Notes under the pieces: generated by a model
What the model was told of the DNA's origin: nothing
Databases searched by the model: none
What the model saw: only the letters and a program-made list of their open reading frames with translations
Part shown: one piece after another, positions 1 through 64,000 of the stretch
Layout of the letters: each line of letters starts with the position of its first letter
Numbering within the stretch: position 1 is the stretch's first letter
Program-made: the position numbers and the translations under genes
DNA from: Allokutzneria sp. A3M-2-11 16
Lineage (GTDB): Bacteria > Actinomycetota > Actinomycetes > Mycobacteriales > Pseudonocardiaceae
Length of the DNA stretch: 64,000 nt
Direction of reading: 5' to 3'
Assembly (NCBI RefSeq): GCF_024213555.1
Contig: NZ_JANAVO010000001.1
Location: 1,550,001 to 1,614,000 of the forward strand

Positions 1-1517
1 TGGAGGCGGGCGATCACCGCGTAGCCGTCGTTGTCGCAGACCACCGCGACCAGGGGGTGCCCGGCGAACGCGGCGGAGAACAGCTCGGAGTTCATCATCA
101 GGTACGAGCCGTCGCCGAGAAGCGTCGTGACGACGCCCTCGGGGTGGGTTTCCGCGCGGGCCATCGCCGCACCCCAGGCCCCGGCGAGCTCGTAGCCCAT
201 GCAGGAGAAGCCGTACTCGACGTCCATCGTCGCGGCGCCGAGCGCGCGCCAGCCACCGATCAGCTCGCCGGGCAGGCCGCCCGACGCGGTCATGACGTAG
301 TCCTGCTCGTGGGCGTTGTCGTTGACCGCGCCGACGACCTGGGCGTAGGTCGGCAAGCCGTCCGTTCCTTGACGGAGGCTGTCAACGTGCGCGTCCCACT
401 TGCCGCGCTCGTGGGAGCCGGAGACCGTCCACGGGTCGTCGGCCTTCCAGTCACCGAGCGCGCGGTTCAGCTCGCGCAGCCCCTCCGCGGCGTCCGCGAC
501 CACGGCGAGCGAGCCGTGCTTGACGGCGTCGAAGCGGGCGGCGTTGATCGAGATGATCTTGGCTTCGGGGTGGAAGACCGTCCACGAAGCCGTGGTGAAG
601 TCCTGCAGGCGGGTGCCGACCGCGATCACCACGTCGGCCTTGGCCGCGAGCGTGTTCGCCGACGACGAGCCGGTGACGCCGAGCGGCCCCGCGTGCAGCC
701 GGTGGTCGTGCGGGACCAGGGTGCGGCCCGCGGTGGTCTCGGTGATCGGGACGCCGTGGGTCTGGGCGAACTCCAGCACCTTGCCTCCCGCGCCGGAGTA
801 CCGGACGCCGCCGCCGACCACGAGCAGCGGGCGCTTCGCGTTCTTCAGCAGCTCGGCGGCGCGCTCGACCGAGCGGGAGTCGGGGCGGGGGCGGGTGATG
901 TGGTGCACGACGGGCGCGAACAGCGACTCCGGGAAGTCGAACGCCTCGCCCTGCACGTCCTGCGGCAGCGCGAGGGTCACCGGACCGCAGTCGGCGGGGT
1001 CGGTGAGCACGCGTGCGGCCTGCGGGAGCGCGGCGAGCAGCTGCTCCGGCTTGGTGATCCGGTCGAAGTAGCGGCTCACCGCGCGGAACGCGTCGTTGAC
1101 GGTGAGCGTGCCGTCGCCGAAGTGCTCGACCTGCTGGAGGACGGGGTCGGGCGCGCGGCTGGCGAAGGTGTCGCCGGGCAGCAGCAACACGGGCAGCCGG
1201 TTGGCGTGCGCGACGCCCGCCGCGGTGACCATGTTGAGCGCGCCGGGGCCGATGGAGGACGTGGCCACCATGACCTGGCGGCGGTGGGTGGCCTTGGCGT
1301 AGCCGATCGCGGCGAGCGCCATGCCCTGCTCGTTCTGCCCGCGCCAGACCGGGATCTCGTCGCGGTGCTCTTCGAGCGCGTTGCCGACGCCGAGCACGTT
1401 GCCGTGCCCGAAGATCGCGAACACACCGGGGAACAGCGGCGCCTGCGAGCCGTCGAGCAGCTCCGTGCGCTGGGCGATCAGCCATCGAACCAGCGCCTGG
1501 GCCGTGGTGAGCCGCAC
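1..1517 (-). CDS. iolD: 3D-(3,5/4)-trihydroxycyclohexane-1,2-dione hydrolase, 3' end outside window
   Basis: IolD is a cytosolic thiamine-diphosphate enzyme that opens the ring of the diketone made from inosose in myo-inositol breakdown. About 505 codons are visible; the C-terminus lies beyond base 1. The reading frame gives a ThDP-enzyme N-terminal domain (GQNEQGMALAAIGYAKA, then SSIGPGALNMVTAA), a central domain (RPLLVVGGGVRYSGAGGK) and a C-terminal ThDP-binding part with GDGSYLMMNSEL near the left edge. The start chosen is GTG at 1517 (protein begins MRLTTAQALVRW), with AGGAGG about 8 nt upstream; an ATG at 1522 opens a different, short frame. It is the last visible gene of the iol operon, 4 nt after iolB. 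Identity rests on domain order plus the neighbouring iolB, iolC, iolE and iolG. Confidence 0.93.
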   Translation of the reverse strand, partial: MRLTTAQALVRWLIAQRTELLDGSQAPLFPGVFAIFGHGNVLGVGNALEEHRDEIPVWRGQNEQGMALAAIGYAKATHRRQVMVATSSIGPGALNMVTAAGVAHANRLPVLLLPGDTFASRAPDPVLQQVEHFGDGTLTVNDAFRAVSRYFDRITKPEQLLAALPQAARVLTDPADCGPVTLALPQDVQGEAFDFPESLFAPVVHHITRPRPDSRSVERAAELLKNAKRPLLVVGGGVRYSGAGGKVLEFAQTHGVPITETTAGRTLVPHDHRLHAGPLGVTGSSSANTLAAKADVVIAVGTRLQDFTTASWTVFHPEAKIISINAARFDAVKHGSLAVVADAAEGLRELNRALGDWKADDPWTVSGSHERGKWDAHVDSLRQGTDGLPTYAQVVGAVNDNAHEQDYVMTASGGLPGELIGGWRALGAATMDVEYGFSCMGYELAGAWGAAMARAETHPEGVVTTLLGDGSYLMMNSELFSAAFAGHPLVAVVCDNDGYAVIARL

Positions 1518-1521
1518 GTCA

Positions 1522-2406
1522 TTACCTCCTGGGGGTCGCGCTGGTGACGGGGCAGCGGGGGTCGGTGGGGGTGGTGTCCCAGGTGGCCCTGATCCACGTG
1601 TGCGCGGGATCGTCGCAGAACGCCATGGAACGCTCCTCCCCCGGACCGGCGAGGACGTTGAGGTAGTACATCGGGTAGCCGGGCGCGGCGACGCACGGGC
1701 CGTGATACCCGCGCGGGATGAGGAAAACGTCGCCGTCGCGAACGGTCACGTCCTCGTCGATCTCGCCGTCTCCGGTGTAGGTGCGGTGGAAGCCGAAGCC
1801 TTCGCGCGACGGCGTCATCCCGTCCCGCGCGGCGATGCGGAAGTAGTAGATCTCCTCGTTCACCACCTCGCACGGCTCCGAGTCGTCGTGCTTGTGCGGC
1901 GGGTAGGAGGACCAGTTGCCGTCCGGGGTGATCAGCTCGCAGGCGTTGAGCTTGTCCGCGTGGTCCCAGACGCCGGGGGTGCCGAAGTTGGTGACCTGGC
2001 GCGTTGCGTTGCCCGCACCGCGCACCTCCACCGGGACGTTCTCCGCCGGGCCGTAGCGCGGTTCGAGCCGCCGGGTGCACTTGGCCATCGGCAGTGCGAT
2101 CTCCGCGCCGTTGGTCGAGGTCAGTGCGACGGACGCATCCCTTGGCACATAAGCGAAATCCGTGACCCGCGTGAAGACGGACTCCCGGCCTTCCAGTTCG
2201 AAGCGCCTGTCATCGACCTCGACGACGCATCCGCCCGCGAGCGGGAGCACGAACGCCTCGAACTCCCCGGTCTCGATCCGCCGCGGCTTGCCCGGCTCCA
2301 GCACGAGCACGCGCAGGCCGCAGTACGTCCAGCCCGCGTCCTCCGGTGTCAGCAGGACGGGGTCGCCGTCGGCTACGAGTGTCCCTTGTGGACGGTGGAG
2401 CGTCAC
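1522..2406 (-). CDS. iolB: 5-deoxy-glucuronate isomerase
   Basis: IolB converts 5-deoxy-D-glucuronate, the product of IolD, into 2-deoxy-5-keto-D-gluconate. The 294-residue product is a bicupin: the C-terminal half carries NWSSYPPHKHD and later EEIYYFRI with GYHGPC, which look like the metal-binding His/Glu set of KduI/IolB proteins. The GTG start at 2406 overlaps the stop of the upstream aldolase gene (GTGA), suggesting translational coupling; a longer upstream extension of the frame is the shadow of the aldolase gene. Length matches the family. Confidence 0.95.
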   Translation of the reverse strand: MTLHRPQGTLVADGDPVLLTPEDAGWTYCGLRVLVLEPGKPRRIETGEFEAFVLPLAGGCVVEVDDRRFELEGRESVFTRVTDFAYVPRDASVALTSTNGAEIALPMAKCTRRLEPRYGPAENVPVEVRGAGNATRQVTNFGTPGVWDHADKLNACELITPDGNWSSYPPHKHDDSEPCEVVNEEIYYFRIAARDGMTPSREGFGFHRTYTGDGEIDEDVTVRDGDVFLIPRGYHGPCVAAPGYPMYYLNVLAGPGEERSMAFCDDPAHTWIRATWDTTPTDPRCPVTSATPRR

Positions 2407-3293
2407 GCGGAGATCTCCTCTCGGGCGGAACGGAGAAGTGCTGCGGCACTTGCGACCGCTGCGGCCACATCGCCGTCCTTCGGGTAGAGCAGCGTCCGGC
2501 CGACAACGAGACCGCGCACGACCGGGTGGCACAATGTCTTGTCCCACAACGACATGTCCGCTTCGGGTCCGCCGAGGACCAGTGAGGGCAACGTCGTCGC
2601 GCCGAGCACCGCCTCCGGGTCGGCGGGCGCGGGGAGTTTGAGCCACGTGTGCGCGGACGTGCGGCCGATACCGGAGGCGATGGTGACGGCCCTGGCCAGC
2701 GAGGTGGGGTCGTCTTGAAGACGCAACGACCCCTGCGCGTCACGTTCGTAGGGCAGCGGTTCGACCATCGCCATGACGCCCGCCTCGGCCAGCGCGGAGA
2801 CGGCTTCCGCGCACGCGTGCAGCGTTGGCGCGGTGCCCGGATCTGAGTTCACCAAGCGCAGCAACATCTTTCCGCCGTCCAACCCATAGTCCACAATGGA
2901 CTCAGCTGAGTAGGCGGTGAAGCGGTCGTCGATCTCCCAGTCCGCTCCGGCGAGGCCGCCGCGGTTCATCGAGCCGATCACGATCTTGTCGTGCAGGCCG
3001 TGCAACAGCAGCAGTTCCTCGATGACGTCCGGGGTGCCGAGCACACCGTCCACCGCCGGGTTGTCCAGCGCGATCAGCAAGCGGTCCAGCAACGAACGGC
3101 GGTCGGCCATCGCGGCGGGATCACCACCCGCGCCGAGCGCTCCGCGCGCCGGGTGGTCGGCGGCGACCAGGAACAGCGTGCCGCTCGGTCCGAGCAGCGG
3201 CCTACGTCGACGCGCGGCGTAGGCGGCTGCGATCGCGCCGGACTCGAAAGCCCTGGTGTGCAACAGATCCCGCCACTGAGAGTCGGTGATCAC
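2403..3293 (-). CDS. Cgl0158-type (beta/alpha)8-barrel aldolase of the inositol cluster
   Basis: A 296-residue predicted TIM-barrel protein resembling the Cgl0158/deoxyribose-phosphate-aldolase-like family that sits in actinobacterial iol clusters. Visible blocks are FLVAADHPARG near the N-terminus, DGVLGTPDVIEELL, DKIVIGSMNRGGLAG and, late, TLPSLVLGGPEADMSLW followed by GLVVGRTLLYPKDGDV. It overlaps iolC upstream and iolB downstream by GTGA at each junction, so it is almost certainly part of the pathway. No separate iolJ-type aldolase is visible, so I infer that this protein cleaves 2-deoxy-5-keto-gluconate 6-phosphate; that assignment is by position only. Confidence 0.8.
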   Translation of the reverse strand: MITDSQWRDLLHTRAFESGAIAAAYAARRRRPLLGPSGTLFLVAADHPARGALGAGGDPAAMADRRSLLDRLLIALDNPAVDGVLGTPDVIEELLLLHGLHDKIVIGSMNRGGLAGADWEIDDRFTAYSAESIVDYGLDGGKMLLRLVNSDPGTAPTLHACAEAVSALAEAGVMAMVEPLPYERDAQGSLRLQDDPTSLARAVTIASGIGRTSAHTWLKLPAPADPEAVLGATTLPSLVLGGPEADMSLWDKTLCHPVVRGLVVGRTLLYPKDGDVAAAVASAAALLRSAREEISA

Positions 3294-4225
3294 GACAGTT
3301 CAGCCTCGATCTCCTCGCACGTCGGCATGGCGTCGGCGCACGCCAGCCGCGACGCGACCAGCGCACCGGCCACGTTGGCGTACTCCGCGATCCGCACGGG
3401 GTCCCAGCCTGCCAGCAACCCGTGCGCGAGCGCTCCGCCGAACGCGTCACCGGCGCCGAGCCCGCACACCACCTCCACCGGGTGCGGCGGCACCGTCCAC
3501 GAGCCCTGCTCGGTGGCGACCAGCACGCCCTCGGCGCCCTTCTTCACGATCGCCAGGCGCACACCGCGGTCGAGCAAACGTTTGGCCGCCTCGTCGGGAT
3601 CGTCCGTTCCCACGGCGATCTCGACCTCCGTGCGGTTGCCCACCGCGACCGTGACGTGGTCGAGCATCCACGAGATCTCCGCGCGGGCCGCCTCCTCGGA
3701 CTCCCAGAACATCGGCCGGTAGTCCAGATCGAGCACGGTGTGATCGCGACGCCCGCGGCGCAGCAGCATCTCGCGTTGCGTCGCCCTGGCGGGCTCCTCG
3801 CACACACCGGTCCCGGTCACCCAGAACAGCGGCACGTTCTCGACGTCGTCCCAAGGCACGTCCTCCGGGCGCAGCCGGAGATCGGGCGCGGTGGGGCGGC
3901 GGTAGAACAGCAGCGGCGGGTCGGCGGGCGGGTTGAGCGCGCAGAACACCACCGGGGTGAGCAGACCTGGTTCCGTACCAACGTGTTCCGGCGACACACC
4001 GAATCCGCTGAGCGCGCTGCGGACGTACGGTCCGAAGTCGTCCTCGCCGACCTTGGTGAACACCGCGGTGCGGCGGCCGAGCCTGGCCGCCGCCACCGCG
4101 ACATTGGTCGCCGTCCCGCCGAGGGACTTGGCGAAGGTGCTGACCTCGGCGAGCGAGACCCCGCTCTGTTCCGGGTAGAGGTCGACACCGACGCGGCCCA
4201 CGGTGAGCAGTTCGAGCGTTGTCAC
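3290..4225 (-). CDS. iolC: 5-dehydro-2-deoxygluconokinase (PfkB family)
   Basis: IolC phosphorylates 2-deoxy-5-keto-D-gluconate in the inositol pathway. The 311-residue product has the PfkB ribokinase fold. The N-terminal sugar-binding signature [17 protein letters not shown] is near residue 35, and the C-terminal ATP/anion-hole signature [16 protein letters not shown] is near residue 255, with the catalytic Asp in GAGD. The GTG start at 4225 overlaps the stop of the ABC ATPase gene (GTGA). A longer frame upstream is an antisense-free shadow of the ATPase. Downstream it is coupled to the aldolase gene. Confidence 0.93.
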
Positions 4226-5001
4226 TGCTGCACTCCTCGCAGTTCGTGCTCCAGCGCTTCCAACTCCGCCCCGCCCGCCATCTGCCTGGTCAGCTCCTCC
4301 AGGGAGATGTCGGCCTTGTCGAAGCAGCCGAGGCTGCGACCGCGCTTGAGCAACAGGAAGCGGTCGCCGACCGGGTAGGCGTGGTGCGGGTTGTGCGTGA
4401 TCAGCACGACCCCCAGCCCCCGGTCGCGGGCCTGGGCGACGTAGCGCAGCACGACCCCGGCCTGCTTCACGCCGAGCGCCGCGGTCGGCTCGTCCAGGAT
4501 CAGCACCTTCGCTCCGAAGTGGACGGCGCGGGCGATCGCGACGCACTGGCGCTCGCCGCCGGAGAGCGTGCCGACCGGCTGCTCGACGTTGCGGAGGTCG
4601 ATTCCCATCTCCGCCAAGGCTTTCTTGGTCGTCGCGCGCGCGGTCCTGCCGTCCAGCCAGGAGAACGGGCCCCAGCCCCTGCGAGGTTCGGAGCCGAGGA
4701 AGAAGTTGCGCCACACGCTCATCAGCGGGACCACCGCGAGGTCCTGGAAGACCGTGGCGATGCCCCGGTCCAGCGCCTCGCGCGGGCTGGACAGCCGGAC
4801 CGGCCTGCCCTCGATCAGGAACTCGCCGGTGTCGTGCTGGTGCGCCCCGGCCAGGATCTTGATCAACGTCGACTTGCCCGCGCCGTTGTCCCCGAGCACG
4901 CAGGTCACCTCGCCCGCGTTGACCACAGTGGACACTCCGTTCAGCGCGATCACGCTGCCGAAGCTCTTGCCGACCTCAACGGTTTCCAGAAGCGCGGTCA
5001 T
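4222..5001 (-). CDS. sugar ABC transporter ATP-binding protein (single ABC domain)
   Basis: Cytoplasmic ATPase that would drive the inositol uptake system encoded with it. Walker [10 protein letters not shown] is at residues 37-45, the signature LSGGERQ near residue 148 and Walker [12 protein letters not shown] follows. At 259 residues it holds one ABC domain, whereas many CUT2-family ATPases (xylose/ribose type) are about 500 residues with two, so it probably works as a homodimer. The ATG start is 1 nt past the permease stop, preceded by AGGAAA. Substrate is inferred from the iol genes on both sides. Confidence 0.92.
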
Positions 5002-5002
5002 G

Positions 5003-6043
5003 TCATTTCCTCACCCGCTCCGCCCGGCGGCGGAAAGCGTTGTTCACCAGGACGGCGGCGAGCAGCATGATGCCGAGGAAGAGCTGGAACCAGTCGCTGT
5101 CCCACTGCGCGAAGACGATGCCCTGCCGTGCCATGCCGAAGATCAGCGCGCCGATCGCGGCGCCGATCGCCGAGCCGAAGCCGCCGGTGAGCAGGCAGCC
5201 GCCGATCACCGCGGCGATGATGAACTGGAACTCCAGCCCGATGCCCTGGTTGGCCTGGACCGTGGTGAACCGCAGGATGTTGATCGAGCCGACCAGCCAG
5301 GCGGCGAAGGCCGTCGTCATGAACAGGAAGACCTTGGTGCGCACCACGGGAACGCCGACCGCGCGGGCGCTCGGGGCGGCCCCGCCGACCGCGAAGATCC
5401 AGTTGCCGAACCGGGTCCGCATGAGCACCCAGCTGCCGACCGCCGCGGCCAGCACCCACCACACGATGGAGATCGGGAAGGCGGTGCCACCGATGTCCAC
5501 AGTGGACGCGAACAGGTAACCGGCGGACTCGTAACCGGCGGCGTCGCGCATGCCGGAGACCTGGACCGTGCCGGTGACCAACCGGGTGATGCCGAGGTTG
5601 AGCCCTTGCAGCGCAAGGAAAGTACCGAGGGTGACGATGAAGCTCGGCAGGCCGGTCCTCATCACCAGCCAGCCGTTGAGCGCGCCGACGCCGAGCGCGA
5701 AGCCCAGCGAGACCAGCAGTGCCAGCCAGGTGTTCCAGCCGAGCTGGGTGGCCAGGATCGCCGTCACCAGCGCGGTCGAGGCGGTCATCACGCCCGCCGA
5801 GAGGTCGAACTCACCGCCGATCATCAGCAGTGCGACCGCGACCGCCATGATGCCCAGTGTCGAGGAGTCATCGAGCCAGTTCGCCACGCCCATCGGGCTG
5901 AGGAACTGGTCGGTGAGCACCGAGAAGAACACGAACACGGCCAGCGCGCCGAGCACCGAGCCGAGCTCCGGCCTGCTGACCAGGCGATCCGCGAGGCGAA
6001 CGCGAGCGACGCGCTCGTCGGTTCCCTGCACCGCCAACGCCAT
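5003..6043 (-). CDS. sugar ABC transporter permease (CUT2/BPD_transp_2 type)
   Basis: Integral membrane subunit of the inositol-linked ABC importer, 346 residues with about nine to ten hydrophobic segments after a cytoplasmic N-terminus ([21 protein letters not shown]). The stretch [20 protein letters not shown] and the later [22 protein letters not shown] are typical of ribose/xylose-type permeases. It ends 1 nt before the ATPase start and begins 56 nt after the binding-protein gene, so the three form one transport unit. Probable substrate myo-inositol, by context. Confidence 0.92.
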
Positions 6044-6099
6044 CCCAACTCCTTCGGTGAGATCCGGCGGGTCCCCGCGCGGGGACCCGCCGGAGCGGA

Positions 6100-7092
6100 T
6101 CAGCGGGTGCCGCGGTCGGCGTTGCGGCCGACAGCGTCCACATTGGACTTCTCGACGAACCCGGGACCGGTCAGCACCGGGCGGCCACCACCGACGGTGT
6201 TGGCGTTGTCCTTGTAGAGCTTGAGGAACACCACCGGCAGGTACCCCTGGAGGTACTGCTGCTGGTCGACGGCGAAGAGCACGTCACCGCCCTTGATCGC
6301 GGCCACCACGTCGGAGTTGAGGTCGAAGGTCGCCACCTGCGCCTTGGCGCCGGTCTCCTTCACCGCGTTCACCGCGTTGCCCGCCACCTGCGGGTTGAGC
6401 GTGAGCACCGCGTCGATCGACGGGTCCGACTGGAGCGCGCCCTTGAGCCGGGCCTGCGCGTCGGTCGGGTTGCTGATGTCGACCTGGACCTTCTGCGTGG
6501 TGCCGAAGCCCCGTTCCGCGCCGTCGCAGCGCTGGGTCAGGCCGACGTTGCCCGCCTCGTGGACCACGCACAGCAGCTTGCGCTTGCCCGCGTCCTTGAG
6601 CTTCTTGCCCGCCTGCTCGCCCGCGATGCCCTCGTTCTGGCCCACGTGCATCAGCGCGCCGAACTCGGAGCTGCGCTGCTCACCGGAGTTGACGGTGATC
6701 ACCGGGATGCCCGCCTGGACGGCCTTGCCGATCGAGTCGCGCAGCGCGTCCGGGTTGGCCATCGACACGACGAGGCCGCCGACCTTCTGCGCCACCGCGT
6801 TGTCGATGGACTTCGACTGGGCGGCCGGATCGCCGTTGGCCTGGTACTGGACCTCGACGCCGAGCTCCTTGCCCGCGGCCTCTGCCCCGTTCTTGACGAC
6901 GTTCCAGAACGCGTCGCCCGGTGTGCCGTGCGAGACGACGGCGACCTTCAGCGGGCCGCCCGACGGGGCGGGATCGGTTGCCCCGCCGCCGTTCTTGCCT
7001 GAGCCGCCCGTCGGGCCGCTGCACGCCGCGAGCACCAGGCCCGCGGCGGTGAGTCCGACCAACGCGCCGAGGCGGGATCGGTGAGACGTCAT
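6100..7092 (-). CDS. sugar-binding lipoprotein of the inositol ABC importer
   Basis: Extracytoplasmic solute receptor of 330 residues, periplasmic-binding-protein-4 type. The signal sequence ends in a lipobox (LVLAAC, Cys24), followed by a Gly/Ser/Pro linker, so the mature protein should be lipid-anchored. Sugar-receptor features are VVSHGTPGDAFWNVVKNG, VVSMANPDALRDSIGKA and IPVITVNSGE in the first lobe and VATFDLNSDVVAAIKGGDVLFAVDQQQYLQGY in the second. It is the first transporter gene after iolE. No ligand residues can be assigned by eye, so the inositol assignment is from operon context. Confidence 0.92.
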   Translation of the reverse strand: MTSHRSRLGALVGLTAAGLVLAACSGPTGGSGKNGGGATDPAPSGGPLKVAVVSHGTPGDAFWNVVKNGAEAAGKELGVEVQYQANGDPAAQSKSIDNAVAQKVGGLVVSMANPDALRDSIGKAVQAGIPVITVNSGEQRSSEFGALMHVGQNEGIAGEQAGKKLKDAGKRKLLCVVHEAGNVGLTQRCDGAERGFGTTQKVQVDISNPTDAQARLKGALQSDPSIDAVLTLNPQVAGNAVNAVKETGAKAQVATFDLNSDVVAAIKGGDVLFAVDQQQYLQGYLPVVFLKLYKDNANTVGGGRPVLTGPGFVEKSNVDAVGRNADRGTR

Positions 7093-7114
7093 TGTCTTCT
7101 CCTAGAAAGCGATC

Positions 7115-7987
7115 TCAGTCGAACTGCTTCCCCAGGTACTGCAGGCTCCACTCGGTGTCACGCACCGGCCGCCCCGCCGCTTCGGCGTCCCCCACCTGCA
7201 ACGCGGTGTCCTGTTCCAGGACCCACCAACCGTCGTAGCCGGCGCCGCGCAGGAACGCGACGATGCCGGCGATGTCCACGTCCCCGTCCCCCAGCGGGAC
7301 GTACATACCCTGCCCGACCGCCTTGGCGTAGCCGAGCTCACCGTTGCGCACTCGGTCAGCGAGATCGGCCCGGACGTCCTTGAGGTGCATGTGCCCGATG
7401 CGGTCGGCGTACTTGCGCGCCAGCTCGACCGGGTCGGTGCCGCCGATGAGCAGGTGCCCGGTGTCCAGGCACAGCTCCAGGTCGGAGTCGGCCAGGAAGC
7501 GGTCGACCTCCGCCGCGTTCTCCACGTGCGTGCCGACGTGCGGGTGCAGCACCGTGCGAAGCCCTTGCGCCGCGGCGATGTCGCGGATCTTCGCGGAGGT
7601 CGCGATGAGCGTCGCCCACTCCTCGTCGGAGAGCTTCGGCCGGTCGTCGTAGCCGTCCAGCCCCGTCGCCGCTGCCAGGACCAGCACTTCCGCGCCGGTC
7701 TCGGCGAGCAGCGCCGCCGTTCGCTCCGCTTCGTCCACAGTGGACTGTGCTCCGGTGTGCAGTGGCACGGCGAGGAATCCGCCGATCATGCTGAGCCCGT
7801 ATCCGCCCAGCAGCTCGCGCAGCTCCGCGGGATCGGTCGGGAGGTACTCCGGTGGCCCCAGTTCGGTGGCCTGGACGCCGAGGCCCGCCATCTCGCCAAG
7901 CACCGTCTTCGCGTCCAGCACGTGGCCCCACCCGGGCACCTCGCAGACACCCCAGGAGATCGGGGCCGCGGCGATTTTCGGGGTCAT
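7115..7987 (-). CDS. iolE: inosose dehydratase-like sugar isomerase (TIM barrel)
   Basis: Likely inosose dehydratase, removing water from 2-keto-myo-inositol after IolG and before IolD. The 290-residue product belongs to the AP-endonuclease-2/xylose-isomerase-like barrel family. It has ISWGVCEVPGWG at the N-terminus and ATELGPPEYLPTDP as in IolE proteins. Metal-site-like residues occur in HPHVGTHVE, ELCLDTGHLLIGG and HMHLKDVR. The ATG at 7987 overlaps the stop of iolG (ATGA); the longer frame upstream is iolG read out of frame. Function is inferred from motif and position. Confidence 0.88.
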   Translation of the reverse strand: MTPKIAAAPISWGVCEVPGWGHVLDAKTVLGEMAGLGVQATELGPPEYLPTDPAELRELLGGYGLSMIGGFLAVPLHTGAQSTVDEAERTAALLAETGAEVLVLAAATGLDGYDDRPKLSDEEWATLIATSAKIRDIAAAQGLRTVLHPHVGTHVENAAEVDRFLADSDLELCLDTGHLLIGGTDPVELARKYADRIGHMHLKDVRADLADRVRNGELGYAKAVGQGMYVPLGDGDVDIAGIVAFLRGAGYDGWWVLEQDTALQVGDAEAAGRPVRDTEWSLQYLGKQFD

Positions 7988-8997
7988 CGGGCGGCCTCCG
8001 CTGTCCGGTTGACGCGCACCGGGTTTCCGGTACGGCGCGAGGTGTCGCAGGCGATCGCCAGCTCCAGGCTGGTCAGGCTCTCCCGGGCGGGCGAGGGGTT
8101 CTCGGCCTTGCCCGAGACCACGTCCACGAACACCGACATCTCGTTGAGGTAGGCGTCGTGGAAGCGCTCGATGAAGCCGGGGTAGGCGCCGGGGCCGACC
8201 TTCGGGCCGTCGTTCTCCAGCGAGGTCAACGGGGTGCGGGGGTCGACGCCGACCGTCAAGGAGTCCTTGCTGCCCAGCACCTCGATGCGGTGGTCGTAGC
8301 CGAGCGGGTTGTGCCGCCCACCGGCGAGCGTGGCGTGCGCCCCGCTCGCGAAGCGCAGCGTCACCACGGCGTTGTCCACGTCGTCGGCCTGCGCGAACGC
8401 GTCGTGCACGAGCACCGACCCGGCCGCGTAGACCTCCACCACCGGCTCGCCGACCAGCCACGGCACGGCGTCGAGGTCGTGGATCAGCAGGTCGCGGAAG
8501 ATGCCACCGGAGGCCGGGAGGTAGCTGAAGTCCGGCGGGTTGGCGTCGTGCCCGATCGCCCGGACGAGGTAGATCGTGCCGAGGTCGCCGGAGCGGATGC
8601 GGCGGTGCAGCTCGACGGTCGCGGGGTCGAACCGGCGCTGGAAGCCGACCAGGACCTCGACCCCGGCCGCCTCCACGTCGTTGACCAGCGCGCGCATCTC
8701 GTCGATGTCGCTGGCGATCGGCTTCTCGCACAGCGTGGGCACCCCGGCCGCCACCGCCCTGCGCAGCATGTCCGGGTGCGTGTCGGTCGGCGTCGCCAGC
8801 AGGACGCCGTCCGAGGCGGACAGCAGGGCGTCCAGGTCGTCGACGGCTCGCACCGCACCGCCGAGCGCGGCGGCGGCCTGCTCGGCGCGGCCGGGGACCG
8901 GGTCGAACAGCACGACCTCGTCGATCCGGCCCAGTGAGGCGAGGTTGGCGGCGTGCATGGTGCCGATCCGCCCGACACCCGCAACTCCGATGCGCAT
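7984..8997 (-). CDS. iolG: inositol 2-dehydrogenase (Gfo/Idh/MocA family)
   Basis: First gene of the leftward iol operon, 337 residues. It probably oxidises myo-inositol to 2-keto-myo-inositol with NAD. The N-terminal Rossmann motif GVAGVGRIGTMHA is at residues 4-16, the EKPIA segment with the catalytic Lys is near residue 95, GFQRRFDP follows, and GIFRDLLIHDLDAVPWL provides the conserved Asp/His region. The ATG at 8997 has GGAG about 5 nt upstream. The promoter and two operators described at 9031-9089 lie directly upstream. Confidence 0.9.
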   Translation of the reverse strand: MRIGVAGVGRIGTMHAANLASLGRIDEVVLFDPVPGRAEQAAAALGGAVRAVDDLDALLSASDGVLLATPTDTHPDMLRRAVAAGVPTLCEKPIASDIDEMRALVNDVEAAGVEVLVGFQRRFDPATVELHRRIRSGDLGTIYLVRAIGHDANPPDFSYLPASGGIFRDLLIHDLDAVPWLVGEPVVEVYAAGSVLVHDAFAQADDVDNAVVTLRFASGAHATLAGGRHNPLGYDHRIEVLGSKDSLTVGVDPRTPLTSLENDGPKVGPGAYPGFIERFHDAYLNEMSVFVDVVSGKAENPSPARESLTSLELAIACDTSRRTGNPVRVNRTAEAAR

Positions 8998-9030
8998 TCG
9001 CTCTCCGTCCAGGTCAGGGGCTCGCCCGAT

Positions 9031-9042
9031 TAGAGCGCTCTA
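9031..9042. promoter_or_regulatory. LacI-type operator O1 (TAGAGCGCTCTA)
   Basis: A perfect 12-bp palindrome in the iolG-lacI intergenic region, between the predicted iolG -10 element and the iolG start. It shares its GAGCGCTC core with the second site at 9047-9060. A central CG flanked by symmetric arms is typical of LacI-family operators, and a LacI-type gene starts 95 bp away. Confidence 0.75.
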
Positions 9043-9046
9043 TTGG

Positions 9047-9060
9047 TTGGAGCGCTCTAA
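9047..9060. promoter_or_regulatory. LacI-type operator O2 (TTGGAGCGCTCTAA)
   Basis: A 14-bp near-palindrome with one G:T mismatch, centred 18 bp from O1. It sits immediately downstream of the predicted iolG -10 box, so bound repressor would block leftward transcription and possibly the divergent lacI promoter as well. It is the likely binding site of the neighbouring LacI-type protein. Confidence 0.75.
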
Positions 9061-9061
9061 T

Positions 9062-9089
9062 GCTGTAGCGTGCTCGGCGGCGGTGTCAA
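9062..9089 (-). promoter_or_regulatory. predicted iolG operon promoter
   Basis: Reading leftward, TTGACA (plus-strand 9084-9089) is followed after 16 bp by TACAGC (9062-9067), a plausible housekeeping -35/-10 pair. Both operators lie just downstream, the usual place for repression. Predicted by eye only. Confidence 0.5.
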
Positions 9090-9136
9090 GGCTCACAACC
9101 CTGGTCGTTATGTCGGGACCGGTCAAGGAGGACGCT

Positions 9137-10141
9137 GTGGCTCGTCCGACGATGGAGGACGTCGCGCGCGTCGCGAACGTGTCGCGAGCACTGGTTTCCC
9201 TGGTCATGCGGGGCTCGCCGAAGGTCAGCGCGCAACGGCGCACGGCCGTGCTCGAAGCGGCGGAGAAACTGGGCTACTCACCGCACGTGATGGCGCGCGC
9301 CCTGGCCAGTCGAACCTCCACCGTGCTCGGCGTGATGCTCTCCGACCTGCACAACCCGTTCTTCGCCGAGGTCGCGGAGGGCCTGGACGCGGCGGCGCGG
9401 GCCGAGGGCTTCGAGCTGATCATCAACTCCGGCGGGCGCAGCCCGGCCAGGGAGCGGCGCGCGCTGAACAGCCTGCTGTCCTTCCGCCCCGCGGGACTGG
9501 CCCTGCTGGGCCCGGTCGTTCCGTCCTCAGCGATCGAGTCGGCCGCCGAGGAGTCTCCGATCGTCCTGGTGTCACGGTCTTCCAGACTGTCCACAGTGGA
9601 TACTGTGAACGATGACGGCGAGGCCGGATCTCGGATGGCCGTCGATCACCTGGTCTCGTTGGGGCACAGGCGAATCGCGCACCTCGACGGCGGGGGCGGC
9701 TCGCAGTCCGCGCTCCGCAGGCGCGGCTACCAGATCGCGATGCGCGAGCACGGCCTCGAACCGGAGGTGATCCGCAGCGAGTACACCGACGCGGCGGGCG
9801 CCAAGGCGATCAAGGAGATGCTGGCGGCGCGGAACACCGTGCCCGCACCCACGGCCATCGTGGCGGCCAACGACTACAACGCGGTCGGCGCGATCTCCGC
9901 GCTGGAGGAGGCGGGGCTGCGCGTCCCGCAGGACGTCTCGGTCATCGGCTACGACAACACCTCGCTCGCGTCGATGCGCCACGTCTCGCTGACCACGATC
10001 GACCAGCCACGCACCGAGATGGGACGGCTCGCCGCCGAGGCGCTGCTCCAGCGCGTGCGCGAGGACAGGACCGAACCGGTCCGCAAGCTGTTGCACCCCA
10101 AGCTGGTCACCCGCTCCACAACCTGTTCTCCACTGTCCTAG
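9137..10141 (+). CDS. LacI-family transcriptional repressor of the inositol cluster
   Basis: DNA-binding repressor of 334 residues. The N-terminal helix-turn-helix reads TMEDVARVANVSRALVSLVMRG, followed by a hinge (LGYSPHVMARALASRTSTVLGVML) and a periplasmic-binding-protein-like effector domain (DLHNPFFAEVAEGLDAAA, GHRRIAHLDGGGG, IVAANDYNAVGAISALEEAG, VIGYDNT). The GTG start at 9137 has a strong AAGGAGG five nt upstream (9125-9131); the long frame running in from 8576 is antisense to iolG. It is divergent from the iol operon and probably controls it through the two GAGCGCTC operators. The inducer is presumably inositol or a pathway intermediate. Confidence 0.93.
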   Translation: MARPTMEDVARVANVSRALVSLVMRGSPKVSAQRRTAVLEAAEKLGYSPHVMARALASRTSTVLGVMLSDLHNPFFAEVAEGLDAAARAEGFELIINSGGRSPARERRALNSLLSFRPAGLALLGPVVPSSAIESAAEESPIVLVSRSSRLSTVDTVNDDGEAGSRMAVDHLVSLGHRRIAHLDGGGGSQSALRRRGYQIAMREHGLEPEVIRSEYTDAAGAKAIKEMLAARNTVPAPTAIVAANDYNAVGAISALEEAGLRVPQDVSVIGYDNTSLASMRHVSLTTIDQPRTEMGRLAAEALLQRVREDRTEPVRKLLHPKLVTRSTTCSPLS

Positions 10142-10200
10142 GGCGTGCATCAGGGGTCCGTGTTCGCGATAGCCAGGCCGAGCCCGCCCCTGACTGCACC

Positions 10201-10243
10201 GGCGGGAAGCCCACGTACAACACCGGTACGCGGACTTCCCGCC
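10201..10243 (+). terminator. hairpin terminator after the lacI-type gene
   Basis: GGCGGGAAG (10201-10209) pairs with CTTCCCGCC (10235-10243). The stem continues inward with two mismatches to a GTAC/GTAC base pair block and a 7-nt loop at 10219-10225. The following bases GTCTTG give only a weak T-tract. The 173-nt gap at 10142-10314 holds nothing else that I can identify. Confidence 0.55.
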
Positions 10244-10314
10244 GTCTTGCCAGGAACGACCTCGATCCCGGCTCTCATCGAACGAGACCCCAGATGCACA
10301 CCCAAGGAGGAAGT

Positions 10315-11805
10315 GTGACCGGCTTAGTTCCGCACTGGATCGACGGAGCGCGCACCACGGGCGCCTCCACGCGGCGGGCCAGCGTGTTCCAACCGGCGAC
10401 CGGCGAGGTCGCGCGCGAGGTCGTGCTCGCGGAACAGTCCGATGTGGATAGTGCGGTGGCTTCTGCGGTGAAGGCAGCACAGGACTGGGGCGAGTCCTCG
10501 CTGTCCACCCGCGCCAAGGTGATGTTCGAGTTCCGCCAGCTGGTCCAGGCGCACCGGGACGAACTGGCCGAGATCATCACCGCCGAGCACGGCAAGGTGC
10601 TCTCCGACGCCGCCGGCGAGGTGCAGCGCGGCCTCGAAGTGGTGGAGTTCGCCTGCGGTATCCCGCACCTGCTCAAGGGCGAGCACTCCGAACAGGTCTC
10701 GCGCGGTGTCGACGCCTACTCCGTGCGCCAGCCGCTCGGCGTGGTCGCGGGCATCACCCCGTTCAACTTCCCCGCCATGGTGCCGATGTGGATGTTCCCG
10801 CTGGCCATCGCGTGCGGGAACGCCTTCATCCTCAAGCCTTCCGAGCGCGATCCGTCCACCGCCGTCCGCCTCGCCGAGCTGTTCCAGGAGGCGGGCCTGC
10901 CCGATGGCGTGCTGAACGTGTTGCAGGGCGACGCTTTCGCGGTCAACGCGCTGCTCGACCACTCGGATGTCGCGGCGGCGTCCTTCGTCGGCTCCACACC
11001 GATCGCGCGGCACGTGTACGCGCGGGGAACCGCTGCGGGCAAGCGAATCCAGGCGTTGGGCGGCGCGAAGAACCACATGGTGGTGCTGCCCGACGCGGAC
11101 ATCGACGGTGCGGCCGACGCGGCGGTCTCGGCGGGCTTCGGCTCGGCGGGTGAGCGGTGCATGGCGATCTCCGTCGTGGTCGCGGTCGGCGACGTCGCGG
11201 ACTCGCTGATCCCGGCGATCACCTCGCGGATGGCGTCGTTGGTGACCGGCCCCGGCACCGATCCGGCCTCGCAGATGGGTCCGTTGGTGACCGATGTGCA
11301 CCGCGACCGCGTTCAGTCCTATGTGGACGCTGGGGTCGCTTCGGGGGCTTCGCTCGTGGTGGACGGCCGTGGTTACGCACCGGCTGGGCACGCGGACGGT
11401 TTCTGGCTGGCACCAACACTTTTCGACCACGTGACGCCGGAGATGCCGATCTACCAGGACGAGATCTTCGGGCCGGTGCTGTGCGTCGTGCGCGTGCCGA
11501 CCTTCGACGCGGCGGTGGAGCTGGTCAACGCCAACCCCTACGGCAACGGCACCGCGATCTTCACCGGCGACGGTCTCGCGGCGCGTGAGTACCAACGGCG
11601 GGTGCACGTCGGGATGATCGGTGTGAACGTGCCGATCCCGGTGCCGATGGCGTACTACTCCTTCGGCGGCTGGAAGGACTCGCTCTTCGGCGACACGCAC
11701 GTGCACGGGGCCGACGGCGTCCGCTTCTACACCCGCGCCAAGGCCATCACCCAACGCTGGCCGAAGCACCACGGCGTGAACCTCGGCTTCCCCACGCACA
11801 CGTAA
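10315..11805 (+). CDS. mmsA: CoA-acylating methylmalonate-semialdehyde dehydrogenase
   Basis: Aldehyde dehydrogenase of the MmsA/IolA class, 496 residues. It would convert malonate semialdehyde, the last inositol-pathway intermediate, to acetyl-CoA, or methylmalonate semialdehyde to propionyl-CoA. The N-terminus VPHWIDGARTTG, PLGVVAGITPFNFPAMVPMWM, GAKNHMVVLPDAD and the active-site segment FGSAGERCMAISV with the catalytic Cys are visible. The C-terminus has GGWKDSLFGDTHVHG. The GTG at 10315 is preferred over ATG 10294 because AAGGAGG lies 4 nt upstream. It follows the lacI-type gene on the same strand; its only link to the iol operon is proximity and chemistry. Confidence 0.92.
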   Translation: MTGLVPHWIDGARTTGASTRRASVFQPATGEVAREVVLAEQSDVDSAVASAVKAAQDWGESSLSTRAKVMFEFRQLVQAHRDELAEIITAEHGKVLSDAAGEVQRGLEVVEFACGIPHLLKGEHSEQVSRGVDAYSVRQPLGVVAGITPFNFPAMVPMWMFPLAIACGNAFILKPSERDPSTAVRLAELFQEAGLPDGVLNVLQGDAFAVNALLDHSDVAAASFVGSTPIARHVYARGTAAGKRIQALGGAKNHMVVLPDADIDGAADAAVSAGFGSAGERCMAISVVVAVGDVADSLIPAITSRMASLVTGPGTDPASQMGPLVTDVHRDRVQSYVDAGVASGASLVVDGRGYAPAGHADGFWLAPTLFDHVTPEMPIYQDEIFGPVLCVVRVPTFDAAVELVNANPYGNGTAIFTGDGLAAREYQRRVHVGMIGVNVPIPVPMAYYSFGGWKDSLFGDTHVHGADGVRFYTRAKAITQRWPKHHGVNLGFPTHT

Positions 11806-11823
11806 CCGGCACGGTGGTTGGGG

Positions 11824-11945
11824 CGTCTTCAAGTACCCCGCACCCCACCTGAGGCGACCGCAAACCGCCCCTAACCCCCGCTGGAGCTACGGGGGTTAGG
11901 GGCGGTTGTGGTCGCCGGGAGGGGGGTCGGAGGTACTTGAAGACG
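11824..11945. repeat. long nested inverted repeat, CGTCTTCAAGTAC family copy 1
   Basis: Outer arms CGTCTTCAAGTACC (11824-11837) and GGTACTTGAAGACG (11932-11945) are perfectly complementary. Inner arms at 11853-11880 and 11890-11916 pair over about 27 bp with one mismatch and one bulge around the core CCGCCCCTAACCCCCG, leaving a 9-nt loop. It fills the gap between convergent mmsA and the GH6 gene, ending 7 bp before the GH6 stop, so it may terminate from both sides. A second copy with the same outer arms is at 41041-41163. Confidence 0.85.
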
Positions 11946-11952
11946 GGTGAAC

Positions 11953-12858
11953 TCAGGTGCCGGTGATCAATCGGGTGGCGATGTCGGGGGAGAAGGTGCC
12001 TGCGGGGACGGTGGGCGCGATGCCGCACTTCCCGTCGGAGTTTCCGGGGACCTTGACCCACAGCAGCATGTCCGCGCCGCCACCGATGCGCGGCGGCTCA
12101 CCGATCCTGCGACCGGCGGGGTTGCACCACTGGCCGTTGGAGCCGTTGCCGTTGCGGCTCACGTCGACCACGAAGGTCTTGGTGTGCCCCAAGGTCGACA
12201 ACGTGGAGCGCAGCGCGTTGCCGTAGAGCACGGAGGCCGACGTCGTGTGGTAGTTCGACACGTTGAGGGCGAACCCGCGGACGTTGGCGATGCCGACCTT
12301 GTTCAGCCGCTTGGCCATCTCCGACGCCGAGATCCAGGTGGCGTGACCGGCGTCGAGGTACACCGATGCCTTGGGCGCCTTGGCTTTCAGTTGTTCGGTG
12401 AAGTACGTCAGCAGCTCGATCCGGGTCTGCCGCTGCGGCTCGGTGAGGCAGTCGAGCTGCGCCACCGCGTCCGGTTCGACCACTACGACGGCCGGGCGGT
12501 CGCCGATGCCCGCCGCGAACTGCGAGCTCCAGGTGCGGTACTCGGCGGGTGAGCCGGCGCCCCCGCCGGAGTGGCTGCCGCAGTCACGGCCGGGGATGTT
12601 GTAGGCGACCATGACGGGCAGCCGGTTGGCCGCCGCGGCGGTGCCCACGTGGGCGGCGACCGAACCGACGTTCTTGCCGCCGATCCACTTCGCCGTGGGC
12701 TTCGTGGCGATGTCGGCGTTGATGCGAGCCCGGCGGGGGTCGTCCGGGTGCTCCCGGACCCAGGTCGCCGGGGTGGAGTTCGGGTCGACGTAGAAAGCGG
12801 ACGGGGCGGCGTCCGGAACGAGGACGCCGCCCAGCACCGCGAGGACCAACGTGATCAT
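11953..12858 (-). CDS. secreted glycoside hydrolase family 6 enzyme (cellulase), copy 1
   Basis: Predicted extracellular cellulase of 301 residues that should hydrolyse beta-1,4-glucan. The short hydrophobic N-terminus MITLVLAVLGGVLVPDAAPSA is a signal peptide. GH6 markers are FYVDPNSTPATWV, VMVAYNIPGRDCG, VVVVEPDAVAQLDC with the proton-donor Asp, SVYLDAGHATWIS and WVKVPGNSDGKCG with NGSNGQWCNP before it. It has the catalytic module only, with no carbohydrate-binding domain. The ATG has GGAGGCGG about 5 nt upstream. It starts 28 nt after the stop of the paralogous GH6 gene, and both probably belong to the CebR-controlled unit. Confidence 0.93.
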   Translation of the reverse strand: MITLVLAVLGGVLVPDAAPSAFYVDPNSTPATWVREHPDDPRRARINADIATKPTAKWIGGKNVGSVAAHVGTAAAANRLPVMVAYNIPGRDCGSHSGGGAGSPAEYRTWSSQFAAGIGDRPAVVVVEPDAVAQLDCLTEPQRQTRIELLTYFTEQLKAKAPKASVYLDAGHATWISASEMAKRLNKVGIANVRGFALNVSNYHTTSASVLYGNALRSTLSTLGHTKTFVVDVSRNGNGSNGQWCNPAGRRIGEPPRIGGGADMLLWVKVPGNSDGKCGIAPTVPAGTFSPDIATRLITGT

Positions 12859-12886
12859 GTGACCGCCTCCGCAGGGTGGTGGAAGG

Positions 12887-13822
12887 TCAGCTGCCGGTGA
12901 TCAACCGCATGGCGATCTCCGGGGTGAACGTCCCGGCGGGGGTGTTCGGCGCGATACCGCACTTCCCGTCGGAGTCGCCGGGGACCTTGACCCACAGCAC
13001 CATCTCCGCGGGAGCGGCGCCGAGCCGAGGGGCCTCGCCGAGCTTGCGGCCCGCGGGGTTGCACCACTGGCCGTTGGAGCCGTTGCCGTTGCGGCTCACG
13101 TCGATCACGAAGCTCTTCTTCTGACCGAGATGTGAAACCACCTCGCTACCGTAGCGCGCCGACTCCGCGGTGGTCCGGTAGTTGGAGACGTTGACGGCGA
13201 AGCCGCGGGTGTTGGCGATACCCGCGGAGTTGAGGCGCCTGGCCATCTCCGGCGCGGCGATCCACGAGGAGTTGCCGCCGTCGAGGTAGGTGAAAGCGTT
13301 GGGTGCCTTGACTTTCAGCTCGGCCGTGATGTGCTTGAGCAGGTCGAGCCGGACCTGCTTCCGCGGAGCGTCGAGGCAGTCGAGCTGAGCCACCGCGTCG
13401 GGCTCGATCACCACGACCGCGGGGAGCGTGCCAATCGCGGAGGCGAAGGCGGAGCTCCACTTGCGGTACGCCTCCGGGCTGCCCGCACCACCGCCGGAGT
13501 GGCTGCCGCAGTCCCTGCCGGTGATGTTGTAGGCCACCAGCACGGGCAACCGCTTCGCCGTGAGCGCCGCACGGACGTAGGCGGAGACGTCCGCACCGAT
13601 GTCGGAGTTCCAGTTGCCGAACCACTTCGCCATCGGCTTGTCCGCGATGGCGCTCCTGATCTGCGCCGCGCGCGGGTCACCGCGGTTGGCCTCGACCCAC
13701 TTCGCCGGATTCGAGGTGGGGTCGACGTAGAACGCGTCAGCGTTCGCCGCGGCCGGAACAGCCCCCAGCGCCATTCCGACCGCCGCGAGCGCAATGGCGG
13801 TCATCCGTTTCATGCCGCTCAT
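12887..13822 (-). CDS. secreted glycoside hydrolase family 6 enzyme (cellulase), copy 2
   Basis: A 311-residue paralogue of the neighbouring GH6 gene, clearly a tandem duplicate: the same blocks occur in the same order (FYVDPTSNPAKWV, LVAYNITGRDCG, VVIEPDAVAQLDC, YLDGGNSSWIA, NGSNGQWCNP, WVKVPGDSDGKCG, ending RLITGS versus RLITGT). The signal peptide is KRMTAIALAAVGMALGAVPAAANA. It lacks a cellulose-binding module. It begins 51 nt after bglC on the same strand with GGAG before the ATG, so readthrough from the ceb operon is plausible; no CebR-type operator is visible in the 51-nt gap. Confidence 0.93.
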   Translation of the reverse strand: MSGMKRMTAIALAAVGMALGAVPAAANADAFYVDPTSNPAKWVEANRGDPRAAQIRSAIADKPMAKWFGNWNSDIGADVSAYVRAALTAKRLPVLVAYNITGRDCGSHSGGGAGSPEAYRKWSSAFASAIGTLPAVVVIEPDAVAQLDCLDAPRKQVRLDLLKHITAELKVKAPNAFTYLDGGNSSWIAAPEMARRLNSAGIANTRGFAVNVSNYRTTAESARYGSEVVSHLGQKKSFVIDVSRNGNGSNGQWCNPAGRKLGEAPRLGAAPAEMVLWVKVPGDSDGKCGIAPNTPAGTFTPEIAMRLITGS

Positions 13823-13873
13823 CTTCTCCGCTCACTTGACGACAAGGAAAGACCACTTCCAAACCTTTTCGCG

Positions 13874-15229
13874 TTATCGCAGACCGTGATCGGCGATAAC
13901 CCGCGCGTACCGTCGAGCACTATCCTTCGGCGTTCTCCGCTGGGTCGCATAATCGACATGAACGATTCCGAACCGCTTCGCGTACCCCTCGGCCCACTCG
14001 AAGTTGTCCAGCAGTGACCAGTAGAAATAGCCACGAACGTCGACCCCGGCGGCGATCGCGTCGTGCGCTGCGCGCAAATGCGCCTCCAGGAATTCGACCC
14101 TATCCGAATCGTGAACCTGGCCATCGACGAGTTCGTCGGCGTATGCTGCGCCGTTTTCCGTTAGGTAGACAGGAAGATCCGGCCGCTGCCGGTGCAGGCT
14201 GAGCAATAGATCGGTCAGCCCCTCCGGCACCACCTCCCATCCCATATCGGTGACCGGTCGCCCACGCGCGGGAAAGCGAGCCGTCTCGGCACCGATCCAT
14301 TCGGTCGGCCCGGCGACCGGCTCGCCGGAGTCGATCACCTGGATGTCGCGGTAGTAGTTCACGCCGAGGAAGTCCACCGGGCCGCCGATCGTGGCGAGGT
14401 CGCCGTCGGCGATGTGGTCGGCGAAGCCGTACGGCGCGAGGTCGGCGAGCACGTCCTCCGGATATCGCCCGTGCAGCACGGGATCGAGGAAGATCCGGTT
14501 CTGCAGTCCGTCGACGCGACGGGCGATCTCCGCGTCCTGCGGTTGCACCGGCACCACCGGGAACAGGTTGAGGGTGATCCCCGCCTGGGCCTGTGGCGCG
14601 GATTCGCGGATCACCTCCATGGCAAGGCCGTGCGCCAGCATCAGGTGGTGGACGGCGGCGACGGCTTCACGCGGTGACGTGCGCCCCGGCGCGTGCTTGC
14701 CCAGCGCATAGCCGAGGAACGCCGAACACCACGGCTCGTTCAACGTGATCCAGTTGTGCACGCGATCGCCGAGGCGGTCCAGCACGGAAGCGGTGTACTC
14801 GGCGAACCGGTACGCGGTGCCCCGATGAGCCCAGCCGCCCTTGACTTGGAGCGCCTGCGGGAGATCCCAGTGGTACAGCGTGATCCACGGCGTGATCCCG
14901 TTGTCCAGCAAGCAATCCACCAGGCGCTCGTAGAAGTCGAGGCCCTTCGGGTTCTCCGCTCCGCCGTCCGGCCGGACCCGCGGCCAGGCGGTGGAGAGGC
15001 GATAAGCGTTGAGCCCCAAGGACTTCATCAGCTCGACGTCGGAGCGGTACCGGCGGTAGTGGTCGGCTCCGGGCTCACCGGTGTCACCGTTGACCACCGC
15101 TCCGGGCACCCGGCACAGCGCGTCCCAGATCGAGTCGGCCCGGCCGTCCGCCGTGGTCGAGCCCTCGACCTGGAAGGACGCCGTCGCGGCGCCCCACTGG
15201 AACCCCGGCGGGAAGGACAGTACGGACAC
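13874..15229 (-). CDS. bglC: GH1 beta-glucosidase of the ceb operon
   Basis: Cytosolic beta-glucosidase of 451 residues that splits imported cellobiose and short cello-oligosaccharides to glucose. Family 1 signatures are FPPGFQWGAATASFQVEGS at the N-terminus, HNWITLNEPWCSA with the acid/base Glu near residue 165, and LPVYLTENGAAY with the nucleophile Glu near residue 358. No signal peptide. The GTG start is 3 nt after the stop of cebG. Order cebR-cebE-cebF-cebG-bglC matches the Streptomyces cellobiose operon. Confidence 0.93.
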   Translation of the reverse strand: MSVLSFPPGFQWGAATASFQVEGSTTADGRADSIWDALCRVPGAVVNGDTGEPGADHYRRYRSDVELMKSLGLNAYRLSTAWPRVRPDGGAENPKGLDFYERLVDCLLDNGITPWITLYHWDLPQALQVKGGWAHRGTAYRFAEYTASVLDRLGDRVHNWITLNEPWCSAFLGYALGKHAPGRTSPREAVAAVHHLMLAHGLAMEVIRESAPQAQAGITLNLFPVVPVQPQDAEIARRVDGLQNRIFLDPVLHGRYPEDVLADLAPYGFADHIADGDLATIGGPVDFLGVNYYRDIQVIDSGEPVAGPTEWIGAETARFPARGRPVTDMGWEVVPEGLTDLLLSLHRQRPDLPVYLTENGAAYADELVDGQVHDSDRVEFLEAHLRAAHDAIAAGVDVRGYFYWSLLDNFEWAEGYAKRFGIVHVDYATQRRTPKDSARRYARVIADHGLR

Positions 15230-15232
15230 GGT

Positions 15233-16030
15233 TCACCCCTTCACTGCACCCTGCATGATCCCGGCGACGATCTGCCTGCCGAGCACGACGAAAACGATCA
15301 GGATCGGGATGGTCGCGAGCGTCGTGCCCGCGAGCACCAGCGAGTAGTCGACGTAGTAGCCGCTCTGCAGCTTCTCCAGGGCCACCTGAACGGTCGGGTT
15401 CTCCGCGTTGAGCACGATCAGCGGCCAGAGGAAGTCGTTCCACGAGGTCATGAACGTGAACATGCCGAGGAACGCCGCTGCCGGGCGCACCGCGGGCAGG
15501 CACACGTGCCAGAAGACGCGGATCATGCTGCACCCGTCCATCCGCGCCGCCTCGACCAGCTCGAACGGCAGAGCGTCCACTGTGTACTGACGCATCCAGA
15601 AGACACCGACCGCGGTCACCAGGTTCGGCACGATGACCGCCTGCACACCGTTGGCCCAGCCGAACTCCGCCATCGCCAGGTACAGCGGGATCACCCCGAG
15701 CTGGGTGGGGACGGCGAGCGTGGCCACCACGAACAGGAACAACGGATCGCGGCCGCGGAAGCGCAGCTTGGCGAAGGCGAACCCGGCGAGCGTGGAGAAC
15801 AGCACCGTGGTCAGCGTGACCGTGCCCGCGACGATCACGCTGTTGCCCAAGGCTTTCCAGAACGGCACCGAGTCGAACACCCGCTGCGCGTTGGCAAGGA
15901 AGTTCGCACCCGGCAGCAGCGACGGAACGGTGTCGGTGAGCATCGAGCTGTCCCGGCTGGCCACCAGGAACGACCAGTAGAACGGGAAAGCTGAGCCCAG
16001 CACGAAGGCGATCAGCAGGCCGTAGACCAT
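15233..16030 (-). CDS. cebG: cello-oligosaccharide ABC transporter permease 2
   Basis: MalG-type inner-membrane permease, 265 residues with about six membrane segments. The EAA loop reads VEAARMDGCSMIRVFWHVCLPAVRPA, the docking site for the ATPase, which is not encoded here; streptomycete ceb systems use the shared ATPase MsiK, and the same is likely. The ATG at 16030 overlaps the stop of cebF (TGATG). Confidence 0.9.
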   Translation of the reverse strand: MVYGLLIAFVLGSAFPFYWSFLVASRDSSMLTDTVPSLLPGANFLANAQRVFDSVPFWKALGNSVIVAGTVTLTTVLFSTLAGFAFAKLRFRGRDPLFLFVVATLAVPTQLGVIPLYLAMAEFGWANGVQAVIVPNLVTAVGVFWMRQYTVDALPFELVEAARMDGCSMIRVFWHVCLPAVRPAAAFLGMFTFMTSWNDFLWPLIVLNAENPTVQVALEKLQSGYYVDYSLVLAGTTLATIPILIVFVVLGRQIVAGIMQGAVKG

Positions 16031-16941
16031 CAGCGCACCCCTGACCCGGCCGCGAGCCTCCTGGTGATCAGGAAGTTCACCGTGGCGATCGCGATGACGA
16101 CCAGGAACAGCACCCAGGCGATGGCCGACGCGTAGCCGAGGTGACCGCCCTCGAACGCGGATTGGTACATGTACAGCGTGATCGTCTGGAACTGGTTGGA
16201 CGATCCCCCGTTGTTGGAGCCGGGCATCGCGTCGAACAGCTTCGGCTCGGTGAAGATCTGCAAGCCGCCGATGGTCGACGTGATCACCACGAAGACGAGC
16301 GTCGGCCGCAACAAGGGCAGCGTCACGCTGACGAAGCGCCGCACCGGTCCCGCACCGTCCACTGTGGCCGCTTCGTGGATCTCCTTGGGAATGGCCTGCA
16401 TCGCGGCGAGCACGATCAGCGCGTTGTAGCCGGTCCACCGCCAGTTGACCATCACCGCGATGGCGACGTGGCTGGCGAAGCGGTCGGCCTGCCAGTCCAC
16501 GCGGTCCAGGCCGACGAGTTCGAGCAGGTTGTTCGCCAGGCCGTAGTTCGGACCGAACAGGTTGGCGAAGATGATGCCCAGCGCGACGAGGCTCGCCACG
16601 TACGGCAGGAGCACCCCGACCCGCCACGCGGTCGGCGCGCGCAGCCGGGAGTTGAGCAGCGCGGCCAGCAGCACCGCGATCACGATCTGCGGGCCGCTGG
16701 AGAGCACGAAGATGCTCAGCGTGTTGGTCAGCGTCGTCCAGAACTGGTTGTCGGAGAACAGCGCGAGGTAGTTGTCCGCGCCGACGAACACGGGATCACC
16801 GCCGAGCAGGTCCCAGTCGAACATGGACACGTAAGCCGTGTACAGCAAGGGAAACAGGCCGACGAGTCCAAAGAGGACGAAGAACGGCGCGATGTAGAGG
16901 TACGGCGAGTACTTGACGTCCCAACGGGACAGCCTGCTCAC
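16030..16941 (-). CDS. cebF: cello-oligosaccharide ABC transporter permease 1
   Basis: MalF-type permease of 303 residues. Hydrophobic segments begin at YLYIAPFFVLFGLVGLFPLLYTAYVS; the EAA loop reads IHEAATVDGAGPVRRFVSVTLPLLRP. The GTG at 16941 overlaps the cebE stop (GTGA), so it is translationally coupled to the binding protein. The long frame extending upstream is an out-of-frame reading of cebE. Confidence 0.9.
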   Translation of the reverse strand: MSRLSRWDVKYSPYLYIAPFFVLFGLVGLFPLLYTAYVSMFDWDLLGGDPVFVGADNYLALFSDNQFWTTLTNTLSIFVLSSGPQIVIAVLLAALLNSRLRAPTAWRVGVLLPYVASLVALGIIFANLFGPNYGLANNLLELVGLDRVDWQADRFASHVAIAVMVNWRWTGYNALIVLAAMQAIPKEIHEAATVDGAGPVRRFVSVTLPLLRPTLVFVVITSTIGGLQIFTEPKLFDAMPGSNNGGSSNQFQTITLYMYQSAFEGGHLGYASAIAWVLFLVVIAIATVNFLITRRLAAGSGVR

Positions 16942-18194
16942 TTGGCGAGCTTCTTCGCGCTGTCGACGAACCGCTGCCAGCCCTCCCGCGCCGACGCGCC
17001 CTGCTCCACCGTCTGCAACGCAGGGGTGGACGCGTTCTCCTGGATCTTGCCGTCGCCCGGCCCCTTGTACTGGGCCTTGCCGACCTTGCGCGCCTGGGTG
17101 GCGAACAGCTCGCCGCTGCGCACTCCGCCGAAGTACGCGTCGGTCCCGCCCAGCAGCTCCGGCGCGGTCAAAGCCTTGACCTGACTGGGAAAAGTGCCCG
17201 CCTTGAGGAACGCCTTCACCTGCTGCTCCGGCGCGGTGAGCCACGCGGCCAGCTCGGCGGCCTCCTTCGGGTGCCTGCTCTGCTTCGGCACGGTGAGGAA
17301 CGAGCCGCCCCAGTTGCCGCCGCCCCCGGGGAACGCGTCGGTGACGGCCCACTTGCCCGCGTTGCCCGCACCGGCCTGTTCCTTGATCACGCCGAGCATC
17401 CAGGCCGGGCACGTCTTGGTGGCGAAGGCGCCGGACTTGAACCCGGAGTTCCACTCGTTGCTGAACGCCACGAGCTTCGCCGACTGCCCGCGCGCGACCG
17501 CCGCGGTGACCTGGTCCCAGTTCTGCCTGATGGCGGGGTTCTGCTCGACGGTGAGCCGGTCCTGCCGGTCGAAGTAGCCGGTGTCGAGCTGGTTGTGCAT
17601 GGCGTTGAAGATCTGCGCCGCCGAGTCGAACCACGCCTTGCCGCCGGACTTCGCCACGAACTGGTCCCCTGCGGCGAAGAAGCTCTGCCAGCTGGCGAAC
17701 AACGGCTTGACCGCCTCCGGTTCGGAGGGCAGCCCGGCTGCGGCGAAGAGGTCCTTGCGGTAGCACATCGCCAGCGGGCCGATGTCGGTCCCGTAGCCGA
17801 TCAGGCTGCCGTCCTTGGCTTTCGCCGCCTGGTACTTCCAGTCCAGCCAACGGTCCGCGGTGGCGGGGCCGATCTGCTCCAGGTTGTGGAACAGCGCGGG
17901 CCTGGCGAGCACGTCGGCGAGGTAGCCCTCCTCGACCGCCTGCACGTCGGCCAGCCCGGAACCCGCGCCGAGCTTGGTGAACAGGGCCTGGTGGTACGGC
18001 CCGCCCTGGCCGGTCCGGTTGTGGACGATCTTGATGCCGGGGTGGGCCGCCTCGTACTCGGTGAGCAGCTGCTCGTAGCCGAACTCGGTGAAGGTGCCGA
18101 TGGTGAGCTCGATCCGGCCGTCCGCGGGGCCGCCGCAGGCGACCGTGGCGCCGAGCACCGCGATGGCCGCCAAGAGGGTGGGTCGCTGTCGCAC
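16938..18194 (-). CDS. cebE: cello-oligosaccharide-binding lipoprotein
   Basis: Family 1 extracellular solute-binding protein of 418 residues, the receptor of the Ceb importer. The signal peptide MRQRPTLLAAIAVLGATVAC ends in a lipobox-like Cys20. Mature segments include IELTIGTFTEFGYEQLLTEYEAAHPGIKI, RTGQGGPYHQALF and WMLGVIKEQAGAGNAGKWAVTDAFPGGGGNWGGSFLTV. The GTG start has GAGG about 6 nt upstream. The promoter and two perfect operators lie within 120 bp upstream. The sugar assignment rests on the CebR-type operator and bglC. Confidence 0.9.
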   Translation of the reverse strand: MRQRPTLLAAIAVLGATVACGGPADGRIELTIGTFTEFGYEQLLTEYEAAHPGIKIVHNRTGQGGPYHQALFTKLGAGSGLADVQAVEEGYLADVLARPALFHNLEQIGPATADRWLDWKYQAAKAKDGSLIGYGTDIGPLAMCYRKDLFAAAGLPSEPEAVKPLFASWQSFFAAGDQFVAKSGGKAWFDSAAQIFNAMHNQLDTGYFDRQDRLTVEQNPAIRQNWDQVTAAVARGQSAKLVAFSNEWNSGFKSGAFATKTCPAWMLGVIKEQAGAGNAGKWAVTDAFPGGGGNWGGSFLTVPKQSRHPKEAAELAAWLTAPEQQVKAFLKAGTFPSQVKALTAPELLGGTDAYFGGVRSGELFATQARKVGKAQYKGPGDGKIQENASTPALQTVEQGASAREGWQRFVDSAKKLAK

Positions 18195-18216
18195 AGTGCA
18201 CCTCGCTCTGGGAAAT

Positions 18217-18234
18217 CCTGGGAGCGCTCCCAGG
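18217..18234. promoter_or_regulatory. CebR-type operator, proximal
   Basis: Perfect 18-bp palindrome CCTGGGAGCGCTCCCAGG containing TGGGAGCGCTCCCA, the known CebR operator of Streptomyces. It lies just past the predicted cebE -10 element and 22 bp before the cebE start. Confidence 0.9.
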
Positions 18235-18242
18235 TACCGGCG

Positions 18243-18271
18243 AGTGTGACGAAGTCCTTACAGCAGGTCAA
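18243..18271 (-). promoter_or_regulatory. predicted cebE promoter
   Basis: Reading leftward, TTGACC (plus-strand 18266-18271) and CACACT (18243-18248) are separated by exactly 17 bp. They lie between the two CebR-type operators, so the promoter is bracketed by repressor sites. Predicted by eye. Confidence 0.55.
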
Positions 18272-18296
18272 TAAATGTTTTCACGTCCGTTATCGA

Positions 18297-18312
18297 CTGG
18301 GAGCGCTCCCAG
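18297..18312. promoter_or_regulatory. CebR-type operator, distal
   Basis: Perfect 16-bp palindrome CTGGGAGCGCTCCCAG, two bases beyond the cebR stop and 79 bp centre to centre from the proximal operator. The pair could allow looping by a dimer-of-dimers across the cebE promoter. Confidence 0.88.
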
Positions 18313-18314
18313 GC

Positions 18315-19358
18315 TCAGGAGGACTGGCGCACGACCACGCTCGTCGGCAGCGTCACGGCCTGCTCAGCGGGGTTCCCGGCGATCGCGTCGAGCAGCATCC
18401 CGACCATGCGGCGGCCCTGCTCGTCGATGGGCTGGCGGACCGTGGTCAGCGGCGGATCGGCCAGTCGCGCCTGCTCGACATCGTCGAAGCCGACGACAGC
18501 CACATCCTCGGGAACGCGGCGACCGTTGGCGCGCAAGGCTTCCAGGGCTCCGACCGCCATCAGGTCCGAGGAGACGAACACCGCGTCCAGCTCCGGCTCC
18601 CAGGCGAGCAGCTGGCGCATGGCCTGCTCGCCGCTCTGCACGCCGAAGTCCCCGTGGGCGATCACCGGGCGGCAGTTCGGGTCGAGCGCGTCGCGGTAGC
18701 CGCTCTGCCGGTCGATGGAGACCGCCATGTCCTGCGGGCCCGAGATCATCGCGATGCGCTCGCGGCCGCGCTCCCGCAGGTGCTCGACGGCGAGCCGGGC
18801 TCCGCCGACGTTGTCGGCGTCCACCCACATCGTGTCCTTGGCGACGCGCAGCGGCCTGCCGCCGTAGACCACCGGCACGGTGAGGCCGCTGAGCATGCCC
18901 GCGCCGTGCGTCGAGGTCAGCAGCACCCCGTCGACGTGGCCCGCGCGGAGGAACCGGTCCAGCCGCGCCTGCTCGCGCTGCGACCGCGCCATGATCACCA
19001 TCAGCTGGACGTCGGTCCGGTCCAGCTCGTCGGCGACCGCGTGGATCAGGCCGGTCAGGTAGGGATCGGTGAAGACCGTGGTGTCCGGTTCCTGCACCAC
19101 CAGCGCGACCGCGCCCGTGCGGCGGGTCACCAGCGAGCGGGCCGCCTGGTTGGGCACGTAGCCGGTCTGCGCGATGGCCCGCTCGACCGCTTCCCGGATG
19201 TCCTGGCGCACGTGCGGCAGGTTGTTGATCACCCGGGAGACGGTCGACTTGGACACCCCCGCGACCGCCGCCACGGTCTCCAGCGTGGGGTTCTTCGCGG
19301 AAACCTCGGCCACGAACCTCTCCCGGACGTCGATCGGACTGTCGAAGCCAGTGTGCAC
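18315..19358 (-). CDS. cebR: LacI-family repressor CebR
   Basis: Repressor of cellobiose and cellulose use, about 347 residues from the GTG at 19358. The helix-turn-helix is PTLETVAAVAGVSKSTVSRVINNLPHV, the hinge LGYVPNQAARSLV-like (TGYVPNQAARSLVTRR), and the effector domain includes DPYLTGLIHAVADEL, RIAMISGPQDM, FVSSDLMAVGALEALRANG and VVGFDDVEQARLADPPLTT. The frame extends to 19421, but that part lies inside the hairpin at 19377-19412, so I reject it; another GTG at 19313 with GGGAGAGG before it would give 332 residues. Gene order and TGGGAGCGCTCCCA operators identify it. Induction by cellobiose is known for Streptomyces CebR. Confidence 0.9.
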   Translation of the reverse strand: MHTGFDSPIDVRERFVAEVSAKNPTLETVAAVAGVSKSTVSRVINNLPHVRQDIREAVERAIAQTGYVPNQAARSLVTRRTGAVALVVQEPDTTVFTDPYLTGLIHAVADELDRTDVQLMVIMARSQREQARLDRFLRAGHVDGVLLTSTHGAGMLSGLTVPVVYGGRPLRVAKDTMWVDADNVGGARLAVEHLRERGRERIAMISGPQDMAVSIDRQSGYRDALDPNCRPVIAHGDFGVQSGEQAMRQLLAWEPELDAVFVSSDLMAVGALEALRANGRRVPEDVAVVGFDDVEQARLADPPLTTVRQPIDEQGRRMVGMLLDAIAGNPAEQAVTLPTSVVVRQSS

Positions 19359-19376
19359 CTCCGGGGGTTGGGACGG

Positions 19377-19412
19377 CGAGACGCCGGAGCACGGGTGTGC
19401 TCCGGCGTCTCG
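19377..19412. terminator. 16-bp perfect hairpin upstream of cebR
   Basis: Arms 19377-19392 and 19397-19412 are perfectly complementary (CGAGACGCCGGAGCAC with its reverse complement) around the loop GGGT. It sits about 19 bp before the cebR start and is the last of four hairpins downstream of the sigma/membrane-protein module. It may end transcription from that module or structure the cebR leader. Confidence 0.7.
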
Positions 19413-19442
19413 TTCCGGCACGTGGTGGCCCGCGCCGCGCGA

Positions 19443-19462
19443 ATGCCGCGTTTGTTCCGTTG
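19443..19462. repeat. intergenic GCCGCRTTTGG-family motif
   Basis: ATGCCGCGTTTGTTCCGTTG, 7 bp before the 21-bp hairpin at 19470-19516. It matches the sequence at 35252-35271 at 18 of 20 positions, which also precedes a GAATGAGTCATT hairpin. Confidence 0.6.
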
Positions 19463-19469
19463 GGGTGTG

Positions 19470-19516
19470 CTGAATGAGTCATTGGGGGAGCTCAACTCCC
19501 CCAATGACTCATTCAG
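19470..19516. terminator. 21-bp perfect hairpin of the GAATGAGTCATT family
   Basis: Arms 19470-19490 and 19496-19516 pair perfectly over 21 bp; each begins or ends with CTGAATGAGTCATT or its complement, and the loop is CTCAA. It lies downstream of the leftward membrane-protein gene (stop at 19654). A strong stem without a clear T-tract. See the repeat family under findings. Confidence 0.8.
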
Positions 19517-19558
19517 GGTGATAACCGTCCCGAACGTGCTGGTCAGCGCGTTGGAGTG

Positions 19559-19577
19559 CCTGAATGACTCATTCAGG
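19559..19577. repeat. CCTGAATGACTCATTCAGG palindrome
   Basis: A 19-bp perfect odd palindrome with central C. Same family core as 19470-19516 and 35275-35327. It can form a 9-bp stem only with almost no loop, so it might act as a DNA site rather than an RNA hairpin. Confidence 0.7.
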
Positions 19578-19618
19578 GCACAACGGCCTGAGCTGGGGGT
19601 TCGGGGAGGGTGAGCGGG

Positions 19619-19635
19619 CCGAATGAGTCATTCGG
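19619..19635. repeat. CCGAATGAGTCATTCGG palindrome
   Basis: A 17-bp perfect odd palindrome 19 bp from the stop codon of the leftward gene ending at 19654. Third member of the GAATGAGTCATTC cluster in 170 bp. Confidence 0.7.
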
Positions 19636-19653
19636 GGGCTCAGCGCCGGTGGG

Positions 19654-20124
19654 TCAGCGCGTCGTGGCGGGCAGCGACGTCGTGGTGGGCGCGGGGCGCG
19701 TCGTGGTGGGGACCGGGCGCGACGTGGTCGGATCGGGCTTGCCGGGGCTGGTCGTGGTCTGGGTCGACGTGACCGGCGGGCGGGTCGTCGCGGGCGGCGT
19801 GGTCGGGATCGTGGGCCGGGAAGTCTCGGTCGGGCTGACCGTGATCGTCGACGGCACGGTGCTCGTCGTGGTGACGCCGCCCGCGGGCGGGACCTCGGCC
19901 GCACCGAACGGCGATGCCAGCGCGGCCCCGCCGATGCCGATGACGACGACGCCCGCCGCGATACCGCCGGCGGCCCACGCGCGGCCGCGAGCGACGCTGC
20001 GCTTGGCGGCAGCGAGAACGGACGTGGGGTGGAAGTTCATCGTGGGTTCCTCTCCGAGCGCGCGGCCCAGCATTGCCCGGGCCTCGGCGTACTCGTCCAT
20101 GTCGGTCAGCTCCTCGTGGCTCAC
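19654..20124 (-). CDS. membrane protein partnered with SigE-family sigma factor
   Basis: A 156-residue single-pass membrane protein. The N-terminal acidic cytoplasmic part (MSHEELTDMDEYAEARAMLGRALGEEP) precedes one membrane helix (AWAAGGIAAGVVVIGIGGAALA). The last 75 residues are an extracytoplasmic Thr/Pro/Ser tail rich in TTT and TTR repeats, wall-spanning in character. The GTG start overlaps the sigma-factor stop (GTGA). By position and topology it could be an anti-sigma or sensor subunit, but no zinc-binding HxxxCxxC motif is present. A second, unrelated-length pair of this design is at 32240-33636. Confidence 0.7.
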   Translation of the reverse strand: MSHEELTDMDEYAEARAMLGRALGEEPTMNFHPTSVLAAAKRSVARGRAWAAGGIAAGVVVIGIGGAALASPFGAAEVPPAGGVTTTSTVPSTITVSPTETSRPTIPTTPPATTRPPVTSTQTTTSPGKPDPTTSRPVPTTTRPAPTTTSLPATTR

Positions 20125-20633
20125 CGCTGTACCTCCAGAACCGAGTAGTCCCGCTGATCGGCAAGCACTCTGCGCAGTGCGGCCAGGCCCTTCGATGCCT
20201 GGCTCTTGACGGTTCCCTGGGCGCAGCCGAGAAGGCTGGCGACCTCCTCGACCGACAGGTCCTCCCAGAACCGCAGCACGACGACGGCCCGCTGCCTGGC
20301 GGGCAGCTGGGCGAGGGCCCTCCGCAGATCGAGGGCTTCCTCACTGCTCACCGCGGGTACGGCCACTTCCGGCAGTTCGTCGGACGCGCGCTCCCGCCGA
20401 CGCCAGAACCGTCGCGACTCGTCGATCGTGGTCCGGACAAGCACCTGGCGCGCGTAGGCATCGACAGATCCGTCTTTCTGGATCTTGTGCCACGACTTGA
20501 ACAGCTTGATCAGAGCTGCCTGCACCAGGTCCTCCGCGCGGTGCCAGTCACCGCACAGCAGGAACGCGGTTCGCCGCAGAGCGACACCACGGGCTTGGAC
20601 GAACTCGACGAACTCGGCGTCGCGATCGGTCAC
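20121..20633 (-). CDS. SigE-family ECF RNA polymerase sigma factor
   Basis: Sigma-70 region 2 and region 4 protein of 170 residues. Region 2 includes FLLCGDWHRAEDLVQAALIKLFKSWHKI, typical of the actinobacterial SigE (ECF50-like) group; region 4 includes LAQLPARQRAVVVLRFWEDLSVEEVASLLGCAQGTVKSQASKGLAALR. GTG start at 20633. Followed with a 4-nt overlap by its probable membrane partner. The sequence is very close in wording to the sigma factor at 33103-33636, so the two modules are paralogous. Confidence 0.93.
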   Translation of the reverse strand: MTDRDAEFVEFVQARGVALRRTAFLLCGDWHRAEDLVQAALIKLFKSWHKIQKDGSVDAYARQVLVRTTIDESRRFWRRRERASDELPEVAVPAVSSEEALDLRRALAQLPARQRAVVVLRFWEDLSVEEVASLLGCAQGTVKSQASKGLAALRRVLADQRDYSVLEVQR

Positions 20634-20647
20634 TGGGCCTCCAAACG

Positions 20648-20684
20648 GTCTCGCCCCTCGTTACGAGACGGGACGCGCGAGGGG
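20648..20684. terminator. weak candidate terminator after tctA
   Basis: GTCTCG (20648-20653) pairs with CGAGAC (20664-20669), and alternatively CCCCTCG (20654-20660) pairs with CGAGGGG (20678-20684). Two mutually exclusive short stems lie between the tctA stop and the sigma-factor start. No T-tract. Confidence 0.3.
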
Positions 20685-20710
20685 TTGCCCGGTTCGGAAA
20701 GTGATCGCGG

Positions 20711-22186
20711 TCACGAACGCAGCCTGCGGAGCAGCGGCCAGCACACGATCACCGCGATGATCCCGTAGACGATCACCGAGAACGTGGTGTTGACCAGGCC
20801 GGAGAGGTGGCCGTCGCTGATCTGCAGCGCCCGCCGCATCTGCTGCTCGGCGTTGGGGCCGAGGATCACCCCGAGCACGGCGGGCAGCACCGGCAGCCCG
20901 AACCGCCGCATCATGAACCCGAGCAGCCCGATGACGAGCAGGATCACCAGGTCCAGCACCTCGCCGCCGACCGCGTACGCGCCGACGCTGGCGAAGAACA
21001 GGATGCCCGCGTAGAGGTAGGGCCGGGGCAGCCGCAGCAGTTTCGCCCACACCGGCGCGAGCGGCAGGTTGAGCACGAGCAGCAGCACGGTACCGATGAA
21101 CATGCTCGCGATCAACGCCCACACCAGTGCCGATTCCCGTTGGAACAGCAGCGGTCCCGGCTGGATGCCGAACTGCTGGAAAGCGACGAGCATGACCGCG
21201 GCGACGGCCGTGGTCGGCAGGCCGAGGGTCAGCATCGAGACCATCGTGCCCGCGGCCGACGCGCTCGCGGTGGCCTCCGGACCGGCGACGCCCTCGATCG
21301 CGCCCTTGCCCCATTCGTCCTTGTGCTTGGACAGCCTGCGTTCGGTCACATAGGACAGGAACGTCGGGATTTCGGCTCCACCGGCGGGAATCGCGCCGAA
21401 CGGGAAGCCGATCAGCGGCCCGCGCAACCACGGCTTCCAGGACCGGCGAAGGTCCTCGCGGCCGAGCCAGGGGCGACCGACCGGGATCGGCTCGGCCAGC
21501 TTCCGCCGCAGGTGCGCGGCCACCCACAGGGACTCGCCGATCGCGAACAGGCCGACCGCGACCACGACGACGTCGATGCCGTCGGCGAGCTGGAGGGAAC
21601 CGAAGGTGAGCCGCTGCTGGCCGGTCATCTCGTCCAGCCCGACGAGCCCGATCGCCAGCCCGATCAGCAGCGATGCGAAGCCGCGGACCCGGGAACCGCC
21701 GAGCACCGAGGTCACCGCGATGAACGCCAGCAGCATGATCGCGAAGTAGTCCGGGGCGCCGATGTCCACCGCGACCGAGGCGACGAACGGGGCCAGCAGC
21801 ACGAGCAGGGTGGTGCCGATGATCCCGCCGACGAAGTGCCCGATGGCGGCGGTGGCCAGGGCCTGGGCGCCCCTTCCCTTGCGCGCCATGGGATTGCCCT
21901 CGATCGCGGTGACCACCGCCGCGGTCTCGCCCGGGGTGTTCAGCAGGATGGAGGTGGTGGAGCCGCCGAACATGCCGCCGTAGTAGATCCCGGCGAACAT
22001 GATGAACGAGCCGGTCGGGTCGAGGCCGTAGGTCACCGGCAGCAGCAGCGCCACCGCCATCGCGGGCCCGATCCCCGGCAGGACGCCGATCGCGGTGCCG
22101 AGCAGCACGCCGATCACCGCGTACAGCAGGTTGATCGGGGTCAGCGCGGTCCCGAAACCGTTGAGCAGCTGGGTCAGCGTGTCCAA
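20711..22186 (-). CDS. tctA: tripartite tricarboxylate transporter, large permease TctA
   Basis: Large membrane subunit (491 residues, about twelve hydrophobic segments) of a TctABC-type secondary carboxylate transporter. Family blocks include [58 protein letters not shown], where the conserved GPxxA and GGSTTSIL motifs lie, and [19 protein letters not shown]. The TTG at 22186, one base past the tctB stop, is the only start that keeps the conserved N-terminus. Tct systems import citrate or other di/tricarboxylates; the substrate here is unknown. Confidence 0.92.
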
Positions 22187-22187
22187 C

Positions 22188-22682
22188 TCAGAGCACCCCC
22201 ATCAGCGGGCCACCGGGCAGGTGCACTCCCAGCAGGTTGTTGAAGACCAGGTAGGTGGTGATCGAAAGCCCCGCTGCCACAAGGGGATCGCGCACGGGGT
22301 TGCGGCTGCCCAGCGCGTAGGCCGAGCCCCAGAACAGCACCATGCCGGACAGCGGGAACCCGACGAGGTTGATCAGCACGATGTTCGCCAGGAACGCCGC
22401 GGCGAGCAACAGGACCGTGCGCCAGTCGGCGGGCGCGTCCAGGTCGACGTCCTCACCCGCCTCGGCCTCGCCCCTGCCCCCGCGCAGCACGTCCAGCGCC
22501 AGCAACACCGACACCAGCACGAGCAGCCCGCCGACCAGGACGGGCACGGCCTTCGGCCCGACCGGACCGCGCTGGGTGAAGTCGGCCGGGATGCTGATCG
22601 CGTCGATCAGCACCAAACCGCCCAGCAGCAACAAGAACAGGCACACCCACAGCTCGGAGTGCTGACGCAGCTTCTCGGTCAC
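22188..22682 (-). CDS. tctB: tripartite tricarboxylate transporter, small permease TctB
   Basis: Small four-helix membrane subunit, 164 residues from the GTG at 22682, which overlaps the tctC stop (GTGA). Hydrophobic segments are [74 protein letters not shown] and the C-terminal [18 protein letters not shown]. Poorly conserved as usual for TctB; identified by length, topology and place between tctC and tctA. Confidence 0.88.
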
Positions 22683-23665
22683 GCGAGTCCCAACTCCTTG
22701 AGCACGGTGGCGACGCGGGCGTTCTCGGCGGTCAGGAACTCGCCGAACTTCTCCGCGGGGGCGTAGGCGTCGGTCCAGCCGTTGCGGGCCACCGCGTCCC
22801 GCCACTGCCGGGTGTCGTGCAGCTGGCGGAACAACTCGACCAGCGCGACCCGCTCCTTCTCCGAAATCCCCGGCGGGGCAACGATTCCGCGCCAGTTGGT
22901 GAACTTCACGTCGATGCCCGCCTCGCTCAGCGTCGGCGCGTCCACCCCGGGAATCCGGTTCGGGCCGGTCACCGCGAGCACGCGCAGCGAGCCCGCCTTG
23001 ATCTGGTCGGCGTACTCACCAACCCCTGACACACCAAAGGAAATCTTGCGCCCGAGGACCGCGGCGAGCAGTTCTCCGCCACCGTCGAACTGCACGTAGG
23101 TCACGGTCCTCGGGGCAAGTCCGACCGCCTTCGCCATCAGCATGGGCGCGAGGTGGTCGGGGCCTCCTGGCGACGAGCCGCCGCCGACGGGCACGGCACC
23201 GGGGTTGGCTTTCCAGTCCGCGATGAGCTGCCCGATGTTCTGGTACGGGGAATCCTTGCCCACCACCACGATGTCCGGCTCTTCGGTGAGCTTCGCGATG
23301 GGCGTGGTGTCCTGAAGGGACGATCGCGACCTGTTGGTGTAGACGCTGCCGACGACGCCGAGGCCCATCGACATCACCAGCTTGCCGTTGCCGCGCTCGT
23401 TGACGATCCGGCCGAGGCCCACGGTCCCGCCCGCCCCGGGAAGGTTGAAGACCTCAACATTGCGGATCAGCTCCGCGTCCTCCATCGCCTTCGCGGCCGT
23501 GCGCGCGGTGGTGTCGTAGCCGCCGCCGGGTGCGTTGGGCACGAGCACCCTGACCCCGCGCAGCTGCGCCCCGGCGTCGGTGTCCAGGCCGGAGGTGACC
23601 AGCGGCGGCACCAGCAGCGCGGCGGCCACCGCCCCCGCCGCGGCCAGCCAGTTGCGGACCCGCAC
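22679..23665 (-). CDS. tctC: tripartite tricarboxylate transporter receptor TctC
   Basis: Extracytoplasmic solute receptor (Bug/TctC family), 328 residues. The N-terminal hydrophobic segment NWLAAAGAVAAALLVPPLVTSG is an uncleaved anchor or signal peptide; there is no lipobox Cys. Family blocks are VLVPNAPGGGYDTTARTAAKAM, VFNLPGAGGTVGLGRIVN, VGGGSSPGGPDHLAPMLMAKAVG and TNWRGIVAPPGISEKER. GTG start at 23665. The CitA/CitB-type pair at 30003-32239 could be its regulator, though it lies 6 kb away. Confidence 0.92.
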   Translation of the reverse strand: MRVRNWLAAAGAVAAALLVPPLVTSGLDTDAGAQLRGVRVLVPNAPGGGYDTTARTAAKAMEDAELIRNVEVFNLPGAGGTVGLGRIVNERGNGKLVMSMGLGVVGSVYTNRSRSSLQDTTPIAKLTEEPDIVVVGKDSPYQNIGQLIADWKANPGAVPVGGGSSPGGPDHLAPMLMAKAVGLAPRTVTYVQFDGGGELLAAVLGRKISFGVSGVGEYADQIKAGSLRVLAVTGPNRIPGVDAPTLSEAGIDVKFTNWRGIVAPPGISEKERVALVELFRQLHDTRQWRDAVARNGWTDAYAPAEKFGEFLTAENARVATVLKELGLA

Positions 23666-23705
23666 AGTGATCCCCGCCTCTCCGTTGAGTCATGAGGGTC
23701 GAGTC

Positions 23706-23819
23706 ATGAGGTACGTCATCGTGCGGTTGTCCGCCCGAGCCGTCGCGCTTGCGTGCGCAGCGATCGTTATGGTCGTTGTGTTCACGGACCCGGACAGCTC
23801 ACCCCACCGCTTCGGGTGA
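23706..23819 (+). CDS. possible 37-residue membrane peptide
   Basis: A short frame from ATG 23706 encodes a basic N-terminus followed by a hydrophobic helix (AVALACAAIVMVVVF). GAGGGTCGAG lies just upstream; the bases GAGTCATGAGG occur twice in tandem (23687-23697 and 23701-23711). It ends where the next gene begins. Small and unsupported by homology, so only tentative. Confidence 0.25.
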   Translation: MRYVIVRLSARAVALACAAIVMVVVFTDPDSSPHRFG

Positions 23820-23871
23820 AAGGGCCGTCGCGAGGATTGACCGGGCAGCCCCGGCACACCACGTTGGCGCT

Positions 23872-24801
23872 GTGCCTCCCCCCGATGCGGACCTCGCCGA
23901 CATGGTGGTGCGGGAGTGCGGGCGGCGGTGGCCCCAGGGCGCGACGCAGCCGCCCGGCAGGTTGTTGCGGCCGATGCTGGTGCTGGAGTCGGCGATGGCC
24001 GTCGGTGGTGACCCGGTCCGCATCCTGCCCGCCGCGGTCGGCTTCGAGTGCTCGCACGTGGGCGGGCTGGTGCACGAGGAGATCATCCACCGCTCCGGCG
24101 GTCCGGCGGACGCGCTCGTCGCGGCGAACGCGCTGCTGTTCGAGTGGTTCCGCGCGCTCAGCGAGTGCGTCGACCGCGGGGTGCCACCGGAACGGGTCAC
24201 CGAGGCGATGCGCATCCAGGCCAGCACCGGGATCGACTCCTGCCGGGGCACCGAGCTGGAACTGGCCTCGACCCTCCACAGTGGACTGGACGGTTACCTC
24301 AGGATGGCCCGGCTGAAGACCTCGGCCCCGCTGGCGGCGGCCTGCCGGGTCGGCGCGGTGCTCAGCGGGGCGAGCCCGGCGCAGACCAACGCGCTGGCCG
24401 AGTTCGGCGACGCGCTCGGCCTCACCTGCCAGATCCGCGAGGACATCCGGACCTACGAGCGCAACGTCGAGGCGGTGACCCGGGACGGTCGCGGCGAAGT
24501 ACGGGTGCGCAGGCTCTCGCTGCCGGTGCTGCTCGCCCACGACGGCGCGAACCCCCGCGACCGCGCGCGGATCGAGCGGTTGCTCACCGCCCGGTCCACT
24601 CCGGACCGGTTACCCGAGCTGGTGGAGATCGTCCGCCGCACCGGCGCGTGCGGCACCGCGATGCGGATGGCGGAGCAGTACGCGGCGCACGCGCGGACGG
24701 TGCTCACCGCGCTGCCGCCGAGCGGCCACCGGGTCCGCCTCGCCGGGATGACCTCGACGATGAACCCGGTGATCCCGCTACGTCGCCAGGTGGACGGCTA
24801 G
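23872..24801 (+). CDS. isoprenyl-diphosphate-synthase-fold protein with degenerate Asp motifs
   Basis: About 309 residues of the polyprenyl synthetase fold. Recognisable blocks are PPGRLLRPMLVLESAMAVGG near residues 27-46 (the GGKxxRP element, Lys lost), ECSHVGGLVHEEIIH at 59-73, the Lys-Thr pair in RLKTSAPLAA at 149-150, and LGLTCQIREDIRTYE at 182-196. In active prenyl synthases the first Asp-rich motif is DDxxD; here it is EEIIH. The second, usually DDxxD, is EDIRT. Mg2+ binding should be altered, so a terpene-cyclase-like or non-catalytic role is possible. The start is uncertain: GTG 23872 chosen, ATG 23902 or TTG 23749 possible. It overlaps the convergent GGDEF gene by 24 nt. Confidence 0.75.
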   Translation: MPPPDADLADMVVRECGRRWPQGATQPPGRLLRPMLVLESAMAVGGDPVRILPAAVGFECSHVGGLVHEEIIHRSGGPADALVAANALLFEWFRALSECVDRGVPPERVTEAMRIQASTGIDSCRGTELELASTLHSGLDGYLRMARLKTSAPLAAACRVGAVLSGASPAQTNALAEFGDALGLTCQIREDIRTYERNVEAVTRDGRGEVRVRRLSLPVLLAHDGANPRDRARIERLLTARSTPDRLPELVEIVRRTGACGTAMRMAEQYAAHARTVLTALPPSGHRVRLAGMTSTMNPVIPLRRQVDG

Positions 24802-26292
24802 CGTGCCCTTCCCGCGGTTCTTCGCGAGGTACATGGCGCCGTCCGCGAGGCGGAGCAGCTGGTCCGCGGCGTCCTCGACGTCCCGCGCGTCGGCGGCGCT
24901 GGCCAGGCCGATGCTGGCGCGCACCGTGTGCTCGACCCCGTCGACGCTGTACGGCTTGGACAGCTCGGTCAGCAGCTTCTCGCCGATGTTGTTGCCGCGT
25001 TCCCCGGGTTCGACGAGCAGCACGCCGAACTCGTCCCCGCCGAGCCGCGCGACCATGTCCGGCGCGCGCACCACCGCGCGCAGCCGCGCCGCGATCCCGG
25101 CCAGCACCCGGTCCCCCGCGGCGTGGCCGTAGCGGTCGTTGATCGTCTTGAAGTCGTCGAGGTCGACGAAGAGCACCGCGGGTTCGGTGCCGGGGTGGGC
25201 CAGCAGCTGCTGGAGCTGTTCGCGGAACGCGATGCGGTTCGGCAGCCCGGTCAGCGCGTCGTGATACGCCTGGTAGCGCAGTCTTCGCTGGTGGTCCCAG
25301 AGCCTGCGGACCAGGCGCTCGTTGTCGACCATCGTGACGAACTGCCGGATCAGCACGATCGCGACGACGCCCAGTTCGATGTAGGTCTCCCCCGCGCTGA
25401 GCTTGCCGCCGACCGCCGTGGACAGGCCGATGAACATCAGCGTGGCGAGCACGGGCAAGTACGGCGCCACGAAGTGCATGTGGTCGGCCAGGCCCGCCTT
25501 GCGCCTGGGACCGCTGTCGCGGCTGCGCACCGGGACCCACGGGGTCAGCGCGTAGAACACGCCGGCGCAGACGAAGGTGATGTCGGCCATGAAGCGCGCG
25601 GTGTCGAACGGAACGCCCTTGGGGATGAGGTAGCCGACGCCCCAGGAGCCGCAGATCTGGGCGAAGAAACCCATACCCACCAACAACATCGCGATCTGGC
25701 GCTCCTCCTGCCGCTTGCGGGAGAGCGCCATCAGGATCACCAGCAGCACCAGGAACTCGATCGGCCTGCTCATCAGGACCAGCGGGTTCAGCACGCGCTG
25801 GTCGTCCAGCAGCACGGGGTGCACGGCGGTGACCCAGGTGAGCACGACGGCGGAACTGGTGACGATCAGCCCGTCCAGCCAGAACAGGAGGCGGTCACGC
25901 GAGCTGGAGCGGCGCGGCGTCGGACCGTTGCGGCGGGCCAGCACCACCACCGCGGCCAGGGTGAGCAGGGTGCTCACGGTGAAGATCGGCGGGGCGGAGT
26001 TGAGGGCGGCGCGGATGTCGCCCCCGGACACGTCGACCCAGAAGTAGAGGACGCAGAACACCAGCCGGAGCACCGCTGCCACGGCGAGGAGCACGCGCCA
26101 GCGGCGGTCGGTGCCGGGCGCCCGGCGGGCGGTGATCGTGAAGCCGATGACCGCGGCGAGGTTGGCCCCGACCTCCAGCAGCTTGTCGAACCGCCAGGCG
26201 AACGCGACCGGCAGGCCGGACAGCCGCACCGCGACCATCAGCGCGATCAGCGTCGCGAGCAACACGAGCGCGAAGGTCTTCAGGTTTTTCAC
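24778..26292 (-). CDS. membrane diguanylate cyclase, tandem copy 1
   Basis: Predicted cyclic-di-GMP synthase of 504 residues. The N-terminal half has about nine membrane helices starting at NLKTFALVLLATLIALMVAV. The GGDEF domain starts at HDALTGLPNRIAFREQLQQLL; the active-site GGDEF is at about residues 417-421. An RxxD inhibitory site (RAPD) sits five residues earlier, so product feedback is likely. GTG start at 26292 with GGAGGG upstream; the frame continues upstream to 26406 without a good SD. The next gene upstream is a close paralogue with the same architecture. Confidence 0.92.
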   Translation of the reverse strand: MKNLKTFALVLLATLIALMVAVRLSGLPVAFAWRFDKLLEVGANLAAVIGFTITARRAPGTDRRWRVLLAVAAVLRLVFCVLYFWVDVSGGDIRAALNSAPPIFTVSTLLTLAAVVVLARRNGPTPRRSSSRDRLLFWLDGLIVTSSAVVLTWVTAVHPVLLDDQRVLNPLVLMSRPIEFLVLLVILMALSRKRQEERQIAMLLVGMGFFAQICGSWGVGYLIPKGVPFDTARFMADITFVCAGVFYALTPWVPVRSRDSGPRRKAGLADHMHFVAPYLPVLATLMFIGLSTAVGGKLSAGETYIELGVVAIVLIRQFVTMVDNERLVRRLWDHQRRLRYQAYHDALTGLPNRIAFREQLQQLLAHPGTEPAVLFVDLDDFKTINDRYGHAAGDRVLAGIAARLRAVVRAPDMVARLGGDEFGVLLVEPGERGNNIGEKLLTELSKPYSVDGVEHTVRASIGLASAADARDVEDAADQLLRLADGAMYLAKNRGKGTLAVHLAT

Positions 26293-26427
26293 GAGCCCTC
26301 CGCGCGTCGGGTCGTGGGAAGAGTAGTAATCCGCTGCCGGTCGAACAATCAGCCGACCGACCGACACGTCAATCCCCTGTGACGAGTGCCTGACAGCCCA
26401 GGACACCGTATCCGGCCCGGCTTGGAT

Positions 26428-27927
26428 CTACGTCGTGTACACGGCCAGGGTGCCCTTCCCGCGGTTCTTCGCCAGGTACATCGCGTCGTCGGCGAGGCGG
26501 AGCAGCTCGTCGGCGTGCCGCGCGTCGGCGGCGCCGGCCAGCCCGATGCTGGCGCGCACCGTGTGCTCGACGCCGTTGACGCTGTACGGCTTGGACAGCT
26601 CGGCGAGCAGCTTCGCGGCGATCTCGTGGCGCTGCTCCCCCGGCTCGACGAGCAGCACCCCGAACTCGTCCCCGCCGAGCCGGGCCGCCAGGTCGGGTGC
26701 GCGCACCACCTCGCGCAGGCGCTCCGCGACCCCGCACAGCACCTGGTCCCCGGCGGCGTGGCCGTGGTGGTCGTTGACCCGTTTGAAGTCGTCGAGGTCG
26801 ACGAACAGCACGACCGGTTGGGTACCGGGGTGGGCCAGCGACCGTTCGAGCTGCTCGCGGAACGCGGCGCGGTTCGCCAGCCCGGTCAACGGGTCGTGGA
26901 ACGCCTGGTGGCGAAGGCTGCGCTGGTGGTCCCAGAGCCTGCGCAGCAGGCGCTCGTTGTCGACCATGGTCACGAACTGCCGGATCAGGATCACCGCGAC
27001 GACCGCGAGCGCGATGTAGATCTCCTCGGGGCTCATGCCGACGCCGACCGCGGTGCCCACGCCGATGAACATCAGGGTGACGAGCACCGGCAGGTACGGC
27101 GCGATGAAGAGCATGTGGTCGGCGAGACCGGGACGGCGCGCAGCGGTGCCGTTCCCGCCGCGCACCGCGACCCAGGGCGTGATCGCGTACAGCGCCTCGG
27201 CCGTCACGAAGCCGATGTCGGCCAGGAAGCGCGTCGTTTCGAGCGGGACCCCCTTGGGGATCAGGTGGCCCACCGCCCAGGAACCACTGACCTGGGCGAA
27301 AAAACCCAAGCACACCAACACCATCGCGGTCCGCCGCGCCTCCTGCCGCTTGCAGGAGAGGGCGATCAGGATCACCACGAGCACGATGAACTCGATCGGC
27401 CTGGTGAGCAGGATGAGCGGGCTGACCACGGGCCTGCTCGCGTCGAAGGCAGGCTCCAGCACGGTGACCCAGGTGAGCATGAGCGCCGAGCTGGAGATGA
27501 TCACCGCGTCCAGCCAGAACACCCGCCAGTCCCTCGGCGTGACGTGACGGGACGCCGAACGGCCGGACCGGATCAGGACCAGCACCGCGCCCAGGGTGAA
27601 CAGGGTGCTCGCGGCGAACGGGGCGGGCGCGAACGTGAAGACGGGCTTCAGCGCGCCGCCGCTGAGATCGACGGAGACGTACCAGACGCAGAAGGCCAGC
27701 CGGACCGCGGCGGCGAGCGCCATGATCACCCGCCAGTACCGGTCGGCCCCGGAGGCGCGCACGGCGGTGATCGTGAAACCGGCGACCCCGCCGAGGGCGA
27801 GCCCGAGCTGCATCAGCCTGGACACCCGCCAGGACTCGCGCGGGGGCAGGTCGGAGAGGTGGAGCGCGACCATCACCGCGACCAGCGTCGCGAGCACCAC
27901 GAGCACCACGGTTTTCAGGTTCCTCAC
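26428..27927 (-). CDS. membrane diguanylate cyclase, tandem copy 2
   Basis: Paralogue of the downstream gene, 499 residues. Same multi-helix N-terminal half (NLKTVVLVVLATLVAVMVAL onward), then HDPLTGLANRAAFREQLERSL and RLGGDEFGVLLVEPGEQ with GGDEF at about 418-422 and RAPD I-site five residues before. GTG start at 27927 with GGAGGGG 4 nt upstream, as in copy 1. Upstream sequences also match: both leaders carry a TGTCGGTCG..TCG..CGATTGT-like string (about 26346-26370 and 27981-28002), so promoter and gene were duplicated together. Confidence 0.92.
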   Translation of the reverse strand: MRNLKTVVLVVLATLVAVMVALHLSDLPPRESWRVSRLMQLGLALGGVAGFTITAVRASGADRYWRVIMALAAAVRLAFCVWYVSVDLSGGALKPVFTFAPAPFAASTLFTLGAVLVLIRSGRSASRHVTPRDWRVFWLDAVIISSSALMLTWVTVLEPAFDASRPVVSPLILLTRPIEFIVLVVILIALSCKRQEARRTAMVLVCLGFFAQVSGSWAVGHLIPKGVPLETTRFLADIGFVTAEALYAITPWVAVRGGNGTAARRPGLADHMLFIAPYLPVLVTLMFIGVGTAVGVGMSPEEIYIALAVVAVILIRQFVTMVDNERLLRRLWDHQRSLRHQAFHDPLTGLANRAAFREQLERSLAHPGTQPVVLFVDLDDFKRVNDHHGHAAGDQVLCGVAERLREVVRAPDLAARLGGDEFGVLLVEPGEQRHEIAAKLLAELSKPYSVNGVEHTVRASIGLAGAADARHADELLRLADDAMYLAKNRGKGTLAVYTT

Positions 27928-28021
27928 AGGCCCCTCCGCGTGCCGGGTCTGCGAACAGTAATTACGCCCGGAAAGCCGGACAATCGGTCGAGCGACCGAC
28001 AAAAGGACGAATTCGCCCGGC

Positions 28022-28669
28022 TCAGTCCCAGGTGACGAGGCCGTGCCGGTGCGCGTAGATCACCGCTTGGACCCTGGTGGCCACCCCGAGCTTGGCCAGC
28101 ACCCTGGCGATGTGCACCTTCACCGTGCCCGCGCTGATGAACAGGTCCTCGGCGATCTCGGCGTTGCTCAGGCCGCGGGCCAGGCTGCGCAGCACGTCGA
28201 CCTCCCTCGGGGTCAGCTCGGCGAGCTCCGCGGTGGCCGGGCGCGGCGAGGTCTGCGCGAACCGGCGCACCACCCGCCGCGTGACCTGCGGATCGATCAA
28301 CCCCTGCCCCTGGTGGGCGGCGCGGACGGCCTCGACGAACAGCCCCGGTTCGCTGTCCTTGAGCACGAACCCGACCGCTCCGGCCTGGAGCGCGCCGAAC
28401 AGGTACTCGTCGGTGTCGAACGTGGTCAGCGCGATCACCGCGGGCGCGGGGCTGAGCGCGCACACCCGGCTGATCGCGGTGAGCCCGTCCATCCTCGGCA
28501 TCCGCAGATCGGTGAAGACCACGTCGGGGCGGCGGCGCTCGGTCAGCGCGACCACGTCGTGCCCGTTCGCGGCCTCACCGACCACCTCGATGTCCGGTTC
28601 GCCGTCGAGCAGCAGCCGCAGGCCCGTGCGGGCGGCGGCCTGGTCGTCGGCGACCAGCACGCGAATCAT
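28022..28669 (-). CDS. NarL/LuxR-family response regulator
   Basis: Two-component response regulator, 215 residues. Receiver domain IRVLVADDQAAARTGLRLLLDGEPDIEVVGEA with phospho-acceptor Asp in VVFTDLRMPRMDGL near residue 53 and Lys in GFVLKDS. C-terminal LuxR helix-turn-helix is ELTPREVDVLRSLARGLSNAEIAEDLFISAGTVKVHIARVLAKLGV. ATG at 28669 overlaps the kinase stop (ATGA), so kinase and regulator are cotranscribed. Target genes unknown. Confidence 0.93.
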   Translation of the reverse strand: MIRVLVADDQAAARTGLRLLLDGEPDIEVVGEAANGHDVVALTERRRPDVVFTDLRMPRMDGLTAISRVCALSPAPAVIALTTFDTDEYLFGALQAGAVGFVLKDSEPGLFVEAVRAAHQGQGLIDPQVTRRVVRRFAQTSPRPATAELAELTPREVDVLRSLARGLSNAEIAEDLFISAGTVKVHIARVLAKLGVATRVQAVIYAHRHGLVTWD

Positions 28670-29826
28670 CCCAGTCCTCGTTTCACCGGCAGGGTGGCGT
28701 GGACCAGCCACCCTCGCGGACTGCGCGGTCCCGCGACCACGGAGCCGCCGAGCTGCTCGGCGCGCTCCCGCATGCCGCGCAGGCCGCTGCCCTTCCTGTC
28801 ACAGCCTTCTCGCACGGTATCGGCACCCGTCCCGTCGTCCTCCACAGTGATCACCAAGTCCGTTCCGGCCACCCGGACCGAGACCTCCGCGGTGCTCGCC
28901 CCGGAATGCCGGACGACGTTGGTCAACGCCTCCTGGGCGATCCGGTAGCCGCACCCGTGCAGCCGCTCCGGCAGTTCGGGCAGGTCAGACACCTTGACGG
29001 TAACCGTCAAGCCCGGGCAGCTCAGCCGGGTGGCCAGCGCGGGGAGCTCGGTCAGCCGGGGCTCGTCGTCGCGCAGCACCTCGATGAGGCCACGGATCTC
29101 GCTGAGCGCTTCGGCCGACAGCTCCGCGACCGTGCGCAGCGCGTCCTCACCGTCCGCCTCGCGGCGCCCGCCCATGGCCCGCAACCGGATCGCGCTCAGG
29201 TGGTGCCCGGCGACGTCGTGCACGTCCCGCGCGATCCGCGCCCGCTCCTCCGCCTGCGCCCGTTGCCGCTCCGCGATGTGCAGCCGCTGCAACTGGAACG
29301 CGTAGTCGCGCTGCACCCTCAGCGCGTAGCCGAACGAGACCGGCATCAGCGCGAAACCGATGGCGTAGACCACGTCGGAGGGCCGCAGCGCACCGCTCAT
29401 GATCACGGCCACGGTCAGCATCCACACCGGCGCGCCGACGACCAGCACCGGGAGCCGGCGGCGCTCACAGCGGTAGGTGGCCACGTAGGCACCGATCATC
29501 ACCGGCCACGGCGACAGGTTCTGCCCGATGAGCACCGAAACGAGGGTGATCATGCCGGTGGCGATGACCGAGGAGAGCGGGAATCGCCTGCTCAGGGTGA
29601 GCGGCGCGCTCGCGGCGAGCACCATGAGCAGCCACGGCCACCCCCGCTGTGCCATGCCGATCGGCGGATCGTTCACGCCGAGGATGAGGAAGTCGAGCGC
29701 GGGCGCGCCGATCGTGAGCCCGGCCGCGAGCACCGCGAGCGCGGCATCGCGCGTCCACGGCGACAACCGGTTCCAGAACCGGACGGCGGACATCCGCATG
29801 TCGGTAGCGCTTTCACCAGACGCCAT
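28666..29826 (-). CDS. NarL-type sensor histidine kinase
   Basis: HisKA_3-type membrane kinase of 386 residues. Several membrane helices fill the first 190 residues (AALAVLAAGLTIGAPALDFLIL, WPWLLMVLAASAPLTL, VIATGMITLVSVLIG, VLVVGAPVWMLTVAVIM). The phospho-acceptor His is in ERARIARDVHDVAGHHLSAIR; the ATP-binding domain has QEALTNVVRHSGAST and GSGLRGMRERAEQLGGSV. ATG 29826 chosen, since the frame further upstream shows no membrane or domain signal. Divergent from the CitA-type kinase. Confidence 0.9.
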   Translation of the reverse strand: MASGESATDMRMSAVRFWNRLSPWTRDAALAVLAAGLTIGAPALDFLILGVNDPPIGMAQRGWPWLLMVLAASAPLTLSRRFPLSSVIATGMITLVSVLIGQNLSPWPVMIGAYVATYRCERRRLPVLVVGAPVWMLTVAVIMSGALRPSDVVYAIGFALMPVSFGYALRVQRDYAFQLQRLHIAERQRAQAEERARIARDVHDVAGHHLSAIRLRAMGGRREADGEDALRTVAELSAEALSEIRGLIEVLRDDEPRLTELPALATRLSCPGLTVTVKVSDLPELPERLHGCGYRIAQEALTNVVRHSGASTAEVSVRVAGTDLVITVEDDGTGADTVREGCDRKGSGLRGMRERAEQLGGSVVAGPRSPRGWLVHATLPVKRGLG

Positions 29827-30002
29827 CTCACACCTGTTCCTGGGGAATATATGCCGAAAAGCAGATGGCGGCAGGGCCGCGCGGTGCCAGCATTCGCACG
29901 AAAGCGCCCATCCCCACAGGCGTCGTCCAACGCTAAGCAGGAAACCGTTCTCAGGCAAGGAGAAACCCGCCCGATCCACAGTGGACGGGTTACCGTGACC
30001 CG

Positions 30003-31583
30003 GTGCGTTTGCGTGGTTCGCTCGCCCGGCAGCTGTTCGGACTGCAGCTGCTGATCGTGCTCGCCCTGCTCGGGGCGGTCGCCGCGGTCACCATCGCGCA
30101 GTCGCACGCCACGTTCCGCGACACTGAGGGCGGCAGGCTGCTCTCGGTCGCCGAGGACGTCGCCGCGACCGCGGGGGTGCGCGTCGGCGCGGAGGACGAG
30201 GTGCGCAGGCACTGGCTGCTGCCGCCGTTCGCGGAGAGCGCCCGCGCGCAGTCCGGGGCCGACTTCGTGATCATCACCGACGCCCGTGGAACCGTGCTGA
30301 CCTCGCCCGATCCCGCGCAGGTCGGCGAGAAGCTGCCCGCGGAGGGTTCGACGGCACTGGGCGGGCGGTCCTGGGTGGGCGTGGTCGGCGGCGCGGTGGT
30401 CGCGCACGTGCCGGTGATCAGCGACGCCGGGCGCGTCCTCGGCCTCGTCGCGGTCGGCAGCGCGCAGCCGAGCACCTGGGAGACGATCACCTCTTCCCCC
30501 GGTGACCTGCTGGTCTACCTGGGCATCGCCGCGGTGATCGGGCTCGGCGGCTCGCTGGTGGTGTCCTGGTGGATCAAGCGGCAGACGCTCGGGCTGGAGC
30601 CGAGGGAGATCACCGGGCTGGTCGAGCACCGCGAGGCGATGCTGCGCGGGGTGAAGGAGGGCGTGCTCGGACTCGACGAGCAGAACCGGATCACCCTGGT
30701 CAACGACCAGGCGCTGCGGCTGCTGAACCTGTCAGCGGACTGCGTCGGGCAGCCGGTGGACTCGCTGGAGCTCAACGAGCGGTTGCGCGACGTGCTCGCC
30801 GGGCGCGCGAGCGGGCAGGACGAGATCGCGCTCCGCAAGGGCAGGGTGCTCACGATGAACCGGATGCCGGTCTCCGTGCACGAGCAGCCGATCGGCGCGG
30901 TGATCACCATGCGCGACCGCACCGAACTGGCCGCGCTGCGGCACGAGCTGGACGTGCACCGGCAGACCACGGACACGCTCCGGGCGCAGGCGCACGAGTT
31001 CACCAACCAGCTGCACACGATCTCCGGGCTGATCGAGCTGGGCGAGTACGACGAGGTCGTGCGCTACGTGACGCGGGCGAGCCGGACCCACGAGGCGTGG
31101 TCGACGGAGGTCGTGGCGAAGGTGGCCGATCCCGCGCTCGCGGCGCTGCTGATCGCCAAGGCCAGCCTGGCCGCGGAGCACGCGGTCGGGCTGCGGCTGA
31201 GCGCGGACAGCCGGATCGGCGAGCTCGACGAGGCGCTGTCCGCGGACCTGGTGACCGTGGTGGGAAACCTGGTCGACAACGCGCTCGACGCGCTGCCCGC
31301 CACCGGCGGCGGTTGGGTGGAGGTCGACCTGCGGCAGACCGACACGGACGTGCTGGTGCGGGTGCGGGACTCCGGGCCGGGCGTGGCGCCGGAGATCGCC
31401 GAGGAGGTGTTCCGGCACGGCTTCACGACGAAGGTCGCCGAGCACGGAGGCCAGCGCGGCATCGGTCTCGCGTTGACGCGGCAGATCTGCGTGCGTCGGG
31501 GCGGCGAGGTCTCGGTGCGCAACGATGGCGGCGCCGTCTTCTCGGCGCGACTGGGGCTCTCGGCTGCTGGAGGTTCGCGGTGA
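30003..31583 (+). CDS. CitA/DctS-type sensor histidine kinase
   Basis: Carboxylate-sensing-type kinase, 526 residues. Membrane helix 1 (LFGLQLLIVLALLGAVAAVTIAQ) and helix 2 (LLVYLGIAAVIGLGGSLVVSWWI, about 177-199) enclose an extracytoplasmic PAS-like sensor with FVIITDARGTVLTSPDPAQVGEKLP. A cytoplasmic PAS follows (GVLGLDEQNRITLVNDQALRLLNL). The His box LRAQAHEFTNQLHTISGLIELGEYDEV is diagnostic of the CitA/DcuS/DctS group. ATPase boxes: VVGNLVDNALDAL and GQRGIGLALTRQI. GTG start; the 176-nt upstream gap is shared with the divergent NarL-type kinase. Likely controls carboxylate uptake such as the nearby tct genes. Confidence 0.92.
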   Translation: MRLRGSLARQLFGLQLLIVLALLGAVAAVTIAQSHATFRDTEGGRLLSVAEDVAATAGVRVGAEDEVRRHWLLPPFAESARAQSGADFVIITDARGTVLTSPDPAQVGEKLPAEGSTALGGRSWVGVVGGAVVAHVPVISDAGRVLGLVAVGSAQPSTWETITSSPGDLLVYLGIAAVIGLGGSLVVSWWIKRQTLGLEPREITGLVEHREAMLRGVKEGVLGLDEQNRITLVNDQALRLLNLSADCVGQPVDSLELNERLRDVLAGRASGQDEIALRKGRVLTMNRMPVSVHEQPIGAVITMRDRTELAALRHELDVHRQTTDTLRAQAHEFTNQLHTISGLIELGEYDEVVRYVTRASRTHEAWSTEVVAKVADPALAALLIAKASLAAEHAVGLRLSADSRIGELDEALSADLVTVVGNLVDNALDALPATGGGWVEVDLRQTDTDVLVRVRDSGPGVAPEIAEEVFRHGFTTKVAEHGGQRGIGLALTRQICVRRGGEVSVRNDGGAVFSARLGLSAAGGSR

Positions 31584-32239
31584 TCACGGTGCTCGTCGTC
31601 GACGACGACTTCATGGTGGCCAAGGTGCACAGCGGCTACGTCGGCCGCACCCCCGGTTTCGAGGTGGTCGGCGTCGCGCACACCGGGGAGGACGCCGTGC
31701 GCAAGGTCGAGTCGCTGCGGCCGGACCTGGTGCTGCTGGACATCTACCTGCCGGACGTGGACGGGCTGGAGGTGCTGCGCGAGGTGCGCGCGCTCGGCGG
31801 GGACACCGACGTGATCGTGGTGAGCGCGGCGCGGGACGTGGACACGGTGCGCTCGGCGATGCGCGGCGGGGTGCTGCACTACCTGATCAAACCGTTCAGC
31901 TATGCCGCGCTGCGCGCCCAGCTGGAACATCTTTCCGTTGTGCGCCAACAACAGTCCACAGTGGATCAGTCCACAGTGGATAAACTGTTCGGCGGGCGCC
32001 CGGCCGCGCGAACCGCGATGCCCAAGGGGCTCACGCGGGAGACCGCCGCCCTGGTCGAGCGCGTGCTGCGCGAGTGCGCGGGCGACCTGTCCGCGACGGA
32101 GTGCGCCGAGGCCACCGAACTGTCCAGGGTGAGCGCCCGCCGCTACCTCGAACACTTCGTCAGCTCCGGCCGCGCCGACGTCGGCCTGCGCTACGGCACC
32201 ACCGGGCGGCCGGAACGCCGCTACCGGTGGCGCGCGTGA
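31580..32239 (+). CDS. CitB/DcuR-type response regulator
   Basis: Partner of the CitA-type kinase, 219 residues; GTG start overlaps its stop (GTGA). Receiver ITVLVVDDDFMVAKVHSGYV with phospho-Asp in LVLLDIYLPDVDGLEVL; output domain has a CitB-type helix-turn-helix in CAEATELSRVSARRYLEHFVSSGRADVGLRYGTTGRPERRYRW. Two copies of TCCACAGTGGA (31955 and 31970) fall in the linker, encoding a repeated STVD. Confidence 0.92.
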   Translation: MITVLVVDDDFMVAKVHSGYVGRTPGFEVVGVAHTGEDAVRKVESLRPDLVLLDIYLPDVDGLEVLREVRALGGDTDVIVVSAARDVDTVRSAMRGGVLHYLIKPFSYAALRAQLEHLSVVRQQQSTVDQSTVDKLFGGRPAARTAMPKGLTRETAALVERVLRECAGDLSATECAEATELSRVSARRYLEHFVSSGRADVGLRYGTTGRPERRYRWRA

Positions 32240-33106
32240 TCACCAGGCCGCGTAGGCGGGCTGCATGACGACGTCACGCAGGTTCGCCTTGGTCAGCGTC
32301 GGCTCCGACCGGCTGTGACCCCCGGCCCCACCGATGCGCTGGTTGGTGCTGCTCGCGGTGATCTCGATGCCGTCGGGGCGGGTCAGGGTCATGACGTTCT
32401 TGATGTAGGAACCGGACGTGACGACGCTGTAGACCGCTCGCAGCCGCCCACCCGGCACCTCGCCGAAGTCCAGGGGCTCGCAGGTGATGGCGTCGACCTT
32501 GCCAGACGACTGCGTGCCGCAGGGCCGTTCGGTGCCCGGCCCCGCGAGCTTGGCCACCTCGATCCGGAACTCGCCGATGCCCTGGGAGTCCTTCAGTTCG
32601 GCGAGCAGCCGCAGCCTGCCGTCGACCACCTCGAACTTCGGGTTGGACGGGATCAGGTCCGCCCAGTGCGGCAGCGGGCGGACGGAGGTGAAAGCCGCCT
32701 CGTAGATGGCGCGCAGCCGCCCCGACTGCCCGTCCTCGGGGTTGAGGGGCAGCCGTGCGACGGCGGCGAGGCTCGGGGCCGTCCGGTTGGTCATGGGGGT
32801 CGTCGCGGCCGTCGGCCGGGTGGTCTCGGTGGCCGGCGGGGCGGTGCCGGTGATCTTCGGTCCCGAGTCGGCCGGTCCCAGGTCGGGCCCGCCGAACAGC
32901 GCGGTCGGCCCGGCGAGCGCGGTGGCGCCGAGCGCGACGGCCACCACTCCGGCGGCGACCCCGACACCCGCGGCCACCCTGCGCCTGCGCAGTGAGCGCT
33001 TGCCCGCCTTGATCACCGCGGCGCGGTCGATGTTCATCGGCGGCTCGGTGTCGAGCGCGCCGCCCAGCAGGTCGCGGATGTCCCCATCGCGGAACTCGCG
33101 GTTCAT
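32240..33106 (-). CDS. CU044_5270-type membrane protein of a sigma-factor module
   Basis: A 288-residue single-pass protein. It has an acidic N-terminus with DIRDLLGGALDTEPPMNIDRAAVIKAGKRSLRRRR, one helix (VAAGVGVAAGVVAVALGATALAGP) and a roughly 230-residue extracytoplasmic domain with a Pro/Thr linker. It resembles proteins annotated as the CU044_5270 family next to SigE-type sigma genes. The start overlaps the sigma stop (ATGA). A regulatory or sensor role is inferred from position only. Confidence 0.75.
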   Translation of the reverse strand: MNREFRDGDIRDLLGGALDTEPPMNIDRAAVIKAGKRSLRRRRVAAGVGVAAGVVAVALGATALAGPTALFGGPDLGPADSGPKITGTAPPATETTRPTAATTPMTNRTAPSLAAVARLPLNPEDGQSGRLRAIYEAAFTSVRPLPHWADLIPSNPKFEVVDGRLRLLAELKDSQGIGEFRIEVAKLAGPGTERPCGTQSSGKVDAITCEPLDFGEVPGGRLRAVYSVVTSGSYIKNVMTLTRPDGIEITASSTNQRIGGAGGHSRSEPTLTKANLRDVVMQPAYAAW

Positions 33107-33636
33107 CGCTGCTCCTCGAAAACGGTCTTGTCGGCAGGGTTGTCGAAGACCTCGGTGTGGGACAGCAGCTTGCGCAGCGCGGCGAGGCCCTTCGCCGCCT
33201 GGCTCTTGACCGTTCCCTGCGTGCAGCGCATCGCACGCGCGGTCTCCTCGACGGAGAGGTCCTCCCAGTAGCGCAGCACCACGGCCGCGCGCTGTCCGGC
33301 GGGCAGCGCGGCCAGCGCCTTGCGCACGTCCATCGCCTCGTCCAGCCGCCTGGCGTCGGCGGCCACCTCGGGCAGCGCGTCCACCGGCGTCTCCCGCCTG
33401 CGGAACGCCCGGCGCGACTCGTCGATGGCGCTGCGCACCAGCACCTGCCGCGAGTACGCGTCGACCGAGCCGTTGCGGTTCAGCTTCGGCCAGGCCACGT
33501 AGATCTTGGTCAGCGCGATCTGCACCAGATCCTCGGCCCGGTGCCAGTCACCGCACAGCAGATAGGCCGTGCGACGCATGACGTTCGCCCGGCTCTCCAT
33601 GTACTCGGCGAACTCGCTGTCGCGATCAGCGGCCAC
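33103..33636 (-). CDS. SigE-family ECF RNA polymerase sigma factor
   Basis: A 177-residue sigma factor paralogous to the one at 20121-20633: YLLCGDWHRAEDLVQIALTKIYVAWPKL in region 2 and LPAGQRAAVVLRYWEDLSVEETARAMRCTQGTVKSQAAKGLAALRKLL in region 4. The intervening stretch VDAYSRQVLVRSAIDESRRAFRRRE is also shared. Divergent from the secreted hydrolase gene across a 186-nt gap in which I see no clear autoregulated promoter. Confidence 0.93.
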   Translation of the reverse strand: MAADRDSEFAEYMESRANVMRRTAYLLCGDWHRAEDLVQIALTKIYVAWPKLNRNGSVDAYSRQVLVRSAIDESRRAFRRRETPVDALPEVAADARRLDEAMDVRKALAALPAGQRAAVVLRYWEDLSVEETARAMRCTQGTVKSQAAKGLAALRKLLSHTEVFDNPADKTVFEEQR

Positions 33637-33822
33637 TGGGCACTCCCTCCAGTCACCTGCTACTACGGGGCGGCGTGCCGCTCGGTTGCCGACGACCCGG
33701 AAGAGCGAGGCCGGTCACACGTCCCTTGGGGGCGCAATTATGCCTTTGGGCATACGACAGGCCGATCGTCGCTCAATAGCGTCGCATTCGCATTTCGTCG
33801 CTTTCGCACATCCGAGGTGAAC

Positions 33823-35235
33823 ATGTCTCACATAATCCGGATCGCCGTTCTGGTAACCGCCACGGCCGGATTGGTGGCCACCGCGCCCGCCGCCCTGGCG
33901 CAGCCCACCCTCCCCTGGACCACGTGCACCGGCGCAGGTGTTCCGCCCGGCATGGAATGCGCGGGGTTGGACGTTCCGGTCGACTGGGCGAAGCCGGGCG
34001 GCGCCAAGATCACTTTGCAGCTGGCGCGGGCCAGGGCGACCGGCCACCGCAAGGGCTCGGTCATCACCATTCCGGGCGGGCCGGGCGGTTCCGGTGTCGA
34101 GGACCTGAAGTCCTCCTGGAACGCCTACGCGGACCTGCGTCGCGAATTCGACGTCATCGGTTTCGCGCCGCGGGGCAGCTGGGGCAGCGGCCACCTGCCC
34201 GCGGAATGCGATGACCCGAACGTTTCGCTCACCATCCCCAGGAACAAGGCGGATTACGACGCCGCCGTCTCGCAGAACCGGACGGCCATCGAACGCTGCC
34301 GCTCCGGAGCCCCGGAGGTCTTCGACCACCTGGACTCCGCCAGCCACGCCAGGGATGTCGAAGCGATCCGTGTTGCCTTGGGGGACAAGGACTTCAACGG
34401 GCTCGCCCTGTCATACGGCGGTGTGGTCGCGACGACCTACGCGCGTCTTTTCCCGAAGCGGGTGCGAACGCTGTTCCTCGACGGCGTGGTCGACCACGTG
34501 CGCCCCTACTCGGAAGCGCGGCGCGACTCCTACACGAACGTCGAGGAGTTCTTCGGCCGCTTCGTCAAGTGGTGCCAGGACGACACCGCGTGTTCCTTGC
34601 GAGGCAAGGACATCCCGGAGATGTGGCGCGCCCTCGTCGCCAAGGCCGACCGCACGCCGATCCCCGTCGCCGGGACGCAAACCGCCTACACCGGCGGAGA
34701 ACTCCAGATCGCCGCGAGCCCCTTCCTTGCCGCAGGACGGTTCCAGCTCCTCGCCGACGCGATCGCCAAGGCGGCCAACGGAGACGCGTCCGGCTTCGGC
34801 GCACCGCTCGGGGGGCGCAAGCCCGCCGGTCCCGCCGCGTCCGTCGCCGTCGAGTGCGGTGACGGCCTGCCGGGCTTCACCGACCACGCCGACTTCAAGC
34901 GGGAAATGCTGCGGGGCAAGGAACTCTCGCGGAACTTCCCCGTCGCCGGTCTGTGGCGGCAGCTCCAGTGCACCGGTTGGCACCTGCCCGTCGCCAACCC
35001 GCGGACGCCGCTGACCGGGCTCGACCTGCCGCCCGTGCTCGCCGCGGGCACCCTCTCCGACAGCGACGGCGGGCGGGCGATCGCGGGCCAGGTCAGGGGA
35101 TCGAGCGTGATCAAGGTGGAATCCTTCGGCCACGGCCTCTACGGCCACCACCGCAACCCCTGCGTCATCGACCACGTCGACACGTACTTCTCCGAACGCA
35201 GGCTCCCGCCGACCCCCACCACCTGCCCCGCCTGA
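33823..35235 (+). CDS. secreted alpha/beta hydrolase (TAP-like, tripeptidyl-aminopeptidase type)
   Basis: Exported serine hydrolase of 470 residues. Signal peptide IIRIAVLVTATAGLVATAPAALA ends near residue 28. The oxyanion region GSVITIPGGPGGSGVED is followed by the nucleophile elbow LALSYGGVVATTYARLFPKRV (Ser in SYG); FGHGLYGHHRNPC near the C-terminus supplies the His. The Asp loop is unusual (AAGTLSDSDGGRAI rather than xGxxDxxTP). Start ATG 33823 has GAGG 5 nt upstream; the frame upstream is a shadow of the sigma gene. Probably cleaves peptides from N-termini; activity not demonstrated. Confidence 0.88.
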   Translation: MSHIIRIAVLVTATAGLVATAPAALAQPTLPWTTCTGAGVPPGMECAGLDVPVDWAKPGGAKITLQLARARATGHRKGSVITIPGGPGGSGVEDLKSSWNAYADLRREFDVIGFAPRGSWGSGHLPAECDDPNVSLTIPRNKADYDAAVSQNRTAIERCRSGAPEVFDHLDSASHARDVEAIRVALGDKDFNGLALSYGGVVATTYARLFPKRVRTLFLDGVVDHVRPYSEARRDSYTNVEEFFGRFVKWCQDDTACSLRGKDIPEMWRALVAKADRTPIPVAGTQTAYTGGELQIAASPFLAAGRFQLLADAIAKAANGDASGFGAPLGGRKPAGPAASVAVECGDGLPGFTDHADFKREMLRGKELSRNFPVAGLWRQLQCTGWHLPVANPRTPLTGLDLPPVLAAGTLSDSDGGRAIAGQVRGSSVIKVESFGHGLYGHHRNPCVIDHVDTYFSERRLPPTPTTCPA

Positions 35236-35251
35236 ACCCCACTCCCCGCCA

Positions 35252-35271
35252 ATGCCGCGTTTGGTGCGTTG
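35252..35271. repeat. intergenic GCCGCRTTTGG-family motif
   Basis: ATGCCGCGTTTGGTGCGTTG, three bases before the hairpin at 35275-35327. Same combination and order as at 19443-19516. Confidence 0.6.
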
Positions 35272-35274
35272 AAG

Positions 35275-35327
35275 GCCCTGAATGAGTCATTGAGGTACTT
35301 GAGCGCCCTCAATGACTCATTCAGGGC
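35275..35327. terminator. 21-bp perfect hairpin between convergent genes
   Basis: Arms 35275-35295 and 35307-35327 are perfect reverse complements over 21 bp (outer part GCCCTGAATGAGTCATT) with an 11-nt loop. It sits between the rightward hydrolase stop at 35235 and the leftward purM stop at 35340, and so could terminate both. The following CAAAACC on the right is a weak A-tract for the leftward reading. Confidence 0.82.
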
Positions 35328-35339
35328 AAAACCCGCAGG

Positions 35340-36419
35340 TCAGAAGCGGGGGTGGTCGCCGCGGAGCACGGCGCGCGGGGCGTCGGAGTCGGTGGTCTTG
35401 CCGACCTCGCCGATGACCCAGGCCGGGACGTGCCGCGCGGTCAGCACGGCGAGCGCCCGGTCGGTGTCCTCGGCTGCGACCACCGCGACCATGCCGACGC
35501 CCATGTTGAAGGTGCGCTCCATCTCCTCGCGCTCCACCCGGCCGCGCTGGGCGATCAGGGCGTAGAGCGGGGCGGGGGTCCAGGTGCCGCGGTCCAGCTC
35601 GGCCATCAGGCCCTGCGGGACGACCCGGGCCAGGTTGCCCGCCAGGCCACCACCGGTGACGTGCGCGAACGTGCGGACGTCGGTCTCGGCGGCCAGGGCG
35701 AGGCAGTCCTTGGCGTAGATCCGGGTCGGTTCGAGCAGCTCCTCGCCGAGCGTGCGGCCCAGCTCCTCCACGTGCCCGGTCAGCGGCATCCTGCCGATCT
35801 CCAGCAGCACGTGCCTGGCCAGCGAGTAGCCGTTGGAGTGCAGGCCGGAGGCGCCCATCGCGATCACCACGTCGCCGGGCTTGACCCGGTCCGGGCCGAG
35901 CACCGCGTCCGCCTCGACCACGCCGACGCCGGTCGCGGACATGTCGTAGTGGTCGGGCGCCATCAGGCCGGGGTGCTCCGCGGTCTCCCCGCCCATCAGC
36001 GCGCAGCCCGCCTGCACGCAGCCGTCCGCGATGCCCTTGACGAGCTGCGCGATCCGCTCCGGGACCACCTTGCCGACCGCGATGTAGTCCTGCAGGAACA
36101 GCGGTTCCGCCCCGCAGACCACAAGATCGTCAACAACCATCGCCACCAGGTCGATGCCGACGGTGTCGTGGATGTCCATCGCCTGCGCCACGGCGAGCTT
36201 GGTGCCGACGCCGTCGGTGGAGGACGCCAGCACCGGCTCCTTCCACCGGTCCAGCTTCAGCTTGAACAGACCGGCGAACCCGCCGATGCCGTCCAGCACC
36301 TCGGGTCGGGTCGCCTTCTCCGCCCAGGGCTTGAGCTGCTCGACTGCCTCGTCACCTGCCTCGATGTCCACCCCGGCCGCGGCGTAGGTGGCCTTCTGGC
36401 TGTCCGTGTGGGCGATCAA
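35340..36419 (-). CDS. purM: phosphoribosylformylglycinamidine cyclo-ligase
   Basis: AIR synthase of purine biosynthesis, 359 residues. Family blocks: TYAAAGVDIEAGDEAVEQLKPW, LASSTDGVGTKLAVAQAMD, VAMVVDDLVVCGAEPLFLQDYIAVGK, CALMGGETAEHPGLM and ASGLHSNGYSLAR. The N-terminus must start at TTG 36419 (GGAG 8 nt upstream), since no ATG or GTG exists between it and the purF stop. It follows purF by 26 nt. Confidence 0.96.
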   Translation of the reverse strand: MIAHTDSQKATYAAAGVDIEAGDEAVEQLKPWAEKATRPEVLDGIGGFAGLFKLKLDRWKEPVLASSTDGVGTKLAVAQAMDIHDTVGIDLVAMVVDDLVVCGAEPLFLQDYIAVGKVVPERIAQLVKGIADGCVQAGCALMGGETAEHPGLMAPDHYDMSATGVGVVEADAVLGPDRVKPGDVVIAMGASGLHSNGYSLARHVLLEIGRMPLTGHVEELGRTLGEELLEPTRIYAKDCLALAAETDVRTFAHVTGGGLAGNLARVVPQGLMAELDRGTWTPAPLYALIAQRGRVEREEMERTFNMGVGMVAVVAAEDTDRALAVLTARHVPAWVIGEVGKTTDSDAPRAVLRGDHPRF

Positions 36420-36445
36420 CGTGAAGCTCCGTCCAAAGTGGATGT

Positions 36446-37996
36446 TCAGGGGCGCTGCAGTGCGTCCTGGGCACCGTAGCCACTGGGTGAGACCGGGGCC
36501 GCCGGTCCGGCGACGCCCTTCTCGATGCTTTCGAGCAGGTGCTTGCCGATCTTCATGTCGTCCGGCAGCGCGATCGGGTACTCGCCGTCGAAGCACGCCG
36601 AGCACAGCCGCGTCCTCGGCTGCTCGGTCGCCGCGACCAGCGCCTCCAGCGAGACGTAGCCGAGCGAGTCCGAGCCGATCGAGCGCCGCACGCCGTCCAG
36701 GTCCAGCCCGTTGGCCACCAGCTCCGCGGGCGAGGCGAAGTCGATGCCGTAGAAGCAGGGCCACTTCACCGGCGGCGAGGCGATCCGCACGTGCACCTCG
36801 ACCGCGCCCGCCTCGCGCAGCATCCGCACCAGCGCGCGCTGGGTGTTGCCGCGCACGATCGAGTCGTCCACCACGACGAGGCGCTTGCCGCGGATCACCT
36901 CGCGCAGCGGGTTGAGCTTGAGCCGGATGCCGAGCTGCCGGATGGTCTGCGACGGCTGGATGAACGTGCGCCCGACGTAGGCGTTCTTCACCAGGCCGGA
37001 GCCGTACGGGATGCCGGAGGCCTGCGCGTAGCCGATCGCGGCCGGGGTTCCGGACTCCGGGACCGGGATGACCAGGTCCGCATCGACCGGGTGCTCCTCG
37101 GCGAGCCTGCGGCCGATGTCCACCCGGGTCGCGTGCACCGAGCGGCCGGAGATCGCGGTGTCCGGCCGGGCCAGGTAGACGTACTCGAAGATGCAGCCCT
37201 TGGGCTCGGGGTTGGCGAAGCGGGTCGAGCGGAGGCCGTCCGCGTCGATCGCCAGCAGCTCGCCCGGCTCGACCTCGCGGACGAAGGACGCGCCGACGAT
37301 GTCCAACGCGGCCGTCTCGCTGGCCACCACCCAGCCGCGTTCGAGGCGGCCGAGGCACAGCGGCCGCACGCCCTGCGGGTCGCGCGCCGCGTAGAGGGTC
37401 GACTCGTCGGAGAAGACCAGGGAGAACGCGCCGCGCAGGGTGGGCAGCAGTTCGAGCGCGGCCTGTTCGATGCCGGTGTCCGCGGCGGCCGCCGCGAGCA
37501 GGCCGCACATCAGGTCGGAGTCGCTGCTGGCGCCCGCGGTGGCCTTGATGCCCTGTTCCTTGCACCGGGCGAGCAACTCGGCGGTGTTCACCAGGTTGCC
37601 GTTGTGGCCGAGGGCGAGCCCGCTGCCGGTCGCGGTGGTGCGGAAGGTGGGCTGGGCGTTCTCCCACGTGGTGGAACCGGTCGTGGAGTAGCGGGTGTGC
37701 CCGACCGCGACGTGACCGCGCAGCGAGGACAGCACCTGCTCGTCGAAGACCTGGCTGACCAGGCCCAGCTCCTTGAAGACGACCACCTTGGCGCCGTCGC
37801 CGACGGAGATGCCCGCCGCCTCCTGACCGCGGTGCTGAAGTGCGTAGAGGCCGTAGAAGGTGAGCTTGGCCACCTCTTCGCCGGGGGCCCAGACGCCGAA
37901 GACACCGCATTCCTCGCGCGGGATGTCCCGCTCGGGATCGTCGTGCTGGTGCGCGTCGGGTGTGGCCGAATCCGATGGGGTCGGGTCGGTGAGCAC
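36446..37996 (-). CDS. purF: amidophosphoribosyltransferase
   Basis: First committed enzyme of purine synthesis, 516 residues from GTG 37996 (GAGGGAG 6 nt upstream). A 29-residue propeptide precedes Cys30 (REECGVFGVW), the glutaminase nucleophile freed by self-cleavage in this family. Glutaminase blocks: YALQHRGQEAAGI, GHTRYSTTG, LALGHNGNLVN, SDSDLMCGLL. The phosphoribosyltransferase loop is RLVVVDDSIVRGNTQRALV. LCSACFDGEYP near the C-terminus is the usual conserved Cys pair. Transcribed with purM. Confidence 0.96.
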   Translation of the reverse strand: MLTDPTPSDSATPDAHQHDDPERDIPREECGVFGVWAPGEEVAKLTFYGLYALQHRGQEAAGISVGDGAKVVVFKELGLVSQVFDEQVLSSLRGHVAVGHTRYSTTGSTTWENAQPTFRTTATGSGLALGHNGNLVNTAELLARCKEQGIKATAGASSDSDLMCGLLAAAAADTGIEQAALELLPTLRGAFSLVFSDESTLYAARDPQGVRPLCLGRLERGWVVASETAALDIVGASFVREVEPGELLAIDADGLRSTRFANPEPKGCIFEYVYLARPDTAISGRSVHATRVDIGRRLAEEHPVDADLVIPVPESGTPAAIGYAQASGIPYGSGLVKNAYVGRTFIQPSQTIRQLGIRLKLNPLREVIRGKRLVVVDDSIVRGNTQRALVRMLREAGAVEVHVRIASPPVKWPCFYGIDFASPAELVANGLDLDGVRRSIGSDSLGYVSLEALVAATEQPRTRLCSACFDGEYPIALPDDMKIGKHLLESIEKGVAGPAAPVSPSGYGAQDALQRP

Positions 37997-38170
37997 CGAG
38001 AACTCCCTCGTGACGGGATCGAACTGCCACTGAAGTGTAAGTGCCGTGGACGCCTGTTCGAGCCACCGAGCCCCCCGGTCTTTGTGGACCCCGCCACCCC
38101 GGACCTGCGAACGGCTCGTGGGCAACGCCCACCCGCATCACACGTCCGAGTTAACGAAAGGGGGTGGCGC

Positions 38171-38749
38171 ATGCGGCACCTGAACCGCGACCTCGACCTG
38201 TTCGAGCGCATCTTCGGCAATCCCAAGGTGGCGATGGCCGCGCTCGTCGGCTGCCTGGTGCTCGGTGTCGTCGGGCTCGTGCTCGGCAGGCTGATGGGCT
38301 GGCGCAAGATCGCCAGTGGGCTGTCGCTGGCCTCGCTCGGCGGGGTGCTCGCCGCGACCCTGGTGCGCAGCGGCAACCGGTACGGCGCCGACACCCTCGG
38401 CGAGGTGTGGGCGATGTGCAGGCACAACGACTTCTCGCTCACCGGCTCGTGGGCCCGCCTGAACTTCGTGATGCTGATGCCGTTCGCCTTCTTCGGGGTG
38501 CTGGCGGTGCGCCGGTTCATCCCGGTCGCCGTCGCCTGCGTCGGCCTGGCCATCGGCATCGAGCTGTACCAGGGGCTGTCCGGGCTCGGCGCCTGCGAGA
38601 CGCAGGACATGATCAACAACGCGCTCGGCGGGCTGCTCGCCGCGGGAATCGCGTGGCTGCTCACCGGAAAAGACCGGTGGAGTGGCCGGAGGCACCGGAC
38701 GACCACTCCACCGGAGTCACCTCAGCACTGGGCTTCGATCTCCACCTGA
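38171..38749 (+). CDS. VanZ-like membrane protein
   Basis: A 192-residue membrane protein with about five hydrophobic segments. The C-terminal part IELYQGLSGLGACETQDMINNALGGLLAAGIAWLL has the conserved DxxxNxxGxxxG pattern of the VanZ-like family. ATG at 38171 has GGGGGTGG a few nt upstream. It is divergent from purF. Function unknown; some VanZ relatives give low-level teicoplanin resistance, which cannot be inferred here. Its last 28 nt overlap the convergent secreted-protein gene. Confidence 0.75.
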   Translation: MRHLNRDLDLFERIFGNPKVAMAALVGCLVLGVVGLVLGRLMGWRKIASGLSLASLGGVLAATLVRSGNRYGADTLGEVWAMCRHNDFSLTGSWARLNFVMLMPFAFFGVLAVRRFIPVAVACVGLAIGIELYQGLSGLGACETQDMINNALGGLLAAGIAWLLTGKDRWSGRRHRTTTPPESPQHWASIST

Positions 38750-39222
38750 TGCTGTTTCGCCACCGACCGCGACCACTGGAACGACAGCCCCATCATCTCC
38801 GCCTTGTAGGAGACGTCGAGCTTGTATTTTCCAGCCAGGCAAGGGAAATCCTCACCGAGCGCGTCGACCTGGTCCTTGCCGATACCGCTCTCCCGACCGG
38901 TCAGGGACGCCTCTGCGGCGACCCCGAGCGGTGTGGTGAGCTTGTACTTGCTGTCCACCGTGCGGCAGTTCAGCGGCTTTCCCCAGTAGAAGCTGTAGTT
39001 CCAGGCGCAGGTGCCCTTCACCGCCACCTTGAGCTTCGCCGCGGTGAGCACCAGGCACACCTTGCCCGCGAAACGCGCGTTCTGCTGGGCCTCGTCGGTG
39101 AACTCCGCCGCGCAGAACTCCTTGGGATCGTCGGCCGCCGCGAACGCGGGCGTCGCGAGACCGAAGAACGGGACAAGCGCGGCGAGCACGATCACCAAGC
39201 GTCGGGACATACAGATCATCAT
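38722..39222 (-). CDS. small secreted protein of unknown function
   Basis: A 166-residue protein with a clear signal peptide (LVIVLAALVPFFGLATPAFAA). The mature part has several Cys residues (FCAAEFT, KVCLVL, GTCAWNY, NCRTVD, FPCLAG, final EAQC), suggesting disulfides. An internal ATG at 39210 (MSRRLVIV) is an equally good start. No family recognised. It lies between a VanZ-like gene and an MHS transporter. Confidence 0.7.
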   Translation of the reverse strand: MMICMSRRLVIVLAALVPFFGLATPAFAAADDPKEFCAAEFTDEAQQNARFAGKVCLVLTAAKLKVAVKGTCAWNYSFYWGKPLNCRTVDSKYKLTTPLGVAAEASLTGRESGIGKDQVDALGEDFPCLAGKYKLDVSYKAEMMGLSFQWSRSVAKQHQVEIEAQC

Positions 39223-39267
39223 GCGGGCCCGCGTGAATGTCGGCGACTCCGCGAAACGGGAGTTAAC

Positions 39268-40572
39268 TCATTCCGGTTGCTCGCGGCGCACCGTCTCCGG
39301 AAGGGCGAGCAGGCAGCCGACACTGATCAACGCCGCCGCCGCGACATAGGTGGCCACCGCCGTCGAGCCGCCCCCGCCCTTCAGCAGCGCGGTGGCGATC
39401 AGCGGCGAGAACCCGCCGCCGAGCACCGCGCCGAGCTGGTAGCCGATGCCGACCCCGGTGTAGCGGTGCGCGGCGCCGAACAGCTCGGAGAAGTAGCTCA
39501 GCATCGGGCCGAAGATCGCGGCGCTGCCGACGAACCCGAGGGTGATCGCCAGGATGATCAGGCCGGTCTGCGCGGTGTTCACCATCCAGAACAACGGGAA
39601 CGGGAAGACCACGCAGAACACCGCGCCCGCGAGCATCACCGGCTTGCGGCCGATCCGGTCGGTCAGCGCGCAGAACCCGATGATCGAGACCACCTGGGCG
39701 AGGCAGCCGACGAGCGTGGCCACGAGCATGACCCAGCTCGGCAGCTTCAGCGCTTCCTTGCCGTAGGTGAGCAGGAAGACGAACAGGATGAAGACGAAGG
39801 CGTTGAAGCCCAGGTTCACGCCCGCGGTGAGCAGGACCTGCTTGCCCTCCTTGCGCAGCACGGTCATGAGCGGCATCCGCTCGGTGGCCTTCTTCTCCGT
39901 GAGGTCCTGGAAGACCGGGGTCTCGTGCAGCTTGCGGCGGGCGAAGACACCGACGAGCACGACGAGCACGCCCGCGAGGAACGGGACCCGCCAGCCCCAC
40001 GAGAGCACGTCCTCCGGCGGCAGCAGCATCACCAGTGCGAAGGAGCCGTTGGCCAGGAAGGCACCCATCGGCGAACCGATCGTGACGAGGCTGCCGTAGA
40101 GCCCGCGCTTGCCCGGCGGAGCGTGTTCGACGGCCATCAGCGCCGCGCCGCCCGCCTCGCCGCCCACGGAGAAACCGTGCACGACGCGCAGCAGGACCAG
40201 GATCAGCGGTGCGGCGACGCCGATCGCCGCATAGGTCGGCAGCAGGCCCATGAGCGCGGTCGTCACACCCATCAGGCCGAGGCTGAGCACGAGCATCCGC
40301 CGACGCCCGAGGCGGTCGCCGAAATGGCCGAACACGATTGCGCCGAGCGGGCGTACGAGGAATCCCACGGCGAATGTGGAGAACGCCAGGATCGTCGCGA
40401 CGAGCGGATCCTGGGCGCGGAAGAAAAGGGTGCCGAACACCAGCGCGGACGCTGTGCCGTAAACGAAGAAGTCGTAGTACTCCAAGGAGGTTCCGACACC
40501 GCAGGCAACGGCGAGCCGCCGGAATGACGGCCGCTCGCCCTGATCGCCTCGCACGCTGACCTGTTCCGTCAC
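39268..40572 (-). CDS. MHS-type major facilitator transporter
   Basis: Proton symporter-type MFS protein of 434 residues with twelve predicted helices. Metabolite:H+ symporter markers are GTSLEYYDFFVYGTASALVFGTLFF at the N-terminus, FLVRPLGAIVFGHFGDRLGRRRMLVLSLGLMG (loop 2-3 motif) and RVVHGFSVGGEAGGAALMAVEHAPPGKRGLYGS. Substrates in this family include alpha-ketoglutarate, proline, betaine and shikimate; none can be chosen here. Stands alone on the minus strand. Confidence 0.9.
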   Translation of the reverse strand: MTEQVSVRGDQGERPSFRRLAVACGVGTSLEYYDFFVYGTASALVFGTLFFRAQDPLVATILAFSTFAVGFLVRPLGAIVFGHFGDRLGRRRMLVLSLGLMGVTTALMGLLPTYAAIGVAAPLILVLLRVVHGFSVGGEAGGAALMAVEHAPPGKRGLYGSLVTIGSPMGAFLANGSFALVMLLPPEDVLSWGWRVPFLAGVLVVLVGVFARRKLHETPVFQDLTEKKATERMPLMTVLRKEGKQVLLTAGVNLGFNAFVFILFVFLLTYGKEALKLPSWVMLVATLVGCLAQVVSIIGFCALTDRIGRKPVMLAGAVFCVVFPFPLFWMVNTAQTGLIILAITLGFVGSAAIFGPMLSYFSELFGAAHRYTGVGIGYQLGAVLGGGFSPLIATALLKGGGGSTAVATYVAAAALISVGCLLALPETVRREQPE

Positions 40573-40618
40573 GCGCTCACTCTTCCTGAGCGAACGTGGG
40601 AGGACAACGCTGTTCGGA

Positions 40619-41002
40619 TCAGTATTTCAATGACACGAGCGGAAGCCACTGCGAAACGTCTGCTCGGACACCCGATGCGTCAATTCGGCCGTCTTCAAGT
40701 GCCGCGTCCCAGTTGACCCGTCCGAGCACGAGTTCGAGCCAGGTGCGCGGATCGGTTTCGACGACGTTCGGCGGCGTGCCCCGCGTGTGCTTCGGCCCGG
40801 GAACGCATTGCACGGCGGCGAACGGCGGCACCCGGACCTCGACGCTGTGGCCGGGCGCGGCGAGCTCCAACGTGCGGAGGCTCAGCCGCACCGCGGCCGC
40901 GAGCGTCTTGCGATCGGGCCGCGCTCCGCCGTCGAGCCACGGCACCACCGCCGCGACCGCGTCACGCAGCTCGTGCGGATCCACCGCTTTCCTCAACGAC
41001 AC
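40619..41002 (-). CDS. sterol-carrier-family protein
   Basis: A 127-residue cytosolic protein resembling the sterol carrier family proteins found beside purine genes in actinobacteria. Visible segments are LRTLELAAPGHSVEVRVPPFAAVQCV and NVVETDPRTWLELVLGRVNWDAALEDGRIDASG, the latter the typical SCP2-like C-terminal motif. No signal peptide. It lies 46 nt upstream of the MHS transporter on the same strand. Function unknown. Confidence 0.75.
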   Translation of the reverse strand: MSLRKAVDPHELRDAVAAVVPWLDGGARPDRKTLAAAVRLSLRTLELAAPGHSVEVRVPPFAAVQCVPGPKHTRGTPPNVVETDPRTWLELVLGRVNWDAALEDGRIDASGVRADVSQWLPLVSLKY

Positions 41003-41040
41003 CCGCTCAGGCTAACCGTCCCTCACCGCCGTAGTTCCCC

Positions 41041-41163
41041 CGTCTTCAAGTACGACACACCCCCTCCCCAGCGACCACTAAGTGCGCCTAACCCCCAGCG
41101 GGCGCACGCGGGTTAGGCGTCGTTTGAGACCGCTGGGGAGGGGGTTCGTGGTACTTGAAGACG
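41041..41163. repeat. long nested inverted repeat, CGTCTTCAAGTAC family copy 2
   Basis: Outer arms CGTCTTCAAGTAC (41041-41053) and GTACTTGAAGACG (41151-41163) are perfect. Middle arms CCCCCTCCCCAGCG (41060-41073) and CGCTGGGGAGGGGG (41131-41144) are perfect. Inner arms CGCCTAACCC (41085-41094) and GGGTTAGGCG (41110-41119) are perfect. It begins 2 bp from the stop of the leftward beta-helix gene (41166). Same outer arms and CCTAACCC core as the copy at 11824-11945, but different middle arms. Confidence 0.85.
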
Positions 41164-41165
41164 CC

Positions 41166-42827
41166 CTAACGTCGGCGGCGGAGGCGGAGTGCGCGTTGGG
41201 CCCGGTGGAGGTTGGGCGGGGTGACGGTGGTGGTGCCGTAGCTCTCGATGCGGGAGTTGAGGGGGCCGGTGAAGTCGGGTTTGTCGATCTGGCCGAATTC
41301 GCGGACGGTGGAGATGCCGACGGTGGCGCTGCACGGGGCTACGTGGTCGATCTTCACGCAGCCCGCGCGCTCGTTGGTGACCTTGATGTTCCAGTGCGTG
41401 AACCTGGCCCCGTACAACGGTCCCGCGTTCGCGCTGCCGCCGTGGTTGCCGTCGTTGAAGATCTCCACCTCGGTGCGCACGTTGTGGAACGGCAGGCCCC
41501 GATGCGTGTCGAAGGTGCCGGCCTCCATCCGCCCGCGCGACCACACGTTGCCGCACGACAAGCCCTCTACGTTGATGCCGTGGTGTCCGGCGCCGGGCGG
41601 GGCGGGCTCGGTGAACTTGCCGATGCCGAAGTCCTCGACGAGGTTGTCGTGCGCCTGCTCGCGGCACGCGTACGAATGGTGCTGACCGCGTCCGTCGACC
41701 CGGGTCTTGCGCAACGTGACGTTCTTCGACGCCACGAAGAGGAAGCCGTTGTCACTGTCCACAACGGACACATCATCGGCCCAGCAGTCCCATGCGCACT
41801 GGAACACCAAGCCGTTGTATCCCTTGTCCTGCAAGTGCACCGGGCGCTGAGTCTTCACGAACCTGATGGTCAGGCCCTCGACCCCGGCGCCGACGACAGG
41901 CGGAGTGAGCGTGGTGAGACGCGGCTTCCACCCCATACGGGCGTCGATCGGCAACGGCTGTTGGAGGCGAATCTTGTTGCCCTGCACCGATTCGATGCGC
42001 ACTGGCCACTGGAACGGGCGGTAGGACAACAGTTTGTCCTTGTTGGACCACGTGTAGCTCGCGGTGCCCGGGATGTCGCCGCACATGTGCTTGAGCAGCC
42101 CGTATTCGGCGTCGTCGTCGATCTGGAGCAGCACGCGCTGTCCCGCAGCAAGGCGATTGCCGTCCGCGACGGTCAGATCGAAGTCCCCGCGCTTCGCCGC
42201 AGCGGACACCGTCGTGATCACTGACGCCTTGTCGCCCTCGTTGCCGATCCACCCCTCCATCGGCCACTTCTTCGCCTTGACGGCTGCCGTCAAGTCCCGG
42301 TAGCGGTCGCGGTGGCAGACCCACACGATGCCGCCCGACCAGCTCCACGCGGAGTTCTCCGAGCCGTAGCGGCTGCGGTTGATGCCGATGATCTGCTCGA
42401 GCGACCGCGTGCCGTGGAGGATCGTCTTCCCACTACCCGCACCGCGCAGCACCACGTTGTCGTAGCCGATCTGCACGATGTCGTCGATGCGGTAGGTGCC
42501 CGCGGGCAGGGTGACCACTCCGCCGCCGCGCTGACCGACGTCGGCGATCGCCTTGTTGATCGCGGGCGCGGAGTCTGCGGAGCCGTCGCGCTTGGCCCCG
42601 TAGTCCAGCACGTTGGCGCGCACCGGACCGCGCGGCGGCTCGGCGCCGTAGCGGTAGCCCGCGAACGAGACGTTGGGGATCTGCGGGTGGGTGTACGGCG
42701 TTCGGACGAACTCGCGCCACAACGGCGATTCAGCGCGAGGTGCGGCCGTCGCCGAAGGCGCGGGGCGCAGGTGGTAGCCGACCATCGCCGCCAAACCACC
42801 GGAGAGGAACGTCCTGCGAGAGAGCAT
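41166..42827 (-). CDS. Tat-exported right-handed beta-helix (pectate-lyase-fold) protein
   Basis: Secreted protein of 553 residues. The N-terminus MLSRRTFLSGGLAAMVGY has the twin-Arg pattern, so export is probably folded via Tat. After about residue 75 it shows the pectate-lyase superfamily opening NVLDYGAKRDGSADSAPAINKAIADVGQRGGGVVTLPAGTYRIDDIV. Repeated Asn-rich beta-helix coils follow (DNVVLRGAGSGKTIL, GVEGLTIRFVKTQ, DDVSVVDSDNGFLFVASKNVTLRKTRVDG). A polysaccharide-lyase or hydrolase role is likely, substrate unknown. ATG 42827 has GGAG 4 nt upstream. Divergent from the frameshifted GH2 gene. Confidence 0.85.
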   Translation of the reverse strand: MLSRRTFLSGGLAAMVGYHLRPAPSATAAPRAESPLWREFVRTPYTHPQIPNVSFAGYRYGAEPPRGPVRANVLDYGAKRDGSADSAPAINKAIADVGQRGGGVVTLPAGTYRIDDIVQIGYDNVVLRGAGSGKTILHGTRSLEQIIGINRSRYGSENSAWSWSGGIVWVCHRDRYRDLTAAVKAKKWPMEGWIGNEGDKASVITTVSAAAKRGDFDLTVADGNRLAAGQRVLLQIDDDAEYGLLKHMCGDIPGTASYTWSNKDKLLSYRPFQWPVRIESVQGNKIRLQQPLPIDARMGWKPRLTTLTPPVVGAGVEGLTIRFVKTQRPVHLQDKGYNGLVFQCAWDCWADDVSVVDSDNGFLFVASKNVTLRKTRVDGRGQHHSYACREQAHDNLVEDFGIGKFTEPAPPGAGHHGINVEGLSCGNVWSRGRMEAGTFDTHRGLPFHNVRTEVEIFNDGNHGGSANAGPLYGARFTHWNIKVTNERAGCVKIDHVAPCSATVGISTVREFGQIDKPDFTGPLNSRIESYGTTTVTPPNLHRAQRALRLRRRR

Positions 42828-43017
42828 GAGTCTCCTGGTCCCAAACACGGGGCGGCGGTTTGGTTGACCGGCAGTTTCCCCAACCCGGCGGGCTTTGGGA
42901 AGGGCTTTCCCGCAGGCGGCTCATTCGTAAGACGTCTTGTCAAACACCCCGGAAACCGGCAAGGGTGTTACCGGATACGCCCCCTGTCCACCGCCGCCAT
43001 GGTTGCCAGGAGTCCTG

Positions 43018-45646
43018 ATGTCCCGACGTTCCCGCTGGCTCGTGGCCGTCGTCGGCCTGAGCCTGGTCGTCCCCCTGCTGCCTGCGACCAGCGCGGTCGC
43101 CCAAGAACACGCCGCGACGGCCGCCCCGGACCGGGTCGGCGAGGCGCGCACGATCCCCGACTGGCGGATGCAGACCTCGCGCTCGGTGACCGGCGGCGGC
43201 GACGTGATCTCCCGGCCCGGGTTCACCGACGTGAACTGGCTGAAGGTCCCGGCGCGCTCCACCGTGATGGCCGGGCTCATCGCCAACCGCAAGTACCCGG
43301 ACCTGAACTACTCGACGAACATGAAGCAGGTCAACGCGGCCGACTTCAAGGTGCCGTGGTGGTACCGCAAGGGTTTCACCGCCGATCCGGTGCCGGGGCG
43401 GCACACCTTCCTCAAGCTCAACGGCGGCGTGCTGGCCCGCGGCGAGGTCTGGCTCAACGGCACGAAGCTCGCGGGCACCGACAAGGTCATCGGCGCCTAC
43501 CCGATCCGCGAGTTCGACGTGACGAACCTGATCCGCAAGGGCGACAACGCGATCGCGCTGCGGGCGGACTCCGTCGACCCGAAGCGGGACCTGACGATCC
43601 ACTTCATCGACTGGGCGCAGTTCCCGCCCGACTGGAACCAGGGCCTGTTCCGCGATGTCACGCTGGCCAGCTCCGGAGCCGTGTCGCTGCGCAACCTCCG
43701 CGTGGACAGCGACCTGCCGTTGCCGAGCCTGGCCACCGCCGACGTCACGGTGAAGGTCGACGCGCGCAACAACACCGACAAGCCGCAGAGCGCCGAGGTC
43801 TCCGGAACCGTGGACGGCCGCGCGTTCCGACAGCAGATCTCCTTGGGCGCCAAGCAAACCAGGACTGCAACGTTCACGCTCAAGCTGGACAAGCCGCGCG
43901 TGTGGTGGCCGTTCCAGATGGGCGAGCAGCCCCTGTACGAGGCGTCGATGACCGCGACCATCGGCGGAGCGGCCTCTGACACCGCGAAAAACCACCTTCG
44001 GCGTTCGTGAGATCGACTCGAAGCTCGTGCAGGGCGGTCGGCAGTTCTTCGTCAACGGGCAGCCGTTCCTGGTGCGCGGCGGTGGCTGGGCATCGGACCT
44101 GTTCCTGCGCACCGATTTGCGCAAGATCGAGGACCAGCTGAAGCTGACCAAGGCGATGGGGATGAACACCATCCGCCTCGAAGGCAAGCCCGAGAACGAC
44201 GAGCTCTACGACATGGCCGACCGGATGGGCATCATGCTGCTCACCGGCTGGGAGTGCTGTTCCAAGTGGGAGTCCTACGACACCTTCACCGCCGAGGACA
44301 ACCGCGTCGCCGGTGAGTCGGCGGAGAGCGAAGCGCGGCGGATTCGCAACCACCCCAGCATGATCGGCTTCCTGATCGGCAGCGACTTCGCTCCGCCCGC
44401 CACTCAGGAGAAGATCTACCTGGACGCGCTCAAGCGGGCCGAGTGGAACCTGCCGGTCATCTCTTCCGCCAAGGCGCTCGCCTCCCCGCAGCTGGGCAGT
44501 CCGGGCATGAAGATGGAGGGCCCGTACTGGTGGGTCCCGCCGAACTACTGGTACAACAAGCAAAAGGGCGGCGCGTCCGGCTTCGCGTCCGAGATCGGCC
44601 CCGGCCCGACCATCCCTGAGCTGGACAGCATTCGGAAGTTCTTGCCGCCCAACGAGATCGACGCGCTGCGGGACTACAACGCCAAGCACTACCACCTCGC
44701 GCCCTCGGACACCTTCAGCAAGCTGTCCTTCTGGGGCACCGCGCTCGACGGCCGCTACGGCAAGCCCACGAGCACCGAAGACCTTGTGCGCAAAGCACAA
44801 CTGGCCAACTACGAGGTCAACCGCGCGCAGCTGGAGGCGTTCGGCCGCAACTGGTCCGACGCCGACAAGCCGTCGACCGGCGTCATCTACTGGATGCTCA
44901 ACAGCGCGTGGCCGACGCTGTACTGGAACCTGATCGACCACAACCTGGCGACCGGCGGCTCGTACTTCGGCGCGAAGACCGCGTTGCGGCCGTTGCACGT
45001 GCAGTACTCCTACGACGACAACTCGTTGGCTGTGGTGAACACAGGACTGCGCGACGCCCCTGGGCTGACTGTGCAGGCCACGGTGTTCAACCTCGACGGC
45101 ACGCAGAAGGCCGACGTCTCGCAGCCGGTGACCGCCAAGGCGAACGCGTCGGTGCGGGCAGGAACGCTGCCGAAGCCGAACGGCCTGTCGAGCACGTACT
45201 TTGTGCGGCTGCTACTCAAGGACGCGTCGGGCAACGTCGTGGACCGCAACGTCTACTGGCTGTCCACCAAGGCCGACAAGCTGAACTACGCGGGTTCGAC
45301 CTGGTACCACACGCCGCAGACGGAGTACGCGGACCTGAAGGGGCTCAACAACCTCCCGCAGGGCTCGGTGAGCGTGATGGTGACCGGGAACAAGGTCACC
45401 ATCACCAACAACGGTGACAAGGTCGCGTTCTTCGTGCGGGCGTCGCTGCGCGCGGGAGCCGGTGGGCCCGAGGTCCAGCCCACCACGTGGTCGGACAACT
45501 ACGTGACGTTGTGGCCGGGCGAGTCGACAACGCTCACCGCTGACTACCGCGTGGCCGACCTGGGCGGCAAACCCGCGCACGTCCAGGTCTCCGGCCACAA
45601 CGTCCCGAAGGTCGAAATCCCGGTCAGCACAACGCAGAGTCGATGA
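43018..45646 (+). pseudogene. GH2 exo-beta-glucosaminidase-like gene split by a +1 frameshift
   Basis: Two abutting frames encode one protein. Frame 1 (43018 to the stop at 44008-44010) carries the signal peptide RWLVAVVGLSLVVPLLPATSAVA and the GH2 sugar-binding and immunoglobulin-like domains. Frame 2, from about 43990 to 45646, carries the barrel domain with GSDF (general acid Asp) and GFASEIGPG (nucleophile Glu), 69 residues apart. The break is at A5 (43987-43991); with A4 the frame reads DTAKTTFGVREIDSKLVQGGRQFFVNG and aligns with SRKFGIRDVGSFLTPEGYRKFTVNG in the intact paralogue at 46895-49573. Repaired length would be 875 residues. ATG 43018 has AGGAG 5 nt upstream. A sequencing error, slippage or a true lesion are all possible. 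Confidence 0.9.
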
Positions 45647-46742
45647 CCGCGAAGCGCGTCGGAGCGGTGGTGTTCAAGACGATCGTGTTGGTGACGAGCG
45701 TGGCGTGCCGCCCGTCGTCGGTGGCCATGGTCACCGAGCTGTAGCCCATGGTGTCCCCCGCGTGCCCCCATGCGTATCCGCCACAGGAGAGGGTGAGGCG
45801 TTGCAGACCGAGACCGTAGCCGAAGGAGGCGTCGGACCCCGAGACGGTCTTGCGCATCTCGGCGAGGGCCGCGGGGGAGACCAGCTTGCCGTCCGTGAGG
45901 GCGCGGGCGAACGTGATCATGTCCGTCTGGGTCGACACGACATCACCCGCGGCGCCGAGGAAGGACGGCTCCAGCCCGGTGGTGTTCTCGATCCAGAGGA
46001 ACGCCGAACCGACTCGGCCACCGGCGTAACCGCGCACATAAGGCGTGCCGAGCTGGCGGTCTCCGGCCTTCGGGACCTTGGTTCCGGTCAGGCCGAGCCG
46101 CCGGATGACCCGGTCGGTGATGGCGTCCCCCGCCTGCTGGCCGGTGATCTTCTCGATCAGCATGCCCGCGATCTGGAAGTTGGTGTTGGAGTACTCGAAG
46201 CGGGTGCCGGGCGGTACAACCGCCGGGCGGCTCAACCCGTCGCGGACCAGCTCACGCAGCGGGTACGTGCCGCCGGGGCCGGGCTTGGGCTTGGGGGCGG
46301 ACTGGTTCTCCGGAATCCCGCTGGTGTGCTGGAGGAGCTGCCGCACGGTGATCCGGTTGCCGTCGTGGCCGTTGCCGGTGACCACACCGGGCAGGTAGCG
46401 CTCGATCGCGGTGTCCAGGGCCACCTTGCCCTCGTCGACCAGCTGGAGCACCACGGCGGCGGTGAACGTCTTGGTCTGGCTGGCGATCCGGAACCGGTCG
46501 GCCGGCTGGATGGGGCGGTTGGCGTTCACCACGGCGGTACCGCTGTGCACGCTCCACGAGGTGGAGGCGTTCCCCGCGAGCACGGCGGCTCCCGGACCGG
46601 CGTGCGTGAGGTAGCGGTTCAGCAGCGCCTGCGTCTCGGCCTGCCCTGCCTGCGCGACACCGGGCGCACCCAGCACGGCGGTGGCGGCGAGCGCCAGCGC
46701 CGCCAGACGTTTCCCGGTTTTCCTGGCCATCATCGTCGTCAC
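45624..46742 (-). CDS. secreted serine hydrolase (beta-lactamase class C / D-Ala-D-Ala carboxypeptidase-like)
   Basis: Penicillin-binding-fold hydrolase of 372 residues. Signal peptide KRLAALALAATAVLGAPGVAQA; active-site SxxK motif is SQTK in RFRIASQTKTFTAAVVLQLVDEG, the YxN motif YSNTN in FEYSNTNFQIAGMLIEKI, and the third motif HAG in WGHAGDTMGYSS. This set fits D-alanyl-D-alanine carboxypeptidase or esterase relatives better than true beta-lactamases. Its 3' end overlaps the convergent GH2 gene by 23 nt. Confidence 0.9.
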   Translation of the reverse strand: MTTMMARKTGKRLAALALAATAVLGAPGVAQAGQAETQALLNRYLTHAGPGAAVLAGNASTSWSVHSGTAVVNANRPIQPADRFRIASQTKTFTAAVVLQLVDEGKVALDTAIERYLPGVVTGNGHDGNRITVRQLLQHTSGIPENQSAPKPKPGPGGTYPLRELVRDGLSRPAVVPPGTRFEYSNTNFQIAGMLIEKITGQQAGDAITDRVIRRLGLTGTKVPKAGDRQLGTPYVRGYAGGRVGSAFLWIENTTGLEPSFLGAAGDVVSTQTDMITFARALTDGKLVSPAALAEMRKTVSGSDASFGYGLGLQRLTLSCGGYAWGHAGDTMGYSSVTMATDDGRHATLVTNTIVLNTTAPTRFAVIDSALC

Positions 46743-46894
46743 GGACGCGGACGCTAGGGACGGCCGCTGAAATCGCGGTGAAATGGCGGCGGGGCCAAAT
46801 GCGGCAGTGCGTTCGTACGGCTGGAGGACGCGGTGGGAGATTTACTTCGTTAGGACTCTTGCCGAAATCGGTTCACGCGGGAAAAGTGCCGCTC

Positions 46895-49573
46895 ATGTTC
46901 CGACGCAAGGCCCCATGGCTCGCCGCCGCGCTCGGCCTCGCCCTGCTCGCACCCGTCCCCGCCGCGATCGCGCAGCAGGACGAGCGAGCGGTCGGCTTCA
47001 GCGCGCCAACCGCTCTCGGTCAGACGGCCACCGTGCCGGACTGGCGCATGCGCTCCTCGGCAGGACTGACCGTCGATGGCGACCGCATCTCCGTACCCGG
47101 ATTCCCGGAGCGGGGCTGGCTGCGGGTGCCCGCCCGGTCCACCGTGATGGCCGGGTTGATCGCCAACCGGAAGTACCCGGACGTCAACCACTCCACCAAC
47201 CTTCAGCAGGTCGACGCCAAGGACTTCCAGGTGCCGTGGTGGTACCGGCGCGACCTGGTCGCCGCGCCGATCCCCGGCAGGCACACGTTCCTGCGGCTCA
47301 ACGGCGGCGTGATCTCGCGCGGTGAAGTGTGGTTCAACGGCACCAAGCTCGCGGGCACGGACAAGGTCGTCGGCGCGTACCCGATGCAGGAGTTCGACGT
47401 CACGAAGCTGCTGCGGCCCGGCCGCAACGCGCTCGCGGTCAAGGCGATGCCCGCCGACCCGTTCCGCGACCTCACGGTGAGCTTCCTGGACTGGAGCCCG
47501 CTCGCGCCGGACAACAACATGGGCATCTGGCGGGACGTGAACCTCACCTCCACCGGCCCGGTGTCCCTGCTCGACCCGCGCGCGCTGCCGAAGCTCCAGC
47601 TGCCCGACATGCGCAGGGCCGACGTCACGGTGAAGGCGGAGGTCCGCAACAACACCGACCGCGCGATCACCACCACGGTCGGCGGAGACATCGAGCGCGC
47701 GCGCTTCGAACAGCGGATCACCTTGGCGCCCAAGGAAACCAAGACCGTCGAGTTCGCCCCCGTGCGGATCGACAACCCGCGCGTGTGGTGGCCCGCCCAG
47801 TTCGGCGAACAGCCCAGGTACACGCTGAACCTGAGCGTGGCCGGGTCCGACAGCGCGAGCCGGAAGTTCGGCATCCGCGACGTCGGCTCGTTCCTGACGC
47901 CGGAGGGCTACCGCAAGTTCACCGTGAACGGCAAGGACTTCGGCGTCCGCGGCGGTGGCTGGGCCTCGGACCTGTTCCTGCGCACGCAGCCCGGCCGCCT
48001 CGCCGACCAGCTGCGCTACGTCAAGGACCTCGGGCTGAACACGATCCGCCTGGAGGGCAAGGAAGAGGACCACGAGCTGCTGGAGCTGGCCGACAGCATG
48101 GGCATCATGCTCATGCCGGGCTGGGAGTGCTGCACCAAGTGGGAGGCGTGGGCGAAGAAGAACCCGACGCACCCGTGGACCGAGGAGGACAGCCGCGTCG
48201 CGGCCGAGTCCGCCACCGCCGAGGCGCGCCGGTTCATCAACAGCCCGAGCATCCTGGCGTTCTTCATCGGCAGCGACAACTACGCGACCGCGGCGATCGA
48301 GAAGCTGTACCTGGACGCCTTCCACAAGGTCGACTTCCGGGTGCCGGTGATGCCGTCCGCCGCGCGCAGGCCGTCCTCCCAGCAGCCGCCGCCGATCCTG
48401 GGCGAGGCCGGGATGAAGATGGACGGGCCGTACTGGTGGATCCCGCCGAACTACTGGTACGAGAAGAAGAACGGCGGGAACTACGGCTTCGCCTCCGAGA
48501 CCGGGCCCGGCCCGATGATCCCGGAGCTGGACAGCTTGAAGAAGTTCCTCACCGAGGCCGAGATCGACGACCTCTGGCGCAAGCCGGACCAGGCGCACTA
48601 CCACCTGGCGAAGAAGGAGGTCTTCTCCAAGCTCACCGATCTCACCAAGGCGATGACCAACCGCTACGGACCGATCAAGGACCGCGAGGACTTCCTGCGC
48701 AAGGCCCAGCTGTCCAACTACGAGGCCAACCGCGCGCAGTTCGAGGCGTACGGACGGGACTTCTCCGCGGCGGAGAAGCCGTCGACCGGCGTCATCTACT
48801 GGATGCTCAACAACGCGTGGCCGACGCTGTACTGGCACCTCTACGACTACGAGCTGGGCACGAACGGCTCGTACTTCGGCGCCAAGAAGGGGCTGCGCCC
48901 GCTGCACGCGCAGTACTCCTACGACGACCGCTCGATCGCCGTGGTGAACACCGGGCTGAACGAGGTGGCCGGGCTGACCGTGGAGGCGACCGCGCTCGGG
49001 CTCGACGGCGCCGTGCTGTCGTCGGAGACCAAGCAGGTCACGGCGAAGGCCAACGCCTCGGTGCGGGCGATGACCGTGGCGAAGCCCGCTTCGGTCAACG
49101 GCGCGTACTTCGTCCGCCTGGTGATGAAGGACGCGGGCGGCAAGGTGGTCGACCGCAACGTCTACGCACTGTCCACAAAGGACGACAAGGTGGACCACAG
49201 CAAGGTCACCTGGTGGCACTCCCCGACCGTCGAGTACGGCGACATGAAGGGGCTCCAGGACCTCCCGGCCGCCGAACTGTCCACTAAGGACGCTCGCTCG
49301 CGGGTGCGCGGCGACAAGGTCGTCACCGAGGTGACGCTGCGCAACGACTCCAAGACGGTGGCGTTCTTCCAGCGCGCCAGCCTCCGCAAGGGGTCCGGTG
49401 GCGAGCAGGTCACGCCCGCGACGTGGACCGACAACTACGTCACGCTCTGGCCGGGCGAGCAGACGACGATCACCGCCGAGTATCGGATCTCCGATCTGGG
49501 CGGCAAGATCCCGCATGTTCGACTGTCCGGATGGAATAGCGCGGCGCGGGAGGTCGTTGCACCGCTGCTATGA
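46895..49573 (+). CDS. GH2 exo-beta-D-glucosaminidase-like enzyme, intact copy
   Basis: Secreted glycosidase of 892 residues, probably releasing glucosamine or a related sugar from non-reducing ends. The signal peptide is WLAAALGLALLAPVPAAIAQ. A GH2 sugar-binding domain (PWWYRRDLVAAP, HTFLRLNGGVISRGEVWFNGTKLAG) and an immunoglobulin-like domain precede the barrel. Catalytic candidates are the Asp of FFIGSDNYATAAIEK and the Glu of YGFASETGPGPMIPELD. It has no C-terminal CBM, being about 140 residues shorter than CsxA. ATG 46895 precedes the signal peptide; SD is weak. Paralogous throughout to the frameshifted gene at 43018. Its stop overlaps the next start (ATGA). Confidence 0.88.
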   Translation: MFRRKAPWLAAALGLALLAPVPAAIAQQDERAVGFSAPTALGQTATVPDWRMRSSAGLTVDGDRISVPGFPERGWLRVPARSTVMAGLIANRKYPDVNHSTNLQQVDAKDFQVPWWYRRDLVAAPIPGRHTFLRLNGGVISRGEVWFNGTKLAGTDKVVGAYPMQEFDVTKLLRPGRNALAVKAMPADPFRDLTVSFLDWSPLAPDNNMGIWRDVNLTSTGPVSLLDPRALPKLQLPDMRRADVTVKAEVRNNTDRAITTTVGGDIERARFEQRITLAPKETKTVEFAPVRIDNPRVWWPAQFGEQPRYTLNLSVAGSDSASRKFGIRDVGSFLTPEGYRKFTVNGKDFGVRGGGWASDLFLRTQPGRLADQLRYVKDLGLNTIRLEGKEEDHELLELADSMGIMLMPGWECCTKWEAWAKKNPTHPWTEEDSRVAAESATAEARRFINSPSILAFFIGSDNYATAAIEKLYLDAFHKVDFRVPVMPSAARRPSSQQPPPILGEAGMKMDGPYWWIPPNYWYEKKNGGNYGFASETGPGPMIPELDSLKKFLTEAEIDDLWRKPDQAHYHLAKKEVFSKLTDLTKAMTNRYGPIKDREDFLRKAQLSNYEANRAQFEAYGRDFSAAEKPSTGVIYWMLNNAWPTLYWHLYDYELGTNGSYFGAKKGLRPLHAQYSYDDRSIAVVNTGLNEVAGLTVEATALGLDGAVLSSETKQVTAKANASVRAMTVAKPASVNGAYFVRLVMKDAGGKVVDRNVYALSTKDDKVDHSKVTWWHSPTVEYGDMKGLQDLPAAELSTKDARSRVRGDKVVTEVTLRNDSKTVAFFQRASLRKGSGGEQVTPATWTDNYVTLWPGEQTTITAEYRISDLGGKIPHVRLSGWNSAAREVVAPLL

Positions 49574-50685
49574 GACTCATAGCGTTGGCACTGGGCGTCA
49601 CCGTTCTCGGTGGCGCCCAGGCCGCTGCCGCTCCACCGCGACCCGAGACCGTCGCGACCTTCGCCGAGGCCATGCCGACCGGCGTCACCGTCTCGAAGGC
49701 CGGACGGATCTTCGTGAACTTCCCGCGCTGGGGTGATCCCGTGCCGTTCACCGTCGCGGAAGTGGTGCGGGGCAAGGCCGTTCCCTTTCCGAACCAGGAG
49801 ATCAACAACCCCGACGAGAAGGACCCCGCCCGGCACTTCCTGTCCGTGCAGAGTGTTGTCGTCGACGGCCAGGACCGGCTCTGGGCCCTGGACACCGGCA
49901 GCCCGCAGTTCCGCCCGACCAGTCCCGGTGGCCCCAAGCTCGTCGGCATCGACCTGCGCACCAACAAGGTCTTCCGGACGATCCTGTTCCCGCCCGCCGT
50001 GGCGCAGCGGAGCTCCTACCTCAACGACGTGCGCTTCGACCTGAGGCGCAACCGCGCGTACATCACCGACTCCGCGCCCGCCGGTCCGAACGGCATCGTG
50101 GTGGTCGACCTGAACACCGGTGAGTCCTGGCGCAGGCTGCACAACCACCCGACCACGGTCGCGGAGCCGAACTTCCTGCCGATCGTCGACGGCAAGCCGT
50201 TGATGAACCGCCCGTCTCCTGGCGTGGCAACGCACATGACGGTCGGCTCGGACGGCATCGCGATCAGCCCCTCCGGAGATCGGCTGTACTACACGCAACT
50301 CTCCGGGCGCAGCCTGTACAGCGTGAGCACCGACGCGCTGTTCGACCGGCGGGTCTCTGACGCCGAAGTCGCCGCGACCGTGCGGAACCTGGGCGTGAAG
50401 GGCATGGGCGACGGCCTGGAGTCGGATACGCGGGGCCGCGTCTACGGCGCCGACATCGAGCGGAACGCGGTCATCCGCCGCTTGCCGGACGGCCGGTTGC
50501 AGACGATCGCCCAAGGCCCGGAGATCAGCTGGGCCGACACGTTGGCGATCTCCGCCGACCGGTACCTGTACTTCACCGCCAACCAGCTGCACCGCCAGGC
50601 GGGCTTCCAGGAGGGCGTCGACAAGCGCGTCAAGCCCTACCTCCTGCTCCGCCTCAAGATCGACGCAGCCCCCGCCCACCCCTAA
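49570..50685 (+). CDS. secreted major-royal-jelly/yellow-family protein
   Basis: A 371-residue beta-propeller-type protein. Signal peptide MRLIALALGVTVLGGAQAAAA. MRJP markers are PTGVTVSKAGRIFVNFPRW, FLSVQSVVVDGQDRLWALDTG, LVGIDLRTNKVFRTI, SYLNDVRFDLRRNRAYITDS and HMTVGSDGIAISPSGDRLYYTQLSGRSLYSV. Translationally coupled to the GH2 gene by an ATGA overlap, so the two are probably cosecreted. Bacterial members have no firmly assigned reaction. Confidence 0.88.
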   Translation: MRLIALALGVTVLGGAQAAAAPPRPETVATFAEAMPTGVTVSKAGRIFVNFPRWGDPVPFTVAEVVRGKAVPFPNQEINNPDEKDPARHFLSVQSVVVDGQDRLWALDTGSPQFRPTSPGGPKLVGIDLRTNKVFRTILFPPAVAQRSSYLNDVRFDLRRNRAYITDSAPAGPNGIVVVDLNTGESWRRLHNHPTTVAEPNFLPIVDGKPLMNRPSPGVATHMTVGSDGIAISPSGDRLYYTQLSGRSLYSVSTDALFDRRVSDAEVAATVRNLGVKGMGDGLESDTRGRVYGADIERNAVIRRLPDGRLQTIAQGPEISWADTLAISADRYLYFTANQLHRQAGFQEGVDKRVKPYLLLRLKIDAAPAHP

Positions 50686-50691
50686 CCGTTT

Positions 50692-50716
50692 TTCCCTGAA
50701 CGGGTCGTTCAGGGAA
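50692..50716. terminator. 11-bp hairpin, variant of the GAATGAGTCATTC family
   Basis: TTCCCTGAACG (50692-50702) pairs with CGTTCAGGGAA (50706-50716) around GGT. Compared with CCTGAATGAGTCATTCAGG, the T:A pair is replaced by C:G, so pairing is kept. It follows the rightward MRJP stop by 6 nt and faces the leftward HxlR gene. Confidence 0.75.
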
Positions 50717-50719
50717 TCT

Positions 50720-50738
50720 AACGCCCCAAATGCGGCGT
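50720..50738. repeat. intergenic GCCGCRTTTGG-family motif, reverse orientation
   Basis: On the minus strand it reads ACGCCGCATTTGGGGCGTT, matching ATGCCGCGTTTGGTGCGTT at 35252 at 16 of 19 positions. It directly adjoins the hairpin at 50692-50716. Confidence 0.55.
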
Positions 50739-50754
50739 TCACGAGCGCACGCGT

Positions 50755-51138
50755 TCAGGAGGCGGCGGCGGTGTCGTAGGACCTGCGGGCGGCGGAGATG
50801 GTGCCGCGGTGACGTTCCGCCCAGTCGACCAACAAGCTGAGCGACTCGTGCAGTTCGCGCGCGATGTCGGTGAGGCTGTACTCGACCTTGGGCGGAACGG
50901 TCGGGTAGACCGTGCGGACCAGCAGGCCGTCGCGCTCCAGCTTGCGCAGGGTCAGCGTGAGCATCCGCCTGCTGATCCCGTTGACGGTCCGCTCCAGTTC
51001 GGTGAACCGCACCGGCCCGCGCGCGGCCGCGACGATGATCCCGATCGCCCACTTGCCCGCGACGTGGTCGAGGACCTCGACGATCGGGCAAGCCTCCTCG
51101 ATGAACTGGGGGGTCACACCGGTGTTCCTCTGGGACAT
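50755..51138 (-). CDS. HxlR-family transcriptional regulator
   Basis: Winged-helix regulator of 127 residues. Core sequence CPIVEVLDHVAGKWAIGIIVAAARGPVRFTELERTVNGISRRMLTLTLRKLERDGLLVRTVYPTVPPKVEYSLT is the full HxlR domain, and the Cys in EEACPI is the redox-sensitive Cys seen in many members. Divergent from an MFS drug-type exporter, the usual arrangement for a local repressor. Confidence 0.93.
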   Translation of the reverse strand: MSQRNTGVTPQFIEEACPIVEVLDHVAGKWAIGIIVAAARGPVRFTELERTVNGISRRMLTLTLRKLERDGLLVRTVYPTVPPKVEYSLTDIARELHESLSLLVDWAERHRGTISAARRSYDTAAAS

Positions 51139-51160
51139 GAAAGTGCCTCCTTCCGCCGGG

Positions 51161-51210
51161 CTCCATAGTCACAGAGCATGACCTCAGTAACAAGTCGTGC
51201 ACCTATGGAG
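51161..51210. promoter_or_regulatory. candidate HxlR operator region
   Basis: CTCCATAG (51161-51168) and CTATGGAG (51203-51210) form an 8-bp inverted repeat spanning the middle of the 80-bp HxlR-MFS gap. GTCA (51169-51172 region) and TGAC (51179-51182 region) make a smaller nested repeat. The right arm overlaps the MFS Shine-Dalgarno GGAGG, so it could act on DNA or RNA. Confidence 0.4.
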
Positions 51211-51218
51211 GTCAGACG

Positions 51219-52598
51219 ATGGAATCCCGGTGGCTCTCGCTCGCCGCCCTGTGCGCGGGCACGCTCATGATCATCTTGGACCAGACCGTGGTGAACGTGG
51301 CGCTGCCCGCGATCGCCGCCGACCTCGGGTTCACCGCCTCCGGCCTGGCCTGGGTGGTCAACGCCTACCTGATCCCGTTCGGCGGACTGCTGCTGCTCGC
51401 CGGGCGGCTCGGCGACCTGCTCGGCCGCAAGCGGGTGTTCCTGGCCGGACTGGCCGTGTTCACCGTCGCCTCGCTGCTGTGCGGCCTCGCGTGGAGCCCG
51501 GAGGTGCTGCTGGTCGCGCGGCTCGTGCAGGGCGTCGGCGGCGCGGTCAGCTCGGCGGTGATCCTCGGCATGATCGTCACGCTGTTCCCCGAGGCGCGCG
51601 ATCGGGCCAAGGCGCTCGGCGTGTACAGCTTCGTCCAGGCCGCGGGCGGGTCGATCGGTTCGCTCGCGGGCGGAGTGCTCACGCAGTCGGCCAGCTGGCA
51701 CTGGATCTTCCTGATCAACCTGCCGATCGGTGTGGCCACATTCGTTGCGGCGGCGAGGTTCCTCGATGCCGAGCGCGGGAGCGGCAAGGGTGCGGACGGC
51801 GGCAGTGCGGTCCTGGTCACCGCAGCGCTGATGCTCGGCGTCTACACGATCGTCGAGGCGGCGAGCTGGATCTTCGGCGCGGTGTCGGTCGCGCTGCTCA
51901 CCGCCTTCGTGATCCGCCAAGCCCGCGTGCCAAACCCGTTGCTACCACTGCGAATCCTCACTTCGCGCAGCGTGGCGGGCGCGAATGTCGTGCAGGTCCT
52001 GCTGATCGCGGCGATGTTCGGTTTCCAGTTCCTGGTCGTGCTGTACCTGCAACGCGTTCTCGGCTACGACTCGATGCAGGCGGGTCTGTCGATGCTGCCC
52101 GTGGCGGTGGCGATCGGCGCGGTCTCGCTCGGTTTGTCCGCGCGGTTGAACACCCGCTTCGGCGCACGCCGCGTGCTGATCGCGGGCCTCGGGTTGATCT
52201 TCGCGGGGATGGTGCTGCTGAGCCGCGCGCCGATCGACGCGGGCTTCGTGCCCGACGTGCTCCCGGCGATGCTGGCGCTGGGCATCGGGTTCGGCACGGC
52301 CATGCCCGCGCTGATGGTGCTGGCGATGTCGGACGCGACCCCCGAGGACTCCGGCCTCACGTCGGGTCTGGTCAACACGACCGCCCAGGTCGGAGGCGCG
52401 CTCGGGCTGTCCGTGCTCGCGGTCCTCGCCGCCACCCGCACCGCGGGAGGAACCACCCCGGAAGCGCTGCTGAGCGGCTACCACCTCGGTTTCACGGTCG
52501 GCGCGGTGCTCGTGGCCGCGGCCCTCGTCACCGCAGTGGTCTGGGGACGCCGTACGACCACTTCCCGAAAGGTTGTCCTTGCGGCACAAAGGGATTAA
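51219..52598 (+). CDS. DHA2-family MFS exporter (14 helices)
   Basis: Drug:H+ antiporter-type protein, 459 residues. Motifs: LDQTVVNVALPAIAADLGF in helix 1, LLLLAGRLGDLLGRKRVFLAG in the first loop, and ARLVQGVGGAVSSAVILGMIVTLFPEARDRAKALGVYS, typical of EmrB/QacA exporters. About fourteen helices by eye. ATG 51219 has GGAGG 7 nt upstream. Probably repressed by the divergent HxlR protein; substrate unknown. Confidence 0.92.
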   Translation: MESRWLSLAALCAGTLMIILDQTVVNVALPAIAADLGFTASGLAWVVNAYLIPFGGLLLLAGRLGDLLGRKRVFLAGLAVFTVASLLCGLAWSPEVLLVARLVQGVGGAVSSAVILGMIVTLFPEARDRAKALGVYSFVQAAGGSIGSLAGGVLTQSASWHWIFLINLPIGVATFVAAARFLDAERGSGKGADGGSAVLVTAALMLGVYTIVEAASWIFGAVSVALLTAFVIRQARVPNPLLPLRILTSRSVAGANVVQVLLIAAMFGFQFLVVLYLQRVLGYDSMQAGLSMLPVAVAIGAVSLGLSARLNTRFGARRVLIAGLGLIFAGMVLLSRAPIDAGFVPDVLPAMLALGIGFGTAMPALMVLAMSDATPEDSGLTSGLVNTTAQVGGALGLSVLAVLAATRTAGGTTPEALLSGYHLGFTVGAVLVAAALVTAVVWGRRTTTSRKVVLAAQRD

Positions 52599-52601
52599 GC
52601 A

Positions 52602-53579
52602 GTGAGGATGGTGAAGAGAAGTGTGTTCGCGGGACTGGCCACGATAGCCGCCTTGGGCTTGACCACAGCACCGGCCGTCGCGCAGCAGTACGGGCCGTGC
52701 CAGGAGGTGGTGCACGGCTCCGCGCCGAGGCTGCACCCGGAGGGCGTCGCGTTCGACCCCACGCGTGACCGGTTCCTGGTCGGCTCGGTCCGGCACGGCA
52801 CGGTCTCCGTGGCGAATCCCGACGGTTCGGTGCAGACCCTGGTCGACGATCCCAAGTTGATCACCACGATGGGGCTGGCCGTCGACGTCAGGCGCGGTCG
52901 CCTCCTGGTGGCCAACGGCGACGTGGCGATCGGCACCAAGACCTCACCGGCCACAGTGGACAAGACGGCAGGGCTCGGCGTCTACGACCTGCGCACCGGC
53001 AAGCGGATCGCCTACCACGACCTCGGCGCGCTCGACCCGGCGCGCAAGCACTTCGGCAACGACATCGCGGTCGCGCCGGACGGCACCGCGTACATGACGG
53101 ACTCCTACAGCGGAGCGATCTACCGCGTTCCGCTGAACGGCCCAGCGACCGTGCTCCTGCGGGACGATCGGCTGATGCCCGCGGGCCGGGGCAACGGCGC
53201 CAACGGAATCGTCCTGCACCCCAAGGGATATCTGGTGATCGCGCATTCGTCCGGGCGAGCGCTGTACAAGCTCTCCGGCACCACGCTCAGCGCGGTCACC
53301 GTCGACCAGCCCATCGGCGCTCCGGACGGGCTGCTCTTCGACAACGGCTCGCTGCACGCGATCGACAACACCGCGGCCAACCGCGTGATCACGTTGTCCT
53401 CCAAGGACGACTGGGCCACCGCGACGCTCACGGCAGCGCGGCCGTGGACCGATCCGGCGCCCACGACCATGGCGCGCGGGCGGTGCGGCATCTACGTGCT
53501 CAGCGGTCGCCTGGACCAGCTCGGCCAGGGCAGCGACGAGTTCTGGCTGCGCCGCCTGGGTGGCCCGCGTCACGCTTGA
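52602..53579 (+). CDS. secreted SMP-30/gluconolactonase-like beta-propeller
   Basis: A 325-residue exported protein. Signal peptide [23 protein letters not shown]. Propeller blades include [51 protein letters not shown] and [28 protein letters not shown], the SMP-30/NHL pattern. GTG 52602 is chosen; ATG 52608 is possible. It starts 3 nt after the exporter stop, so it may be cotranscribed. Lactonase activity is only a guess. Confidence 0.8.
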
Positions 53580-53600
53580 CCTCAAGCCAGGTGGAGGTCT

Positions 53601-53642
53601 GATGATCTCCTCGTCATCCCTGTACCGGACGAGGAGATCATC
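53601..53642 (+). promoter_or_regulatory. 15-bp hairpin masking the sod ribosome binding site
   Basis: GATGATCTCCTCGTC (53601-53615) is perfectly complementary to GACGAGGAGATCATC (53628-53642), with a 12-nt loop. The right arm contains the sod Shine-Dalgarno GAGGAG (53631-53636) and ends 1 nt before the ATG at 53644. In an mRNA starting upstream of 53601 the SD would be buried in the stem. It occupies most of the 64-nt gap after the SMP-30-like gene. Confidence 0.75.
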
Positions 53643-53643
53643 A

Positions 53644-54270
53644 ATGGCCCTCTACGCCCTGCCGGATCTTGACTACGACTACTCCGCTCTGGAGCCCGCC
53701 ATCATCGGCGAGATCAACGAACTGCACCACTCCAAGCACCACCAGGCCTACGTCACCGGCGCCAACCAAACCCTGGAAAAGATCGACGAAGCCCGCGACA
53801 AGGAAGACTTCAGCTCCATCGTCGGACTGGAAACCACCCTCGCCTTCCACCTCGCCGGACACGCCCTGCACCAGGTCTGGTGGAAAAACCTCTCCCCCAA
53901 CGGCGGCGACAAGCCCACCGGCGAACTCGCCGCGGCGGTCGACGAGTTCTTCGGCTCCTTCGACGGACTACGCGCCCAACTCAACGCCGCCGCCTCCACC
54001 ATCCAAGGCTCCGGCTGGGGCATCCTCGCCTGGGAACCAGTCGGTCAGCGGCTGATCACCCAGCAGCTCAAGGACCACCACTCCAACCTCTCGATCGCCA
54101 CCACTCCATTGCTCGCCTTCGACGCCTGGGAGCACGCCTACTACCTGCAGTACCGCAACGTGAAGGCCGACTACTTCAACGCACTCTGGAACGTCATCAA
54201 CTGGAACGACGTCAACGAGCGCTTCGTGGCCGCACGGGCTGGCAAGAACGGCCTCCTGCTGCAACCCTGA
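53644..54270 (+). CDS. superoxide dismutase, Fe/Mn type
   Basis: Cytosolic SOD of 208 residues. Metal ligands are visible: His in [14 protein letters not shown], His in [16 protein letters not shown], and Asp/His in [25 protein letters not shown] 53644 has GAGGAGA 7 nt upstream, inside the hairpin described separately; the longer frame from 53560 runs through that hairpin and lacks homology. Whether Fe or Mn is used cannot be decided by eye. Five nt separate it from the dehydrogenase gene. Confidence 0.95.
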
Positions 54271-54275
54271 GCGGT

Positions 54276-55319
54276 GTGAGAGCGGCGACGGTGGTACCCG
54301 GCAAGCCCGAACTGGCCGAGATCAGCGAACTTCCCGATCCCGTTGCCGCGCAAGGAGAACTCCTGGTAGCCGGGCTGCTGGTCGGCGTGTGCGGGACCGA
54401 CTCCGAGATCGCGCACGAGGGCTTCGGCCGCGTTCCGCCGGGCAAGGACCGCATGGTCCTGTTCCACGAGTCGCTCGGCCGGGTCCTCTCCGCACCACCC
54501 GAAAGCGGCTTCGCCATCGGAGATCACGTCGTCGGCGTGGTCCGCCGCCCGGACCCGGAGCCGTGCGAGCCGTGCGCCAACGGGCAGTGGGACTTCTGCG
54601 CCAACGGGGAGTACACCGAACGCGGGATCATCGAGCTCGACGGGTACGGCGCGCAGCGCTGGACGGTGCCGCCGGAGTTCGCCGTCCGCGTGGATTCGGA
54701 GCTCGGTGAGTTGGGGGTGCTCACCGAGCCCGCGTCCGTCGTGGCCAAGGCGTGGGACCAGGTCGACCGCATCGGCGCCCGCTTCGAGGCCGCGCCCCGC
54801 ACCGCCCTGGTGACCGGGGCGGGCCCGCTCGGCCTGCTGGCGGCCCTCATCGGCACGCAGCGGGGCCTGGACGTGCACGTGCTGGACCGGATGCGGGACG
54901 GCCGCAAACCCGGCCTGGTGCGAGACCTGGGCGCCACCTACCACCACGACCTCGACGCCGTCCCGGTGCGGCCGGACGTGGTGATCGAGTGCACCGGCGC
55001 CGCCGAGCTGGTGTTCGACGTCCTCGGCCGCACCGCGCGGAACGCGATCATGGTGCTGACCGGGATCTCCGGCAGTGAAGCCAAGATCTCCGTGCCCGGC
55101 GCGGCGGTCAACGACGCCATGGTCCTGCACAACACCGTGGTGGTCGGCAGCGTCAACGCCGGGATGGCGCACTACCGCGCGGGCGCACGGGCCCTGTCCG
55201 CGGCCGACCAGGAGTGGTTGGAGCGCCTGATCACCCGCCGCGTGCCGCTCTCCTCGTGGACCGACGCCCTCACCCGGACCGAGGACGACGTCAAGGTCGT
55301 CATCGATCTGCGCCAGTGA
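54276..55319 (+). CDS. zinc-type glucose 1-dehydrogenase-like enzyme
   Basis: Medium-chain dehydrogenase of 347 residues. The catalytic-zinc region is VGVCGTDSEIAHEGFGRVPPGKDRMVLFHESLGRV, like archaeal-type glucose dehydrogenases (GVCGTDxEI). The structural-zinc lobe has CEPCANGQWDFCANGEYTERGI with only three Cys. The NAD(P)-binding motif is VTGAGPLGLLAALIG. GTG 54276 lies 5 nt after the sod stop; the long frame from 53880 is a shadow of sod. Substrate is inferred from the family. Confidence 0.85.
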   Translation: MRAATVVPGKPELAEISELPDPVAAQGELLVAGLLVGVCGTDSEIAHEGFGRVPPGKDRMVLFHESLGRVLSAPPESGFAIGDHVVGVVRRPDPEPCEPCANGQWDFCANGEYTERGIIELDGYGAQRWTVPPEFAVRVDSELGELGVLTEPASVVAKAWDQVDRIGARFEAAPRTALVTGAGPLGLLAALIGTQRGLDVHVLDRMRDGRKPGLVRDLGATYHHDLDAVPVRPDVVIECTGAAELVFDVLGRTARNAIMVLTGISGSEAKISVPGAAVNDAMVLHNTVVVGSVNAGMAHYRAGARALSAADQEWLERLITRRVPLSSWTDALTRTEDDVKVVIDLRQ

Positions 55320-55349
55320 ATCCTCCTATGCGAAAAGGATTCGTTCCGG

Positions 55350-57530
55350 CTACGCGTGCGCGGTGATCAGCTCGTCGATCTGGGTGGCGGGGCCGGGGCG
55401 GGCGAAGAACCACCCCTGCCCGGAGTCGCAGCCGATGGCGCGCAGCCGCTGCGCCTGGGGTGCGGTCTCGACGTTCTCCGCCGTCACGGTCAGGCCGAGC
55501 GTGTGCGCCAGCGACACCAGCGTCGCGACGATCTGCTGGTCGACGTCGCCGCCGTCCTGGCCGGAGTGCGCGCGCAGGCCCTCGACGAACGAGCCCGCGA
55601 TCTTCAGCTCGTGCACGGGCAGGTTCCGCAGGTAGGCGAGGTTGGAGTAGCCGGTGCCGAAGTCGTCGATGGCGATCCGCACACCCATGTCGTAGAGCGA
55701 GCGCAGCGCGTCCAACGGCTCGTCGGCGTTGCCCATGATCGCGCTCTCGGTCAGCTCCAGCTGGAGCCGCTGCGGACGCAGGCCGACCTTGGACAGGATG
55801 CGCGCGACGTCGTAGACCAGCCGGGGATCGCGCAGCTGCCGAACGGCGAGGTTGACGCTGACGAACGGGGCGTCGGCGCCGAAGCGCTCCTCCCAGTCCT
55901 TGGCCTGCGCGCACGCCTGCTCCAGCACCCACAGGCCGAGCGGGACGATCATCCCGGTCTCCTCGGCCAGCTCGATGAAGCGGTCCGGGGCCAGCCTGCC
56001 GAACTCCGGGTGCTGCCAGCGGACCAGCGCCTCGACCCCGGCCACCCGGGTGTCGGCCAGGCGCACCAGCGGCTGGTAGTCCACGTAGAACTCGCCGCGC
56101 TCCAGCGCCGAGGGCATGGTGGCGGAGAGGGTGAACCTGGCGACCTCGCGGGCGTTGCGCTCGGCGTCGAACTGCGCCCAGCGGGAGCGCCCGTCGGCCT
56201 TGGCCCAGTACAGCGTGATGTCGGCGTCGCGCATGACGTCGGCCGGGGTGGTGCCGACGACCTCGCGCTCGACCAGGCCGATGCTGGCGGAGACGGTCAG
56301 CTCGTGCTTGCCGACCTTGATCGGCTTGGTCAGCCCGTGCAGCACCTGGTCGGCGACGGTGATGACGTCGTGGGTGGAGCGGGTGTTCTCGATCAGGATG
56401 ACGAACTCGTCGCCGCCCATCCTGGCCACCATCCGGCCCCGCCCGGAGACGTAGGTGTCCAGCCGCTGCGCCACCGCGACCAGCAGCTGGTCGCCGACGT
56501 CGTGGCCGAGGCTGTCGTTGATCACCTTGAACCCGTCCAGGTCCAGGTAGCAGAGGCCGACCCTGGTCTTCTGCTCCGCGCTCTCGAACACCCTGGCCAG
56601 CTGGTCCATGAACAGTGAACGATTGGACAGACCGGTCAGTGGATCGTGCAGCGCCTGGTGCCGCAGCCGGGTCTGCAGCAGGTGCCGGTCGGTGACGTCC
56701 TCGACCATCACCACGACGTAGTTCGGCGCGCCCTGCTCGTCCCGGATCAGCGAGACGGTCAGGTTGGTCCAGATCTCCGCGCCGTCGCCGCGGACGAAGC
56801 GCTTGTCGACGCGGAAGTGCTCGCGGTGCCCGCGCACCAGCTCGTTGTAGAGCCGCCACACCTCGGCGGCGTCGTCGGAGAGCATGAAGTCGCGGGCGCG
56901 GCGCTTGCGCAGCTCGTCCAGCCCGTAGCCGAGCATCCGCTGCAACGACGCGTTGGCCTCGACGATCCGGCCGCGCACGTCGCCGATCGCGATGCCGATC
57001 GCGGCCTCGGCGAACACCGCGCGGAAGCGGGCCTCGCTGGCCCGGCGCGCCTGTTCGGCGGCGTCCCGCGCGTCCAGCACGGCCTGCCGGATGGCCTCCT
57101 GCTCGTCCAGGGTCCGTTCGCGCAGCGCCTGGGCGTAGCCGGCGGAGAGCGCGCCCTGGAGGGCGGCGACGCGGACCTGGAGCCGTTCGTCGCCCTCCAG
57201 GCCGAGCTCGCTCAACAGCTCATCGCCCAGCAGGGCGACGCTGCGGCTCAGCGTCTCGATCCCGGTGAAGTGCGCGTTGACGAGGTGGAAACCGACCTCG
57301 CGGGCGGGCGTCGAGCGGAAGGGCTCGGCGAAGAGCGCCTGCACCAGCCGCTCGGTGTAGAGCAGCAGCAGCTGCTCGGTCTCGGCGAGGCTCAGCGAGA
57401 CGTAGCTGGTGCCCGCGATGGACCGGACCCAGGTGCGGGCGAAGCGGGCGCACGCTGGCTGCTCGGACTCGGCGGCCGGGGTCACCAGCAGCCTCCCGAG
57501 AGTAAACGACTCGTTGTTGGAACCACTCAT
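55350..57530 (-). CDS. PAS-GGDEF-EAL cyclic-di-GMP turnover protein
   Basis: Soluble bifunctional-type protein, 726 residues. An N-terminal helical region of about 160 residues precedes a PAS domain (FRAVFAEAAIGIAIGDVRGRIVEANASLQRMLGY) near 168-290. The GGDEF domain begins at HDPLTGLSNRSLFMDQLARV, with ARMGGDEFVILIENTRS; there is no RxxD I-site before it. The EAL domain has GVEALVRWQHPEFG, VSVNLAVRQL, LELTESAIM, IAIDDFGTGYSNLAYL, the Lys of ELKIAG, TAENVET and DSGQGW, so all listed phosphodiesterase residues are present. The usual Asp after LKI is Ala. It could hydrolyse c-di-GMP. Confidence 0.93.
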   Translation of the reverse strand: MSGSNNESFTLGRLLVTPAAESEQPACARFARTWVRSIAGTSYVSLSLAETEQLLLLYTERLVQALFAEPFRSTPAREVGFHLVNAHFTGIETLSRSVALLGDELLSELGLEGDERLQVRVAALQGALSAGYAQALRERTLDEQEAIRQAVLDARDAAEQARRASEARFRAVFAEAAIGIAIGDVRGRIVEANASLQRMLGYGLDELRKRRARDFMLSDDAAEVWRLYNELVRGHREHFRVDKRFVRGDGAEIWTNLTVSLIRDEQGAPNYVVVMVEDVTDRHLLQTRLRHQALHDPLTGLSNRSLFMDQLARVFESAEQKTRVGLCYLDLDGFKVINDSLGHDVGDQLLVAVAQRLDTYVSGRGRMVARMGGDEFVILIENTRSTHDVITVADQVLHGLTKPIKVGKHELTVSASIGLVEREVVGTTPADVMRDADITLYWAKADGRSRWAQFDAERNAREVARFTLSATMPSALERGEFYVDYQPLVRLADTRVAGVEALVRWQHPEFGRLAPDRFIELAEETGMIVPLGLWVLEQACAQAKDWEERFGADAPFVSVNLAVRQLRDPRLVYDVARILSKVGLRPQRLQLELTESAIMGNADEPLDALRSLYDMGVRIAIDDFGTGYSNLAYLRNLPVHELKIAGSFVEGLRAHSGQDGGDVDQQIVATLVSLAHTLGLTVTAENVETAPQAQRLRAIGCDSGQGWFFARPGPATQIDELITAHA

Positions 57531-57559
57531 ATTCTTCGCCCGACCGTGGTGTACGAACC

Positions 57560-58090
57560 GGATCTCTCGGGCGCTTTTCCGACCTCCCCTTGGGAGTCTG
57601 GCCGGGATTGCGGCGGAAAGACGACACCCTGTTCAACAAGTTCGAAGCCGCGAAGGCGGTAGTCGATCTCGCCGCACTCTCCGGACCAGGGCCGATGCCC
57701 GTCCAACCGGTACAGATCCGACACGCCCTGTCCTTCTTCCGCGGTGTGTTCCCCGGCACTCTCCGGCCGGATCGGAACACTTCCAGGGACCACTTGCCCG
57801 TGGTAAGTGCGAATGGTTCCCACGGGGTCCCCGGAATCGGGAACGAAATACGACACCGTGACGCGTCCGCTCGTCGCGGTCCTCGCGCGGTCACCGCCCG
57901 TACACCTGGCGGGGCCGTGGGCGAAGGTTACGGGGTGGCCATCAGCACGGACAATCCGGCAGCCAGGGTCAGCCTTCCGGGCTACTTCGTGCACGTTGCT
58001 GACTCTAGGTATTCCTAAGTGTCCCTTGGGGAACTGCCGACACTCGGTAGTGCGGACGACAGGGGGACGCGTCAGGAGATGCTGACCCGA
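57560..58090 (-). pseudogene. decayed PF04672-type methyltransferase
   Basis: The 683-nt stretch at 57531-58213 carries no intact gene but a recognisable remnant. One minus-strand frame reads RQFPKGHLGIPRVSNVHEVARKADPGCRI, then SYFVPDSGDPVGTIRTYHGQVVPGS, then DLYRLDGHRPWSGECGEI and GFELVEQGVVF. These match in order RQFLDIGSGIPTVGNVHEVAQRADPRCR, LHFVSDEDDPADITRYYREALAPGS, ELYRRTGTPMWWRSRAEI and DFELVEPGLVW of the copy at 59046-59852. The N-terminal third is missing or scrambled, about 30 residues between the SAM motif and LHF are gone, and GSG of the SAM site is lost. It is upstream of the PAS-GGDEF-EAL gene and is a fifth member of the tandem array. Confidence 0.75.
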
Positions 58091-58213
58091 TGCCCAACCG
58101 TGACGGTCCACCGCACACCCCTCGTTACTCGGGGTTCGAAGCCTAACCCGCCCCGGTCAGGCCGAGACAGGCCACAAGGTATGCAATTGCTTCATATCCA
58201 CTTCGATTGTGGT

Positions 58214-59026
58214 CTAGACCTTATACCCCACGCCGACCAGGCCCGCGAAACGCTCCGGTTCGTATGCCAGATCCCGTACCGAGTCCGGACGCCACAGCGG
58301 CAATCTGGCCAAACCCGGTTCGACGAGCGAGAAACCCGAGAAGAACTCGGAGATCTCCTCGGAAGTGCGGGAAACAAGGTCGAGCCCGGCGCGTTCCATC
58401 AGCTCGATCCGGTCCTGCGCGGTGTCGTCGCGGGTGGTGAACGACGCGTGCGAGACCGCGAGGTAGCTGCCCGGCGCGACCGCGTCGCGGTACTGCTGGA
58501 CCACCTTGTACGGCTGCTCGTCGTCCGGCATGAAGTGCAGGACCGCCAGCATCAGCAGGGCCACCGGCTGGTCCAGGTCGATCAGCGAGCGCACCTCGGG
58601 CGAGACCAGCACGGCCCTCGGGTTGCGGATGTCCGCCTGGATCGCCGCGGCGCGGCCGTTGCCGACCAGCATCGCCTCGCTGTGCGTCACCGCGACCGGG
58701 TCGAAGTCGACGTAGACCACGCGGCAGTCCGGGTTCTGCTCCTGCGCCACCTCGTGCACGTTGGCAACGGTCGGGATGCCGGAGCCGAGGTCGATGAACT
58801 GGGTGATGCCCTGCGCGACGCAGAAGCGCACCGCCCTGCGCAGGAACGCCCGGTTCGCGCGCATGATCATCGGCAGGTCCGGGAGCAGGTCGATGGCCCG
58901 CCGCGCGACCTCGCGGTCGATCGCGAAGTTGTTGTCGCCACCGAGGAAGTAGTCGTACATCCGAGCCTGGCTCGGCTTGCTCAGGTCCACCTCGGACGGC
59001 GCCCAGGTCGGCCGCATCACCGACAT
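58214..59026 (-). CDS. PF04672 SAM-dependent methyltransferase, array copy 1
   Basis: Predicted SAM methyltransferase of 270 residues (family formerly DUF574). PSEVDLSKPSQARMYDYFLGGDNNFAIDRE opens the protein; FIDLGSGIPTVANVHEVAQ is the SAM-binding loop near residue 80; VVYVDFDPVAVTHSEAML, IQADIRNP and LLMLAVLHFMPDDEQP follow; GFSLVEPGLARLPLWRPDS is near the end. ATG 59026 has GGAGGAGG just upstream. Substrate unknown for the family. First of four head-to-tail paralogues with 19-44 nt gaps. Confidence 0.9.
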   Translation of the reverse strand: MSVMRPTWAPSEVDLSKPSQARMYDYFLGGDNNFAIDREVARRAIDLLPDLPMIMRANRAFLRRAVRFCVAQGITQFIDLGSGIPTVANVHEVAQEQNPDCRVVYVDFDPVAVTHSEAMLVGNGRAAAIQADIRNPRAVLVSPEVRSLIDLDQPVALLMLAVLHFMPDDEQPYKVVQQYRDAVAPGSYLAVSHASFTTRDDTAQDRIELMERAGLDLVSRTSEEISEFFSGFSLVEPGLARLPLWRPDSVRDLAYEPERFAGLVGVGYKV

Positions 59027-59045
59027 ACCTCCTCCCCGACGTCGT

Positions 59046-59852
59046 TCAACGCTTGACTCCCACTCCGGCGTAGCCGGTAGCCCGCTGCGGATCGGTGCCC
59101 ACCTCGTCCTCGGGGTCCGGCCGCCACTGCCCGAACCAGACCAGTCCCGGTTCGACGAGCTCGAAATCGCCGAACATCGCCGTGATCTCCGCCCTCGACC
59201 GCCACCACATGGGGGTCCCGGTCCGGCGGTACAGCTCCGAGTGGGCGAGTGCCCGTTCGGGCTGCCCCTCGAACGTGGCGTGCGAGATCGCCAGCGCGCT
59301 CCCGGGTGCCAGCGCCTCGCGGTAGTAGCGCGTGATGTCCGCGGGATCGTCCTCATCCGAGACGAAGTGCAGCACCGCGAGCATCAGCACCGCAACCGGT
59401 TCGTCGAAATCGAGGAGCCTGCGGACGTCCGGGTCGTGCAGGATCTGGTCCGGGTAGCGCATGTCCGCCTGCACGACCGTGGTGTTGCGGTTGTCGGCGA
59501 GGATGGCCCGCGAGTGCGCGACCGCAATGGAGTCGATGTCCACGTAAGCGGTGCGGCAGCGGGGATCGGCGCGCTGCGCGACCTCGTGCACGTTGCCGAC
59601 CGTCGGGATGCCGGAGCCGATGTCCAGGAACTGCCGGATGCCCCTGGACACGCAGTAGCGCACGGCGCGCCGCAGCACGCCCCGGTTCTCCTGCATGATC
59701 ATCGGCAGGTCGGGCCACTGGCGGATCGCCTCGTCGGCCTGGTTGCGGTCGACCTCGAAGTTGTGCGACCCACCGAGGTAGTAGTCGTAGACGCGCGCGG
59801 CACTCGGCTTCGACAGGTCGATCTCCGCAGGCGCCCAACTCGGCAGTGCCAC
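59046..59852 (-). CDS. PF04672 SAM-dependent methyltransferase, array copy 2
   Basis: 268 residues from GTG 59852 (GGAGGG further upstream). Same layout: PAEIDLSKPSAARVYDYYLGGSHNFEVDRNQ, FLDIGSGIPTVGNVHEVAQRADP, VVQADMRYPDQIL, VLMLAVLHFVSDEDDP, HATFEGQPERALAHSELYRRTG and DFELVEPGLVWFGQWRPDPED. The closest visible match to the remnant at 57560-58090 in the blocks compared. A longer frame upstream has no family sequence. Confidence 0.9.
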   Translation of the reverse strand: MALPSWAPAEIDLSKPSAARVYDYYLGGSHNFEVDRNQADEAIRQWPDLPMIMQENRGVLRRAVRYCVSRGIRQFLDIGSGIPTVGNVHEVAQRADPRCRTAYVDIDSIAVAHSRAILADNRNTTVVQADMRYPDQILHDPDVRRLLDFDEPVAVLMLAVLHFVSDEDDPADITRYYREALAPGSALAISHATFEGQPERALAHSELYRRTGTPMWWRSRAEITAMFGDFELVEPGLVWFGQWRPDPEDEVGTDPQRATGYAGVGVKR

Positions 59853-59896
59853 CGCTGCTCCATCCCTCCGTGCTGCTCGCTTTCCGTTCCGGCAGT

Positions 59897-60712
59897 TCAG
59901 TTCTTGCGGCCCATCCCCCCGTACACGCTCATCCTGTGCAACTCGAAGGCGTCGGCCTCGCAGGAGTCTGGTCGCCACTCCGGCAACGGGACCACCCCTG
60001 GTTCGAGCACCTCGAAGTCACCGAACAGATCCAAGACCTGAGATCGCTCGCGGAACCACAGCGGCGTCCCGAACCCGGCGTAGAGCCGCTGGTGCGCGTA
60101 CGCCCGCTCCGGCTCGATGTCGTTGGCACCGTGGGAGATCACCATGAGGCTGCCGGGGGCGAGCGCGTCGTGGTACTCGCGCAGCAGGCCCTTCGGGTCG
60201 TCCGCGTCGGGGATCTGGTGCAGCACGCCGAGCGTCAGCAACGCGACCGGGCGGCTGAAGTCGATCACCCGGCGCACCTCGCTGTCCCGCAGAACCGTTT
60301 GCGCGTCACGGAGATCCGCCTGCAACACGGTCACCCCGGAGCAGCCCGCGAGCATCGCGCGCGAGTGCGCGACGGCGACCGGGTCGATGTCCACGTAGAC
60401 CACGCGGGCGCCGGGATCGGCGCGGCGGGCCACCTCGTGCACGTTGCCCGCGGTCGGGATGCCCGAGCCGATGTCCAGGAACTGGCGAATCCCGTTGCGC
60501 ACGGCGAAACGCACCGCCCTGCGCAGGAAGTCCCGGTTCGCGCGCACCATCGCGGGCAGCTGCGGCCACTGCGCGATCGCCTGCCTGCCGTACTCGCGGT
60601 CGATGGCGAAGTTGTGCGATCCCCCGAGGTAGTAGTCGTAGAGCCGGGCACAGCTCGGCCGCGTCAGGTCGATCTGACCTGACGCAGCGCTGCGAACCGT
60701 GACCGCTGTCAT
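59897..60712 (-). CDS. PF04672 SAM-dependent methyltransferase, array copy 3
   Basis: 271 residues from ATG 60712 (GGAG 9 nt upstream; GTG 60727 also possible). GQIDLTRPSCARLYDYYLGGSHNFAIDREYGRQ, FLDIGSGIPTAGNVHEVARRADPGARV, VLQADLRDAQTVL, LLTLGVLHQIPDADDP and DFEVLEPGVVPLPEWRPDS. Codons 10-18 contain a perfect inverted repeat, GCGTCAGGTC-gatct-GACCTGACGC (60661-60685), in the start of the coding sequence. Confidence 0.9.
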   Translation of the reverse strand: MTAVTVRSAASGQIDLTRPSCARLYDYYLGGSHNFAIDREYGRQAIAQWPQLPAMVRANRDFLRRAVRFAVRNGIRQFLDIGSGIPTAGNVHEVARRADPGARVVYVDIDPVAVAHSRAMLAGCSGVTVLQADLRDAQTVLRDSEVRRVIDFSRPVALLTLGVLHQIPDADDPKGLLREYHDALAPGSLMVISHGANDIEPERAYAHQRLYAGFGTPLWFRERSQVLDLFGDFEVLEPGVVPLPEWRPDSCEADAFELHRMSVYGGMGRKN

Positions 60713-60727
60713 GTGCCGACGCTCCAC

Positions 60728-61540
60728 TCAGTTCCTGATCCCGAGGCCCGCGTAGCCGCTGAGCCGTTCCGGTCGCTCCCACTCCTCGTCCGGCGACTCC
60801 GGCCGCCACTGGCTCAGGTAGACCAGGCCGGGGTCGACCATCTCGAACCCGGTGAAGAAGCCGGTGATCTCGGCGGCGGAACGCATCCAGATCGGCGTCC
60901 CCGTGCGGTGGTAGAGCTCCTCGTGCGCGTTGGCCCGCTCCGGGCGGCCGTCCGCGGTGCCGTGCGAGATGACCAGCGGGCTGCCGGGGACGAGCACGTC
61001 GGCGTACTGCGCGAGCAGCGCGGCCGGATTGTCGTTGGGCGAGACGAAGTGCAGCGCCGAGACCATCAGCAGCGCGACCGGCTCGTCGAAGTCGATCAAC
61101 TCGCGCACGCCCGGGTCGTCGAGGATCTGCTCCGGCTTGCGCAGGTCCGCCTGGAGCGTGGCGGTGCGCGCCGCGCCGGACTCGGCGAGCAGGGCCCTGG
61201 AGTGCGCGACCGCGATCGGGTCGACGTCCACGTAGACCACGTGGCAGTCCGGGTTGGCGCGCTGGGCGATCTCGTGCACGTTGCCCACCGTCGGGATGCC
61301 CGAGCCGATGTCGAGGAACTGGCGCACGCCACGGGCGACGCAGAAGCGCACGGCGCGGCGGAGGAAGGCCCGGTTCGCCTGCATGATCTTGGGCAGCTCA
61401 GGCCAGAGCGCGATCGCCTGCCGAGCCTGCCGCCGGTCCACCGCGAAGTTGTGCGAACCCCCGAGGTAGTAGTCGTAAACGCGGGCAGTACTCGGTTTCG
61501 TGAGGTCGATGTCTCCGCACACCCAGGTAGGACGATCCAC
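60728..61540 (-). CDS. PF04672 SAM-dependent methyltransferase, array copy 4
   Basis: 270 residues from GTG 61540, with GGGGAGGGG 5 nt upstream. CGDIDLTKPSTARVYDYYLGGSHNFAVDRRQARQAI, FLDIGSGIPTVGNVHEIAQRANPDCHV, TLQADLRKPEQIL, LLMVSALHFVSPNDNP and GFEMVDPGLVYLSQWRPES. It is the promoter-proximal gene of the array; the gap to the divergent gene at 61671 is 130 nt. Confidence 0.9.
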   Translation of the reverse strand: MDRPTWVCGDIDLTKPSTARVYDYYLGGSHNFAVDRRQARQAIALWPELPKIMQANRAFLRRAVRFCVARGVRQFLDIGSGIPTVGNVHEIAQRANPDCHVVYVDVDPIAVAHSRALLAESGAARTATLQADLRKPEQILDDPGVRELIDFDEPVALLMVSALHFVSPNDNPAALLAQYADVLVPGSPLVISHGTADGRPERANAHEELYHRTGTPIWMRSAAEITGFFTGFEMVDPGLVYLSQWRPESPDEEWERPERLSGYAGLGIRN

Positions 61541-61670
61541 CGATGCCCCTCCCCGTTTTTGCCACCGTGGCGAGGATAGGACAGCCAGACGGTCACTTAG
61601 CGGCATCGCTGCGATGCAAAAGGTGAGCGTGCGCTGTTGTCCGCCGAGCGGTCATCCGGACAATCTTCCG

Positions 61671-62678
61671 GTGGACAAATGGGTGATTCTCATCGCCGGA
61701 TCGGTGATCTCACTGGCGGCGATCTCGCTATTGCTGCTCGGGTGGCTCCGGCACCGGCAGGGGCTGCTGCTGACCGGAACGGTGTTCGCGGCGATCGGGC
61801 TGTTGTGCCTGGTAGGAGGCTGGTTGCTGATCGCGGACCCGCGGTCGGGACCGACCGAGGCGATCAAGACCGGAGGGCTCGCCGGGGGTGCCGTCGTCGC
61901 GCTCTACGCGCTCTGGCTCAACGACAGAAAGCGCCGCGCGGAGGAGGACCGCAACGATCACGACCGCGAGCGCGTCTCGGACGAACGCTTCGCCAGAGCG
62001 GTCGAGATGCTGGGCAACGAGGCCGACCAAGTACGGGTCGGAGCCCTCCATGCGCTTGCGGGCCTGGCAAAGAGCAGACCGGATTACACGCAGACCGTGC
62101 TCGACATCATCTGCTCCTACCTCCGCCGTCCGTTCGAGCACTCGTCCTTCGAGAGGCGCCCCGACGAACCGCATCGGTACCTGCCCAAGCCCGAGGAGCG
62201 GGACCCGGACACCGACCGCGAACGCCAGGTCCGGGAGACCGCGCAACGGCTGATCCACGACCTCCTGCCGAAGCGGGACACCGAGGGCCCGACCTACGAC
62301 CTGGACCTGACCGGCGCCAAGCTCGAATACCTGGAGCTGAGCAACCTGCGCATCGGCAGGCTGGTCGCGCGGTACACGCACTTCATGGGCATCACGCGCT
62401 GGCAGGGGGCCGAGTTCGGCAAGGAGGTCCTGCTCACCAACGCCGTCTTCCACGGCCGGGCGGAGCTGCACCACGCGAAGTTCCGCAACGGGATCTCGTT
62501 GCTGGCCACCAGGTTCGACCGCGAGCTCAGCATCCACCACGCTCTGGTCGAGCAGTGGGCGGACTTCCGCGTCGAGGCCCCGCTGATCCGGCACGAGGAG
62601 CTCACCTTCGGGAAGCTGGACCGCCTCCAACTGCCGGAGGGGTGGCGGGTCGAGGACGGCAAGCTGATCATCCCGTGA
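61671..62678 (+). CDS. membrane-anchored pentapeptide-repeat-type protein
   Basis: About 335 residues. Two membrane helices (VILIAGSVISLAAISLLLLGW and GLLLTGTVFAAIGLLCLVGGWLLIA) are followed by a third hydrophobic stretch and a basic region. The cytoplasmic domain has FARAVEMLGNEADQVRVGALHALAGLAKSRPDYTQTVLDIICSYLR, the HEAT-like lead-in common before actinobacterial pentapeptide repeats, then irregular A(D/E)LxxxxF-like coils (DLTGAKLEYLELSNLRIGRL, GAEFGKEVLLTNAVFHGRAELHHAKF). GTG 61671 is chosen; ATG 61614 is possible and neither has a good SD. Function unknown. Confidence 0.75.
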   Translation: MDKWVILIAGSVISLAAISLLLLGWLRHRQGLLLTGTVFAAIGLLCLVGGWLLIADPRSGPTEAIKTGGLAGGAVVALYALWLNDRKRRAEEDRNDHDRERVSDERFARAVEMLGNEADQVRVGALHALAGLAKSRPDYTQTVLDIICSYLRRPFEHSSFERRPDEPHRYLPKPEERDPDTDRERQVRETAQRLIHDLLPKRDTEGPTYDLDLTGAKLEYLELSNLRIGRLVARYTHFMGITRWQGAEFGKEVLLTNAVFHGRAELHHAKFRNGISLLATRFDRELSIHHALVEQWADFRVEAPLIRHEELTFGKLDRLQLPEGWRVEDGKLIIP

Positions 62679-63165
62679 CGCGCTCGACCCGCTCCAGCGC
62701 CAGATCCCACGCCAGGTCGGGCACCAGTTCGACGCCGCCCGCGCGCAGGGCCGCGATGTGCCCGTCCCACGCGGGGTGGCGCGTGTGGGCCTCGCTGACC
62801 TGCGGGAGCACCACGACCGGCGTCGCCGAGCCGATCGCTTCGGAGACGGTCGTGAGCGCCTGGTTGTCGCCGAGCCCGAGCGCCAGCTTCGCGACGCTGT
62901 TGGCGGAGGCGGGCGCCCAGAGGTAGCAGTCCACGACGGGGTGCGGGCGCGGTTCGGTGGGCAACCGCGACGCACCCCGCACGGGCAACCCCGTCAGCTC
63001 GCGCAGCACCTCAACCTCGCCCGCCGCCTCGAACCACGTAAAAGCGTTGGGCGTCAACGTGATCGCGACCCTCCACCCCAGCTGCACCGCAGGCTCCACC
63101 ACCCGCTCCCGCACATCGAGCACGCTGAACGTCGCACTGCACATCAACCCCAGAACCCTCTTCAC
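62668..63165 (-). CDS. flavoprotein (HFCD family)
   Basis: A 165-residue FMN-binding-type protein of the Flavoprotein (PF02441) family. GLMCSATFSVLDVRERVVEPAVQLGWRVAITLTPNA is the phosphate-binding first strand and helix; PHPVVDCYLWAPASANSVAKLALGLGDNQALT is the conserved PAxxNTxAKxAxGxxDxL-like motif. Small single-domain members are often decarboxylase-like, but the substrate is unknown. GTG start at 63165. It overlaps the convergent gene by 11 nt. Confidence 0.85.
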   Translation of the reverse strand: MKRVLGLMCSATFSVLDVRERVVEPAVQLGWRVAITLTPNAFTWFEAAGEVEVLRELTGLPVRGASRLPTEPRPHPVVDCYLWAPASANSVAKLALGLGDNQALTTVSEAIGSATPVVVLPQVSEAHTRHPAWDGHIAALRAGGVELVPDLAWDLALERVERVTG

Positions 63166-63268
63166 ATCCCCATCCCAACACCCGCCGCATTACACTCCAC
63201 CCATGCCCTCATGCCCTCCCACCTCGTGGAACACCCACCCAACCCTGGCTTGAGTGGTCCAAACCAAT

Positions 63269-63331
63269 CCCGTTTCGTACTCTTAGCGGGAAAGAGAGCG
63301 CTCCCAAATACGGCTTTGAGTACGAAACGGG
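63269..63331. repeat. inverted repeat with 14-bp CCCGTTTCGTACTC arms
   Basis: CCCGTTTCGTACTC (63269-63282) and GAGTACGAAACGGG (63318-63331) are perfect reverse complements. Between them, 63302-63315 contains CCCAAATACGGCT, which resembles the reverse of the GCCGCRTTTGG motif seen at 50720 and 46795. It lies in the 230-nt gap between the flavoprotein start and the purL terminator; nothing else was seen there. Confidence 0.7.
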
Positions 63332-63333
63332 AA

Positions 63334-63371
63334 AACGGGGCCGCGCTCCGGAGATGGAGGGCGGCCCCGTT
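63334..63371 (-). terminator. purL rho-independent terminator
   Basis: AACGGGGCCGC (63334-63344) pairs with GCGGCCCCGTT (63361-63371), 11 bp, 25 nt after the purL stop. Reading leftward, the stem is followed by TTTTCCCGTTTCG, a reasonable T-tract for this GC content. Confidence 0.75.
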
Positions 63372-63395
63372 CGGGTGCGGCGGTAGTGCGGAGTG

Positions 63396-64000
63396 CTAGT
63401 CGAACAGGGCGGGGAGGGTTCCGGACCACGCGGTGCGGAGCTCGTCCAGCCCGATGCTCGCCACGTCCTGGATGTCCAGGGCCGCGGCGTCCGGGTCGAC
63501 CACGCCGATCTTCGTCCACGGCAGACCGCGCACGGTGCACATGTCGGTGAACCGCAGCTCCTCGCTGCGCGGCACCGCCACGAGCACCCGGCCCGCCGAC
63601 TCGGAGAACAGCATCACGAACGGGTCGGCCCCCGAAGGCAGGACGACGCGCGCGCCGGTCTCGCCGTGCAGGCACGACTCCACGAGGGCCTGCGCGAGAC
63701 CGCCCTCGGAGAGGTCGTGCGCGGCCGAGAGCATGCCGTCGCGGGAGCCCGCCGCGAGGACCTCTCCGAGCAGCTTCTCCCTGGCCAGGTCCACCGCGGG
63801 CGGCTGACCGCCGAGGTGACCGTGCACCACGTGCGCCCACTCGCTGCCGCCGAACTCGTCGCGGGTCTCGCCGAGCAGCAGCAGCGTCTCGCCCGCCTCG
63901 GCGCCGATGCCCGAGGGCAGCCGCCTGCGGACGTCGTCGATGACCCCGAGCACGCCGACCACCGGAGTCGGCAGGATCGCCGTGCTGCCGGTCTGGTTGT
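63396..64000 (-). CDS. purL: phosphoribosylformylglycinamidine synthase, C-terminal part
   Basis: The last about 200 codons of PurL, the large subunit of FGAM synthase; the rest lies beyond 64000. Visible are [89 protein letters not shown] and [14 protein letters not shown], all characteristic of the second AIRS-like half. No glutaminase domain follows, so this is the small-PurL type working with separate PurQ and PurS. It belongs to the same purine block as purF and purM, though 25 kb apart. Confidence 0.95.

Follow-up and report, generated by a model that had tools for sequence, protein, structure and literature searches.

A dispersed family of composite hairpin elements at the 3' ends of genes in a Pseudonocardiaceae genome

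The window analysed here, G000:C11:1550001-1614000, is a stretch of 64,000 nucleotides from an 8.8-Mb Pseudonocardiaceae genome (the source genome, G000). Two hairpin-forming segments, named element 1 and element 2, lie in it at gene ends (Table 1). Element 1 sits between the convergent genes for an aldehyde dehydrogenase and a glycosyl hydrolase of family 6; its right end overlaps the stop of the latter gene, and its outer limits are approximate. Element 2 separates two minus-strand genes, one pectate-lyase-like and the other, downstream, small and SCP-like. As claimed in an earlier note on this DNA, the two loci share perfect 13-bp outer arms, CGTCTTCAAGTAC and its reverse complement, as well as a core, CCTAACCC, in the inner arm; their lengths are nearly equal (122 and 123 bp), and both lie a few bases from a minus-strand stop (11953 and 41166), element 1 lying in addition past a plus-strand stop. 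Folded as RNA, either locus on either strand reaches a predicted -86 to -105 kcal/mol (z -7.2 to -13.0 relative to shuffles), a stable hairpin at a gene end of the kind expected of an intrinsic terminator. No U-tract was noticed on unsystematic inspection, a point against the explanation favoured below. None of the Rfam 15 models matched in the window at the gathering score.

Table 1. Position of the two elements, their sites and the neighbouring genes in the window.
Feature	Positions	Strand	Remark
Aldehyde dehydrogenase gene (PF00171)	10294-11805	+	Stop 18 bp ahead of element 1
Element 1, approximate full extent	11806-11964	.	GGTT/AACC flank motif outside the 12-mers; no element in G002 here
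Element 1, left outer site CGTCTTCAAGTAC	11824-11836	+	
Element 1, left inner site, inner-hairpin stem	11857-11878	+	
Element 1, right inner site	11892-11913	-	
Element 1, right outer site, reverse complement of CGTCTTCAAGTAC	11933-11945	-	
Glycosyl hydrolase family 6 gene (PF01341)	11953-12858	-	Convergent, ends at element 1
Small SCP-like gene (PF17844)	40619-41002	-	Downstream of element 2, same strand; own gene call start 40984
Element 2, segment inserted relative to G002, ~148 bp	41028-41175	.	Limits +/- some bases; empty also in G001
Element 2, left outer site CGTCTTCAAGTAC	41041-41053	+	
Element 2, left inner site	41074-41095	+	
Element 2, right inner site	41109-41130	-	
Element 2, right outer site, reverse complement of CGTCTTCAAGTAC	41151-41163	-	
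Pectate-lyase-like gene (PF12708)	41166-42848	-	Ends 2 bp from element 2; own gene call start 42827

A second structured repeat of ~150 bp, unrelated to these elements, occupies positions 10138-10290, with the aldehyde dehydrogenase gene on one side and another plus-strand gene on the other. It is absent from the same place in the congener G002, which carries more than 10 copies elsewhere, and three copies were found in the 1.07 Mb of G000 that were examined.

The full element is ~150 bp long and extends past the 13-mers. Each arm combines two related sites, the outer one reading GTCTTCAAGTACnnCnnACCCC and the inner one nTCnnnAACnGCnnCnAACC; the inner site is offset 32 bp inward in 158 of 166 arms. 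The extent of some 122 bp given previously is therefore too short, as testified by a conserved GGTT motif that flanks the 12-mer externally at -9 to -6 in either arm and by the length of the segment inserted at the second locus. The family also comprises variant forms with a single arm, with stacked arms or with two adjacent elements. At G000:C11:1450296-1450551, three direct-repeat arms at 68-bp spacing are followed by one inverted arm, and at locus L220 of genome G261 four GTCTTC/GAAGAC palindromic sites within ~140 bp stand in place of the usual hairpin.

A single conserved motif, present in inverted copies, makes up the outer arms, and its variable positions are unpaired. A whole-arm hairpin predicts that the left and right arms match at variable positions more often within than between elements. 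Such a match is seen at ten variable positions of the inner site (z 2.3 to 7.5), whereas the variable positions of the outer site show none (z -3.2 to 1.1); for flanking positions, z ranges from -3.6 to 3.2 and is raised at -1 and -9 only. RNAalifold applied to 76 elements likewise detected changes on both sides in five of 27 pairs, all of them in the inner stem. Its covariation term is small (-0.17), which weighs against the explanation that we favour below, and each of those inner pairs is disrupted by a mismatch or a gap in 3-17 sequences. Some relatives have a 29-bp palindrome as their outer site, in which pairing at variable positions is 0.52 as compared with 0.42 and 0.39 after shuffling (25 sites). 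The interior that had been described as diverged yet still paired is thus confirmed for the inner stem, but not for the variable positions of the outer arms. In our reading, the outer sites would be recognised as sequence while the inner sites would form the stem.

Sites of this kind could also belong to a DNA-level binding array, whose inverted copies would dock a chromosome-organising or regulatory protein, with gene ends serving as free space and no role for the RNA. Outer sites constrained in sequence and not in pairing, the occurrence of half elements and stacked sites, and the regular inner offset, which corresponds to about three helical turns, are all compatible with docking. The covarying inner stem, needless for a plain double-strand site, and the high turnover between congeners (see below) argue against such an array, which we regard as improbable.

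A search of the whole genome for further arm pairs, proposed in the earlier note, returned 36 paired 13-mers and 143 exact-ended copies with paired 12-mers (GTCTTCAAGTAC), the controls giving 0 in both cases. The exact 13-mer itself occurs 90 + 104 times, its reversed control 0 + 1 times. With at most one mismatch, single arms number 293 + 291 (control 0), suggesting about 290 elements in G000. Like MITEs, the elements are thus numerous, non-coding and bounded by terminal inverted repeats, and their repetition is far beyond chance. These copies lie beside unrelated genes, and conservation of the arms through homologous flanking genes does not account for them. For the analyses below, 83 elements were collected in 1.07 Mb of G000: 21 come from an 800-kb block taken irrespective of arms and 62 from other loci, which had been selected for exact arms. 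The 800-kb block holds 22 clusters, half elements counted, and three weak arms within genes.

The position of the elements relative to genes is strongly biased. By our own gene calls (754 genes in 800 kb), the 753 background gene pairs comprise 117 convergent, 518 tandem and 118 divergent ones, while 53 of the 83 elements lie between convergent, 27 between tandem and 3 between divergent genes (binomial p 3e-23 for the convergent excess). The unchosen 800-kb block taken alone gives 13, 8 and 0 of 21, respectively. In tandem gaps the element is at most 31 bp from the upstream stop in 22 of 27 cases, and between convergent genes the nearer stop is within 32 bp in 47 of 53. A location downstream of genes or between convergent genes is also that of REP/BIME repeats. 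Among 24 loci from other genomes of the family, two of these genomes being congeners, a gene context could be assigned to 22 (9 convergent, 12 tandem and 1 divergent), with looser distances: 7 of the 12 tandem cases lie within 50 bp, for values of 8 to 408. No clear pattern linked arm-type asymmetry to gene direction. Together with the covarying inner stem, this position supports the gene-end structure that the earlier note had put forward as one of two readings.

The other reading, a MITE-like element, was assessed by comparison with G002, which is collinear with G000 at ~92% identity. Over 736 kb of alignment, one of the 22 G000 clusters is clearly shared (1385590), 20 have no element in G002 and one (1201553) may correspond to a degenerate copy. 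Such extensive absence weighs against the explanation we prefer. A model scan of the matching 800 kb of G002 found the shared copy alone above 20 bits. Four of the 20 sites without an element hold different sequence instead (340-930 bp). The empty G002 sites at 1438501 and 1495357, read by eye, consist of convergent genes with overlapping stops, and where G000 has element 1, the same stops in G002 enclose a perfect hairpin that differs from it. The element 2 site is empty in both G002 and G001, so that insertion in G000 is the simpler reading there. At 1987639, the same stop is followed in G001 by an element that differs strongly from the G000 one, and by none in G002, which goes against a simple insertion story. 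At 1638766, both species have an ordinary hairpin terminator next to the element, a further point against our preferred explanation. The many further copies and the orthologous loci lacking an element, which had been named as a check and are indeed present in congeners, nevertheless support mobility, and on these sequence comparisons we regard the hairpin family as mobile.

Another type of hairpin repeat with AATGAGTCATT-like arms was observed at gene ends in G002 (G002:C1:5755140-5755270, in the L149-L168 stretch) and in G001 (L140). In G002, one hairpin of this type occupies the place of the G000 element 1407474.

The copies in G000 are 73% identical on average, with a nearest-neighbour median of 83% and a maximum of 95%. 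Divergence is confined almost entirely to the variable positions: in the 12 closest pairs, the skeleton differs at 1 of 575 sites and the variable positions at 96 of 519, the skeleton being derived from the same copies that are compared and detection having required AAG and a minimum motif score. A covariance model free of the AAG and motif-score rule, although built from many of these copies, detected 21 elements at 99-137 bits in the 800-kb block and nothing between 28 and 99 bits; below these came two half elements together with a single short match. In these 800 kb the model thus revealed no decay intermediates between intact and half elements, which speaks for selection or fast removal. 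The 14 copies without a counterpart in G002 are on average only 72% alike, and at most 82%, which indicates that no single recent master produced them and that many different sources must be assumed, a further reservation about the explanation that we favour.

Elements with the same layout extend to relatives. Model matches at E <=1e-4 were obtained in 26 of 390 genomes of the family and in nine of its 46 genera, counts that are floors as seven candidates were scored per genome; the match in G237 (E 7e-6), whose ends differ from those of the rest, could be due to chance. The ends are genus-specific (GTCTTCAAGTAC, CTCTTCAAGGAC, GTCTGCAAGTAC, GTCTCCAAGACC and others) while the layout is unchanged, and 75-bp forms made of the outer arms only also occur. 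The 29-bp palindrome is present with at most two mismatches in five of the 390 genomes; its exact form was found in GTDB r220 contigs only in Herbihabitans rhizosphaerae (Pseudonocardiaceae), in 11 stretches, a search from which our own genome may have been left out. Among 40 loci fetched, 25 fall into nine orthologous sets of two to five species each, in three genera. Orthologous elements are 82% alike and their flanks 85%, as compared with 77% for non-orthologous elements of genus g3. In 29 ortholog comparisons, folded both ways and not independent of one another, pairing survives 70 of 122 double changes in outer sites and 91 of 136 in inner sites, for about 0.44 expected by chance from a simple count. 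One-sided, pair-breaking changes outnumber these pair-keeping double changes (227 vs 70 in outer and 188 vs 91 in inner sites), which again counts against the explanation that we favour.

These comparisons bear on the main rival of that explanation, in which the element is a purely selfish miniature whose presence at gene ends is tolerated: insertions elsewhere would be harmful, copies would be young or quickly removed and the hairpin would serve transposition only. Empty sites in congeners, the patchy presence across the family and a gain or loss that is evidently tolerated fit such an element well. It accounts less readily for tandem copies that lie closer to the upstream stop than avoidance of genes gives, for the lack of decayed copies in 800 kb and for the orthologous elements kept in the nine sets, and we hold it to be rather unlikely.

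Signs of a mover were sought around the elements and in the genomes. Direct repeats within 70 bp of the 83 elements were at the shuffled level, with no general excess, and no target-site duplication stood directly beside the core of any of them; a flanking direct repeat of at least 10 bp was present in three of the 83 (16, 10 and 10 bp) for a shuffled mean of 0.3. At 1762890 and 1987639, the repeat is a duplicate of the gene end (16-20 and 10 bp, respectively, thus differing in length), and G002 has the stretch once in each case (20 bp at the former). The target-site duplications suggested by the earlier note are therefore not a regular feature of these elements. The Y1 tyrosine transposase of IS200/RAYT (PF01797) had no match in G000 nor in 13 of the 15 genomes searched, the other two having one, and the ISL3 transposase (PF01610) was found neither in G000 nor in six of ten genomes searched. 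No autonomous copy, with arms flanking a transposase, was seen in 1.07 of the 8.8 Mb of G000. A pattern search of viral contigs and a search of plasmids with element 2 only gave no match.

An ISL3-family origin was considered because the ends of genus g3 read GGCTCTTC. More broadly, the elements could be an ISL3-family MITE or REP/BIME repeats moved by a tyrosine transposase of the IS200/IS605 type (RAYT), in line with the location of REPs downstream of genes, often as inverted pairs (PMC3733652). We consider both very improbable, since the absence of a regular target-site duplication and of PF01797 and PF01610 from G000 leaves a classical MITE and a RAYT-driven REP unsupported. Of the earlier proposal of a MITE-like element or gene-end RNA structure, mobility and the gene-end structure are thus supported, and the strict MITE is not.

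Three other candidates were examined and rejected. Next to the half element at C11:1483931, and ending at it, lies an insertion of ~0.9 kb (G000:C11:1483046-1484000) that is absent from G002 and contains small minus-strand ORFs, one of them with a sub-threshold match to DUF6247; none of the ORFs resembles a transposase, and the pair was not retained as an autonomous element. Integron attC sites, judged on their general features, were dropped because the copies are dispersed and the terminal motif is of opposite sense. The 13-mer starts with CGTC, the tag of some REPs, but its leading C is not conserved.

Among known repeats, ERIC, RUP and NEMIS are intergenic elements of 100-160 bp with long inverted repeats and many copies. 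The present family resembles them in size, inverted repeats, location and copy number, and differs by the lack of a regular target duplication and by a composite arm with an unpaired variable outer part; to our knowledge their sequences are unrelated. Bidirectional intrinsic terminators are strong GC-rich hairpins between convergent genes, near both stops. Here too the hairpin and its place are alike, but the sequence skeleton is conserved across copies that have spread as a repeat family, and termination is only putative. REPs are 20-40 bp long, carry a GTAG or CGTC tag and lie downstream of genes, between convergent or unidirectional ones, often as inverted pairs; the CGTC families have stems of 8-9 bp with AT at the first two positions, and an RNA role has been proposed for REPs along with their gene-end position (PMC3733652). 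The passages of this text that were examined name Actinobacteria 0 times. Our elements share with REP/BIME a short structured form, gene-end position, high copy number and frequent inverted pairs; they are not 20-40-bp palindromes with GTAG or CGTC at the foot but ~150 bp long, with two kinds of site per arm and a variable base before GTC, and, unlike RAYT-linked REPs, they occur in a genome without RAYT. Literature searches, the 12-mer included, returned no paper that we recognised as describing this repeat. The family is closest in kind to REP/BIME and ERIC-like repeats but has a composite anatomy of its own.

Taken together, these data lead us to favour a mobile, REP/BIME-like gene-end hairpin that probably persists because it closes off transcripts arriving from either side. 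The elements would be dispersed mobile units of ~150 bp at the 3' ends of genes, with two mirror-image arms, each made of an outer site (GGTTnGnnnGTCTTCAAGTACnnCnnACCCC in G000, the 29-bp palindrome in some relatives) and an inner site 32 bp further in. A sequence-specific protein would read the inverted outer sites and move or copy the element, which would land or survive beside stop codons; there, the hairpin would end or protect transcripts coming from one or both sides, and this role in transcripts would keep its structure under selection. A more far-reaching version, which we put forward tentatively, is that the elements form a new class of mobile gene-end modules, portable two-way transcript ends kept by the host. 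A lineage-specific protein would then change together with the outer sites, giving one 'dialect' of ends per genus, with no fixed target duplication and no Y1 transposase, and copies would replace ordinary hairpins at the same gene ends.

If the preferred reading is correct, a mobile hairpin rewires gene ends in these actinobacteria, with an estimated 290 or so copies in one genome, inserted beside stop codons and preserved intact, and few in its congeners. It would then become testable whether a transcription terminator can arise by co-option of a mobile repeat, and by what means REP-like repeats move in the absence of RAYT; ends that differ by genus should make it easier to identify the protein reading them.
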